Below are positions 1-43,320 of a stretch of DNA of 43,320 nucleotides, piece after piece (the stretch's first letter is position 1; each line of letters begins with the position of its first letter). The stretch is from the IMG/VR virus record IMGVR_UViG_3300010153_000015, positions 1-43,320 of that record. One strand, given 5' to 3'. The notes beneath the pieces were generated by a model. It searched no databases. It was not told where the DNA came from and saw only the letters and a program-made list of their open reading frames with translations. The DNA comes from a virus. A program made the position numbers and the translations under genes.

Positions 1-199
1 CAAGAGTGTTTGCCGGAATAGTATAAGAAGACAGCGCGGTTTCGGTGGTGCTGTTTGTGTGGGCAGTGCCTGCTGCAACCTGAGCATGAGCCTGACCGCC
101 GACGTGCATCTGCGAACCGCTGGTTCCGCCGTGGTCTACGAACATGGAGATTCCATGCTCAAGTGAGTTTCCGTTAGTGAGTTCTACAATCTGGGACAT
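1..199 (-). CDS. Fibre-like virion structural protein, N-terminal part, cut by window edge
   Basis: I translated this by hand from the minus strand. The frame is open from an ATG at 199 to the window edge, giving 66 codons. The start is supported by AGGAGA at 206-211, six bases upstream. The visible protein begins MSQIVELTNG, has a His/Gly-rich middle (VDHGG, MHVGGQAHAQ), and ends at the edge with ETALSSYTIPANTL. That last phrase is typical of beta-rich phage fibre and appendage proteins, where 'sYTIPAntL' precedes a Gly-containing turn. It follows the giant 4494-aa gene by 62 bases, at the end of the late block. The function is inferred from this motif and the position only. The C-terminus lies outside the window. 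Confidence 0.6.
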   Translation of the reverse strand, partial: MSQIVELTNGNSLEHGISMFVDHGGTSGSQMHVGGQAHAQVAAGTAHTNSTTETALSSYTIPANTL

Positions 200-261
200 T
201 TTGTTTCTCCTAAAAAAGAGTCGGGTTGGGATTGGGAAAAGGGTAACACGGGAGAGCGCAT

Positions 262-3200
262 TTAGTCACTACCTTCTGGTTGATAGCGATCTGATATATC
301 AAGTGGTCGGTCACGGGTCTTGGCCTCCAACTCTCCAACAGCGCCCTGGAGCGCCCGCTGGGTTCGGTAATAATGCATTAGTATTGCTGCGTCTTCAGTA
401 GGCATTTGTTGTACGCCGAACAGGATTGACTTCCATCCTTCATCAACGCCAATCCGGGGCCTCGCACCACGGATCGGCTCTCCTTCTGGACCTTGTTGAA
501 AATCAATGTCGCCGGTCTCAGGGTCAATTTGAAATCCTAACGCATTCATAGCCTTATCGAAATCTTCACCCTCCCCAAGGCGTTTATCGTCAACAAGCTT
601 GCCTCTCTTTTCAATCCTCACAAGATGTTTGTAATATTTGAGATCGGCATCAAGCAATTGCGGAATAATCATACCAGCGCGACCAAATCTATTAAGACTG
701 TCAATCATGCGTCCAGCAGGCGCAACGCCGAGCGTTCCTTCTTTAAAGCCTTTGATCGGCTGTAGTCTGGCCAGAAGGCCAATCGGCGTGTAGTCAATCA
801 CCTCTCCAACATCGCCCATCCAACTAGTCCCAGGGGTGTCTTCACGCATTGGCATCACGGGTACTGGGCCATGCCAGATGTTTTGAAGAAGATACCAGTT
901 CATTATCTCTGCGGCTTCCCAGACGTGGGTCTGACCAGGAAACTCTTGCTCTTCGAATTCTTTAATTGCGCGAACTCTTCCCCCGACCCCCCTTAGCATC
1001 ATGCCTCCAGTGGTCAGAATATCGTGCTGAGCCCAGAACGTGGGAATGCGCTCTTCCCTCATTTTAGTCCCTCTAAAGAAAGACTTTTGAATAGTCATGG
1101 CCATTGGAGCCTGAATCCAGGGGTTAAGCCTGGACATAAATCTCAACTGATTCTTCATTCTTTTCTGTCGTAGAATCACATTATCTGTTGGCAGAAAACT
1201 TCCAACAAACGAAAAGAAATCAAGCTGACCCTTTATCGCTTCCATCGCTGGAAGAATAGGCGCATTGTATCTGTTCATCTGGACCATACGATTAGCAGAG
1301 TTTCTTACGAACATGAGACCCAATCGCCCAACACTATAGTCGCTTTCGATTAAGGTTTCGTCACCATCTAAAAACACCCTATTAACACCGCGAGCAAGGC
1401 GGAACTGACCCATTATCCTGTGAGGGTTAGTGAGAAATGTGTCCCAAAACAAATCAAGGTTCTTTCTCTGAAAAGAGTAGAAGATAAAAATCTGCCGCAT
1501 GTACTTCTTTTCGAAAGGAGTAAGATCCGAATAATCAAAAAGAGCACTCCTTGCCGATTTCGCCGCATCAGCAGGAGAGAGCCCCCTGCCAAGACCTTCC
1601 GTAAACAACGCCACTCGATGGTAGTTATCAATGAACGTCGCAAAGTTAATTAACTGTTCATGATAAAATCTTAGAGACCGAACGGGACCAGGAAGCTCCA
1701 CCCCTGCAAAGCCAGGATAATCTACTTCTTTATATGGCAGCTTCTCATACTCTGTTTCCCCCGTCATTTTCTCCCAAAAAGACGGCTCGTTTTTCTTAAG
1801 ATCAGCGGCAATGGACCGCGCTGTTTCCATTGATAAGAATGAGCCAGACAAACCATGCTCGTGGCAAGACTTGGTAATGGCCTCCCTTGACCAAACTGTA
1901 CCATCAGGCGTTACAATTGGTTTTATTTTTGAAAACCGCATTGTCGGAGTCCGGCCCCACAAAGCGGCGGAAACTTCAAGGGCGATACGAGGATGGCTCA
2001 TTGAGGAGAAATACCCTCGCATGCCCACTTTTTGATACACTTGAAGCTGCGCTCCAAAAGCATTCGCTACATAATAGGGCAGGTTGACCATGAAAATACC
2101 TGACGTAAGCCCCATTTTGGTCATGCGGTACGACCAACTAAACGTGTTCATGGTGAAGTTCATGAGATCTGCTGAATTAATATAATCTTTATGGAGTTTA
2201 TTCTTCACTCTCTTGGCTCTGTTCAACAAGCCTGGTAGAGCTTCAGCTTCAGGAAGATGCCCGCTTTCGGTTTTCAGCCTCGATCTCCCGGCCCTTGCAG
2301 AGGCTGTTCCAGCAACACGGTCAACCGCGTCGTTTATTTCATCCAAAAACAATTTTGGCGTGAGGGCCTCGGAGCCGTCCGAAAATCTGGTAAGCTCCCA
2401 GTTCTCAATATTAGCCCCGTATTTCATGCCCCACTTTTCAATAAGGTCTTGAGCAACAGTATATGCTTCAAGATCATCAACTACGACTTTTGTTACTACG
2501 TCACCCATAGTAGCTTGAGTTCGTCTATAGCCCCCTTCCTTTGAAAGGCGCTTCCTGGCTTGTTTGCTAAGTAGCCCAGCGCCCGGCCCGCTTCCCTGTA
2601 GCTTGCCGCCTCCTTCAGCTAAAAACCTAGGACCTTCAAGCCTTGATTGAAGACCTTCATGAAGAAGCGAACCGCTCTCATCAACAAGATGGCCAACCCC
2701 ACCAAACTTCATTTCATCATTAAGATACAGCCTGACTCTCTCCGCGAACGCTCTTTTTTCAGTGATGCTTCGGATCGAGGACGGCGCAAGATCTTCAACC
2801 TTCACAGCCATTCCCATGTCAGTCATGTCATTAATCAAGCCCTTAAAAATACTTTGGGCTCTTAATCTAACAATAGTTTCCAACATCGCATGGGCAAGGT
2901 TGTATCGACCTGGATACTTGAGCGCAGTGCCGGTAGAATATCCTTTGTTTGCAAAGGTTCTAAGAACCTCGCCCCACTCTCCACGGTAGAAGAGATTGTA
3001 CAACGCGATAGCATCGCCCCGTTCTGTAAAAGAGCCGTCTTTACGATTGAAGATCTTTCGCGCAGCCTCTGGTGAACCGGCCATTCCAACAATAATAGTT
3101 TCGACAGCGTCATCAGCCATGTGAAGTCGGCGGGATATGCCCTCTCCGAGAACTAAATAAGCTTCTGCAATAGCCTCGCGCATCAAAGGATCTTTTATTT

Positions 3201-6200
3201 CAACCTTGCCGTTTCTGAGCACAGTGCGTTCTGGTTCAGTTCTCTTGATAAGATCAATTTCACGTAGAAGTTCAATGGCTTTTCGTTCTGTGGGCAACAT
3301 CAATCGGTTGTCCGCAAATGCTATCTGGATGTCATCAAGCCTTTCAACAACGACATCAAAAGATATGCCTCTCTGTGAATCGAAATATACCTCGACGTTA
3401 TCCAAGGTCCTATATGATTGGTTGCTAATAGGTTGTTCAAGAACCTCTTTTAGCCCTTCAAGGGTTTCCCAAACGCCCGAGGCCATGCGACCTTCTTTCA
3501 GTGATTTCTGAACCCGCCTAATCCAGTTCGGAATATCGTCGATTTGACGAGACCTGCGCATGAAAAGCTCTTTTACAATAGGGCTTACAACCTCAGTGTC
3601 TACGCTCGTTTCTTTTCCGGTCTTTGATTTTCTAACATGAGCAAGCGGTGCTCTTGTTTTGAATTTCTTTTTAAGAGAGCGAACTATGATGTCACCGCCA
3701 AACCATTTAAAACCTCTAGAACTCAAAACATTCTGTACAGCAGCATACCCAAGAGATTTCGGAACCTTTTTCATTTCCTTAGTCAAGCCAGTCCCGACCC
3801 CTACTACATGATCCCGAAGCATTTCACGTGTAATAAAATCGTAGTGAGCTTCAGGAAGAACACTTAAGTCTCCGTGTGGCCCAAGGTACTCACCAAGAAC
3901 CATTCTGACTGGATCTTTAGTTCTTGGATCAGCATAAAGCTCAAGAAGCAAAGATTTTAAGTTGACTTGTTGAAGCTCGGTAAGTTCAAAGACAGTTATT
4001 TCAACGGGAACTTCTCTGCCATCAGGAAGAATCTCAGTAGCGACCTCCCATTCTGGCATGCCGTCCTCTCCGATTATTTCGTCTCCAAACCGATCCAACT
4101 TTGCCCGTTCTTTTGGAACCTTTTTCATTTGCTTTTTTAAAGCATGCGGGTCACCGAACACCGAATAGGTTCGAAGCTGCACCTCTTCAAGATACCTGGG
4201 AAGCATACGCGCAGGAACAATGCTTCTTGTTGAAAAGCTCAACCAGTTGTTCGTATATTTTGTGCGAGACATCTCTCTTGAGACGTATTCAACCGCCTTC
4301 TGCATTGTCTTGAAGGTGTCCACCTCCGTGACATCATCGCCAAGCTCAAGGGCATGGCGAATACGGCCCTCATCCAAATCAATACGAGTAGCCTCTTTTG
4401 AGCGACCACCTTTCGCTACTACCTCTGTTTCAAGAACACTCTCTTTTAATGGTACGCGGGGAATCGACTTAAACTCAGCCGAGTCGCTTACGTCAAACAT
4501 CGCTTCTTTCTTTGCATCGTTAAGGACGCCAAGCCACTCATCAAAATACCTACGCACCGCAGGGTTGGTCCGGTCTGCTCTGTGCCTTATGCGCCGCCAA
4601 AACACGGCCAACTTATCTTTAATGCCGTGAAAGGCCATATCAACTTGCGGATCATCCACATTCCTAGAATGCCAAAAGTCAACAAATGCGTCACTAACTT
4701 CTGCTCTGCCGCGACCAGTAAGCGTAGTGACTCCGTTTTCTCCAACGATACTGTCAAACTTATTGGTGAAAACCTCCATCATTTCAGGAAATTCTTCGGC
4801 CATTAAATACAGGAGAGCGTTGCTGTTCTCTTTGAAAAGAACAGATGCGTCCCCCTTATTAAACAAGTCTGACAAGTCGCGACCAGCGCTAATCAATATA
4901 TTTAAAGGAGTTGAAGGCGGCCCACCTTCTCGCATATACAAGGCACCCTTAGACATTTCTGTTGGTAATGGGCGTCCCTCAAAAGGAGCGGTGCCGCCAA
5001 AGCGGCCCTCTTTAAACGAGCTATGAAGATCACGGAAGCCAGCACCAAACAATCCGCTGACTAATCGGCTATGGCGACTTGTAAGATCGGCCTGAACACG
5101 AGGGTCTTTGATCTCAGGGAATGTGGCTTCTAAAGACTTAATGATTGACTTAAGGGCCGCTGGCCGCACGGCTGGAAGCATAGTGCTCCCAGGCTGAACA
5201 ATCACGTGAGGATCAAGATAGCCTCGCCATTCGTCCCAAATCACATGAGACCTTGTTGCTACGTTGCCAAGCACATCGCGTTCTTGAACGTCTCTGGCCA
5301 TGCTTTCAAGCACTTCTTTATAGTCAGGAGACATGACTTCAACATACTTAGTCCCGTCTTTTTCTCTCGATAAGTCTCTTATGAATTTATCAACAATCGG
5401 GTGATCTGAGCCAAACATTTTCTCGGCTGATTCAATGTGCTCGTGAGCTTTAATTGCGTCCTCAAGCTTCCCAACTCTGTCAGCACGCTGTTTAGGGGTG
5501 AGCTTTGTATTAGCTTTTACATCAGCCATAACCTGACGGACTTTTTTAGAATCAATGTTCTTTGTTGGGAAGGCTTTCCTATATTCTGAAACGCCTACAG
5601 GATGAACTTGCAGTCTTTGTGGCGTTGTGATTTCAGTGCGAAGCTGGTCTCGCCAAAACGTGTAGCCAGGATTCGACTTATCGGCCTTAAGGAATTGCTC
5701 GAAAGACACGCTTTCACGACGCTTTCGTTGATCGTTTAATATCTGTTTAGCCCTGGCTTTAATAGCCTTAGTGCTGGGAGCCTTATTCTTTTTCGACTTT
5801 CGAATAAGCTGAGCTTCGGCAACTTCTTCAAGGTGTTTCTTGGCGGCTTTGCTTTTAATTGTGCGCCAATCATCGTACCAGCCCCTGGCTTTATTTTGCC
5901 AGCGTTCTTCTTTTAGGAACTTCTTCCCTATAATACCGATTTGGTGAATATCGATAGCGCTAATCGTAGCCGCTATTGGGTTCTGCCAATAGATTCCGAA
6001 TGCACTAATCTTGGTAGCCATACCAGGCACCATGCTCGACACCCTGTCTGAGAATGCGTCCCATGCTTCATCTGGATAGCGCTCAAAGAATGATTGTTTA
6101 AGATCGCCTCTTTGTACTTTAACAAAATCCTCGTACATCATATCGTACATTTCGAGCAGCTTAGCTGTGTCTGCTGGGCTGGAAAGGACGATGTCTCCGG

Positions 6201-9200
6201 TAAGAGCAATAACATCAGTAGATGAAACCGAGTTCAGAACGGCCCTGTGAGCCATGTCTGCTGCCTCCATCTCTTTGATAGCCTTTTTAAGCTGCGATTT
6301 TGCACGCCGACGTTTAGCCGCATCCTTGATTTTTGGGATTCGAGATTCAATCTTCTCGACTTGTCTCTTGAACTTCGTATAGCGACCAAGAGCTTTCCTT
6401 GCCTTTCCTGCAATCTTATTGGCGTTTAACGATGCAATATCAACGGACTGCACTTCAATCAACGGGCCGCCAGGTTTTGTCCAATCACGAATCTCAATTA
6501 TCGGCAGAACATTGGTCTCAACGTCAAGAAGGATTTGTTTTTTCCCAAACCGATCCTTAAGAGCTTTTGTTCCAATAGTTATAGAGAAGCCAAGAATATG
6601 GTTCGCTTCATTGCGAGTTAAGGGGGAACCCTTGTTTATCGATGCTGCACGAGCCCGACCCACCATGTCTGCCAGGTCCCGCATGCTTCTTGGTCTTGCT
6701 ACGGCAGCAAACATCTGATTGTCTAATAGATTTGTTTGCATCGATAAGAACGCAAACACATACTGTGACGCAACGTCCATTAAATGGACTTCCATTTGTT
6801 GGGCCCACTCAGCACGAGCTTCATTGTTTATAAAACGATTTTCCGAGAAGAAGTCTTCGATATTTGGTCGTTTAGCCTCAAGGCCATAGCCGCTGTGAAG
6901 CTTGTCGTACATCTCCTCGACCATTGCTGTGTAGGCTTCTTTGTACTGTTCAATGATTTCATCAAAGTTGCCGAGGGTGTCGGGCTTTCCAAAAAGACCT
7001 TCACCAACATCTGACCACCATTTTCCAGCAGCCTCGTCGGTAATCATCTCAATCGGGCGTCTCGCTAAATACTGAACGTCCGCAAAGCTAAACACTCCCT
7101 CTTTTCCGCCAGGAATCAACACCTTCATCCCTTGCTCTCCACCAAAACCAGTGGCCTTAAGCATTGGATATACTGGGCCAGAAACTTCCGAACGCTCGAT
7201 CCTTGTGCCTTCTGGTGTTTCTACGATGCGCTCTACGGTGAACTTTGTATCCGTGGAAATGTCCTCAAGAGGAGAAGCGCTACCCATCCTCTGCTTTAAA
7301 ATTTCTGCTTGGTAAGAAGTAATCTCAGAGTTGAAAACCCTTTGCTTAAGACCCGAGTCTACTTCAAAGTCCACAACAGCATGCGGCGTTCCGCCAATCT
7401 TCTCAGATGAAAGATCGAACTCTGCTGCTAACTCTTCTGAGAAGTGCCCTGAATCAAGAGCATCGCGCTCATTGAGAACTTGGCGAATGTCTGGCCCAAG
7501 CCTGTCAACGGCTCCATCAATATCCAAAAGATCAGAAGAACCTGTAGGTCCTGTCGCAACTTTTGTTGTTGGTTCTGCTACTCCCTGAGACTCTCTAAGG
7601 GCTTCAATGCGGCGATTTGCAGTGTTTAGTCTACGCTCATATAGGCGCTTTGTCCCGACCGCTGTGGCCTTGCTCAGACTCTCTTCAGCCTCTGCCGCAC
7701 GCTTCATTAAGATTTGCATCTCGATTGATTCTGGTGCCTTGGCCGCCCCTTTAACAGGCTTCTCCATGAGCGAGATAAACTCAGTCTTGGGTCGCGAAGC
7801 AAGCTCTTCAAGTGGCGCATCGAGCAGTTCATCCGTCACGCGGATCAACTCGGTCAAGGCGTTGTGGTCTTTCTTTGCAACACCGAGCAGGTCTGCGATC
7901 TTTTCGACGAAGACATTCCACATCGACTTGTCTTCAACCTTAATGGTCATCAAATAGTCTTGGAACGTCTTGTTTGTCAGGCCATAAGCAACAAACTCTT
8001 TCACATTTCCAGTCGCGCTTATGAGAACTTCTTCAGTAGCGGCGTCAAGGATTTTCTCTTTTTGGGCTTGTTTAGCAAGCTTGACTACTTGGTTGCGAAG
8101 GTCAAAAATATCAGCCGTAGCTTTTTGAAGCGCAGTGCCCTTGTTCGCAGGACGGTTGCCATCAAAAAGCCGCCTCACGGTGGCTGCATGTACCAACTCG
8201 TGCAGTGCGGCTTCAGCCGTCGTTCCAGAGAAAGCCTCATTCCCGCGAAGGAACACATCATTAAAAGCGTCACCAGCAGGCGACCAATTTAGACCACTGG
8301 TGACTACACTCAACCGAGATTCGTGTGCGGAAATTAAGGTTAATTTATAGGCAATTTTATTTGGTAATGTACCTTTTTTCTCCATGTCGTATACAGCTTT
8401 TGGTATATCCTCGCGGCCCTCAATTACATGCACCTCGGTATCGCCTAAGTGAGGCTTGATACGCTCAGCAATACGTTGGTGTACAGGATTGTCTGCATTT
8501 TCAGCAATAAACTCAGCAAGCTCAGTGCCCGTTTTTGCCTGACGCATGGCAGCGTTGGCTTCTCCGAGAGTCAGTTCACCTAGCCCTACATCGGTTGGGA
8601 CGTTTGATTTCTCGGCTTGAACAACGTCAGTGGGCGGTGCCTCCGCCATCCGAAGCTCAGCGGGAGGTAGTTCTTCCTCCATCCTCAACAGGTCTTGGGC
8701 AACCTCAACCTCATCAAGATCTGGGATGTATTGCCCGTCAAGCCCGGCTCGTTGTCTTGACAAGGCGCTGAACACCCCCTCGTCTGCCATTCGCACCTGG
8801 AACCCCGTAGCTCTGCGCAGCGCAACCTCACGGCGAGAAGCCATACCCGCTGCCTTATCGTCAAACAGGCGGTCAACTAAAGTCGATAGCGCGGGATGAA
8901 AGTCCGTTCTCGCTCTGGGAGCACGCCTATACCAGGAGTTAAACCAGTTAGACATGCGCTCCATCAGGTTGTTAAAAATGCGGAGCAAATCACCAGCGCC
9001 GCGTTGTGTTGCCACAACATTAGGAAGACGATGCGTGATTACGAACTCAGCGAAGTTCTCAGCAAACCATTCATTGAACTGAATGTCGGTCATTGTTTGG
9101 AAGTTTCGCGTGTATGGCGTATCTCTGAACAAGCCAAAGTCGTCCAACTCATCCCTGAAAGCTTTCGAGAGAATCGCGATTTCACTGTCAGCCAAAAACG

Positions 9201-12200
9201 ACATCGCAACACCGTGACCAAGCTCGTGAAGAAACTGGTAGGTGCGAGGGCCGACACGATCAGAGCCTCTCTTATAGGAGTCCAGCGCATGCTCAAATTG
9301 AGATACGAGTTGCTCAGTTTTTTCAGCGGAAAACACCTCGCCCTCTTGTCGCTTCATCCAAGTCTCAGCGTCTACATATCGCTCCGACAACTCACGAGAG
9401 GTATAGGTTTTGCCGGTTTTTGGGTTCTTTCTGTCTGACAAGAACCGAATAGCAACGGATCGAAAACCTTGATTATCATCCCTCTTATAGCGAATGGCTT
9501 CGAAAATCTCATCGAGGTTTGCGCCGATTAAGAAAGAGCTTTCCGCTGCTTTCATCGTTCCGATCTCGTCGGCATAACCGAAAAAATCAACAGAACTAAT
9601 CAGCCGATCAACCGCCCCACCTTCTGTTAGAAGCTCTGTAGTCCTCGCAGAAGCACCTTGTGCAATACCGGCAATCTGATCATTAAGGCGTATGTCTCTC
9701 AACACCCTTTCTGGAAGGGACATAACCAGCGCTTCAAGGACCGCCGCTTGGTCTACCTCAAGAAACCCTTTCTCAGCAAGAGCCCTGATAGACTGAGCAA
9801 TCTGAGCGCGTCCAGCATTAGCCTGGGCGGCAGAAACTTTTGCTTCTCCAGCATCATCCAATGTCTCGCGGGCTCGCCTTACTCGCTCGGAAACATCTTC
9901 AAGAACATTATCGAAAAGCTTTCGAACTGAATCAAGAGTGGCTTCGTCTGAGAACCGGGCCAACATATTGTCTTCTGCCCGAGAAAGTAGTTCTACAAAG
10001 TCATCAAACTTTGATTGAGCGGTAGCAGGCATGTCAGCAAATTCTTTCGCAAGACGATGTGAAATCTCGCCAAGAAGATCGGCACCAATGTCGCTCTTGT
10101 GCGTTGTGCGACTGATAAGAGTCACAAGCATATCCATGCCCATGCTTCTGAGTCTTGCTTTATCTCCAACAGCATTGACGATTTCAAACTGAGCAGCATC
10201 GCTTAAGGCGTTGAGTTGTGCCTCATCCGATAAATCGACATCAACGGTCCTAAGCTCATCAGCAGGAATAGAATCAACAAGCGCTTGTTTGGCTGAATCA
10301 ACCTCGCCTGCGCGTGATCCAATCGTCATGCTCGGTGGCTCTACAGATCGGCCCGATTTAATGTCATTAAGCAATGATTCCATGTAGGTCTCAATTGCTT
10401 TACTCCCCTCTTCGAGGCCCCTGACCCGCGCAAGACCAACAGCATGGGTTTCAATCATTGCCATTAGAGAATCGACAACGTCAATACCTTCAAGAGACTT
10501 GTAGTTCAGGGGATTTCTTTCATTGGCTGCTTCAAGCTCATCTCTAAGGCGAGAGTATGAGGCTGATTCCCGAATACCTTTTGTGTAATCGTCCACGCTA
10601 TCAAGGCGTGCTGCTGCTTCTGAAAGAAACTTAGCAGTCCTCATCTTCGAGGAGTCTTTAAGAACGCGATTCACATCTTCAGCAGCGATACCACCGCGCC
10701 GCATGACCTCAAACACATTAGAACGAAATTTTGGACCAAACCCCTCAAGCGGGTTGCGGCCTTGTAGTAGGTTCTTATTGAAAAGTTCACCGGCCATCAT
10801 GCTTGTTAAATCGTGCATGCCCCCGAACTTTTTGGTTAGAGGTGCCGGACCCATGCCAGGTATGGCATTTCTCCAACCCATAAAACCTCGTTGCCGACTT
10901 TTGGCTTCTCGCATCCTTTTTTTGGCCAGGCTTAGCTCAGGGTCACCGAAAATGACTTCCCTCAAATCTCTTCGACCCAGCCTTTCTACAGTATCGGCTC
11001 GACGTTTTGCTGCTCCAGTCGTTGCCGTGTCTACTGCTTTTTGGTAATCCGCAATGTCTTCAACGGGCGCAACTTTCTTCCACAGACTCCCGAACCCATA
11101 AATGCCGTCTGCCAAATACGCGGCCCGCATTGTGTCGAGGGCAATCGGTGCGCCAGGCATGTCTTTGTAAATCTTCCTTAGACGGGCTGTGCCTACAAAA
11201 GGTCGAGCCAATGTTGCTAAACCCATCTCCTCAACAGGAACAAGAAAATCTAAACCCAGACCAGTGGCTATTGAGGCTTTATAAAAGCTGCTGTTTTTGT
11301 CATAGCCTAAACCAAGCGCCGTTTCTCCAAGCCTATCCATAAACCCAGCAGCACCATAAGGGTCCATACCGGACCACGAATCGTTGATGCTGCCACGGTC
11401 GCTAGCGCGGCCATCCCAATCCCACGCGCCGAACTGATCTCCAATAGCCATGATCGGATCAGATATGACATCCATGGCTATCTCAGAAATAGGGCCAGCA
11501 AAAAACTCACCCCCAACCCGCAAGAAGGTGCCCGCACCATTTTCATCTATGGTAACAGTTGTTCCATCTTCGAGGTAACGAGAGTCGGTCATCGCGTTAC
11601 CCAGCGTCTGGATCGCGAAATCGCCAACCTTTCTGTCTTCTGGGCCGTACATCGCCTCTCTTGCTGCTGTCTGACGTTCGATGTTTTTACGAATGCCTTC
11701 GTAGCCCCCCATTTTTTTAAAAACGCCAGAGCCTATTTTGCCTGGAAGGGTGTAAAGCTTTTGGCGATTAAGCTGACTCTCAATGGTTTCCCAGCCATCG
11801 TCGGAGTGAACGTACTCCTCAAGGTACACGCCCTCGTCCTCGGCCCTTTCTTTGGCCCCTTGGATGATTCTATAGATCGCAGGATGTAAATACAGAACAT
11901 CTGGATTTTCAACATAGATGCTGAGCGCTTGAGGCGGCTGCACTGGGTAGTTCTGAGCTTTTAGAAACTCGTCCTTAAACTCAGAGAATGACGGAACGTC
12001 TAACAGGTAATCGTTGACTCGTATGTCATCACGAGACTTACCCAAAAACATTTTTGTAAACTCGGCCTTCCGCACTGACGGGTCGTCTGAGATAAGTTCT
12101 TCGTTGTCAAAAAACTTTTTAAAATCCTCTGCAACTTCACTGCCCCACAAAGCTGTGTTTATCTGGCCAAAATCAGAACCAGGCACATCGATACCTAGAG

Positions 12201-13746
12201 CATCTCCAATACGCACAGGCAATTGCGCTACCGTGCTGCCTACCTGGGTTACAGTTTGAAAAGATGTTTTAAACGCTGTACCGGAACCGCTAAAATCGAT
12301 CTCTGGGCCATAGGGATTTACTGCTTTAAAAACAGGATTGGCGAACATAGCCGTGTTGCCCCACCAACTATCCTGCATGTGGCCCGCCCTGGTCGCCCAC
12401 GGGTCTTCACCCAATTCATTTTCACTAACAATTCTGAGCCTTCTGTCCGGCCATAAATCACTGGGGATTTGCTGGATTATTCTGTTCAGCCTTTTGGTAA
12501 TCTCTTCGCCATCACGCCCAGAGTCAAGCATTTCTTGCCTGACCCGCCAAATATCAATCGCTGCTTTTACCCGTTCAGCGACCTGACTATTTGTTGGATA
12601 TGTATCGATGTCATTCCAGTCTTCTTCACCGCTACGTTTGGCACCGCCTCTCTTCTTCCATTCAGAAACCCAGTCAGAAGGCTGTGCGATCCAAGTGCTT
12701 TCTATAGAGCCCACTTCCTTGGATCGTTTTGCCTCCTTAAGAAAAGCATCTCTCTGCTGAACATATTGGCCAAGCACATCTATAAATGAAGCGTTGCCCA
12801 ACGCAATGTTGTTTTGCTGTTCCAAATGTTCGTTGTAAGTCTTTAATTCTTCTTCACTAGCTTTTCCTAAATGAGCCCGAATCTCAACCGTTTCATACCA
12901 GGGCCTAAACTGCCCAGTATCTGGGTGTGCTGCATCTTTGTGTGCTTTTTCTGCCGGATGACCGGGGTAAACGACGCGAGGATTAAACGTCTGATCACGA
13001 TTTCTCCACCACCTCTGGCCTCGCGATTGGCCATAATACTTTTCAGAAACAGTTTCAGCATCAACATGCCAAGGGTTGACCTTACTGGACGCCCAGGATG
13101 CGACTGATCGCACCCCGCTACCAAGAGCGCTCTCGTTAGCTATTTCTCCAAAAGATTGAAATACTCCGGGCCGAAGAGTCAGGTTCTCTGCTTGCGTGAC
13201 TCTATCCACAAGGTCTTGGCCTGAACTCTCGTGTCTAGAAGAAGTGGCTTGGAAAGATCGGGCTATAGCCTCATCTTCAGTGAGGCCCTCCGCTTGTTGA
13301 AGAGCGTCTTTTACATTGTAAAACATCCTGTCTTCAAGACGCTCTTGATACGTTGCCGTTTGAGAATAGGAGCCAGGAACAGGGAACACCGACTCCCTTG
13401 GATAAAGCTTTCTGAGAAAAACACGTTCTGCGTTATCCTCTGCCTGGCCTTCTGCTGCCCAAGCTTCCGCTGCGCGATTCGGGCTGCTCGGATGTTCGCT
13501 AATAAGATTCAAGTATTCTATGGATTTCTTATCTCTTTCCTCATCAGTCAACCCTGGGGTGGTTTCGTCAACAAACTGATTGGCCGCCTCAATGTACCTT
13601 CTTTGAAGGTCTTCACCATGCACGATGTCAATCGTTGGAGGCTCTCTCTCCATGTAGCCTTCAGGGACCGTTACAAGATCTTCGTATTCGTCATCAATAG
13701 ACGAGGTGGCTACCCTTACGGGGCCAAGAGGCGGCAGCTTAGCCAT
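262..13746 (-). CDS. Giant 4494-aa polyvalent virion/ejection-type protein with two zincin motifs and an HhH-glycosylase-like region
   Basis: One uninterrupted frame of 4494 codons, probably an internal virion protein delivered with the DNA. Visible landmarks: HELGH at 1507-1511 with NEWFAENFAEF at about 1558-1568 (possible third zinc ligand E1563 or E1567); HELVH at 1849-1853 with VKEFVAYG around E1917. Both fit gluzincin-like metalloproteases. VPGMATKIS ending near K2579-S2581, followed by IDIH with D2599, resembles the HhH-GPD glycosylase core. WDEWRGYLDPH lies near 2837-2847. Lysine/arginine-rich helices fill about 2490-2720. A hydrophobic stretch (GIFMVNLPYYVANAF) lies near 3880-3900. 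ALFDYSDLTPFE starts at 4068, a phrase I associate with other giant phage proteins. The start is four bases after the stop of the upstream 1053-aa gene. No T7- or N4-type polymerase motifs were found. Enzyme activities are inferred; existence of the gene is certain. Confidence 0.85.
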   Translation of the reverse strand: MAKLPPLGPVRVATSSIDDEYEDLVTVPEGYMEREPPTIDIVHGEDLQRRYIEAANQFVDETTPGLTDEERDKKSIEYLNLISEHPSSPNRAAEAWAAEGQAEDNAERVFLRKLYPRESVFPVPGSYSQTATYQERLEDRMFYNVKDALQQAEGLTEDEAIARSFQATSSRHESSGQDLVDRVTQAENLTLRPGVFQSFGEIANESALGSGVRSVASWASSKVNPWHVDAETVSEKYYGQSRGQRWWRNRDQTFNPRVVYPGHPAEKAHKDAAHPDTGQFRPWYETVEIRAHLGKASEEELKTYNEHLEQQNNIALGNASFIDVLGQYVQQRDAFLKEAKRSKEVGSIESTWIAQPSDWVSEWKKRGGAKRSGEEDWNDIDTYPTNSQVAERVKAAIDIWRVRQEMLDSGRDGEEITKRLNRIIQQIPSDLWPDRRLRIVSENELGEDPWATRAGHMQDSWWGNTAMFANPVFKAVNPYGPEIDFSGSGTAFKTSFQTVTQVGSTVAQLPVRIGDALGIDVPGSDFGQINTALWGSEVAEDFKKFFDNEELISDDPSVRKAEFTKMFLGKSRDDIRVNDYLLDVPSFSEFKDEFLKAQNYPVQPPQALSIYVENPDVLYLHPAIYRIIQGAKERAEDEGVYLEEYVHSDDGWETIESQLNRQKLYTLPGKIGSGVFKKMGGYEGIRKNIERQTAAREAMYGPEDRKVGDFAIQTLGNAMTDSRYLEDGTTVTIDENGAGTFLRVGGEFFAGPISEIAMDVISDPIMAIGDQFGAWDWDGRASDRGSINDSWSGMDPYGAAGFMDRLGETALGLGYDKNSSFYKASIATGLGLDFLVPVEEMGLATLARPFVGTARLRKIYKDMPGAPIALDTMRAAYLADGIYGFGSLWKKVAPVEDIADYQKAVDTATTGAAKRRADTVERLGRRDLREVIFGDPELSLAKKRMREAKSRQRGFMGWRNAIPGMGPAPLTKKFGGMHDLTSMMAGELFNKNLLQGRNPLEGFGPKFRSNVFEVMRRGGIAAEDVNRVLKDSSKMRTAKFLSEAAARLDSVDDYTKGIRESASYSRLRDELEAANERNPLNYKSLEGIDVVDSLMAMIETHAVGLARVRGLEEGSKAIETYMESLLNDIKSGRSVEPPSMTIGSRAGEVDSAKQALVDSIPADELRTVDVDLSDEAQLNALSDAAQFEIVNAVGDKARLRSMGMDMLVTLISRTTHKSDIGADLLGEISHRLAKEFADMPATAQSKFDDFVELLSRAEDNMLARFSDEATLDSVRKLFDNVLEDVSERVRRARETLDDAGEAKVSAAQANAGRAQIAQSIRALAEKGFLEVDQAAVLEALVMSLPERVLRDIRLNDQIAGIAQGASARTTELLTEGGAVDRLISSVDFFGYADEIGTMKAAESSFLIGANLDEIFEAIRYKRDDNQGFRSVAIRFLSDRKNPKTGKTYTSRELSERYVDAETWMKRQEGEVFSAEKTEQLVSQFEHALDSYKRGSDRVGPRTYQFLHELGHGVAMSFLADSEIAILSKAFRDELDDFGLFRDTPYTRNFQTMTDIQFNEWFAENFAEFVITHRLPNVVATQRGAGDLLRIFNNLMERMSNWFNSWYRRAPRARTDFHPALSTLVDRLFDDKAAGMASRREVALRRATGFQVRMADEGVFSALSRQRAGLDGQYIPDLDEVEVAQDLLRMEEELPPAELRMAEAPPTDVVQAEKSNVPTDVGLGELTLGEANAAMRQAKTGTELAEFIAENADNPVHQRIAERIKPHLGDTEVHVIEGREDIPKAVYDMEKKGTLPNKIAYKLTLISAHESRLSVVTSGLNWSPAGDAFNDVFLRGNEAFSGTTAEAALHELVHAATVRRLFDGNRPANKGTALQKATADIFDLRNQVVKLAKQAQKEKILDAATEEVLISATGNVKEFVAYGLTNKTFQDYLMTIKVEDKSMWNVFVEKIADLLGVAKKDHNALTELIRVTDELLDAPLEELASRPKTEFISLMEKPVKGAAKAPESIEMQILMKRAAEAEESLSKATAVGTKRLYERRLNTANRRIEALRESQGVAEPTTKVATGPTGSSDLLDIDGAVDRLGPDIRQVLNERDALDSGHFSEELAAEFDLSSEKIGGTPHAVVDFEVDSGLKQRVFNSEITSYQAEILKQRMGSASPLEDISTDTKFTVERIVETPEGTRIERSEVSGPVYPMLKATGFGGEQGMKVLIPGGKEGVFSFADVQYLARRPIEMITDEAAGKWWSDVGEGLFGKPDTLGNFDEIIEQYKEAYTAMVEEMYDKLHSGYGLEAKRPNIEDFFSENRFINNEARAEWAQQMEVHLMDVASQYVFAFLSMQTNLLDNQMFAAVARPRSMRDLADMVGRARAASINKGSPLTRNEANHILGFSITIGTKALKDRFGKKQILLDVETNVLPIIEIRDWTKPGGPLIEVQSVDIASLNANKIAGKARKALGRYTKFKRQVEKIESRIPKIKDAAKRRRAKSQLKKAIKEMEAADMAHRAVLNSVSSTDVIALTGDIVLSSPADTAKLLEMYDMMYEDFVKVQRGDLKQSFFERYPDEAWDAFSDRVSSMVPGMATKISAFGIYWQNPIAATISAIDIHQIGIIGKKFLKEERWQNKARGWYDDWRTIKSKAAKKHLEEVAEAQLIRKSKKNKAPSTKAIKARAKQILNDQRKRRESVSFEQFLKADKSNPGYTFWRDQLRTEITTPQRLQVHPVGVSEYRKAFPTKNIDSKKVRQVMADVKANTKLTPKQRADRVGKLEDAIKAHEHIESAEKMFGSDHPIVDKFIRDLSREKDGTKYVEVMSPDYKEVLESMARDVQERDVLGNVATRSHVIWDEWRGYLDPHVIVQPGSTMLPAVRPAALKSIIKSLEATFPEIKDPRVQADLTSRHSRLVSGLFGAGFRDLHSSFKEGRFGGTAPFEGRPLPTEMSKGALYMREGGPPSTPLNILISAGRDLSDLFNKGDASVLFKENSNALLYLMAEEFPEMMEVFTNKFDSIVGENGVTTLTGRGRAEVSDAFVDFWHSRNVDDPQVDMAFHGIKDKLAVFWRRIRHRADRTNPAVRRYFDEWLGVLNDAKKEAMFDVSDSAEFKSIPRVPLKESVLETEVVAKGGRSKEATRIDLDEGRIRHALELGDDVTEVDTFKTMQKAVEYVSREMSRTKYTNNWLSFSTRSIVPARMLPRYLEEVQLRTYSVFGDPHALKKQMKKVPKERAKLDRFGDEIIGEDGMPEWEVATEILPDGREVPVEITVFELTELQQVNLKSLLLELYADPRTKDPVRMVLGEYLGPHGDLSVLPEAHYDFITREMLRDHVVGVGTGLTKEMKKVPKSLGYAAVQNVLSSRGFKWFGGDIIVRSLKKKFKTRAPLAHVRKSKTGKETSVDTEVVSPIVKELFMRRSRQIDDIPNWIRRVQKSLKEGRMASGVWETLEGLKEVLEQPISNQSYRTLDNVEVYFDSQRGISFDVVVERLDDIQIAFADNRLMLPTERKAIELLREIDLIKRTEPERTVLRNGKVEIKDPLMREAIAEAYLVLGEGISRRLHMADDAVETIIVGMAGSPEAARKIFNRKDGSFTERGDAIALYNLFYRGEWGEVLRTFANKGYSTGTALKYPGRYNLAHAMLETIVRLRAQSIFKGLINDMTDMGMAVKVEDLAPSSIRSITEKRAFAERVRLYLNDEMKFGGVGHLVDESGSLLHEGLQSRLEGPRFLAEGGGKLQGSGPGAGLLSKQARKRLSKEGGYRRTQATMGDVVTKVVVDDLEAYTVAQDLIEKWGMKYGANIENWELTRFSDGSEALTPKLFLDEINDAVDRVAGTASARAGRSRLKTESGHLPEAEALPGLLNRAKRVKNKLHKDYINSADLMNFTMNTFSWSYRMTKMGLTSGIFMVNLPYYVANAFGAQLQVYQKVGMRGYFSSMSHPRIALEVSAALWGRTPTMRFSKIKPIVTPDGTVWSREAITKSCHEHGLSGSFLSMETARSIAADLKKNEPSFWEKMTGETEYEKLPYKEVDYPGFAGVELPGPVRSLRFYHEQLINFATFIDNYHRVALFTEGLGRGLSPADAAKSARSALFDYSDLTPFEKKYMRQIFIFYSFQRKNLDLFWDTFLTNPHRIMGQFRLARGVNRVFLDGDETLIESDYSVGRLGLMFVRNSANRMVQMNRYNAPILPAMEAIKGQLDFFSFVGSFLPTDNVILRQKRMKNQLRFMSRLNPWIQAPMAMTIQKSFFRGTKMREERIPTFWAQHDILTTGGMMLRGVGGRVRAIKEFEEQEFPGQTHVWEAAEIMNWYLLQNIWHGPVPVMPMREDTPGTSWMGDVGEVIDYTPIGLLARLQPIKGFKEGTLGVAPAGRMIDSLNRFGRAGMIIPQLLDADLKYYKHLVRIEKRGKLVDDKRLGEGEDFDKAMNALGFQIDPETGDIDFQQGPEGEPIRGARPRIGVDEGWKSILFGVQQMPTEDAAILMHYYRTQRALQGAVGELEAKTRDRPLDISDRYQPEGSD

Positions 13747-13749
13747 AGG

Positions 13750-16700
13750 TTATGTTCCTTCTGGCATTGAGTTTTGGAGAAGCTCGTCGTTTGTCGGCTC
13801 GGCAGGGACGTTCAGCAAATACCATTCGTTCATAGCGTCTCGAATCATTGCCCACCGCGCCTGATCCTCATCTGACAGTTCCTTCAACTTCTGGTCAAAC
13901 TCGTAATTGTTCGCCACCTCTCTAACCGCATCAACCAACTCGATTGAATTCTGAAAGCCTTTTCTAAGGTGTTTCAACTGGCCTTCAGGGTCTCGGCCAA
14001 TGTCGCGGACAACATCAACAACCCCTCGCTGCGTCATGGCTCCATCGGGAGTGAAGGCAGGTTGTTTTGCCTCTGGAAAGTAGCTTGACGAAGGCGTTCG
14101 TATCGGTGGAGGGGCAGGCTTGGGCTTGGGCTTGGTCTTGGTCTTGGGAAAGTAGCTTGACGAAGGCGCTTGTATCTGTGGAGCAGCGGGGGGCTCAGTT
14201 GGCACTGAGGAATCACCAACATCCTTTAATGTCCAATCAAGCCACGTATCGTACTGTTCCTGCCATAGCTCTGGCTCTTTATCAGAATCCGCAGTGATTT
14301 TTGGTTCACCACCGGGCTTCTTTGTTGGAGGGTCCATCTCGATTTCGCTTGGGTCGATAGACTCAAACTCAAACTCAAACCCACCTGGTGTAAAATCCTC
14401 CCCCACTCCGATTTCGCCAACGACCGATGGAAAATCAGGAAGGTCAGACTCCTCGTCTTCTTCCGGCTCGGGAGGAGGAGAAGGCGCAACATCAAATGTC
14501 TCGTCTTCACGAAAGTCCTGACCCAACTTCACCTTATCTGGGGCTCCACGACCTCCAAGATTTGGACCTTTTTCAGATGTTAAGCCTGGAAGAACTAATT
14601 CCCTATTGGGTTCTTCACCAGGGGTCCGCAATTCGTAGGTGTAGTCTGGCTCTGGAAGCTCTTTTTCATCAACGGAAAGGCCGGTCATCTCTTCTGCAAG
14701 ACCCCCCTCTCTCCGAAGGCCTTTGAGATCATACGGAAACAAACCATCTACACTGCCTCTCTTCCCGCCCAAGGGGCCCTCAAGACCATACTCGCGATCC
14801 CCAACACTTGACTGAAGCTGCGCCGCCTTTTCACCAAGATCTTCCCCTTCTTCCGTGCCCTCCTTTTTGCCTATATCACCAGCAGCCTTAAACATGGCCT
14901 CCTCTTCATCCTGGGTGAGGACAGCAGAGGCTGGTGCCTCAGTTCCAAGACCACGGGAAACCGGGGGCTCAATGCGGTAAGCTGGGTCGTTCTCAACAAG
15001 GAAATCAATCGCTCCAGTGGCTTCACCAGAGAAGGTAAGGTGTTGATTTTGTTTAACAAGAAGGGCCTGTAGGGCCGCCTTATTGTCTTCAAGCTCCTGC
15101 AAAGCAGCCATAGCATGGTCGTTTTTCTCGAAATTGGTCGGGGCTTCAAGTCCTGTTCCCAGGCGACTCCCTTCACGGCCCAAACCACCAGGCCCCACTT
15201 GTCCCCGCCTGCGCCGTGGCTCTGGTCGAGGCCCAACATCAGACTCTATGTCGCGGACTTGTTCTTCAAGAAGTTGAATCTCTTGACGAGTTGTGGAGAT
15301 GGTGTCTTCATCAACACTGGCTTGACCAATCGCGCCCGCGTTGAGAGATTGGATGACTAACAACCTTTCGCGGGGACCCATTGCGGACCACTCGGCTGCA
15401 ACCCCTCTTTCTGAACCGACAAGAGGCTTCAACTGATCATTGATTTGGCCGTACAAGTCATGCTGCTGTTCAGCCTTAAGTGCTCGACGCTCCTGCCTGT
15501 TAATGTTGGCAACCAAGGCCTCAATCTGTGGGTTTAAAATGTCTAACGACTCTGGGTCGCGGCTTACGCTTTCTTCAAGTTCTTTCAGTTGCCCACGAAG
15601 ACTCACTGCCGCCGCGTCGGCCTGGTGCATCTCCTGAAGCGCTGAGCCCATCCGATCCCGCGCAAACCCATATTGACCTCGAATAGCCGTTTCATTCAGA
15701 ACTTGATTCTCAACAAACTCATTCGCGATCTTTCCACGCGCTCCAGAAATCATCATCCGACTTTCTTCTAAAGTCTCACGACGTACATCCTCATCCTCGA
15801 TTCCCAAGACCTCATCAAGAATGGACTGCACATCTTCGTCAACGTACTCAAACGGTGTCATGCTTTGTGCAAAACTCTTTCGGCCAAGACGCCTCTCAAG
15901 AATGTCGCCCCTCTTGCCTTCCTGGGCTTCACGCTCAGCCATGACATCTGCGAGACGGGCCTCGTATTCCTTGATCAATCGATTGGTCTTGTCGGTCGTG
16001 ACGTTGCTTTCAAGGCCAGGCGCAGGCCCTGTACTCGATGAGGATGATGAGCCGCCTGGACCGCCGAGGGTTGGGATGTCGGCAAGCGCTTTATCGCGGC
16101 TTGCTCTTATGGCGCTTAAAGCTTGTTGATGCTCAGCCCTGCCATAAAGGCGTAATCGCTCTTCCGAAGAATTAGAACCAAAGCCGCCGAGAACTGGCTC
16201 ATCCCAAAGTGCTTGTCCAACTTGGTATTTATCATAGATAGCCGTCTTAAAAGACTCCGCTGCGTCAACCCCATGCTCCTTTCGAATCGCTAAATAAGCC
16301 TTAACAAAAAGCGTGCCGCCCTTTTCACCTTTAGGACTTTTATCATCTGGGTTTGCGTTGCCGCTTAAAGTATTCCAATAAGCAACCATGGCTTTCTGGG
16401 CGCTACCATTGTTTGTATCAAAGTAATTAGGATTAGCCGCAAACCCAGTTTTTATCCCGGCAAGGAAATTTGTTCCTTCCACTGCCATGGTCGCATCAGC
16501 CCGTGCTGCGAGACCTTGACCCTTATCCCACATACCCTGAGCACCCTCCTCTTCTTTTCTGTAATCATCTCGGGTCTCTTCTATTAGTTTAAATTGGCGT
16601 GCCTTGGCCGCGCTTTGGTCTCTAGCGCCAACGCTGGATTTTTTAGTCATCGCCTGTCGTTTGGAAATAGACGCTTGCTCTCGGTTCAGCAGGTTGTTCT

Positions 16701-16911
16701 GCAACTTAGTGATGTTCTGCCGAAGACGAATCTCCTCGTCCTTCAGGCCCCGCTCTTTAGTGGCCTGCTCGTCAAGCTCGAAACGAGCAAGCTCTTGGTT
16801 CTTCTTGTTCGTAAGCGCAACGCGCGTGTACATATAGTCTACGAAAAAGTTTGACTGCGGCGTGTAAAACGTTCCGGTTCCGAACATGGGCTGAATAGTT
16901 CTGTAAGCCAT
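13750..16911 (-). CDS. 1053-aa coiled-coil, internal-virion-like protein
   Basis: I do not recognise a named family. The N-terminus starts MAYRTIQPMFGTG, then a heptad-like, Lys/Glu/Gln-rich helical stretch covers about residues 30-130. A Ser/Gly linker (GGSSSSSSTGP) lies near 285-296, and further long helices follow to about 650. The last third is acidic and proline-rich, and contains two copies of PSSSYFP separated by a Lys/Pro-alternating spacer. These are encoded by a 72-bp imperfect duplication near 14075-14168. The gene sits between the 434-aa gene (gap 9 bases) and the giant 4494-aa gene (gap 3 bases). The three together look like an internal-virion or ejection set, comparable in position to T7 gp14-gp15-gp16. 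That comparison is positional and based on helical character; no homology is visible by eye. Confidence 0.75.
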   Translation of the reverse strand: MAYRTIQPMFGTGTFYTPQSNFFVDYMYTRVALTNKKNQELARFELDEQATKERGLKDEEIRLRQNITKLQNNLLNREQASISKRQAMTKKSSVGARDQSAAKARQFKLIEETRDDYRKEEEGAQGMWDKGQGLAARADATMAVEGTNFLAGIKTGFAANPNYFDTNNGSAQKAMVAYWNTLSGNANPDDKSPKGEKGGTLFVKAYLAIRKEHGVDAAESFKTAIYDKYQVGQALWDEPVLGGFGSNSSEERLRLYGRAEHQQALSAIRASRDKALADIPTLGGPGGSSSSSSTGPAPGLESNVTTDKTNRLIKEYEARLADVMAEREAQEGKRGDILERRLGRKSFAQSMTPFEYVDEDVQSILDEVLGIEDEDVRRETLEESRMMISGARGKIANEFVENQVLNETAIRGQYGFARDRMGSALQEMHQADAAAVSLRGQLKELEESVSRDPESLDILNPQIEALVANINRQERRALKAEQQHDLYGQINDQLKPLVGSERGVAAEWSAMGPRERLLVIQSLNAGAIGQASVDEDTISTTRQEIQLLEEQVRDIESDVGPRPEPRRRRGQVGPGGLGREGSRLGTGLEAPTNFEKNDHAMAALQELEDNKAALQALLVKQNQHLTFSGEATGAIDFLVENDPAYRIEPPVSRGLGTEAPASAVLTQDEEEAMFKAAGDIGKKEGTEEGEDLGEKAAQLQSSVGDREYGLEGPLGGKRGSVDGLFPYDLKGLRREGGLAEEMTGLSVDEKELPEPDYTYELRTPGEEPNRELVLPGLTSEKGPNLGGRGAPDKVKLGQDFREDETFDVAPSPPPEPEEDEESDLPDFPSVVGEIGVGEDFTPGGFEFEFESIDPSEIEMDPPTKKPGGEPKITADSDKEPELWQEQYDTWLDWTLKDVGDSSVPTEPPAAPQIQAPSSSYFPKTKTKPKPKPAPPPIRTPSSSYFPEAKQPAFTPDGAMTQRGVVDVVRDIGRDPEGQLKHLRKGFQNSIELVDAVREVANNYEFDQKLKELSDEDQARWAMIRDAMNEWYLLNVPAEPTNDELLQNSMPEGT
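14075..14168. repeat. Direct repeat, 22-bp identical cores 72 bp apart
   Basis: The 22-bp core at 14075-14096 recurs at 14147-14168, and the similarity continues beyond the core. It encodes the repeated PSSSYFP peptide in the C-terminal part of the 1053-aa protein. Between the cores is a 6-bp-periodic GGGCTT/GGTCTT run that encodes alternating Lys-Pro and Lys-Thr. Confidence 0.85.
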
Positions 16912-16920
16912 GGTGTCTCC

Positions 16921-18225
16921 TTACGGTGTCGCAGCTTGCGTAGTGGCAGCATCAGCAGCGGCCTTAGCTGCGGCTTGAGCCGCTTTTTCAGCCTTAAGCT
17001 GAACGTATGCGTAAGCCCTGGCCAGTTCTGTCTGGTCTTTTGCACCAGACGATAGGTTGTAAAACATGTCTTGGTACTGAGGGTCCAGCTTGGCAATGTC
17101 GGTAGACATGACCTCGATTCCTCTGTTGACACCAAACTGAGCGGCAACTGGGGCGAGACCTTTTAAGAGACCCTCCACTGCCTGCATTCTTGCAGTTCTG
17201 ATTTGAGAAACATAGGCCACTGCGGAGTTGTATTTGGCCGTCTTTTCTTTTGCGGCTTCAAGCCCAAGCGCAGTAGCGTTCGCCTCAAGCTCGGCTTCCC
17301 CCACTGTGAAGGCGCTCATCATTGCATTTCTAATGTCTTGCTGCGCTCCAGCATCCACGTTGCCCGCTGACGCGGCTATGTCTTCCTGCATCCCACGACC
17401 AAGCTCGGTGCGACGATTTAACGCTGCGCGTCCTCGATCCATGGACTCTCTACGAACCTGTTCCCCGTACTTCTGTGGAGCATCGCCGCCCCACTCATCC
17501 ACGGTCTCTTGGGCTAACTTTTGTGCTTCAGTTGGTATGAATGCTGACGCAGCTTGGAGTCCGCCTATGCCTAAAGCTAACCCTGTTTGCACACCAATGT
17601 CTTTCCATCGATTAGCTGAATCTATCTGCGCAGCAGTCTTAGGCGGACCCTGCTTTGGATCTGGGGTAGTGCCAAGTGTTTGGATTGTGGCGTCTTGTAT
17701 TGGGAAGGGTACACTTGGGCTGCCACCAGGTGCGCCAAGCGCGGCGTCAACGGACAGCGCCTCGCGGTCCACCGCCGCTTGCTGTTGTTGGTTTGCTTGA
17801 TATTGCTTAAACTGAGAAGAGCCCATCGGGACGCCGCCAACAGAGAAGAATCCTGCTTGCTGCCCAGGCTCATACAGGCTGGGGTCTTGACCCCTGTACC
17901 CAGGTTGCGCTGGTTGCGCTGGTTGTGCTGGCTGTGCAGGATAGAAACTGAGGTCGTCCTCACCGGGTTGTACATCAAACTCAGAAATCAGTCGACCCAT
18001 GGCGTCGTATCGATTCGGCGGGGTTTGGGGTTGAGCCATGATTTCTTCGAATGCTTGGCCTGACCTCTGGGCATACGCCGCCTGCGCTGCTGCACGTGCC
18101 CGTGCGCTTGCTTCATGCATACTCGAAAGTGCCGTCGCGGAGCCGGTGGCTCCGTACCCAGGATCTCCTGGCACGCTTACCCAGCCTCCTTGCATATTAT
18201 TTCTTTGTGGGTCCCAATAAGGCAT
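16921..18225 (-). CDS. 434-aa internal-virion-like protein (T7 gp14-like by position)
   Basis: The N-terminal half is low-complexity, Gln/Pro/Gly-rich and probably disordered. It includes four tandem PAQ units (about residues 97-108) encoded by 9-bp repeats around 17905-17940. From about residue 205 there is a hydrophobic Gly/Ala segment (GLALGIGGLQAASAF), then long Ala/Glu/Gln-rich helices ending in an Ala/Lys-rich tail. One membrane-active segment followed by amphipathic helices fits the small internal core proteins of short-tailed phages, which insert in the outer membrane during ejection. The gene lies just upstream of the 1053-aa and 4494-aa genes and three bases after the stop of the glycine-zipper gene. 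The role is inferred from composition and context. Confidence 0.7.
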   Translation of the reverse strand: MPYWDPQRNNMQGGWVSVPGDPGYGATGSATALSSMHEASARARAAAQAAYAQRSGQAFEEIMAQPQTPPNRYDAMGRLISEFDVQPGEDDLSFYPAQPAQPAQPAQPGYRGQDPSLYEPGQQAGFFSVGGVPMGSSQFKQYQANQQQQAAVDREALSVDAALGAPGGSPSVPFPIQDATIQTLGTTPDPKQGPPKTAAQIDSANRWKDIGVQTGLALGIGGLQAASAFIPTEAQKLAQETVDEWGGDAPQKYGEQVRRESMDRGRAALNRRTELGRGMQEDIAASAGNVDAGAQQDIRNAMMSAFTVGEAELEANATALGLEAAKEKTAKYNSAVAYVSQIRTARMQAVEGLLKGLAPVAAQFGVNRGIEVMSTDIAKLDPQYQDMFYNLSSGAKDQTELARAYAYVQLKAEKAAQAAAKAAADAATTQAATP

Positions 18226-18228
18226 ATC

Positions 18229-18705
18229 TCAACTCCATCCAAACTTGTTCATTACAGTTCTGCGATACGGGTCCATCGGCATTCTGCCACCGGCTTGCAT
18301 TGGCATGCTGGATGCCAAGACGCTCATGTCAGACGGGGCTGCTGGCAAGGAAACGGATCGCATTGTACCGCCTCCTTTTGACGCCGTCGCTGCTGCTGCT
18401 TGGGCTGAACGAGAGGCATCCTCTGACATTCTTTCGAGCTTCTTTGCCTGCTTGGCCTTTTCGTTCTCAGCTTTCCGGTCATAGTCGTCCATGAACATCC
18501 CGGCGACACCGCCGACAAGGAAACCAACACCAGCGCCAATAGCAGTGCCAATACCTGGGGCAACCCCAGTGCCAATCGTTGCACCAAGCGAAGCGTATTC
18601 GGCACCCATCGTAAGACCGCTCTTTGCAGACGCTTCTACCTCCTTTCTCCAAGACGCTTTCTTCTCTTCGTCAGAGAGGCCAGTACCGCCGTATGCATCA
18701 GCCAT
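18229..18705 (-). CDS. Small glycine-zipper membrane-active protein
   Basis: This 158-aa protein has a clear glycine-zipper hydrophobic stretch at about residues 38-72, with repeated Gly every three to four residues (GATIGTGVAPGIGTAIGAGVG). A Lys/Glu-rich amphipathic helix (about 75-100) and an Ala/Gly/Ser-rich region follow. Glycine zippers form oligomeric membrane helices, so a role in the ejection channel or in lysis (pore) is possible. The position next to the internal-virion-like genes favours ejection. The start codon overlaps the stop of the upstream appendage gene as TAATG at 18705, implying coupled translation. No holin family is recognisable. Confidence 0.65.
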   Translation of the reverse strand: MADAYGGTGLSDEEKKASWRKEVEASAKSGLTMGAEYASLGATIGTGVAPGIGTAIGAGVGFLVGGVAGMFMDDYDRKAENEKAKQAKKLERMSEDASRSAQAAAATASKGGGTMRSVSLPAAPSDMSVLASSMPMQAGGRMPMDPYRRTVMNKFGWS

Positions 18706-19283
18706 TATGGATTCCCCGAAGAAATGATAAACCAGTTAGTCCCGTTCGATATAATAGTAACCCATGAGTACCTATCACTATAGGTTTTTGTGGCTGCCCC
18801 ATCAATGGTTTCAGACCCGTTAGCGGCTAAAATCACAGCGTTTGCAGCGAAGAGCTTCTTAAAGCTCAACACCATATTTGTGCATGTTGCCGCTGCTGGA
18901 AGCCCAACGGTAACATCACCGCCTGATGTGCCCACCAAGTAAAAGGTTGCTGTCCCAACGGTGACATCGCCATCAGAGGTGATGACCGTGCCTGCGTGCA
19001 AGCCTATTCTTTTGAAAGACCAATCGTCGGTAAGATCGGCAGCAGCAGCAGGAATTGCTCCCGCCATAGCTATTGGGTTATTCGCTCTTTGCGCTAACGA
19101 AGTTGCTGTAGATATTTCTGCGGACAATTCTCTGGAAAGCTGGTTTTTTCCTATCGTTTGTCTTGGAATATCTCTGCTTTGAATTCTGATCGAACGCATT
19201 GAGGTAGACTCAAGCTCTTCAACAAGCCCGTCAAAATCACGCTGATCCGGTGCCTTTGAAGAATGTCGCCCCTTCCAAGCCAT
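18705..19283 (-). CDS. Tail fibre/appendage-like protein, 192 aa
   Basis: The N-terminus (MAWKGRHSSKAPDQRDFDGLVEEL) is followed by a short helical region. The C-terminal half is beta-rich, with TVITSDGDVTVG, GGDVTVGLPAA, and the phrase ETIDGAA...YSWVTIISNGTNWFIISSG at the extreme C-terminus. That last arrangement (energy-minimum 'tiDG', 'vtiiSnGtnW') is common at the ends of phage tail-fibre and tailspike modules. It is coupled to the upstream gene by a TAATG overlap at 19283. A host-recognition or fibre-adaptor role is inferred. Its short length suggests an adaptor or head fibre rather than a full-length fibre. Confidence 0.65.
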   Translation of the reverse strand: MAWKGRHSSKAPDQRDFDGLVEELESTSMRSIRIQSRDIPRQTIGKNQLSRELSAEISTATSLAQRANNPIAMAGAIPAAAADLTDDWSFKRIGLHAGTVITSDGDVTVGTATFYLVGTSGGDVTVGLPAAATCTNMVLSFKKLFAANAVILAANGSETIDGAATKTYSDRYSWVTIISNGTNWFIISSGNP

Positions 19284-20086
19284 TACGTTGCCGCATTGAA
19301 ATGCGCATCAACAACGCAAGAGCGTGCTCGCACAAATATGTTTTGAGAGTTTACTCCGTCTGCGGCTGTAAAAGGAGATGACCCTCCACCATTTTGGGGA
19401 TTGCAACGAATCCCGACATTGTAAATACCTGCCGTAAGATCAAACACATGATGGGTAGACATTTGCTTGGCAGCGCTCTTTGACCAACCAGTAATGTCAG
19501 TGTTTTGTTTATCATTAGTAACCTTTACGCTTGAGTAAAGCCTGCGTCTTGTGGCTGCATATTGAGTCAATGATGCCGTTGTTCCATCCATTTTTTGAGA
19601 ATACAAAGCAAAGTCTGCGGCAACGTAATTAGGGTTGTTTAGAAACTCTGTTTCGAGGACATTCGATGCATTGCATTGTTGTAAAGCCGAGTTTCCTGTT
19701 TCCCAGGCAAGCCAGCTTGCTGTGTAGATCACGGTCATTGGGCGATAAACTTTAATGGTTACGTTGAGGCCATTAACTGGCTCCCAGTTGTTCAAGCCTG
19801 ACCCCGATCCTCCGCCACGGGCTTCCGCGTGGAAAATCTCTGCTCCTACCTTGTCGGGCGTATGAACTCTATACCGGGTCGTTCCAGTGCAGAACTCTGC
19901 GCGGTCATCTGAACCACCGATAAACTCAGGCCGCAAAACGTGACCCTTTGTTACCCACTCTCCATGAGAAAGGTCACCAGCAACTGAACCGCCATTCAGC
20001 CAGGTTTCAAAGTTTCCGATCCGACCCTTAAGGTCCGACTCTGTAATCGCGTTGCCGTCAACGAATGGTGTGTTTGTAAATGCCAT
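19283..20086 (-). CDS. Putative tail appendage protein, 267 aa (beta-rich)
   Basis: No named family is recognised. The protein is beta-rich, with many aromatic and Thr/Ser residues. The N-terminus contains 'VDGNAITESDLKGRIGNFETWLNGG', reminiscent of fibre N-terminal anchoring helices. The C-terminus (AGIYNVGIRCNP ... IFVRARSCVVDAHF) follows a pattern shared with the two upstream genes: an extended 'Gly-h-Y-x-h-x-h-R' strand and then a terminal 'hxhxRhxxxhh' strand. The gene begins three bases after the upstream stop. A structural role in a tail or capsid appendage is inferred from composition and context. Confidence 0.6.
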   Translation of the reverse strand: MAFTNTPFVDGNAITESDLKGRIGNFETWLNGGSVAGDLSHGEWVTKGHVLRPEFIGGSDDRAEFCTGTTRYRVHTPDKVGAEIFHAEARGGGSGSGLNNWEPVNGLNVTIKVYRPMTVIYTASWLAWETGNSALQQCNASNVLETEFLNNPNYVAADFALYSQKMDGTTASLTQYAATRRRLYSSVKVTNDKQNTDITGWSKSAAKQMSTHHVFDLTAGIYNVGIRCNPQNGGGSSPFTAADGVNSQNIFVRARSCVVDAHFNAAT

Positions 20087-20089
20087 AAA

Positions 20090-20791
20090 TCACTTATACT
20101 TAATTACGGATGCCGTAAGTCTTGAAATCGTTATGGCATCGTTCGACCCGTTTACCCAGCCAAGGTTAGCCGCGTCGGGGTTCGGTGAACCCAGTCCGTG
20201 GCTGTCTATGTAGGTTCGGAGGTCGAAATCGTAAGAGCCGTTCAGCGTATGATAGAAAAGCAAAGTCACGCTTTCAACAGATCGTGCCGCTTGGCTATTT
20301 GTTGCAGCCTGTGATTTAGCGACCGAGTTTTGAATATGCCGCTCTGTAACAGGCAAACGAACGTGGTTTCTAAATAAAGCAAACCCCAAGTCTTCGTTTA
20401 CATCATTTCCAGATCCTACCCTGCCCTCTATCCGAACCTCAAACGTGTAGCGGATTACTGCATAACTAAAGTTTGTACCAAGAGTCAGGTTAAATCGAGC
20501 ACCCGAAGGAAAAGTAGGCGCAGAACCTGTTCCACCAGTCCAAGATCCTCCAGACGGGACCACTTGCCACGTCGAGACCGGTTGAATTATTCTTTTGGCC
20601 CAATCGCCCGAGTCGTAGCTGAGAGTTGAAATTAAAGGAAAGGCAATACTGCGCTCATCGAGACCCTCCGGCCTGACATTCTCAGCGTTAACCGCTGCGG
20701 TTGCAGTTGCTGTTGCTGTCATCGTAGCATTTGGAGCCGTAATAGATGCAACGTCACCGGGTTGTATTGGAGTGAAAGAAACCTTACTCAT
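20090..20791 (-). CDS. Putative tail appendage protein, 233 aa (beta-rich)
   Basis: The N-terminal region is Ala/Thr-rich (PNATMTATATATAAVNAENV), and a beta-rich body follows. The C-terminus (GSYDFDLRTYID ... AITISRLTASVIKYK) matches, in layout, the C-termini of both neighbouring 217-aa and 267-aa genes. The start overlaps the upstream stop by four bases (ATGA at 20788-20791). I could not assign a named family. The best reading is one of a tandem set of related virion-appendage proteins downstream of the tail nozzle. Confidence 0.6.
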   Translation of the reverse strand: MSKVSFTPIQPGDVASITAPNATMTATATATAAVNAENVRPEGLDERSIAFPLISTLSYDSGDWAKRIIQPVSTWQVVPSGGSWTGGTGSAPTFPSGARFNLTLGTNFSYAVIRYTFEVRIEGRVGSGNDVNEDLGFALFRNHVRLPVTERHIQNSVAKSQAATNSQAARSVESVTLLFYHTLNGSYDFDLRTYIDSHGLGSPNPDAANLGWVNGSNDAITISRLTASVIKYK

Positions 20792-21441
20792 CGCTTTCTC
20801 CTGTTCACAAGAAGGATGGCCTCTTCAATTCGAGGAGAAAAACTCTGTGCCGTAGCGTACCAAGTCACGGTATCTCCACCATCTTTATCGACATATAGCC
20901 GAACCGAACACTCCACGACGTGAGAGCCAGCCTCTACCGGCAGTGCGCCGCACATATAAATACATTGGCGCTTGTGAAAAGCTGTAAATGGTCCAGCATA
21001 CGCAATCTCAAAACCATCAACAGTCATGATAAAATCATATTGTAGCCAATCTCGGAGCGTTCCTTGGTCGGCATCAACATAGCCGCCTTCATAATTACCG
21101 CCCCCATACGAAGAGTATGCTGCGGTATCAAATTGAATTGAAGTCTCGCAAATTAAAAGCTCGTCCGATGACGACGTGACGTTGTTTGATGTTTTGATTT
21201 TTTGATGGGCTTGGGTATCAACATCCAGGGCCTGATAAGTTTCTTGCAAAAATGAAGCTGATATTTCATTAAAAACCGCAGAGCCTACTTCGCTGCCAAC
21301 AACCACAGATGCGGCTGGCAGATTGTCTCGATCTAAAGCTCCGTTAATCTCCTCAAGGTACTCCCTGACGTTTTCGTTCCAGTCTTCCGGGTCAAGAATG
21401 TCCCCAGCCTGCAAGTCTCGTTGAATATATCGCCATGCCAT
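20788..21441 (-). CDS. Putative tail appendage protein, 217 aa (beta-rich)
   Basis: The N-terminus MAWRYIQRDLQAGDILDPED, followed by an 'NVREYLEEINGALDRDNLP' helix, looks like a virion-attachment segment of the type seen at the start of short tail or head fibre proteins. The C-terminal half is beta-rich (DFIMTVDGFEIAYAGPF, VVECSVRLYVDKDGG), ending FSPRIEEAILLVNRRKR. It is coupled to the tail-nozzle gene by TAATG at 21441. Function is inferred from position just after the nozzle and from resemblance in layout to the next two genes. Confidence 0.6.
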   Translation of the reverse strand: MAWRYIQRDLQAGDILDPEDWNENVREYLEEINGALDRDNLPAASVVVGSEVGSAVFNEISASFLQETYQALDVDTQAHQKIKTSNNVTSSSDELLICETSIQFDTAAYSSYGGGNYEGGYVDADQGTLRDWLQYDFIMTVDGFEIAYAGPFTAFHKRQCIYMCGALPVEAGSHVVECSVRLYVDKDGGDTVTWYATAQSFSPRIEEAILLVNRRKR

Positions 21442-23528
21442 TATCCTCTTTGCTCCTCGACTACAGAACTGATTGGGATCATCTTCTCATAAGGAGCGCC
21501 GCTAACAACGCCAATTGCAAAACTTAAGATCTGCAATCGCCTTCCAGAAGACTCAAATGTTAGGCGCAACTCCCTGCACGCCGGTTGCCCTGCTGTAGTA
21601 ATATCGAACCGAATCGGAACAGGCCGGTGTTCGTACCACAGACTGGAAGTAGACCATGTAGCCGTGTCATACACTGCATATTGGTTAGTATAGTCTTGTT
21701 GGTCTTGAGCTTTTGCAGACTCTACAGCGGTCAAGTTCCGATTGACTCGATAGGTTAACTCAAAATCATTGTCACCATATCCGATCACATCGCAGACTAC
21801 ATACTTTGGATTGAACGCCGCAAAGGGTCCGTTGAAATCAATGTCTGTGGTCTCCCACAACGGCTCAATTGATGCGGTGCCCTTCGTGGACGCGCCGCGT
21901 GTATAAACATGCAAACCCTTGTTGCTGGAGTCGTTCGAGCCAAAGATGTAATACCCACGGTGGTCTTGCGTCACGATAGCGTCTGCAATTGGGAAGTCTT
22001 CCCTGAAAGACCAAGATCCAATTGCCCCATGGTAAACCAAAACAAAGTTGTTTTTGTCACTACCGTCAACAGGAACGGCCAACCAATACTCTTTGTCTTT
22101 AGGGTAGTAGTTTCCTACGGCTTGAATAGATGCCGCGTTGTTGATTCTGTTTGTTAAGCCAGGGATTGGAGTTGAATACCTAATCAACTGAGTTCTTGAA
22201 CCGACGTTTTCAAGAGACCCCTCGATCCCATAAACTCCTTCCATGCTAAGGAACAAGATTCCAACACCTGGAACTTCTGCGATAGAGTTCGGAGCGATGC
22301 ACCCAATGTCTTTTGAAATGTTTTGAGAAAAGAATGTTGTTCCAGTCTGCGTCTGCTGAGACTTGATCAAGAATATTCCGCGCTGCTTGAAAACCAGCAA
22401 AGCATTTTGAGTAGTGTAAAGGCCAGTGATTGGGCCGCAATCGTCTTGACCAAAGCTAAGAATATTATCGACTGGAAAAACCTCGGGTCTAAGCTGTGCA
22501 GAAAACTGCACGTCGCTACTATTTGAGCCAGCCAAGAAAAGTCTATTCTTAAATGAGGCCCCCATCGTAGCGCGGGCAGGCCATGGGCCAAAGTCGTCCT
22601 CGTCTAACAAAGGACCCAAGAACGCATCTTGTTTTGCGTCCTCAAAGGTAGTTTGAAAGTTATTTGAAATTTCAGCATGGAAATAAAAATTTGAGCCGAT
22701 AGCACGGCTTAGTAAATCAGCATTGGTATCAAGGCATTGTCGAGTTCTATAGATTCGACGGGCGACAATATTTTCTCCGCCACGAGGGATTGTTACAATA
22801 GCCATTTTTCGCTGGCCATTTACATCATTTGTGCCAGTAATCATTGTTGATGGGCTTGATGGCGGTGACTCCTGCCCTCGCTCATTAATGAATGTGACTT
22901 TGTATCTATATCCCCACTTTCGGATGGGATCGTCTTTCTTAACGCTCATGCCGGACGCAGCTTTGCGGCCCAATCCAAGCTCCGCGATACCTGTTTTTCC
23001 TTTGCGCAGGGCCTGGCCAGTTGGAGCAGATGGAGCACCATCAAACCCGGCACGCTCCGTATATCTACCGTTAAACACCAGTGCTGGATCTCTGCCGTTG
23101 AACAAATAGATCCGACCATTCATAGCAACAGATACAGTTCTAAGATGCGGCGCATCCAAAGACGATCTGGATGGAGCTTGTATGCCATCAGACATCATCA
23201 TTGGTCGCCACTTTTGAGCCCCAGCCTTACTGCCATCAAACAAGTAAAGACGCATATCGGTAGCGTTCTTAGCTTCAAAGATTAGATGCTGACGATTACC
23301 GGAATGCTCCGAGAACCAGTGAACACTCTCAATCTCATTAAAGTCAGTCCACGCGGCCCCTTCTTCATCATCTGGGATGAGTACCTTGTACCCACCAGAG
23401 TTTTCCCATGCGTCTTTGTCATTGAAGCGCATGTCGCGAATGCGAAGAGCTTTCGGTGGATTCTGGCTCGGACGCCAAGAATCATCGATACCTCGGAGCG
23501 GCTTGAAGAGCAGTCTGGATGTTTTCAT
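21441..23528 (-). CDS. Tail nozzle / tail hub protein (T7 gp12 or P22 gp10-like)
   Basis: This 695-aa protein is dominated by beta-propeller-like repeats. N-terminal phrases include 'PLRGIDDSWRPSQNPPKALRIRDMRF'. The middle has 'YRYKVTFINERGQESPPSSPS' (a fibronectin-III-like strand pair) and 'NRLFLAGSNSSDVQFSAQLRPEVFP', and then 'GPITGLYTTQNALLVFKQRGIFLI'. The order 'RLFvaGs...v.fSa...pe.fp...i..g..dg.pI..l......LlVfk...i' is characteristic of the short-tail nozzle/hub proteins that extend the adaptor ring. The length is within the usual 450-850-aa range. It lies between the lytic transglycosylase and the appendage genes, as expected for tail-tip assembly. The call is well supported as a class; the exact subfamily is not. 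Confidence 0.75.
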   Translation of the reverse strand: MKTSRLLFKPLRGIDDSWRPSQNPPKALRIRDMRFNDKDAWENSGGYKVLIPDDEEGAAWTDFNEIESVHWFSEHSGNRQHLIFEAKNATDMRLYLFDGSKAGAQKWRPMMMSDGIQAPSRSSLDAPHLRTVSVAMNGRIYLFNGRDPALVFNGRYTERAGFDGAPSAPTGQALRKGKTGIAELGLGRKAASGMSVKKDDPIRKWGYRYKVTFINERGQESPPSSPSTMITGTNDVNGQRKMAIVTIPRGGENIVARRIYRTRQCLDTNADLLSRAIGSNFYFHAEISNNFQTTFEDAKQDAFLGPLLDEDDFGPWPARATMGASFKNRLFLAGSNSSDVQFSAQLRPEVFPVDNILSFGQDDCGPITGLYTTQNALLVFKQRGIFLIKSQQTQTGTTFFSQNISKDIGCIAPNSIAEVPGVGILFLSMEGVYGIEGSLENVGSRTQLIRYSTPIPGLTNRINNAASIQAVGNYYPKDKEYWLAVPVDGSDKNNFVLVYHGAIGSWSFREDFPIADAIVTQDHRGYYIFGSNDSSNKGLHVYTRGASTKGTASIEPLWETTDIDFNGPFAAFNPKYVVCDVIGYGDNDFELTYRVNRNLTAVESAKAQDQQDYTNQYAVYDTATWSTSSLWYEHRPVPIRFDITTAGQPACRELRLTFESSGRRLQILSFAIGVVSGAPYEKMIPISSVVEEQRG

Positions 23529-23542
23529 TCTGCGCTCCTACA

Positions 23543-24223
23543 CTATTCAGTTAGTGCTTGCCTAAGACGTTCATACGTTAAAGTAACGGTGGGCCAATAA
23601 TATTTAGATTTTCCTGGGAAATCATCGTCGCCCTGAATAATTCTATTAACCCTTTGATGGCCCACATTGTAAGCAAGGACCGCTAAGTCCTCATTTTTCA
23701 AGACACTACGGTCTTCGTTGAACAGCTTAGCGGCAGCCTCAATAGATAGTTTAGGGTCTAGGCGCTCGTCAAGCGTTCTTCCAGGCATCACCCGTTGCCA
23801 GGTTTCTTCCGTCATCTGCATAAGCCCAAGGTCTTTAGTTGGGCCAACGGCATCAGGGCGACCGCCGGACTCCAGCCCTGCGATGCTGGCCAAGATGTAT
23901 GGATCAATGTCGTACTCTGAGCCAAACTCTGAAAAGGTATCACCATAAAAAGCCCATGCTCTAGTAGCGCCTTGAAAAGCGTGGTGACTTCTCCTTGTGA
24001 CCTCTGGGTCATCAAAGTTGGGAGTCAACTGCGAAAGGGTTTCAGAACCCTGCCCAAAAGTAATGAATTGTTCCTCGGGCTCCTGAGCCATAAGCGGCTC
24101 AGCATCCTCTTCTGTAGACGGTTCTGAATCCTTTACGGCTGTCTCGTCGTCAACATAAACATCGGAATAATGCTTAGCCCACCAGTCATCTATTCGTTGA
24201 TCAATCGATCTGGTTCCAGGCAT
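23543..24223 (-). CDS. Lytic transglycosylase (SLT/goose-lysozyme-like fold), probably virion-associated
   Basis: The catalytic domain covers about residues 95-220. The motif set is complete: LESGGRP with probable catalytic E118, GLMQM at 133-137, and AYNVG at 184-188. All three belong to family-1-type soluble lytic transglycosylases, which cleave the peptidoglycan MurNAc-GlcNAc bond with 1,6-anhydro formation. The N-terminal ~80 residues are acidic and probably disordered. No signal peptide is visible. The gene is embedded between adaptor and nozzle genes and starts in a TAATG overlap at 24223. It is therefore more likely a tail-borne peptidoglycan-opening enzyme than the terminal lysis enzyme, though it could serve both roles because no other endolysin is visible in the window. 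Confidence 0.88.
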   Translation of the reverse strand: MPGTRSIDQRIDDWWAKHYSDVYVDDETAVKDSEPSTEEDAEPLMAQEPEEQFITFGQGSETLSQLTPNFDDPEVTRRSHHAFQGATRAWAFYGDTFSEFGSEYDIDPYILASIAGLESGGRPDAVGPTKDLGLMQMTEETWQRVMPGRTLDERLDPKLSIEAAAKLFNEDRSVLKNEDLAVLAYNVGHQRVNRIIQGDDDFPGKSKYYWPTVTLTYERLRQALTE

Positions 24224-24657
24224 TAGGCCACGCTCATGCTTTGACGGAGCACATCTGAATCCGACATGAACTGTTCCATGTCGTTGCGCATGGTTTCCTC
24301 TGCAAAAGAATCCTTGTGGCCATTGGCCTCTTTCAAAATAGACTCGTACTCTTTCAGTATTTCCTTGTCCTCTGCTTGTTGAGACAAAGTCTGAATACGA
24401 TTCCGGTAACCTTCAACTCTAGCCTGGCTTAATACTGGCGCGTTGATCCGTTGAGAAAGCTCTGGAGCCTGTGTAGACTTCTGTGTTGGCTTCATTCCAA
24501 CTGATTTGCGACCAGGAAACCTTTTTTTTCCGGTGGATTTGTCCATGAAAGATTTGCCTGGCAACTCACCATTGTTCTTAGTGGCTGCCTGAAACGCCTT
24601 TGCTCCAGACTGGTTTGCTGTTTGAACTGGGATGTTGCTCATAGGTTTTCGCGCCAT
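24223..24657 (-). CDS. Small hypothetical late protein, 144 aa
   Basis: Not recognised. The N-terminal half is basic and Gln/Lys/Ser-rich (KAFQAATKNNG, KKRFPGRKSVG), probably unstructured. The C-terminal half (about 75-140) is predicted helical and acidic (EDKEILKEYESILKEANG). It lies between the 89-aa gene (one-base gap) and the transglycosylase (TAATG overlap), so it is co-translated with tail genes. It might be a minor virion component or an assembly chaperone, but nothing in the sequence decides this. Confidence 0.6.
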   Translation of the reverse strand: MARKPMSNIPVQTANQSGAKAFQAATKNNGELPGKSFMDKSTGKKRFPGRKSVGMKPTQKSTQAPELSQRINAPVLSQARVEGYRNRIQTLSQQAEDKEILKEYESILKEANGHKDSFAEETMRNDMEQFMSDSDVLRQSMSVA

Positions 24658-24658
24658 A

Positions 24659-24928
24659 TCAATACCCCCCTTCTAATCCTGACAACAGGACATCTTCATC
24701 TGAAAATGTAGACTCCTTGGCCGTAACTCTCTCAGCCCTTTTCCCCGGACTTCCAACTGAACCAAAGACTTCCATAATCTTCTTCCTTCTTCTCTTCTCC
24801 TGCAACTCAGCCTTCTCAGCTTCCGAGGGTTGAGTCGGACGCTCTGCTATAGGTTGTTTTTCTTCTGGGCGTGCCTCTGCACCAAGAAGTTCAAATCGCC
24901 TCATTTGTACGTCAAAAAAGTTTGCCAT
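24659..24928 (-). CDS. Small hypothetical late protein, 89 aa
   Basis: Not recognised. It is strongly charged, with a proline/glutamate-rich segment (EARPEEKQPIAERPTQPSEAEKAEL) and a basic patch (EKRRRKKIM at about residues 44-52). Its ATG overlaps the stop of the adaptor gene as TGATG at 24928, which supports translation despite its small size. Confidence 0.55.
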   Translation of the reverse strand: MANFFDVQMRRFELLGAEARPEEKQPIAERPTQPSEAEKAELQEKRRRKKIMEVFGSVGSPGKRAERVTAKESTFSDEDVLLSGLEGGY

Positions 24929-26226
24929 CAGGTCTTCACCGGGTCGCCATACAGATACGAATATCCGCGTGGCATTTCTTGAAATTGTCCTTTACGATAC
25001 AGTCTATCAGAGCGGTCAAGATAGCGCTTCTTCATTTGCTGTAGACGCTCTTCAGCCTTTACTTCGTAAATGTTTGAGATCTGACCTTGCCCGTATTGCA
25101 AGTAGAGATCCGCGACAGCCTTGTACACCAGGATGACGTGATACTGCGGAGGGATCTCTGGCTCGTCATTGTACCCAACCAGTCGGCCTGGGCGGCGCAT
25201 ATACCGGATCTCGCACTTGATGTCCGCGTCTGGACGCCGGTAAAGACGCATCGTGTCACGAGGCCCTTCGTAGTACAGGGGCCGCGTGTAATCTAATGAT
25301 CCAGTCCCATCGTCAACAAAGGTTGCAGAGGGAGATGCGGCTGGGACTACTTCTGTAATCTGATACCAGCCAGTGTTTGCGGTTGCATTGCGACGGTAGA
25401 TTCTCTTTCGATACACATCTGTGCCACTGACGGCAGGCAGCCCCCCAATAGTAATTTTACGATTACTGCCTGAAGCCGCAATGGAATCGCTGACGACCGG
25501 GCTTGGCGCAGATTCGATGCCCTCTCTCTCGATGGTGGCGCAATACTCAAACTTAGTGCTGTACGGCAAAGATCCACCGCTACCATCCGTTATAGTGGTC
25601 GCAGTGATTGTAAGGTCATTATTGAGTGTGCGATCCGCGTCATCGTCCGTGATAATGATTGTGTCGCCGGACGTTGTGTGATCCAGAAGAAGGCCCTCCT
25701 CTGTACGCGAGTCCACATAAACAAGTCTGCGGTCTCTTGAGTTCGCGGCCTGACCAAAGATTTCGTCTCGAATGGTGATGCCAAGAAAGTCCACCATATC
25801 CTTTGGCAACTTAATCTTGTCCCACTTTACCTTGAAGGTCGTCACGCCTGTCACGGCACCGGAGCCCCCGGTCGGTTCTGTTAGATATGCCGTTGACGTG
25901 CTTGCAACAGAATCAATGCGGTACTCGATGCTGTTGGCGGTATCCTCGATTACAGCGCCTTCCATGCCCGTGTGAAGCCATGTTCCTGCTGCTGCGGTCA
26001 CAGTCTTGTTGTTGTTCTGTAGTGTCAGAGTAGTTCCTGCTGCGCCCTCGATGTCAGCATAAAGCTGCTGCTCTGTGCGCTCCTGCAAAAATCGCCAGGG
26101 ATGAGCGCTACAAATCTCCTCGTAGTGCCTATTGATAAGTCGAACAACATGGCTCTCATGTGTGCTTACGTTTGGGTTGTGGTCAAGTAGACCGTTCACT
26201 TCTGATATTAAGTCTTTAAGAATCAT
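24928..26226 (-). CDS. Head-tail adaptor / neck protein (tail tubular A or P22 gp4-like)
   Basis: The N-terminus (MILKDLISEVNGLLDHNPNVSTHES... LINRHYEEICSAHPWRFLQER) carries the hallmark of podoviral adaptor proteins: an N-terminal helical pair with 'hN.ay.ei....pW.fl'. A beta-rich insert, which includes a Thr/Ser-rich duplicated-looking region at about 60-280, is followed by a C-terminal helix bundle (PPQYHVILVYKAVADLYLQYG ... YEVKAEERLQQMKKRYLDR) that would plug into the portal. At 432 aa it is larger than T7 gp11 (about 196 aa), so the central insert is extra. A strong AGGAGG-type ribosome site lies just after the terminator hairpin at 26245-26273. Confidence 0.75.
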   Translation of the reverse strand: MILKDLISEVNGLLDHNPNVSTHESHVVRLINRHYEEICSAHPWRFLQERTEQQLYADIEGAAGTTLTLQNNNKTVTAAAGTWLHTGMEGAVIEDTANSIEYRIDSVASTSTAYLTEPTGGSGAVTGVTTFKVKWDKIKLPKDMVDFLGITIRDEIFGQAANSRDRRLVYVDSRTEEGLLLDHTTSGDTIIITDDDADRTLNNDLTITATTITDGSGGSLPYSTKFEYCATIEREGIESAPSPVVSDSIAASGSNRKITIGGLPAVSGTDVYRKRIYRRNATANTGWYQITEVVPAASPSATFVDDGTGSLDYTRPLYYEGPRDTMRLYRRPDADIKCEIRYMRRPGRLVGYNDEPEIPPQYHVILVYKAVADLYLQYGQGQISNIYEVKAEERLQQMKKRYLDRSDRLYRKGQFQEMPRGYSYLYGDPVKT

Positions 26227-26244
26227 GTTCCCTCCTGAAAGAAA

Positions 26245-26273
26245 GCCCCCCGAGAGTATATCTCCCGAGGGGC
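26245..26273 (-). terminator. Hairpin terminator after the decoration gene (minus strand)
   Basis: A 12-bp stem with a 5-nt loop: arms at 26245-26256 and 26262-26273. Read as minus-strand RNA, all 12 positions pair, two of them as G-U wobbles. Read as plus-strand RNA the same two positions become mismatches, so the structure favours the minus strand. It is followed on that strand by TTTCTTTC rather than a perfect U tract. It lies between the capsid/decoration genes and the adaptor gene, so it would lower downstream expression relative to the abundant coat protein. Confidence 0.7.
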
Positions 26274-26296
26274 TTCAAAGTCACACAAAGTTGGAA

Positions 26297-26755
26297 TCAA
26301 CCAAACCAGCCCTTATCAATGATAAGAATAGCTCCGTCAGCAGCACCATCTGTGAAAGCGCTCACAACAACCGCAAAGGGCTGTTCGTCTGCGGCCTCAG
26401 TGTCCCACGCACGGATTTCACCACTGGCAGAACCGCCAACCATAGTACCGATAGCAGCCGTGTCGCCAGTAACGATTTCTGGAGTATCGTTAAATCCGGC
26501 AACCTGGATTTGAACTGGCCGACCGTCAGCAGCAGCAGTCACGGCAACGCCGCATGCGAGAGGAGAGTTGCTTTCAGCCGTCACTGTCACAACGAAACCA
26601 GCGGCACCATAGGTGTCGGGATCTGGGTCCGCAGTTGTGTCAGTTTCGACTTTCACAACATTGCCAACTGCAATGGCTCCATTGGCCAGCGCGGTAACAA
26701 TCTTTTTAGGGTATGCAATGACGCCGTTTGCGCCATCTAATTTTAATACAGACAT
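26297..26755 (-). CDS. Capsid decoration / head-stabilising protein-like, 152 aa
   Basis: A small Ala/Val/Thr/Gly-rich beta protein lying directly downstream of the coat gene and closed by a terminator. Phrases such as VIAYPKKIVTALANGAIAVGNVVKVETD, ACGVAVTAAADGRPVQIQVAGF and ETAADEQ fit the beta-tulip or 'recombination-associated DUF2190' style of decoration protein, where 'G.a.t.a.d....v...G'-type loops recur. A good ribosome site (AAAGGAG) precedes the start. The exact family is uncertain. Position just behind the major capsid gene and a likely high expression level support a capsid surface role. Confidence 0.65.
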   Translation of the reverse strand: MSVLKLDGANGVIAYPKKIVTALANGAIAVGNVVKVETDTTADPDPDTYGAAGFVVTVTAESNSPLACGVAVTAAADGRPVQIQVAGFNDTPEIVTGDTAAIGTMVGGSASGEIRAWDTEAADEQPFAVVVSAFTDGAADGAILIIDKGWFG

Positions 26756-26780
26756 GATAAATCTCCTTTAAAGACTATGA

Positions 26781-27839
26781 TTAGAAGGTTTCGCCGTCGA
26801 AAGCAATACCGGATGAACCGAGGTGCTTGGCGACAAGTTGTCCATACAGACGAACATTCGCAGAACGAACGTCGTACTCACCACTAATCTTCTCGAACGG
26901 AGACACATCGAAGTAACCCTCGCTATCGAAGACCCAGTGAATGTCATCAAGGTTCAGCAAGTAAAAGCTGATGACAGCCGTTGAATGAGTCGTGGTGTTG
27001 GTAGGCATGTAGTATTCGGTTTCCATACGGATACCGTCCCACATTTGGATCATGCGTCCACCGTCAAGCTTTGCCTCATCAACATAACGCTCGTATGCAC
27101 GAAGCGAACGCTTGAGGTTTTTAGCTCCCTGACGGGAAGCGAGCCAGATGTGAGGCTCTCCACCAGGAGACACAGCAGAAGTTTCAACACGCAAATCCAC
27201 AAGTCCTTGAAGACCGTTAGCGTTGAAGCTTCCGTTGAGGTCCGAGACTTGATTCTGCCAACCGGGGATACCAGAATAGGTGCCCTTAGAGACACCACCA
27301 ACGGAGTTGGACTGAGTAAGAACAGCACCCGATTCGAGGAAGCCCGTGAAAGCAGCAGCGGTGCAACCATTCAGGGTGTTCCAGTCAGCAAATCCGCCAG
27401 CGTCTACACCCTCAACCGTTCTACGGAGGAGGTTACGTCGCATAGCGCCCATGACAGCCTTAGTGCGAGAATCAAGGATACTAATCACAGCGGATTCGCC
27501 ACGATTCTTGATCTCTTCATCTTTAGAGATTGCAATAGGCATAGTGGTGTGAGCAGGAGAGTACACCGCAGGGGTAAGTACGTCTGACACGGTTAGGTTC
27601 AGCTTCTCGTATCCAGTCTGAATACGGGTAGCGTTACTGTGCTCACCGAAGCCTAAAGGCTCGATGTAGCGGGTTCCGCCCTCAACTTTGGGTTGACCTT
27701 TTCCATGAACATCTTCATGAACATCAATCAACGCCGTAGTTCGGGCGAGGTTATCGCGGAAATCTTCCGCTAGTAAGTACAAGGTAGACGAGAGAAGCTC
27801 GTCACTAATATTAAGGCCAGTGGCCTGGGTAACAGCCAT
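26781..27839 (-). CDS. Major capsid protein (HK97-fold)
   Basis: 352 aa, with no obvious N-terminal scaffold extension. The recognised pattern is an N-terminal arm (MAVTQATGLNISDELLSSTLYLLAEDFRDNLARTTALIDV), an E-loop-like strand (EGGTRYIEPLGFGEHS), and the spine-helix region 'PIAISKDEEIKNRGESAVISILDSRTKAVMGAMRRNLLRR' at about 102-142. This is the 'P..IS..Ee.kN.G...i.dll..r...a..am...l.r' pattern of a large family of phage coat proteins. It lies directly after the scaffold gene (21-base gap) and before the decoration-like gene. A separate scaffold fits the lack of a delta domain. There is no visible prohead protease gene in this late block. Confidence 0.85.
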   Translation of the reverse strand: MAVTQATGLNISDELLSSTLYLLAEDFRDNLARTTALIDVHEDVHGKGQPKVEGGTRYIEPLGFGEHSNATRIQTGYEKLNLTVSDVLTPAVYSPAHTTMPIAISKDEEIKNRGESAVISILDSRTKAVMGAMRRNLLRRTVEGVDAGGFADWNTLNGCTAAAFTGFLESGAVLTQSNSVGGVSKGTYSGIPGWQNQVSDLNGSFNANGLQGLVDLRVETSAVSPGGEPHIWLASRQGAKNLKRSLRAYERYVDEAKLDGGRMIQMWDGIRMETEYYMPTNTTTHSTAVISFYLLNLDDIHWVFDSEGYFDVSPFEKISGEYDVRSANVRLYGQLVAKHLGSSGIAFDGETF

Positions 27840-27860
27840 TTTATTTTCCTCGGGGCTTTG

Positions 27861-28856
27861 TTATTTAAGGCCAGCCAAACGCTTAGCCTCTTCTTGATTG
27901 GCCTTCACCCAAGCATAAAGCTCTTGGGCTCTGGCTCCCTTTGGAGGACCTGAAGTCTTTGCCGCATTCGCCTTAGACTTCCCAATCTGTCGCGCACTAG
28001 CCGCTCTAACCTGGCGTTGGCGGGCCTGCACTCGCTTTTGCTCCTGCACGCCTTTTTGAGCCTTTACCAGTTCGTATGCATCGGGTGTGCTTAATGCAAA
28101 CCCTGACGAACGCCGTTGACGAATAAGCTCTGCAACTTCCCCACGAAACCTTGTATCCCTCATTTCAGGATGTGATTCCATAAAGTCGCTCAAAGCCAAT
28201 CGCCGGGTTTCCCGCTCAGAATGCTCAGCAATCGGTTGAACCAATTGACTAAGCTTCGCAGCAGCAGCACGCTCGATGCGTGCCTCGATTCCTTCTGGGC
28301 TCAAAAGATCTGGAAGCTCCGATTCGGGCTTGGACAGAACTTGTTTAAGCTTGGGGTCATCAATGAGTTTAGCAAAAGCCTTTTGACGAGTAATAAGAGC
28401 ACGCTCTTTATCCCTCAAGGCTGTTTCCCTATCACCGTATGACGCCTCAAGATCGCGAGCTTTCGATGAATCTCGTTGGCGTTTGTTGTGGTAGTCACGA
28501 CGCAGATTGTGGATGACCTGCTTTGAAAGCGGGTCCAATTTCTCCAGATGCTCCGGTTTGATTCCCTTGTAGAAACCATCCAACGAAAAAGTTTCGTCTT
28601 CAGGTAGCTCCGATGTCAAAAGATCGAATCCTCGATCCGGCTTGTCATCAGCGTTTGTCTCATTGGTGCCCCGAGTCCCTGACTTGCCTTCAAGTTTCGC
28701 CGCGCTGTCGTGATCCTGAGCCGCATTAACCTGCTCGATGATGTTGCCCGAGGCTGCATCACTGGTAGCCACATCGGCTACAGGTTGGGCTGAGGGACCA
28801 TTAGACGCTACGGCTCCACCATCAACAGTAGAGTTGCTCAGTTCCGTGTCTGACAT
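27861..28856 (-). CDS. Head scaffolding protein
   Basis: 331 aa, hydrophilic and largely helical. The N-terminal ~95 residues are acidic and Ser/Ala/Asp-rich. A charged coiled-coil region (about 105-190: LDPLSKQVIHNLRRDYHNKRQRDSSK ... TALRDKERALITRQKAF) follows. The C-terminal 60 residues are strongly basic (VQARQRQVRAASARQIGKSKANAAK), as in scaffolds that bind the coat protein through a basic helix-loop-helix tail. Position immediately upstream of the major capsid gene is diagnostic. AAGGAG at 28862-28867 gives a good start. A possible promoter lies just upstream. Confidence 0.8.
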   Translation of the reverse strand: MSDTELSNSTVDGGAVASNGPSAQPVADVATSDAASGNIIEQVNAAQDHDSAAKLEGKSGTRGTNETNADDKPDRGFDLLTSELPEDETFSLDGFYKGIKPEHLEKLDPLSKQVIHNLRRDYHNKRQRDSSKARDLEASYGDRETALRDKERALITRQKAFAKLIDDPKLKQVLSKPESELPDLLSPEGIEARIERAAAAKLSQLVQPIAEHSERETRRLALSDFMESHPEMRDTRFRGEVAELIRQRRSSGFALSTPDAYELVKAQKGVQEQKRVQARQRQVRAASARQIGKSKANAAKTSGPPKGARAQELYAWVKANQEEAKRLAGLK

Positions 28857-28897
28857 TTTTTCTCCTTACATACAGGCAAGGGCACCTGCATAGAACG

Positions 28898-28926
28898 ATT
28901 GTAAAGCTCCACGGCATGTGAAGCAA
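28898..28926 (-). promoter_or_regulatory. Possible promoter ahead of the scaffold-capsid genes
   Basis: In the 79-base gap upstream of the scaffold, the minus strand has TTGCTT (28921-28926) and TACAAT (28898-28903), separated by exactly 17 bases. The -10 matches the bacterial consensus at five of six positions, the -35 at only three. This is one of the few real intergenic gaps inside the late block, and it precedes the genes needed in highest amount. The call is from sequence alone. Confidence 0.35.
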
Positions 28927-28935
28927 GAGTGTAAG

Positions 28936-29556
28936 CTACATGTTTTCAGAAAGAAGCTCTTCGTCTGGCGACATAGGCTCCTCTTCACCCGCTGGCATTG
29001 GTGGCGGCTCAGCGCCCTCTGCCATCACTTCTTCACCTGGTGGCGATTGAAGATCTTGCGCAAGCTGCTTATCTTTTTCCATCATCTTAAGTTTACCAGC
29101 GGCAGCCTTAAGAGCAGAATCGGAAACTAGCCCTTCCGGTTCAAACATGTACTTTTCGTAGTTACCCTCGGCATCCACAAAGCGAATTGCTTCAATTAAA
29201 GCAATAGCTGGTGCGTAAACCTCGGCAGGAAGAGGCTCTGCCCAACGGTCGCCCTTCTGAATCATGTCGGGGTTGGGTTCCCAAGCAGGAATCTCAACAT
29301 CCGTTCCAGCCAAGGCGTCGAGGGTCTTGTCCATCTGATCCGAAAACATCGAGATTGTTTTTATCTTAAATGGTTTCTCGGGCGGTGGAGCGCCCATGGC
29401 AAGTTCCTGCATTTTGAGATCAGCTTCTTGTGCGCGAAGTTGCTCAACATCTTGCGTGCTCGGCCCCATATCACCCCCGGAAGGAGGGGGCATTGGAGGA
29501 CCGCCAGGCTCTCCTGGGTATGGAAGGCTTTCTCCGGTGACTGGATCAACTGGCAT
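28936..29556 (-). CDS. Proline-rich late protein, 206 aa (unknown)
   Basis: An in-frame ATG exists upstream at 29610, but I chose 29556 because AAGGAGAG precedes it at the right distance and the protein then begins MPVDPVTGESLPYPGEPGGPP. This opening resembles that of the 221-aa gene at 32877-33542 (DPLTGE...YPRPGES). The body is Pro/Glu/Met-rich, with a helical central region. The C-terminus is low-complexity, with repeated Glu-Pro phrases (AEGAEPPPMPAGEEEP). Located between the double zinc-ribbon gene and the scaffold, it may be a head-assembly factor or minor capsid protein. No family was recognised. Confidence 0.6.
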   Translation of the reverse strand: MPVDPVTGESLPYPGEPGGPPMPPPSGGDMGPSTQDVEQLRAQEADLKMQELAMGAPPPEKPFKIKTISMFSDQMDKTLDALAGTDVEIPAWEPNPDMIQKGDRWAEPLPAEVYAPAIALIEAIRFVDAEGNYEKYMFEPEGLVSDSALKAAAGKLKMMEKDKQLAQDLQSPPGEEVMAEGAEPPPMPAGEEEPMSPDEELLSENM

Positions 29557-29572
29557 TTTCTCTCTCCTTAAA

Positions 29573-30196
29573 TCATTCTGGTGGAAGAAGCGTATCAACA
29601 CGCCCTTCATCTATTGCTTTTCTGAAGTCTTTGTACGCGGGATCATTATGAACTCTGTCATAGTAATCCTTATACGTTTCTTTTTCCTCTTCAACCTTTG
29701 ATTCGTTTTTTACTATCTCACCAGCCAAATCCCAATCTCCATCAACAGGAGTCAATCCTCGTTGCCTACAAATCTCGCGGCGGTGGTTTTCAGATGTGAG
29801 AGTAACCCCAAGGCCCCGATCATAATAAGGGAACCGGGCCCAGTGCATGTCGAGTTTAACTTTCCAGACGCGGCCAGCCTTTCCATCGCAAGAGTCAAAC
29901 TCACACTCGACTTCTTGTGGCGCTTTGCCAACAAACCACTCCCAAGTACCGTGGTTACATGTGGCGCATTTGTACTGAACAAGACGTTCTTTCTTCAGAA
30001 ACTCTTCAGCAGATGTTCCAGTACCGTAAATCGTATGCCCGTTCTTACGTTTTGGTGGTGGTCGCCAATTGAGTTTTCTGTGTTTGGCGTTTGAGCCGCA
30101 TTCCTCACACTCAATTTCTACCGGGCGTGACGCAATGCTAGTAAAGATCTCAGTCTCGTGCTCACATTTCTCACAATCAAAAGTGTAAATAGGCAT
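29573..30196 (-). CDS. Double zinc-ribbon protein (FmdB-like N-terminus)
   Basis: Two CxxC zinc-ribbon modules are visible. The first, residues 4-36, has C8, C11, C30 and C33 and opens MPIYTFDCEKCEHE like FmdB regulatory-type ribbons. The second has C77, C80, C98 and C103. A downstream segment 'FPYYDRGLGVTLTSENHRREICRQRGLTPVDGD' is the conserved phrase of a phage family that lies next to the portal in many phages and is of unproven role. The start codon overlaps the portal stop as TAATG at 30196, so translation is coupled. A zinc-stabilised structural or regulatory role is inferred. Confidence 0.75.
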   Translation of the reverse strand: MPIYTFDCEKCEHETEIFTSIASRPVEIECEECGSNAKHRKLNWRPPPKRKNGHTIYGTGTSAEEFLKKERLVQYKCATCNHGTWEWFVGKAPQEVECEFDSCDGKAGRVWKVKLDMHWARFPYYDRGLGVTLTSENHRREICRQRGLTPVDGDWDLAGEIVKNESKVEEEKETYKDYYDRVHNDPAYKDFRKAIDEGRVDTLLPPE

Positions 30197-32505
30197 TATT
30201 GACCACCAATCTGGGAAAGAAGCCCTTCAAGCAAAGCACGTTGCTCATCTTCTGGCAACTGTAACGCTTGCTGAAGCTGTTGGATAACCTCTGGCGGCGC
30301 TCCGCCCTGCTGGAAAATCTGAATCAACTGTTCTATTGCCTGTGCTGGGGGCATAGACAAAAGCTGCTGAATCATTTCAGGGGGTAGCCCCCCGCCCGCC
30401 GGAGCGGACGGAGGACCTTGTGTTGGACCCGCCTGGGGCTGGGGAGGCGGAGCCGCCTGTTGTTGTGGTGGTGGCGGCCCCTGCGGGGGTCCGGGTGGGG
30501 GTCCTGCTGGAGGTCCAGGTGGAGGAGCGCCTTCTGGCGGGAGGCCGGGCGGTGCCGCTTTGCCCTCGCCCATTTCGGCTTCTTTTTTAGCTTGTTCAGC
30601 GGTTTCTTCTTCTAAAGCAAGAGAAAGCGCATCGGGGTGCATGTCTTGTGGCAAATCAAACTTCTCAACCAACGCTTCCATCTGAGCTTTAGCAAGGACA
30701 GATTCCGGCCCGCCTTTTTGGACAAGGGCCCAAAGCTGTTGAAGCGGCTGGAGCAACTGAAGGACAGCATCACGAACAGCCTGGTCCGAGAATGGTGTGC
30801 GTCGAGAGTCCACAACCTCAATATGAAAGTCGCCCTCAAGATCTTCAACAGTAATCTCAAGCGTATCAGGACCAACTTTAACGTAAATGACATCCGGGGC
30901 AGGAGGCATCTCAACATCAATCTCAGCGGTTGCTTGCACAACAACGGCCTCGCCTTCTTCGGCCTCTTCAGCAGCCTCCTCCGCAACCTCTTGAGCTTCT
31001 TCTACAACCTCTTCAACCTTGTCTTCAGCCTCGTTAAGAGCGTCTTCTGTCTGCTCTTCTTTCTGTTCAACATCATCTACATCAATGAGTTCTCGCTTGT
31101 ACTCCATTCCGAAGTCTCTTGCGGGAGCCTCCATTGAAGCCACAACAGCACGAAGAAAAACCTGAACAACCTGAGCAACCCAGTTGTCCTTAATCATGGC
31201 GTGCCGACCATACTCTGACTCGGTATAGTCTCGAAGGTTCATGACCTCTGTAGCGGTTGCTTTAGTTACGCCACCGTAAGCATTAGGGCTTGTCCCAGCA
31301 GCCCTCTCAAGATCGGCCTCCGCCTGCATTTCATACTGCATAATGTTGGGAGATATTGTAGCATTCTGAATAGGCACAATGACATTGTTTAAAGCTCGAC
31401 CATTCAGCCGACCGTCTTCCACAGGAATCACAAGACCATCAACGCCAGCAGTAATCAAACTCATTTGATCTGCGGTAAGGACACCATCAAGAGCAAGGTA
31501 CTGTCGAGAATCTCGTCGCGCTGCATTAGCTCGAAAGGACCTGAAGACGTTGATTTCTTGGATCTGTGGGAACAAACGTGAAGCATGGCTGATGCCACGC
31601 AACGGAAACTCGGGCTCTTGATTAAAAATCAACGGAACAACGTGCGGAAGAGGGTCCCCTGCACGAGTCGAATAAGGCATAGGCCCACTAAAAACAGGGT
31701 GCTCATAATCGTCTGCTTGATCTAAAAGATAGACCTCAAACTTGCCGCGCATGGCTCCGTCGCCGCCCTCGTAGGTGTCCACAAGGTTGCAGACCTCTAA
31801 AACCCGGACAAACAAATCCTCGTCTGCGTTGTATTTATTGTTTCCTTTCTGATTCTTTGGACCGCGCTGAGTGCCCCTGCTTGTTTTCGCATTCTTACTG
31901 GAAAGAAAATCCTCTCTCGGTTGACCAGCGAGGCCGCTAAGACCGTACTGGTCCTCGACTTCTTTCAGTGGTCTATAATAAACATGGCCAATGAAACGAG
32001 AATCTTCCTCGTCGTAGACATCGGAATCAAGAACCATCTCCCAATACGGGATGACCCGGAACCAAACTCGGTCAAGAACGTCTCCAGGGCCATCGTCCAC
32101 GCCTACTTTTATGCCAGACCCTGGGTACAACAAGCCTTGCCGAATGGCTTTGAGAACACGAAGATGAGTTCTGTTCTGATTCAGCCACTTATTGGCTACT
32201 AACTCAACTTTCGTAGCGTCTCCACCAAGGGTGGGGCCGGGCCCCACGACCACACGAGCGGCTTTTGGGTATAAAGAAGCAACATACGATTCGATAATTC
32301 CATAAAGGCGATTGACTTCAATCTGGATCTGGCTAGGCAAGTCCTGCATTTGGCGGACGCCACCGCCTTGTTGAGTCTCCCAGAACCTCGTTAAATAGGT
32401 CTCCTTATAAAGACGCCAGTCTTTAGCCTGCGTCTTAGTAGATTTATCATGAGTCTCAAGGTGAGCACGGATGACTTTGGGAGTAAGAATGTCGTTTTCA
32501 GCCAT
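30196..32505 (-). CDS. Portal protein
   Basis: 769 aa. The N-terminal ~450 residues have the podoviral portal layout: NRLYGIIESYVASLYPKAARVVVGP at about 65-90, 'PYWEMVLDSDVYDEEDSRFIGHVYYRP', and the helical 'SPNAYGGVTKATATEVMNLRDYTESEYGRHAMIKDNWV' at about 410-445 ('Ata.ev...e...'). Two additions are unusual. One is a Glu/Ala-rich acidic segment at about 474-534; the other is a Pro/Gln/Gly-rich segment at about 649-706. The last ~60 residues are Gln/Leu-rich helix. The dodecameric ring at the capsid vertex is the expected role. It follows the 125-aa gene and is translationally coupled to the zinc-ribbon gene. Strong class call; length is within the larger end for portals. Confidence 0.85.
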   Translation of the reverse strand: MAENDILTPKVIRAHLETHDKSTKTQAKDWRLYKETYLTRFWETQQGGGVRQMQDLPSQIQIEVNRLYGIIESYVASLYPKAARVVVGPGPTLGGDATKVELVANKWLNQNRTHLRVLKAIRQGLLYPGSGIKVGVDDGPGDVLDRVWFRVIPYWEMVLDSDVYDEEDSRFIGHVYYRPLKEVEDQYGLSGLAGQPREDFLSSKNAKTSRGTQRGPKNQKGNNKYNADEDLFVRVLEVCNLVDTYEGGDGAMRGKFEVYLLDQADDYEHPVFSGPMPYSTRAGDPLPHVVPLIFNQEPEFPLRGISHASRLFPQIQEINVFRSFRANAARRDSRQYLALDGVLTADQMSLITAGVDGLVIPVEDGRLNGRALNNVIVPIQNATISPNIMQYEMQAEADLERAAGTSPNAYGGVTKATATEVMNLRDYTESEYGRHAMIKDNWVAQVVQVFLRAVVASMEAPARDFGMEYKRELIDVDDVEQKEEQTEDALNEAEDKVEEVVEEAQEVAEEAAEEAEEGEAVVVQATAEIDVEMPPAPDVIYVKVGPDTLEITVEDLEGDFHIEVVDSRRTPFSDQAVRDAVLQLLQPLQQLWALVQKGGPESVLAKAQMEALVEKFDLPQDMHPDALSLALEEETAEQAKKEAEMGEGKAAPPGLPPEGAPPPGPPAGPPPGPPQGPPPPQQQAAPPPQPQAGPTQGPPSAPAGGGLPPEMIQQLLSMPPAQAIEQLIQIFQQGGAPPEVIQQLQQALQLPEDEQRALLEGLLSQIGGQ

Positions 32506-32512
32506 GACCTGC

Positions 32513-32890
32513 CTATTTTGTTTCCATTAAAGGGAATCGATCTTTGATAGCCTCATACTCATCTTTAGAGACATAGCGCAAATCGCCACGTGATAACCCC
32601 TCAATAATACGCTCAGCCTGGGCTGGATACCGATTCATTACATCCTCCACTAAACCGTCCGAGTCTATTTCACTCAGCCCCTGCCCTACAAGGGTTTTTA
32701 AAACGGAACTCTTAAGAGCCTTAGCCTTAGCCTTTTGTTCGGCCATGTACTCCTTGTTGAACTCTGGAAACTCCTTGTTTGCTTCTTGCGCGTGGTACTC
32801 CAACGACTGCTGATAAGTGTCGCCTTCTTGTAAACGTTCCATGACCGCCCGTGATTTTCTCATTGCTTTGTTAATGTCATCGTGCGCCAT
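32513..32890 (-). CDS. Small hypothetical late protein, 125 aa
   Basis: Not recognised. It is highly charged and probably all-helical, with an N-terminal coiled-coil-like stretch (NKAMRKSRAVMERLQEGDTYQQSLEYHAQEANKEF) and a C-terminal 'GDLRYVSKDEYEAIKDRF'. It overlaps the 221-aa gene by 14 bases and ends seven bases before the portal start, so it is clearly part of the same transcription unit. A small assembly factor is possible but unproven. Confidence 0.6.
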   Translation of the reverse strand: MAHDDINKAMRKSRAVMERLQEGDTYQQSLEYHAQEANKEFPEFNKEYMAEQKAKAKALKSSVLKTLVGQGLSEIDSDGLVEDVMNRYPAQAERIIEGLSRGDLRYVSKDEYEAIKDRFPLMETK

Positions 32891-33542
32891 CGCTCCTCCT
32901 TATGTCAGCCCATTCATTAGAAGTGAAGTATTCAGTTTCTTTTGTCTCTGGGTAATAAACGCCAATCTCGTCATCCTCGAACTCGCCAGATGCGTTGGTT
33001 TCATACGCTATCCCATGGCCCCCTGGCATATCACCAGTCCACGCCAAGGCGAGGTCTTCGTAGAACAAATCGGAGTCGTCGTCCATGAAAGCCTCGATGG
33101 CGTTCTTCGCGTTCTTCTTTTCCTCATCGGGCCACTTGTGTTCCTTTGCTGCGTTGTCAATCTCATCCATAAGATGATCAACCCCGCGTGTCGGGGGCTC
33201 ATCAACGGGGGGCTCAGGGGTATGGATAGGGGGACGTGGGTGATTCTTTCTCCATTTTTTCAGTCTTTCCCACGCTTCTATAGACTTCCGAATTTCGTCC
33301 ATACCTTTCTCAAGTACCTCCATTTTTTCAGGGCTAACTAAATCAGGATCTCTTGCCTCTGGGGAGGTCCAGCCTCTACCTATGGTGCGAATAGTCTCTT
33401 CCCATTCCTCCTCTGACATCTCGCCAGCGAGGCCGGGCTTTCTCTTTTTCTTTCTCCGGGTCGTTTCTGGAGGCCCACCCATCAGGCTTTCGCCTGGGCG
33501 CGGGTATCGCATCTCCCCTGTTAGTGGATCGTAGCCAGCCAT
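32877..33542 (-). CDS. Hypothetical late protein, 221 aa
   Basis: Not recognised. The opening MAGYDPLTGEMRYPRPGESLMGGPPE resembles the opening of the proline-rich 206-aa protein at 28936-29556. A basic cluster (RRKKKRKPG at about 29-37), a helical middle, a proline-rich hinge (HPRPPIHTPEPPVDEPP) and an acidic C-terminal domain (DDDSDLFYEDLALAW) follow. The start is coupled to the 1492-aa gene stop by TAATG at 33542. The shared N-terminal phrase may be a virion-incorporation or partner-binding tag. Confidence 0.6.
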   Translation of the reverse strand: MAGYDPLTGEMRYPRPGESLMGGPPETTRRKKKRKPGLAGEMSEEEWEETIRTIGRGWTSPEARDPDLVSPEKMEVLEKGMDEIRKSIEAWERLKKWRKNHPRPPIHTPEPPVDEPPTRGVDHLMDEIDNAAKEHKWPDEEKKNAKNAIEAFMDDDSDLFYEDLALAWTGDMPGGHGIAYETNASGEFEDDEIGVYYPETKETEYFTSNEWADIRRSDGAR

Positions 33543-36500
33543 TACCGCCTCGTCCCCGGCAAATACGCTCTCCTGTAACGAGCCTCATCCACTTTCTGCT
33601 GTTCGGAGCCTTGATAAGCTCGGTCAGCTTCTTCCTCCGCTGAAAGACCGGGCTCACTGTAACGACCCACAAACCCGGCTCTCTTAGGAGTGATAAGATC
33701 CGTAGAGAGGCCAGCGCCCTTACTGACACGACCCACAAGCCCGGCGTTCTCTGAATCCTCAAGACCTTCCCAAAACTGACGCATCCCCCCTGTTCCTTCG
33801 GGAAGCCGCTCCCTCATCTGCCGATCTCGTTCCTGGGACCGCCTGATATTTTCGACCATCATTCCGCTCTGTGCTGGGAAGCCGTCCATCATGACATCTC
33901 GATCACTTACCCTTCTTTGAAGGTCGTCGATTGCTTCTTGTGTGGATTCTCCAGAGACATCCCTCATGGCCATTTGGCGAATTTCACTTTCGGAAAGATT
34001 AGGCTCAAGCTCTCTATAGAAAGCCTTCTGTCTTTCGTAATGCGCCCTTCTGTCCTCTCGCGAGCGCATCCGACGATATGGTTTCATGGTGCTCGACACG
34101 CCTCGACCAACCGCAGCAAGGCCCTCGGCTGCGACTTCTGGAGAAGTAAGAAGGCCCTTTTCCTGCCTTTCTTCATGACTCGGGAGGAGGCTTGCCAGCG
34201 CAGCAGGGGCTTGCGCTATCATTCCCATGCCCTCAACACCCGTGGCTGCGGTGGACGCAACGCCGCCACCTATCGAGTCCTCTTTGTAAATATTCCAGCC
34301 AAGCTCTGCTACAAATGCGGCATCGCCAAGCGCCACAAGAACAGGGACAGCCTTAGCGGCTGCGGCCCGGAGCTTGGCCAGCTTTGTGACGACTCCTTCT
34401 GTTTGCTCCATCTTTCTAAGGTTTACAATAGCCTCGCTTACCCGTTTTGATTGTTTCCTAAAATGTTCTTTTTGTGCTTCAGACATCTGCTCTGCCATCT
34501 TCTGAGCGTCGGGGGCAGCGTTGCGGCCAGAAACAGTCATCTGGTTCTCTGGGATATTGCTACCACTAACCATCATCTTACGCTTGCCTTCGAACTCGGG
34601 TGCCATGCCCCGTGACAACATATCATCGACATCTTCTCGCTTCCAACCGTAACGTGACGGGGTTTTTTCTAGATGCTCTACAGCAGAACCCTCAACCCAA
34701 TCGCTTTGGCTTGGGATGCGGCCAAACTTTTGCTTGTACGCTCTGGCCGAACCTAACCGAGTCCTGCCTGGGTACAGTTCCTCGATCTCGTCAAGAGCAT
34801 CTTGCGCGTCTTCGGCAAATTCCCACCCTGACAATACGCCCCCGGTTTCCCGGTCGTATACATAGTAATCATAATCTGGATATTTAGAACCAGACCGGAG
34901 AAACTCAGGATCATGAAAGCCTTCATCACCTCCATACATAAGGTTCCATTCGTCTTGCGGACCTGTAGGGGATTGGGGCCGGAGAAACTCAGGATCATGA
35001 AAGCCTTCATCACCTCCATACATAAGGTTCCATTCGTCTTGCGGACCTGTAGGGGATTGGGGGTCGATTCCGCGCATAAGAAGGTCGTCATCACTAAGAG
35101 GACGGCCCTCCCACTGTGCCTCGACTTCAGTCGGGGTAAAGATGTTGAGCCCAGACGCTGGGTCTTGGGCAATAAAAGCCTTCTGCTGCGAAGTCATCTC
35201 TGGGGGAGTGACTGACCTATAATTCTCTCTTGAGGGGCCAGAACTGATATTATGGGGGTCTGGCTCCCACGGTGGGTGAATGGTCGGCTCCCCTGTCATT
35301 GGAGGATATAAACGAGGAGAACGACCCTCGGGTACTCCAGCAGACCCAGGAAGCTCGCCTGCAATCTTGTAATCCTGAATCAACTGTGGGATTGATTTTC
35401 CAGACCGGCGATTCTCTGGGATTTCCACGAAGTCTACGAAACTCTCCCTTGGAATCCCCTCGTCCTGAAGGAGATCGCCTAAGCTTGGTCGGGCAGCCCT
35501 TGCGGCCCTTCCTCCAGCAGCCCTCTCCCCTCGCCTGAGTTGACCCTCTTGGCGTCGGGTCTCCATCTCATGACCGAACACTTCTTCTTCAATGAATGGC
35601 TCCGCAACAGTAGAGGCATACCTTTCTTCAAGTTCTCTAAAAGAGCGAGCGCGGCCTTCCTGGACGGAATCGTAGGAGGCTTGAAGCCTCTCCTGTGTTT
35701 TCGCAAGGCCCTTCTGCGCGTGTTCAAGGTCTTCCTCAAGGTAGCCCTGCCAGGGCAGGTAACCACGCCGGTCTTCTGGACTTAGATTTGCTATCTCGTC
35801 TCTAAGTCTCCGAACCTCTGCTGCTTGTTCGTCATGCAGTGTAAACAGGTCCCCCATCTGACGATATCCGCCCCGGCCATGCCGGAGAAACTTATCTGGA
35901 TCATTAAAACTTCTCGGCAGGGTGCTTGTGCCCCGCCCTCCGGGCTTCATCTCAGTTCGATAGACATCCTCAAGATACCTAAACGCTTTGTCTTCGTCTG
36001 CAATATAGAGAGTCTTCCCGTCGTCGCTTAGGCTTAAACCGGCGTCCGCAAGATCTTCCGCGTCCGCCCAGTTGTTGAGGATATCCGCAAAATACCTTTG
36101 CTCACTTGGGGATAGTTGCTTTTGTAATGGTGTAGCCATGGCTTTAGCTCCTTTTATAGGTATTGATTCTTCAAGTAACTGGGTAGAAGGCTTAGCGAAG
36201 CTGGGCGGCGTTAAACGCTCTGGGCCGATGTAAACCCCTGTCCCGTTTGTGGGGCGTCTTGTCTTTAGTGACCCCCACACGCGCTCGGCTTCGGGGGTCG
36301 TAGCGCCTGCGCCAGAACCAGATGGGGCAAAGAATACTCCGCCTGGGTACTTCTGCTCTAAAAGCTCAGTAGCGGCATCGTACATCTTGGAGCCGAGTCC
36401 TTGGCCACGGAGATGTTCAGCAAGCTGGACATCTTTGACCGCTTGCCCAGCCATTCCTTCTGGTAGGTCTGGAAACATCTCGCGAAGGCTTCTTGCCCAG

Positions 36501-38020
36501 TCGGGGTCAGCGGCCTCTTCCAGAGAGGCAAGCTGAAGCCTGCCTTGCGGGGCTGGGTTGCCCTGCTCGAAAACAAGAATCTCCATACGCTCGGGTATGA
36601 TCTCTATGCGGGCCATGGCTCTGGCTCCTGTAGGAGGTACTGATTCTTCAAGTAACTTGGAAGAGGCTTCTCTTGGGATTCCGGTAATCTGAGAATCCCT
36701 TGCCGCCTGTTCTATTTGAGGCTTAAGGGTAAGAATTCCATCTTGAATGTGCCCAATGATGTGGTCAGCAGAGAGTCTTCCGGTCCAAGGCTTGCTGCTT
36801 GCCGTCATTTTATACCCTCGCTGGGAGGGATCACTTGGGGGGAAGTTCTTTAGTAGGGGTCTGTCCCCCGTTTTTCCGGGGGATCGGGTTTCACGAGCTT
36901 CCGCAACCGTTTCATAGAGCGGGTGGCCCGGAGTAATCCTCTCACCCACTTGATCTATATGAGTAATGTCATCTGGAAGTTCCACGATGTAGGTCCGAGT
37001 TGAGGGACTCGTCTCTGCCATGTACTCAGTGCCAACTCCTCCCCTGGAGGTGCCGCCAGGGCCTTTTCCCAATCTTTGCTCTCCCGACCCAAGAGGCCCA
37101 AGAAGAAAAGGTCTTATGTTAGTGCTTTCGCCATAATGCCGGTAAAAGAGCCCATGCTCATCAATGCTTTGCAGGACTGAGGCTGCTTGGTCTGGTGAAC
37201 CAGTCCTTACTGTGTGGAGATAGTAAGAGTGTCCGGGGCGCACCATTCCAGGGACTTGCTTATCTAAAGCAATGCGGTTTGCACGACGGAAAGCCTTCTT
37301 GTACGGATCATCAGTAGGGTCCTGCCTCCTATAAGTTTCGTCTACGGCCTCCCGTACTTGCCGCGCAATCCGAGTGGCGAGATCCTCTGGAACATCATCA
37401 GCCATGGGCAATCCTCTGGCTGGCATAGCTTCTTCAAGTAACTGGGCCGGAAGGTCACGGGGCTGGTCGGTTGCGTATTCGGCTCTGGGAAGACCTCGAT
37501 TCGGCCCCTCAGTTTCCCACGGGGCATCCATTGTCTTGGTCCCGTCTTCTGAGATTAGTTGTGTAGGAAGGTCTTCATTGTAGTCGAGCAGGCTTGGGTC
37601 CCTCTGTTCGGACCAGCGCACCCCCCCTCCCGACGATAAAGACTGTATTCGTACTGGCATTTTCTCATAGCCAAGTTTCTTCAAGGCGTTCGCCCTATGC
37701 CGACCATCGTGATTCTGGACTCGTCCGTCACTGGCATCAATCCCCAACTTCGGGACCTCGTCCATCTCGGTCCCGCCGCGCATTAATCTTGTAATCTCAT
37801 GGATTGCGTCTATAGACTTTTCACCCGTGAAAGGGCCAAAATACCTTAAGTCATCCATGCTCTCTATCGGAATCGCCATATCCAGAAACTCATCTGGCGA
37901 CATATAGACAATCATGTCTTTGGACTTGCGGCGAGGAATAAACTCACCAGGAGTGAACTCTTCACGCCAACTCTTCAACGTCGGGAAGAGTTCGTCTACT
38001 GGGCGCTTGGGATCAGACAT
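33542..38020 (-). CDS. 1492-aa mosaic protein with ParB-like and GNAT-like modules and repeated linkers
   Basis: Modules in order: a ParB/sulfiredoxin-like region (about 90-125, VQNHDGRHRANALKKLG with DGRHRA at 105-110); a second module of unknown type from M206; a GNAT-like module from M469 with acetyl-CoA-loop-like RGQGLG at 538-543; a fourth module from M628 with a long coiled coil (about 720-830). Linkers before M206, M469 and M628 share 'QLLEE(A/S)xP' or 'KLLEESVP' plus a Gly-rich end and Met-Ala. A perfectly duplicated 28-residue unit lies at about 987-1042. An Ala/Gly hydrophobic stretch lies near 1285-1330, and AGxVGRxS repeats near the end. It sits between terminase and portal, where such a large gene is unusual. 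The start at 38020 has only AAGG nine bases upstream but overlaps a 12-codon leader ORF. Enzyme activities are inferred. Confidence 0.8.
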   Translation of the reverse strand: MSDPKRPVDELFPTLKSWREEFTPGEFIPRRKSKDMIVYMSPDEFLDMAIPIESMDDLRYFGPFTGEKSIDAIHEITRLMRGGTEMDEVPKLGIDASDGRVQNHDGRHRANALKKLGYEKMPVRIQSLSSGGGVRWSEQRDPSLLDYNEDLPTQLISEDGTKTMDAPWETEGPNRGLPRAEYATDQPRDLPAQLLEEAMPARGLPMADDVPEDLATRIARQVREAVDETYRRQDPTDDPYKKAFRRANRIALDKQVPGMVRPGHSYYLHTVRTGSPDQAASVLQSIDEHGLFYRHYGESTNIRPFLLGPLGSGEQRLGKGPGGTSRGGVGTEYMAETSPSTRTYIVELPDDITHIDQVGERITPGHPLYETVAEARETRSPGKTGDRPLLKNFPPSDPSQRGYKMTASSKPWTGRLSADHIIGHIQDGILTLKPQIEQAARDSQITGIPREASSKLLEESVPPTGARAMARIEIIPERMEILVFEQGNPAPQGRLQLASLEEAADPDWARSLREMFPDLPEGMAGQAVKDVQLAEHLRGQGLGSKMYDAATELLEQKYPGGVFFAPSGSGAGATTPEAERVWGSLKTRRPTNGTGVYIGPERLTPPSFAKPSTQLLEESIPIKGAKAMATPLQKQLSPSEQRYFADILNNWADAEDLADAGLSLSDDGKTLYIADEDKAFRYLEDVYRTEMKPGGRGTSTLPRSFNDPDKFLRHGRGGYRQMGDLFTLHDEQAAEVRRLRDEIANLSPEDRRGYLPWQGYLEEDLEHAQKGLAKTQERLQASYDSVQEGRARSFRELEERYASTVAEPFIEEEVFGHEMETRRQEGQLRRGERAAGGRAARAARPSLGDLLQDEGIPRESFVDFVEIPENRRSGKSIPQLIQDYKIAGELPGSAGVPEGRSPRLYPPMTGEPTIHPPWEPDPHNISSGPSRENYRSVTPPEMTSQQKAFIAQDPASGLNIFTPTEVEAQWEGRPLSDDDLLMRGIDPQSPTGPQDEWNLMYGGDEGFHDPEFLRPQSPTGPQDEWNLMYGGDEGFHDPEFLRSGSKYPDYDYYVYDRETGGVLSGWEFAEDAQDALDEIEELYPGRTRLGSARAYKQKFGRIPSQSDWVEGSAVEHLEKTPSRYGWKREDVDDMLSRGMAPEFEGKRKMMVSGSNIPENQMTVSGRNAAPDAQKMAEQMSEAQKEHFRKQSKRVSEAIVNLRKMEQTEGVVTKLAKLRAAAAKAVPVLVALGDAAFVAELGWNIYKEDSIGGGVASTAATGVEGMGMIAQAPAALASLLPSHEERQEKGLLTSPEVAAEGLAAVGRGVSSTMKPYRRMRSREDRRAHYERQKAFYRELEPNLSESEIRQMAMRDVSGESTQEAIDDLQRRVSDRDVMMDGFPAQSGMMVENIRRSQERDRQMRERLPEGTGGMRQFWEGLEDSENAGLVGRVSKGAGLSTDLITPKRAGFVGRYSEPGLSAEEEADRAYQGSEQQKVDEARYRRAYLPGTRR
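34895..35062. repeat. Perfect 84-bp tandem duplication
   Basis: Copies at 34895-34978 and 34979-35062 are identical base for base by eye. The unit is 28 codons, so the frame of the 1492-aa gene is kept. The translated unit contains SPTGPQDEWNLMYGGDEG. Full identity at the DNA level, including third positions, points to a recent duplication. Confidence 0.95.
36137..36153 (-). promoter_or_regulatory. Internal ribosome site with in-frame ATG, copy 3
   Basis: On the minus strand AAGGAG (36148-36153) lies eight bases before an in-frame ATG (36137-36139, M628 of the 1492-aa protein). The 20-30 bases before it match those ahead of M469. Internal initiation would yield an 865-residue C-terminal product. 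Whether it is used is not shown. Confidence 0.4.
36614..36629 (-). promoter_or_regulatory. Internal ribosome site with in-frame ATG, copy 2
   Basis: On the minus strand AGGAG (36625-36629) lies eight bases before an in-frame ATG (36614-36616, M469 of the 1492-aa protein), which opens the GNAT-like module. Initiation here would yield a 1024-residue product. Confidence 0.4.
37403..37417 (-). promoter_or_regulatory. Internal ribosome site with in-frame ATG, copy 1 (weaker)
   Basis: On the minus strand AGAGGA (37412-37417) lies six bases before an in-frame ATG (37403-37405, M206 of the 1492-aa protein). The upstream AGTTACTTGAAGAA is shared with the other two copies. Initiation here would yield a 1287-residue product. 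Confidence 0.3.
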
Positions 38021-38051
38021 CTGTTATGGCCTTATTGGGCGAATCAGCCAT
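38013..38051 (-). CDS. 12-codon leader ORF coupled to the 1492-aa gene
   Basis: Minus-strand ATG at 38051 with a strong AAGGAG (38058-38063), six bases upstream. It encodes MADSPNKAITDV and stops at 38013-38015. The stop lies just past the ATG (38018-38020) of the 1492-aa gene, in a different frame. The large gene's own ribosome site is weak, so ribosomes loaded on this ORF could terminate and reinitiate there. It is too short to carry obvious function; a coupling leader is the likely role. Confidence 0.5.
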   Translation of the reverse strand: MADSPNKAITDV

Positions 38052-38078
38052 GTGAATCTCCTTAATATAAAGAAGTTA

Positions 38079-39620
38079 TCACACTCCGAATGGATGAGGC
38101 AGCGCTTTTCTCCTGCGCTTAAAAGGGAACGCGCCTAAACCTACAGGGCGGGGCAAGTTTTTAGCGTTCCAAGCCGCCAACGCCAGCGCATCGGCAAGGT
38201 CGTCGTGGTATCCGTCTCGACCTTCGAGCTTTCCGTCCTCTTCTCGCATGTGCATCAACTGCTGAACGGTCGGTAAATCAGTTAAAGTCAGCGCATCTCC
38301 GTCAACCAGGTAGCGTAAGTGGCTGTAAACCTGAGCTTTTTTACCAATCGCTCCTCGACCACCAGTCATTTTAAAGTGGTCTCCGGTGTGCGGATCGTAC
38401 CAAAGAGAGACGCCCATCTCTCGAATCTTTTGAATAACAACAGGTCCACCGCCTCCTGTATTGTACTCGCACAGCACGCGAGCCTTATTATAGAAGTACG
38501 AAAGCTCTCCAACTCGCATCGCAAAATCTTCAGGGGTCCTCTTGTTCGTTGAAAACGTAGCAACCAACTCCCCATCTTCACTTAAAACCTGTGCAACAGC
38601 GTAATCATTCCCTGTTCCCCAACTCGGATCGGCTCCAATCGCGTAAGCAACACCGTTTTGGGGCTGTTTGTGTATCCGAAGTTCCTTTGAAAGGTCCGGT
38701 GGACGCAGTGTGCAGACGATTTCGTTCAGATACGCGACGTTAAACCACGAACCGCGTACCTCCATAAACCCTTCTTCAACGGTAAGTGGGTACTCCCTAC
38801 GGAAACGCTCCTCTCCAATGCCATCAGCGCCCTTGATTTTAGTGTGACGCCAGTACAATTGACAAATGTTGAGCCCGTGTAGCTCCTTGAGGTCCCATTC
38901 CTCTTGACTCGGCTCCCAGTTTTTGGGCGGTGCAAGGCTGTACGCATGATGATCAGCCCAACGAAAGAACCGAAAGCAAGCATTCGGGTCGTTTTGCGCA
39001 TCCAACACCTTCCTATGGAACAAATTTCCAGGTCCATTCGGCGTCGAGGTAACAAAAATACCCTTGTGTGGCCCGTCATGAAGAGTCGAAGTGATGGATG
39101 CCCAGACATCTTCGGCGTTTGGCCAGAAAGCTACCTCGTCAGCATGCAATCTCTGGAAGGTAAAGGAGCGTCCGTGGCCTCGACCACCCGCTGTCAAGCA
39201 TCTCCACATCGCTCCGGTGTCAGAAAACTCCATTTCCTTCCGGTTCGACCTCGCCATCGGTCGTTGCATCACAGCAGGCAAGCTATCGTGGAAATATTTC
39301 AGGCGTCGGAAGATAGAATCCGTCGCATCATGGTCGTTCGCGACAATCAATGTACGCACTGGGTCGGCTGACCAGTACCCATAGGCAAAGTTCCAAGCAC
39401 AACCCACTGTCGTGTCACCAATCTGACGCGGCTTGCAATGAACAATCGTCTGGTGACCCTGGATAAAATCAGACAAAGAGATCTGCTGCTCAATAAATGG
39501 CTCGTCAAAGAATCTTTCGATGCCCTGGTTGTCAATAATCTTTAAACGACTGATAAACTCAACCGGATCTTGACCCAATGCCATCAGGCGATTCACCATT
39601 GCAGTCGATACACCCTTCAC
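38079..39620 (-). CDS. Terminase large subunit
   Basis: 513 aa, the DNA-packaging motor and nuclease. ATPase domain: Walker-A-like HCKPRQIGDTT at 61-71, Walker B LHADE at 158-162 with the DE pair at 161-162, and coupling motif TSTPNG at 191-196. Nuclease domain: D331 in AIGADPSWG, E385 in LCEYNTGGGG, and D473/D474 in YHDDLADALALAAW. Together these fit the RNase H-like metal site. The first Walker residue set is atypical: the position usually held by Lys before Thr/Ser is Asp here (GDTT). Start overlaps the stop of the putative small subunit gene by four bases (ATGA). The length is normal for the family. Confidence 0.92.
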   Translation of the reverse strand: MKGVSTAMVNRLMALGQDPVEFISRLKIIDNQGIERFFDEPFIEQQISLSDFIQGHQTIVHCKPRQIGDTTVGCAWNFAYGYWSADPVRTLIVANDHDATDSIFRRLKYFHDSLPAVMQRPMARSNRKEMEFSDTGAMWRCLTAGGRGHGRSFTFQRLHADEVAFWPNAEDVWASITSTLHDGPHKGIFVTSTPNGPGNLFHRKVLDAQNDPNACFRFFRWADHHAYSLAPPKNWEPSQEEWDLKELHGLNICQLYWRHTKIKGADGIGEERFRREYPLTVEEGFMEVRGSWFNVAYLNEIVCTLRPPDLSKELRIHKQPQNGVAYAIGADPSWGTGNDYAVAQVLSEDGELVATFSTNKRTPEDFAMRVGELSYFYNKARVLCEYNTGGGGPVVIQKIREMGVSLWYDPHTGDHFKMTGGRGAIGKKAQVYSHLRYLVDGDALTLTDLPTVQQLMHMREEDGKLEGRDGYHDDLADALALAAWNAKNLPRPVGLGAFPFKRRRKALPHPFGV

Positions 39621-40171
39621 TTCAGCTTCCTCACTGAGGTCCAGCCGGATGCACCAGAGTTAACCTGCAACCACTCGACAATAGCTGTGTTCGTCTCTTC
39701 CTTATCCTCGGGCCGAACTGTCTTGCCCGTTATCTTTGCGTACAAATCCATGATTTTTGTGTCCCCATCACGCATCATTACCCTCATTTGGTCCCAAAAT
39801 AGCGCATCTAAGCCCTCAATATCCTCTTTTGACATCGTTCTGGGAAGGGGAAAACCACCGTAAAACCACCCATTAAAGCCCCTAATTTCCACCCATTCGT
39901 TCCATTCTGCCATAGTCATGGGCTTTTTTACGAAGAAATCGTGCTTTCTGGCCGCTTTTATCCAATCTCGTAGGTAACCAAGTCCCTGATCCTCAGACGT
40001 AATCGCTATCGATTGGACTACTTTCATCCTCTCTGTAGGGAAAAACCCTATAATCTCTTCCACCTCACGCTTAATAATCTCGCTCGGCTCCGATTTCACT
40101 AACTGTCCGTTCAATAAGGCAGACATTGGGTCATCATCTAATACTGGCGGCTTGTCTTTTATGTCGTTCAT
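39617..40171 (-). CDS. Probable terminase small subunit
   Basis: 184 aa, first gene of the leftward block and overlapping the large terminase by four bases, the usual place for the DNA-recognition subunit. Residues 28-75 look helical and could hold the DNA-binding region. 'MTMAEWNEWVEIRGFNGWFYGGFP' at about 85-108 is unusual. The C-terminal 'FWDQMRVMMRDGDTKIMDLYAKITGKTV' resembles the oligomerisation helix of small terminases. No classic helix-turn-helix was identified, so the call rests mainly on position and the C-terminal helix. Start at 40171 has GGAG only two bases before ATG; the next Met (residue 16) has no better site. Confidence 0.55.
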   Translation of the reverse strand: MNDIKDKPPVLDDDPMSALLNGQLVKSEPSEIIKREVEEIIGFFPTERMKVVQSIAITSEDQGLGYLRDWIKAARKHDFFVKKPMTMAEWNEWVEIRGFNGWFYGGFPLPRTMSKEDIEGLDALFWDQMRVMMRDGDTKIMDLYAKITGKTVRPEDKEETNTAIVEWLQVNSGASGWTSVRKLK

Positions 40172-40261
40172 GTCTCCAAAATACCGGAAATGTCACGTTT
40201 TGTCACGGCCTGGGTGCAAACTTTGCCCCATGTGATACCTTTTCGACGGAGGTAAACACAA
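40172..40261. promoter_or_regulatory. Divergent promoter/operator region between late and early blocks
   Basis: This 90-base gap separates the leftward and rightward blocks. TGTCACG occurs twice as a direct repeat (40191-40197 and 40201-40207), 10 bp apart, placing both on the same helical face. On the minus strand, GTGACA (40201-40206, five of six to -35), a 17-base spacer and TATTTT (40178-40183, four of six to -10) form a possible promoter for the late block; its start would fall near the ATG. No convincing plus-strand promoter was found. GGAGGT at 40248-40253 is the ribosome site for the ssDNA-binding gene. Confidence 0.45.
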
Positions 40262-40678
40262 ATGGTCAACAAAATCTTTCTTCTCGGTAACCTCGGTGCC
40301 GATCCTGAACTTCAATCTGGCAAAAGCGGCAACTCTTACTGTCGCTTTTCCGTAGCAACCACGTCTGTTTCGCGTGGGGAAAAGAAAACAGAGTGGCATC
40401 GCTGCACTGCTTTCGGTAAAACAGGCGAAGCTCTCGCCAAATACTGCACTAAAGGGCAAACCGTCTTCGTTGAAGGTCGTGTTGAGACACAAAAGTACAC
40501 AGATAAGAACGGTCAAGACCGCTCAAGCACTATGATTGTTGCCTTTACTGTCCAGTTTCTTGCTAAAAACAGTAAACAATCAACATCAGCCAAAGGCTCC
40601 TACTCTAAACCAAAAGTCTCGTATGAGCCAGAAGCTGTCGCTGTTAACGATGACTGGGATGAAGAAGTCCCGTTCTAA
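40262..40678 (+). CDS. ssb: Single-stranded DNA-binding protein
   Basis: 138 aa with an OB-fold from residue 1 to about 108: 'VNKIFLLGNLGADPEL', 'CRFSVATTSV', 'TEWHRCTAFGKTGEALAKYCTKGQTVFVEGRVETQKYTDKNGQDR'. These are the conserved strands of bacterial-type SSB. A short Ser/Lys-rich linker leads to the acidic tip DDWDEEVPF, matching the conserved C-terminal partner-binding tail (acidic residues then Pro-Phe). It coats single-stranded DNA during replication and recruits host or phage repair and replication proteins. First gene of the rightward block, with GGAGGT eight bases before ATG. Normal length for the family and a very safe call. Confidence 0.96.
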   Translation: MVNKIFLLGNLGADPELQSGKSGNSYCRFSVATTSVSRGEKKTEWHRCTAFGKTGEALAKYCTKGQTVFVEGRVETQKYTDKNGQDRSSTMIVAFTVQFLAKNSKQSTSAKGSYSKPKVSYEPEAVAVNDDWDEEVPF

Positions 40679-40687
40679 GGAGAACAC

Positions 40688-41344
40688 ATGCCAACCGCAA
40701 AGAAAACCAAAACAACCGCTAAGAAAACAGCTACCAAAGCGAAAGCAGCACCAAAAGCTAAGGCCAAAGCTAAAGCTAAGGCTCCTGTAAAGCCAAAGGC
40801 TAAAGCTGCTCCTAAGAAGAAGGAGAAGTCTCCAGCTTGGAGAACAATCCATTCCTCAGAGAATGACACTTGGCGTACTCCAAAGCCGCTGTTTGATCGG
40901 CTCCATCGTGAGTTTGAGTTCGAACTCGATGCTGCTGCTCTAAAACACACCGCTCTTCTCGATAGCTACTATGGTCCTGACCATCTCGATGTTGGTCGTA
41001 CTGATGCGCTCGCTCTGCAAGACTGGGAAGGACAAAGCATCTTCGTCAATCCTCCTTACGGTCGAAAGGTCGGTGATTGGGTCAAGAAAGGCTGGAAAGA
41101 ATCCCTCAAGGGTAAAACGGTTGTCATGCTCGTCATGGCTTGCACCGATACCATTTGGTGGCACAACTGGGCTTGGCAAGCTGACCAGATTCGTCTCATG
41201 AAAGGACGTGTCCCTTTTCGACGTGAAGATGGCTCTAAAGCATCCAGCGCACCGAAAGGTTCAGCAATCCTTGTGTTCAGGCAAGGTGATGGAAAGGACC
41301 ACAAGAAGTTTCTCTCGTGGCACTTCGACCGATACGATGACTGA
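40688..41344 (+). CDS. Phage N6-adenine DNA methyltransferase with Lys/Ala-rich N-terminal tail
   Basis: 218 aa in two parts. Residues 1-48 are almost wholly Lys, Ala, Pro and Thr with AKAKA-type repeats, like histone H1 tails. The catalytic part (about 52-218) matches the phage Dam-type adenine methyltransferase family: 'TWRTPKPLFDRLHREFEFELDAAA' at 61-84 and the catalytic NPPY at 121-124 (IFVNPPYGRKVGDW), then 'FRREDGSKASSAPKGSAILVF' at 177-197. It transfers a methyl group from S-adenosylmethionine to adenine N6, probably protecting phage DNA from restriction. AAGGAG precedes the start by six bases. The basic tail may hold the enzyme on DNA. Target site not deducible. Confidence 0.9.
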   Translation: MPTAKKTKTTAKKTATKAKAAPKAKAKAKAKAPVKPKAKAAPKKKEKSPAWRTIHSSENDTWRTPKPLFDRLHREFEFELDAAALKHTALLDSYYGPDHLDVGRTDALALQDWEGQSIFVNPPYGRKVGDWVKKGWKESLKGKTVVMLVMACTDTIWWHNWAWQADQIRLMKGRVPFRREDGSKASSAPKGSAILVFRQGDGKDHKKFLSWHFDRYDD

Positions 41345-41522
41345 GCAAAAGGCCGGACAATGTGAAATCGATGGCTGTAAACGGTCGTCCGCTCTCGTTG
41401 TAGAGAGAAATGGTACATGGCAAGCCGTCTGCAACTTTCATGCTGCACCAAAGCATTGGAAGCTTAAGGAGGACTTTGATGTCATTCCTACGCTATTTGA
41501 GACAAACAGTGACGAAGAGTGA
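41337..41522 (+). CDS. Small Cys/His protein, 61 aa, possible zinc ribbon
   Basis: I start this at 41337 (ATG overlapping the methyltransferase end by eight bases) because the longer in-frame extension to 41208 lies wholly inside the methyltransferase and reads as an unlikely sequence. The protein begins MTEQKAGQ and has CEIDGC ... CNFH, a possible C-x4-C/C-x2-H zinc site. The tail is acidic. Function is unknown; a small DNA- or protein-binding early factor is plausible. Confidence 0.6.
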   Translation: MTEQKAGQCEIDGCKRSSALVVERNGTWQAVCNFHAAPKHWKLKEDFDVIPTLFETNSDEE

Positions 41523-41550
41523 CGCTTCTGTGCGTTATCATTGAGACACT

Positions 41551-41793
41551 ATGAACGATAAACAACCAAAGATATTTACGTTTACCCTTCGCCTCGCTGT
41601 CGAATCTTACAATGTTGAAGAGGCTTTCATGCTTGTGATGGATGAAATCCAAAACAATCCAGAGAACGTCATCAGTGATGTTGTCTACGATACCACTGAT
41701 TCAATATCGACCTTCTGTCCCTTCTATATGGACGACTTGGGACTAGGTGAAGAGAAAGAGGTCCTTTGGACTTTAAACAAAGCAAAAACATAA
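41551..41793 (+). CDS. Small early protein, 80 aa (unknown)
   Basis: Not recognised. It reads as a compact alpha/beta protein: a beta-like FTFTLRLAVESYNVEEAFMLVMDEI opening with an alternating hydrophobic helix, then NVISDVVYDTTDS and an acidic end (MDDLGLGEEKEVLW). No clear Shine-Dalgarno sequence is visible before ATG, which weakens start choice. It is followed at 11 bases by a gene with a strong ribosome site. Reading direction and tight packing support it as real. Confidence 0.55.
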   Translation: MNDKQPKIFTFTLRLAVESYNVEEAFMLVMDEIQNNPENVISDVVYDTTDSISTFCPFYMDDLGLGEEKEVLWTLNKAKT

Positions 41794-41803
41794 GGAGTGA
41801 GAA

Positions 41804-42034
41804 ATGAGCGCAAGAGAACAAGTAGAAGAGATTTTCGCCGCTGAAGGCTTCTTCCTCCAAGAGAGAGAAGATGGGACTTTCGCATTCTTTGATGAAGAGG
41901 ATGAGCTTGTCGCGCTTGGTAAGAGCGTCCTTGAAGCCTTTCAAGCACTTGAGGTAAGCCTTGAACTGCGACTTCAAGAAGCAACGTGCGCTTGGCTCGA
42001 TGCCGTAGTGCCTGAAGAAGGCTTTCACGCCTAA
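41804..42034 (+). CDS. Highly acidic small early protein, 76 aa (unknown)
   Basis: Strong AAGGAG before the ATG. It has about 21 Asp/Glu against five Arg/Lys, so the protein is strongly negative; the centre reads DEEDELVAL and helices follow. Small acidic early phage proteins sometimes act as DNA mimics against restriction or host nucleases, but no family motif proves that here. Its stop overlaps the next ATG (TAATG at 42034). Confidence 0.55.
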   Translation: MSAREQVEEIFAAEGFFLQEREDGTFAFFDEEDELVALGKSVLEAFQALEVSLELRLQEATCAWLDAVVPEEGFHA

Positions 42035-42225
42035 TGGGCAACCTTACCAAAACAGCAGCAAAGACTGTCTCTAATGTCTCTGACATTGATAATGCGCTGC
42101 TACAGGAACTTCACAACATGCTCGACCTCGTCAGGAATGACAAGACAGACAGAGTGATCGTTGAGCTTAGAGTCAAGCGAGTGATTGATGATGAAGAAGC
42201 GCCTGAAGATTCGCAAGTGGGCTAA
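42034..42225 (+). CDS. Small early protein, 63 aa (unknown)
   Basis: Start and upstream stop overlap as TAATG at 42034, implying coupled translation. It is helical, with MGNLTKTAAKTVSNVSDIDNALLQELHNMLDLV and a charged C-terminus (VIVELRVKRVIDDEE). Its 3' end overlaps the next gene by 38 bases. No family recognised. Confidence 0.5.
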   Translation: MGNLTKTAAKTVSNVSDIDNALLQELHNMLDLVRNDKTDRVIVELRVKRVIDDEEAPEDSQVG

Positions 42226-43063
42226 AGAGTTTTCCAACTCTCGCACTCGTCATGACCGTCCATACGTTGATTGGGTATGTGCTGACCATCATGATGTCAT
42301 CCATGACTACTTAGACAAGCTTGAAGAGAAGGCTGGAAGCGAAAGCGTCGTCTCTCTGCTCGGTATGTGGCCTGACGCTAAGCTTGCAAAGCAATTCGGC
42401 CTTGAGGTGAACGAGGTAGTCACAGCACGCCGAATCATCACTGCACCACCAATGACGTTGTCTAAAGAGCGCTATGTAGAGAAGATTATTGGCCCTTTGG
42501 TGCGTGTGGTAGCCAAACACGGCGATCCTCTCAATGCTTACGACCTTAGACGCTGGGCTTCTGGACTTAGGCCAAGACAAGCCAAACGATGCCGTTGGCG
42601 CTCAATCGGTGTCGCTTGGTGGCAAATATCGCCTAATGACCCGTTAGATCCACGCGATTCCAATCGTCTACAAGGCAGAAACTGCTCTACCTGTCGCTAT
42701 TGGAGAGGCATGGATAACCTTATGGATAAGTCCAATAAAACGCACACAGGCGCTTGGTGTGTGAGTAGAGATAGTGTCCGCAACGTGATTGGGCGCGATT
42801 GGCTCGTAAAGCATGGTGGAACAGTCGGTAGAATGGCTCATCCATGGCACACCAACTGTCCTGCTTGGGGTCCACCTGATTTCGTGCTTAGAAGGCGACT
42901 ACAGAAGCCTAAGATCAACAAGAGCCGTAGCCTTACCTGGATTTCGACCATTACACGTGCTCACTTCTCTCCTAAGCCTCTTCCTATACTGGATGGTGGC
43001 CTCAAGTTGGTAAAGATGCCTGAGTGGCTTGAGCTTATGCGTGCCATGCGCAACACCCCATAA
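42188..43063 (+). CDS. Cys-rich basic protein, 291 aa (unknown)
   Basis: I use the first ATG at 42188; TTG at 42185 and ATG at 42191 are alternatives, and no strong ribosome site decides. It is rich in Arg, Lys and Trp. C166, C169, C191 and C224 (counted from the first ATG, in CSTCRYW, AWCVSRD and HTNCPAW) could form one zinc site. 'LYGMWPDAKLAKQFGLEVNEVVTARR'-type residues near 55-83 read like a helix-turn-helix DNA-binding element. This suggests a nucleic-acid-binding early protein, but no family is recognised. It overlaps the upstream 63-aa gene by 38 bases and is the last gene before the odd right end. Confidence 0.65.
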   Translation: MMKKRLKIRKWAKEFSNSRTRHDRPYVDWVCADHHDVIHDYLDKLEEKAGSESVVSLLGMWPDAKLAKQFGLEVNEVVTARRIITAPPMTLSKERYVEKIIGPLVRVVAKHGDPLNAYDLRRWASGLRPRQAKRCRWRSIGVAWWQISPNDPLDPRDSNRLQGRNCSTCRYWRGMDNLMDKSNKTHTGAWCVSRDSVRNVIGRDWLVKHGGTVGRMAHPWHTNCPAWGPPDFVLRRRLQKPKINKSRSLTWISTITRAHFSPKPLPILDGGLKLVKMPEWLELMRAMRNTP

Positions 43064-43076
43064 GTCTCGCACTTTA

Positions 43077-43092
43077 CCTACGTCTCCGTAGG
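43077..43092 (+). other. Small hairpin after the last early gene
   Basis: Perfect 6-bp inverted repeat CCTACG/CGTAGG with a 4-base loop, 13 bases after the stop codon at 43061-43063. No U tract follows (a C run follows instead), so a terminator is possible but not well supported. Confidence 0.3.
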
Positions 43093-43136
43093 ATACCCCC
43101 CCCCTCTGCCACGGCCTCAAAAAATCATCACCTCAC

Positions 43137-43266
43137 GGGCCCCCGTGGGGGGGGGTGTGGGCGTGCCGGGTTCGCACCCGTGGCCGGGGGGGGGGCGGGG
43201 ACCGGGGCGGGGGGATCACGGCCACCGCCACCGGCCGCCGGTGGGGGGGGGGATGGGGGGGCCGCC
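43137..43266. repeat. Extreme G-rich low-complexity stretch
   Basis: From about 43137 composition changes abruptly to about 85% G+C with runs of six to eleven Gs, broken by few A or T. It follows a near-palindrome at about 43131-43150. The nearest ORF on the minus strand is a proline/histidine/tryptophan low-complexity reading, not a gene. It could be a real G-quadruplex-prone end or an assembly or sequencing artefact; I favour the latter. Confidence 0.75.
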
Positions 43267-43320
43267 AGCGCAACCAGGGGAAGCGCAACCAGGGGAAGCG
43301 CAACCAGGGGAAGCGCAACC
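43267..43320. repeat. 15-bp tandem repeat running off the window edge
   Basis: Unit AGCGCAACCAGGGGA at 43267-43281, 43282-43296, 43297-43311, plus a partial copy to 43320: 3.6 identical copies. It is directly joined to the G-rich stretch. The repeat is unlike the rest of the window and ends at the boundary, so its true length is unknown. Confidence 0.9.

Follow-up and report, generated by a model that had tools for sequence, protein, structure and literature searches.

A candidate OGG2/DUF7178-like HhH-GPD DNA-glycosylase domain in a 4494-residue, probably ejected phage protein

The window, a 43,320-nucleotide stretch of viral DNA, encodes a protein of 4494 amino acids on its minus strand (window:262-13746). 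We consider it reasonably probable, from sequence comparison, that residues about 2300-2850 of this giant form a divergent, insertion-bearing HhH-GPD DNA-glycosylase domain of the OGG2/DUF7178 branch, carried in a probable ejected virion protein. Directly observed are the motifs, their strict conservation, a statistical kinship of the region to the phage family DUF7178, and a kinship of DUF7178 to OGG2. An earlier note on this DNA had pointed to VPGMATKIS (residues 2573-2581, window 6004-6030), to K2579, to D2599 lying 20 residues later in AIDIHQ (residues 2597-2602, window 5941-5958), and to WDEWRGYLDPH, and all of these are found in the 4494-aa protein where the note had put them. That note placed a glycosylase-like core at window positions 5200-6050; the domain that we propose is larger. 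The features on which the analysis turns are as follows, all on the minus strand.

262..13746, minus strand: the 4494-aa giant, a probable internal (ejected) virion protein of polyvalent type, from its open reading frame, gene order and a matching stretch.
9214..9228, minus strand: first zincin motif HELGH, residues 1507-1511, kept in all five family members.
8188..8202, minus strand: second zincin motif HELVH, residues 1849-1853, lacking in L009 and L010; the surrounding stretch is matched by phage proteins.
5197..6849, minus strand: proposed OGG2/DUF7178-like HhH-GPD domain, residues about 2300-2850, from a block-chain test, unguided alignment and conservation in five members.
6703..6768, minus strand: helix segment containing VFAFLSMQTNLLDNQMF, residues 2327-2348, whose counterpart helices are LSP...W..N in DUF7178 and ISTANSSA in OGG2.
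6067..6534, minus strand: lineage-specific, largely helical insertion, residues 2405-2560, in all five members, with helices in the model.
5983..6063, minus strand: helix-hairpin-helix (HhH) with hairpin MVPGMA, residues 2562-2588, with predicted helices at 2562-2572 and 2578-2588.
6010..6012, minus strand: K2579, candidate Schiff-base lysine, invariant in five members and aligned with the Lys that is invariant in 48 of 48 DUF7178 sequences.
5950..5952, minus strand: D2599, candidate catalytic aspartate in A-[IL]-D-I-H, invariant in five members and aligned with the Asp that is invariant in 48 of 48 DUF7178 sequences.
5206..5238, minus strand: WDEWRGYLDPH, residues 2837-2847, in which W2837 is the counterpart of a C-terminal Trp invariant in both DUF7178 and OGG2.

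The region, used as a query against IMG/VR, returned four relatives and no more, on the contigs of L001, L006, L009 and L010, whose identity to the window over residues 2180-2870 is 95%, 64%, 56% and 51%, respectively. When the HhH core, the WDEWRG segment and the C-terminal part served as queries in further viral scans, these four contigs came back again, joined by a single distant one on which we found no copy of the domain; a tblastn search of the named phages in the phage collection matched nothing, and the genome collection searched with the window family held no member. Within these five proteins S2335, N2343, P2574, G2575, K2579, F2583, D2599, H2601 and W2837 are invariant, as is the whole of VPGMATKI, and the LSMQTNLLDN helix (residues 2334-2343), upstream of the HhH, belongs to the same domain. 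A strict pattern, [LIVM]PG[VMIL][GA].K[TIVA][AS] with D.H after it, has a single match in the giant and none in 3000 shuffles, and a looser one (PG...K to D.H) occurs in 18 of 3000; both patterns were drawn up with the site already seen, and these counts serve as a guide only.

Standard profiles do not reach the region. The giant, its pieces and its relatives gave no usable match in Pfam, PHROG or NCBIfam; PF00730 (HhH-GPD) is absent from the window's record by family search, and the HMMER model of PF23802 (DUF7178) matched neither the window domain nor its four relatives (G001, G203, G204, G205). The HMM search against both profiles that the earlier note had proposed thus came back empty, and by strict profile membership the domain lies outside PF00730 and PF23802.

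The name DUF7178, which that note had brought up, nevertheless proved apt, PF23802 being a family of phage proteins that share the motif order. We retrieved such proteins with a consensus-like query, and Pfam then named them PF23802; one of them, Mycobacterium phage Kumao gp115, is annotated as an N-glycosylase. One viral scan yielded 138 DUF7178 relatives that passed a confirmation step, and we aligned 48 of the 80 gathered viral loci (L031-L110). Ten columns of this alignment show little or no variation (W, Y, S, N, K, F, D, A, Q, W), and six invariant residues (S, N, K, F, D, W) recur in the same order in the window domain: an S...N helix, then K...F, D-x-[HW] and, at the C-terminal end, a Trp, as in Kumao gp115. 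The Lys and Asp stand 17-21 residues apart in DUF7178 (18 in 28 of 48 sequences and 20 in 15) and 20 apart in the window. The C-terminal Trp of DUF7178 is usually accompanied by an Arg four residues on, to which WDEWRGYLDPH is the window's counterpart.

We examined this likeness with four DUF7178 blocks whose limits were set by DUF7178 conservation, though with the window site already known. Run over the whole giant with a five-row profile, the best chain fell on residues 2327-2842 (block positions 2327 to 2829); no shuffle reached its score, among 1000 full (column) and 1000 local ones, and the reversed giant scored far lower. The middle blocks of this chain lie at 2547 and 2570, off K2579 and D2599. 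When the window sequence was used alone the chain fell at 2327/2575/2595/2829, with the D block coinciding with D2599 and the K block shifted by two residues from its site, and 4 of 200 shuffles reached its score. Negative-control phage proteins were not significant in this test (26-190 of 200 shuffles reach their scores), and a true DUF7178 giant gave z = 25. Taken singly, the first block ranks this site first of 4473 positions in the giant and the Trp block, at WDEWRGYLDPH, first of 4481, while the D and K blocks rank it 16th and 31st of about 4480. An unguided MAFFT alignment also brought into register the S, N, K, F, D and W residues that are invariant in the window family and DUF7178. As stand-alone proof this letter superposition was dropped, since shuffled columns equal it in 1-2 of 120 trials. 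Direct hhalign comparisons of the window family with DUF7178 and with OGG2 were both not significant (Prob 0.1-0.3 over the two); at default settings, the best local match of DUF7178 on the whole giant was the LSMQT helix, at 2330-2347 within the 2327-2348 segment, and it too was not significant.

The two families differ in architecture. DUF7178 proteins are about 200 aa long and mostly stand-alone, whereas the window domain covers about 550 aa and has long insertions; the one at 2405-2560, between the first helix and the HhH, is missing from both DUF7178 and OGG2. Among the DUF7178 proteins examined, at least two far exceed the usual 200 aa. A second phage giant, of 1914 aa (L147:8153-13897, plus strand), has a clear DUF7178 domain, and such domains therefore do occur in phage giants. 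A 681-aa phage protein (L045:1324-3369, plus strand) carries its DUF7178 domain at the N terminus, ahead of a long tail.

In a sequence search of the whole PDB, the DUF7178 profile had as its best match an 8-oxoguanine DNA glycosylase/AP lyase (E 0.6), and a joint profile of DUF7178 and the window family found the same enzyme at E 0.02, the best PDB sequence matches being of OGG2 type. Against an archaeal OGG2 alignment that we built for the purpose, hhalign gave DUF7178 Prob 90.9 and E 1.1e-6, with the Lys, the Asp-x-His and the C-terminal Trp aligned, whereas reversed and 60 shuffled OGG2 controls gave Prob at most 0.4. On the strength of this score and the low controls, DUF7178 is very probably an OGG2-like HhH-GPD family. 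Pfam lists it without a function, our literature search found no paper naming it, and a large phage branch of the HhH-GPD glycosylases may stand unannotated.

The archaeal and thermophile OGG2 enzymes (PDB 9o00, 3n0u) resemble the window domain in sequence, with an HhH followed by a Lys, Asp-x-His and a C-terminal helix with an invariant Trp, but their GMKEASHF hairpin signature is unmatched in the window. OGG2 blocks scanned across about 4480 positions of the giant rank the D2599 site first (DRH block) and the Trp site ninth, and the helix block ranks fourth, at 2326; the K block ranks 1080th, and the four-block chain was not significant (616 of 1000 shuffles reach its score). In OGG2 the terminal K207 reads 8-oxoG (PMC9638937). 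That Lys is absent here, as the domain runs on into the giant and lacks a Lys terminus, and because it is missing we do not predict 8-oxoG as the substrate. In AGOG, a Lys and an Asp equivalent to K249 and D268 of OGG1 are both essential (PMC9638937). Canonical HhH-GPD enzymes such as EndoIII and OGG1 share with the window domain, in sequence, a PG hairpin, a Lys and an Asp about 18-20 residues on; the window domain differs from them in its large insertions and its lack of a PF00730 match. The LSMQT of the window is reminiscent of the LSxQ helix of EndoIII. The HhH-GPD kinship first proposed through OGG1 and endonuclease III is supported by an indirect route, by way of DUF7178 and OGG2, and the closest kin are OGG2 rather than either of those enzymes.

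A structure model from the five family rows was poor (pLDDT 56, with 26-48 in the HhH region) and was set aside. With 26 DUF7178 rows added, pLDDT rose to 67.5 (56-81 in the HhH region) and the model showed helices at 2562-2572 and 2578-2588, with K2579 starting the second and D2599 just before a helix that begins at 2600, an arrangement seen only with the DUF7178 rows in the alignment. A PDB fold search with this mid-confidence model (691-residue query) returned no HhH-GPD protein or glycosylase, only helical-bundle noise; the long helical insertions probably dominate the query. A viral fold search gave one good match, the uncharacterised 614-aa phage protein A0A6J5LUD9 (E 2.9e-4). The earlier note had looked to profiles and predicted fold for its refutation: the profiles match nothing, whereas the model built with DUF7178 rows puts the HhH, K2579 and D2599 together as expected.

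The setting of the gene suggests how such a domain might be deployed. The giant ends a late gene block that also holds TerL, the major head protein, a transglycosylase and an internal virion protein, all upstream of it and in the same orientation. A stretch around or near HELVH matches phiKMV gp37-type internal virion proteins, CP2 ORF24 and a DarB-like protein. In being very large, late, furnished with zincin motifs and placed beside virion genes, the giant resembles the phage polyvalent and phiKMV gp37-type proteins, and it is probably a polyvalent, ejected virion protein of the kind described in PMC5512222; its place in the virion is suggested by gene order. The main text of that survey makes no mention of a glycosylase, whereas the giant has a candidate for one. 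Two further proteins of the window may be recorded here: a 1492-aa protein adjoining TerL (33542-38020, minus strand) without Pfam or PHROG matches, and one at 18229-18705 (minus strand) whose matches, to tape-measure proteins and the like, are all weak and which is perhaps a coiled coil.

Residues 1690-2060 of the giant (window about 7570-8680) and the matching parts of L001, L006, L009 and L010 constitute a plug-in hotspot. The second zincin is present there in three members and deleted in two; L001 has an extra module of roughly 210 aa, and L006 and L010 have a different module of 140+93 aa, none of these modules having a significant Pfam match. In contrast to this neighbouring region, where modules come and go, region 2300-2850 is kept in all members.

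Two other readings of the region must be weighed against a glycosylase. It could be a relative of the HhH-GPD enzymes that no longer works as an enzyme and only binds DNA, helping for instance to arrange or steer the genome in packaging or ejection. The hairpin has lost the second Gly of the canonical PGxGxK (it reads PGMATK), long insertions lie near the core, the 8-oxoG-reading Lys is gone, and the giant is very large and probably structural, all of which would suit a binding domain. Pure DNA binding, however, needs neither the Lys nor the Asp, and K2579, D2599 and W2837 are invariant in all five members while other stretches of the giant drift to 32-45% identity between the window and L006; we regard this reading as unlikely. 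A chance resemblance, in which an unrelated helical segment of a virion protein happens to contain PG...K and D.H, seems to us slightly less likely still. It draws on the missing profile and PDB fold matches, the non-significant direct hhalign comparisons, and the shuffles that reproduce the loose motif and the letter superposition. Against it, the two flanking DUF7178 blocks each take first rank in the giant and on the correct sides of the HhH, shuffling did not reproduce the profile chain score, and the OGG2 D block puts this site first.

If the domain is an active glycosylase, as we prefer to think, its target could be the incoming phage genome, with its stored damage, or the DNA of the host. 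We weakly favour repair of the phage genome. An enzyme directed at the DNA of the host, or else at DNA that the host has modified or that belongs to a rival, in attack or counter-defence, strikes us as an improbable sub-case, on a par with the binding-only reading. Polyvalent virion proteins have been proposed as carriers of early conflict effectors (PMC5512222), and Brig1 (PMC11078745) is a case of a DNA glycosylase serving the host in its conflict with phages, but ten of the larger proteins elsewhere on a relative's contig included no DNA-modification gene. Nor did these ten proteins point to a DNA-modification role.

The fold of the domain in the window, its catalysis, its substrate and its packaging are what we infer in the scheme that follows. 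In the glycosylase domain, a long insertion would separate the first conserved helix from the HhH, with further extra sequence before the C-terminal Trp motif. The giant would be packaged and ejected along with the genome, perhaps after being cut by its own zincin domain or domains. The HhH would then grip DNA, and a base would flip into a pocket with W2837 in its lining; with the aid of D2599, K2579 would attack C1' and release the base, and the K2579 step may be followed by a backbone nick through beta-elimination.

A bolder proposal, which we hold tentatively and with clearly less confidence than the domain assignment itself, is that the family represents a new OGG2-derived HhH-GPD clade with large insertions that serves as an injected particle enzyme, and that DUF7178 overall makes up a widespread but overlooked phage offshoot of OGG2, excising a base still to be named. 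A literature search found no paper with the phrase phage-encoded DNA glycosylase, and none on ejected phage proteins together with a DNA glycosylase. If the assignment is true, some phages would deliver a base-excision enzyme with their genome, to mend stored damage before replication or to attack the DNA of a new host, and the phage family DUF7178 would gain a testable function.
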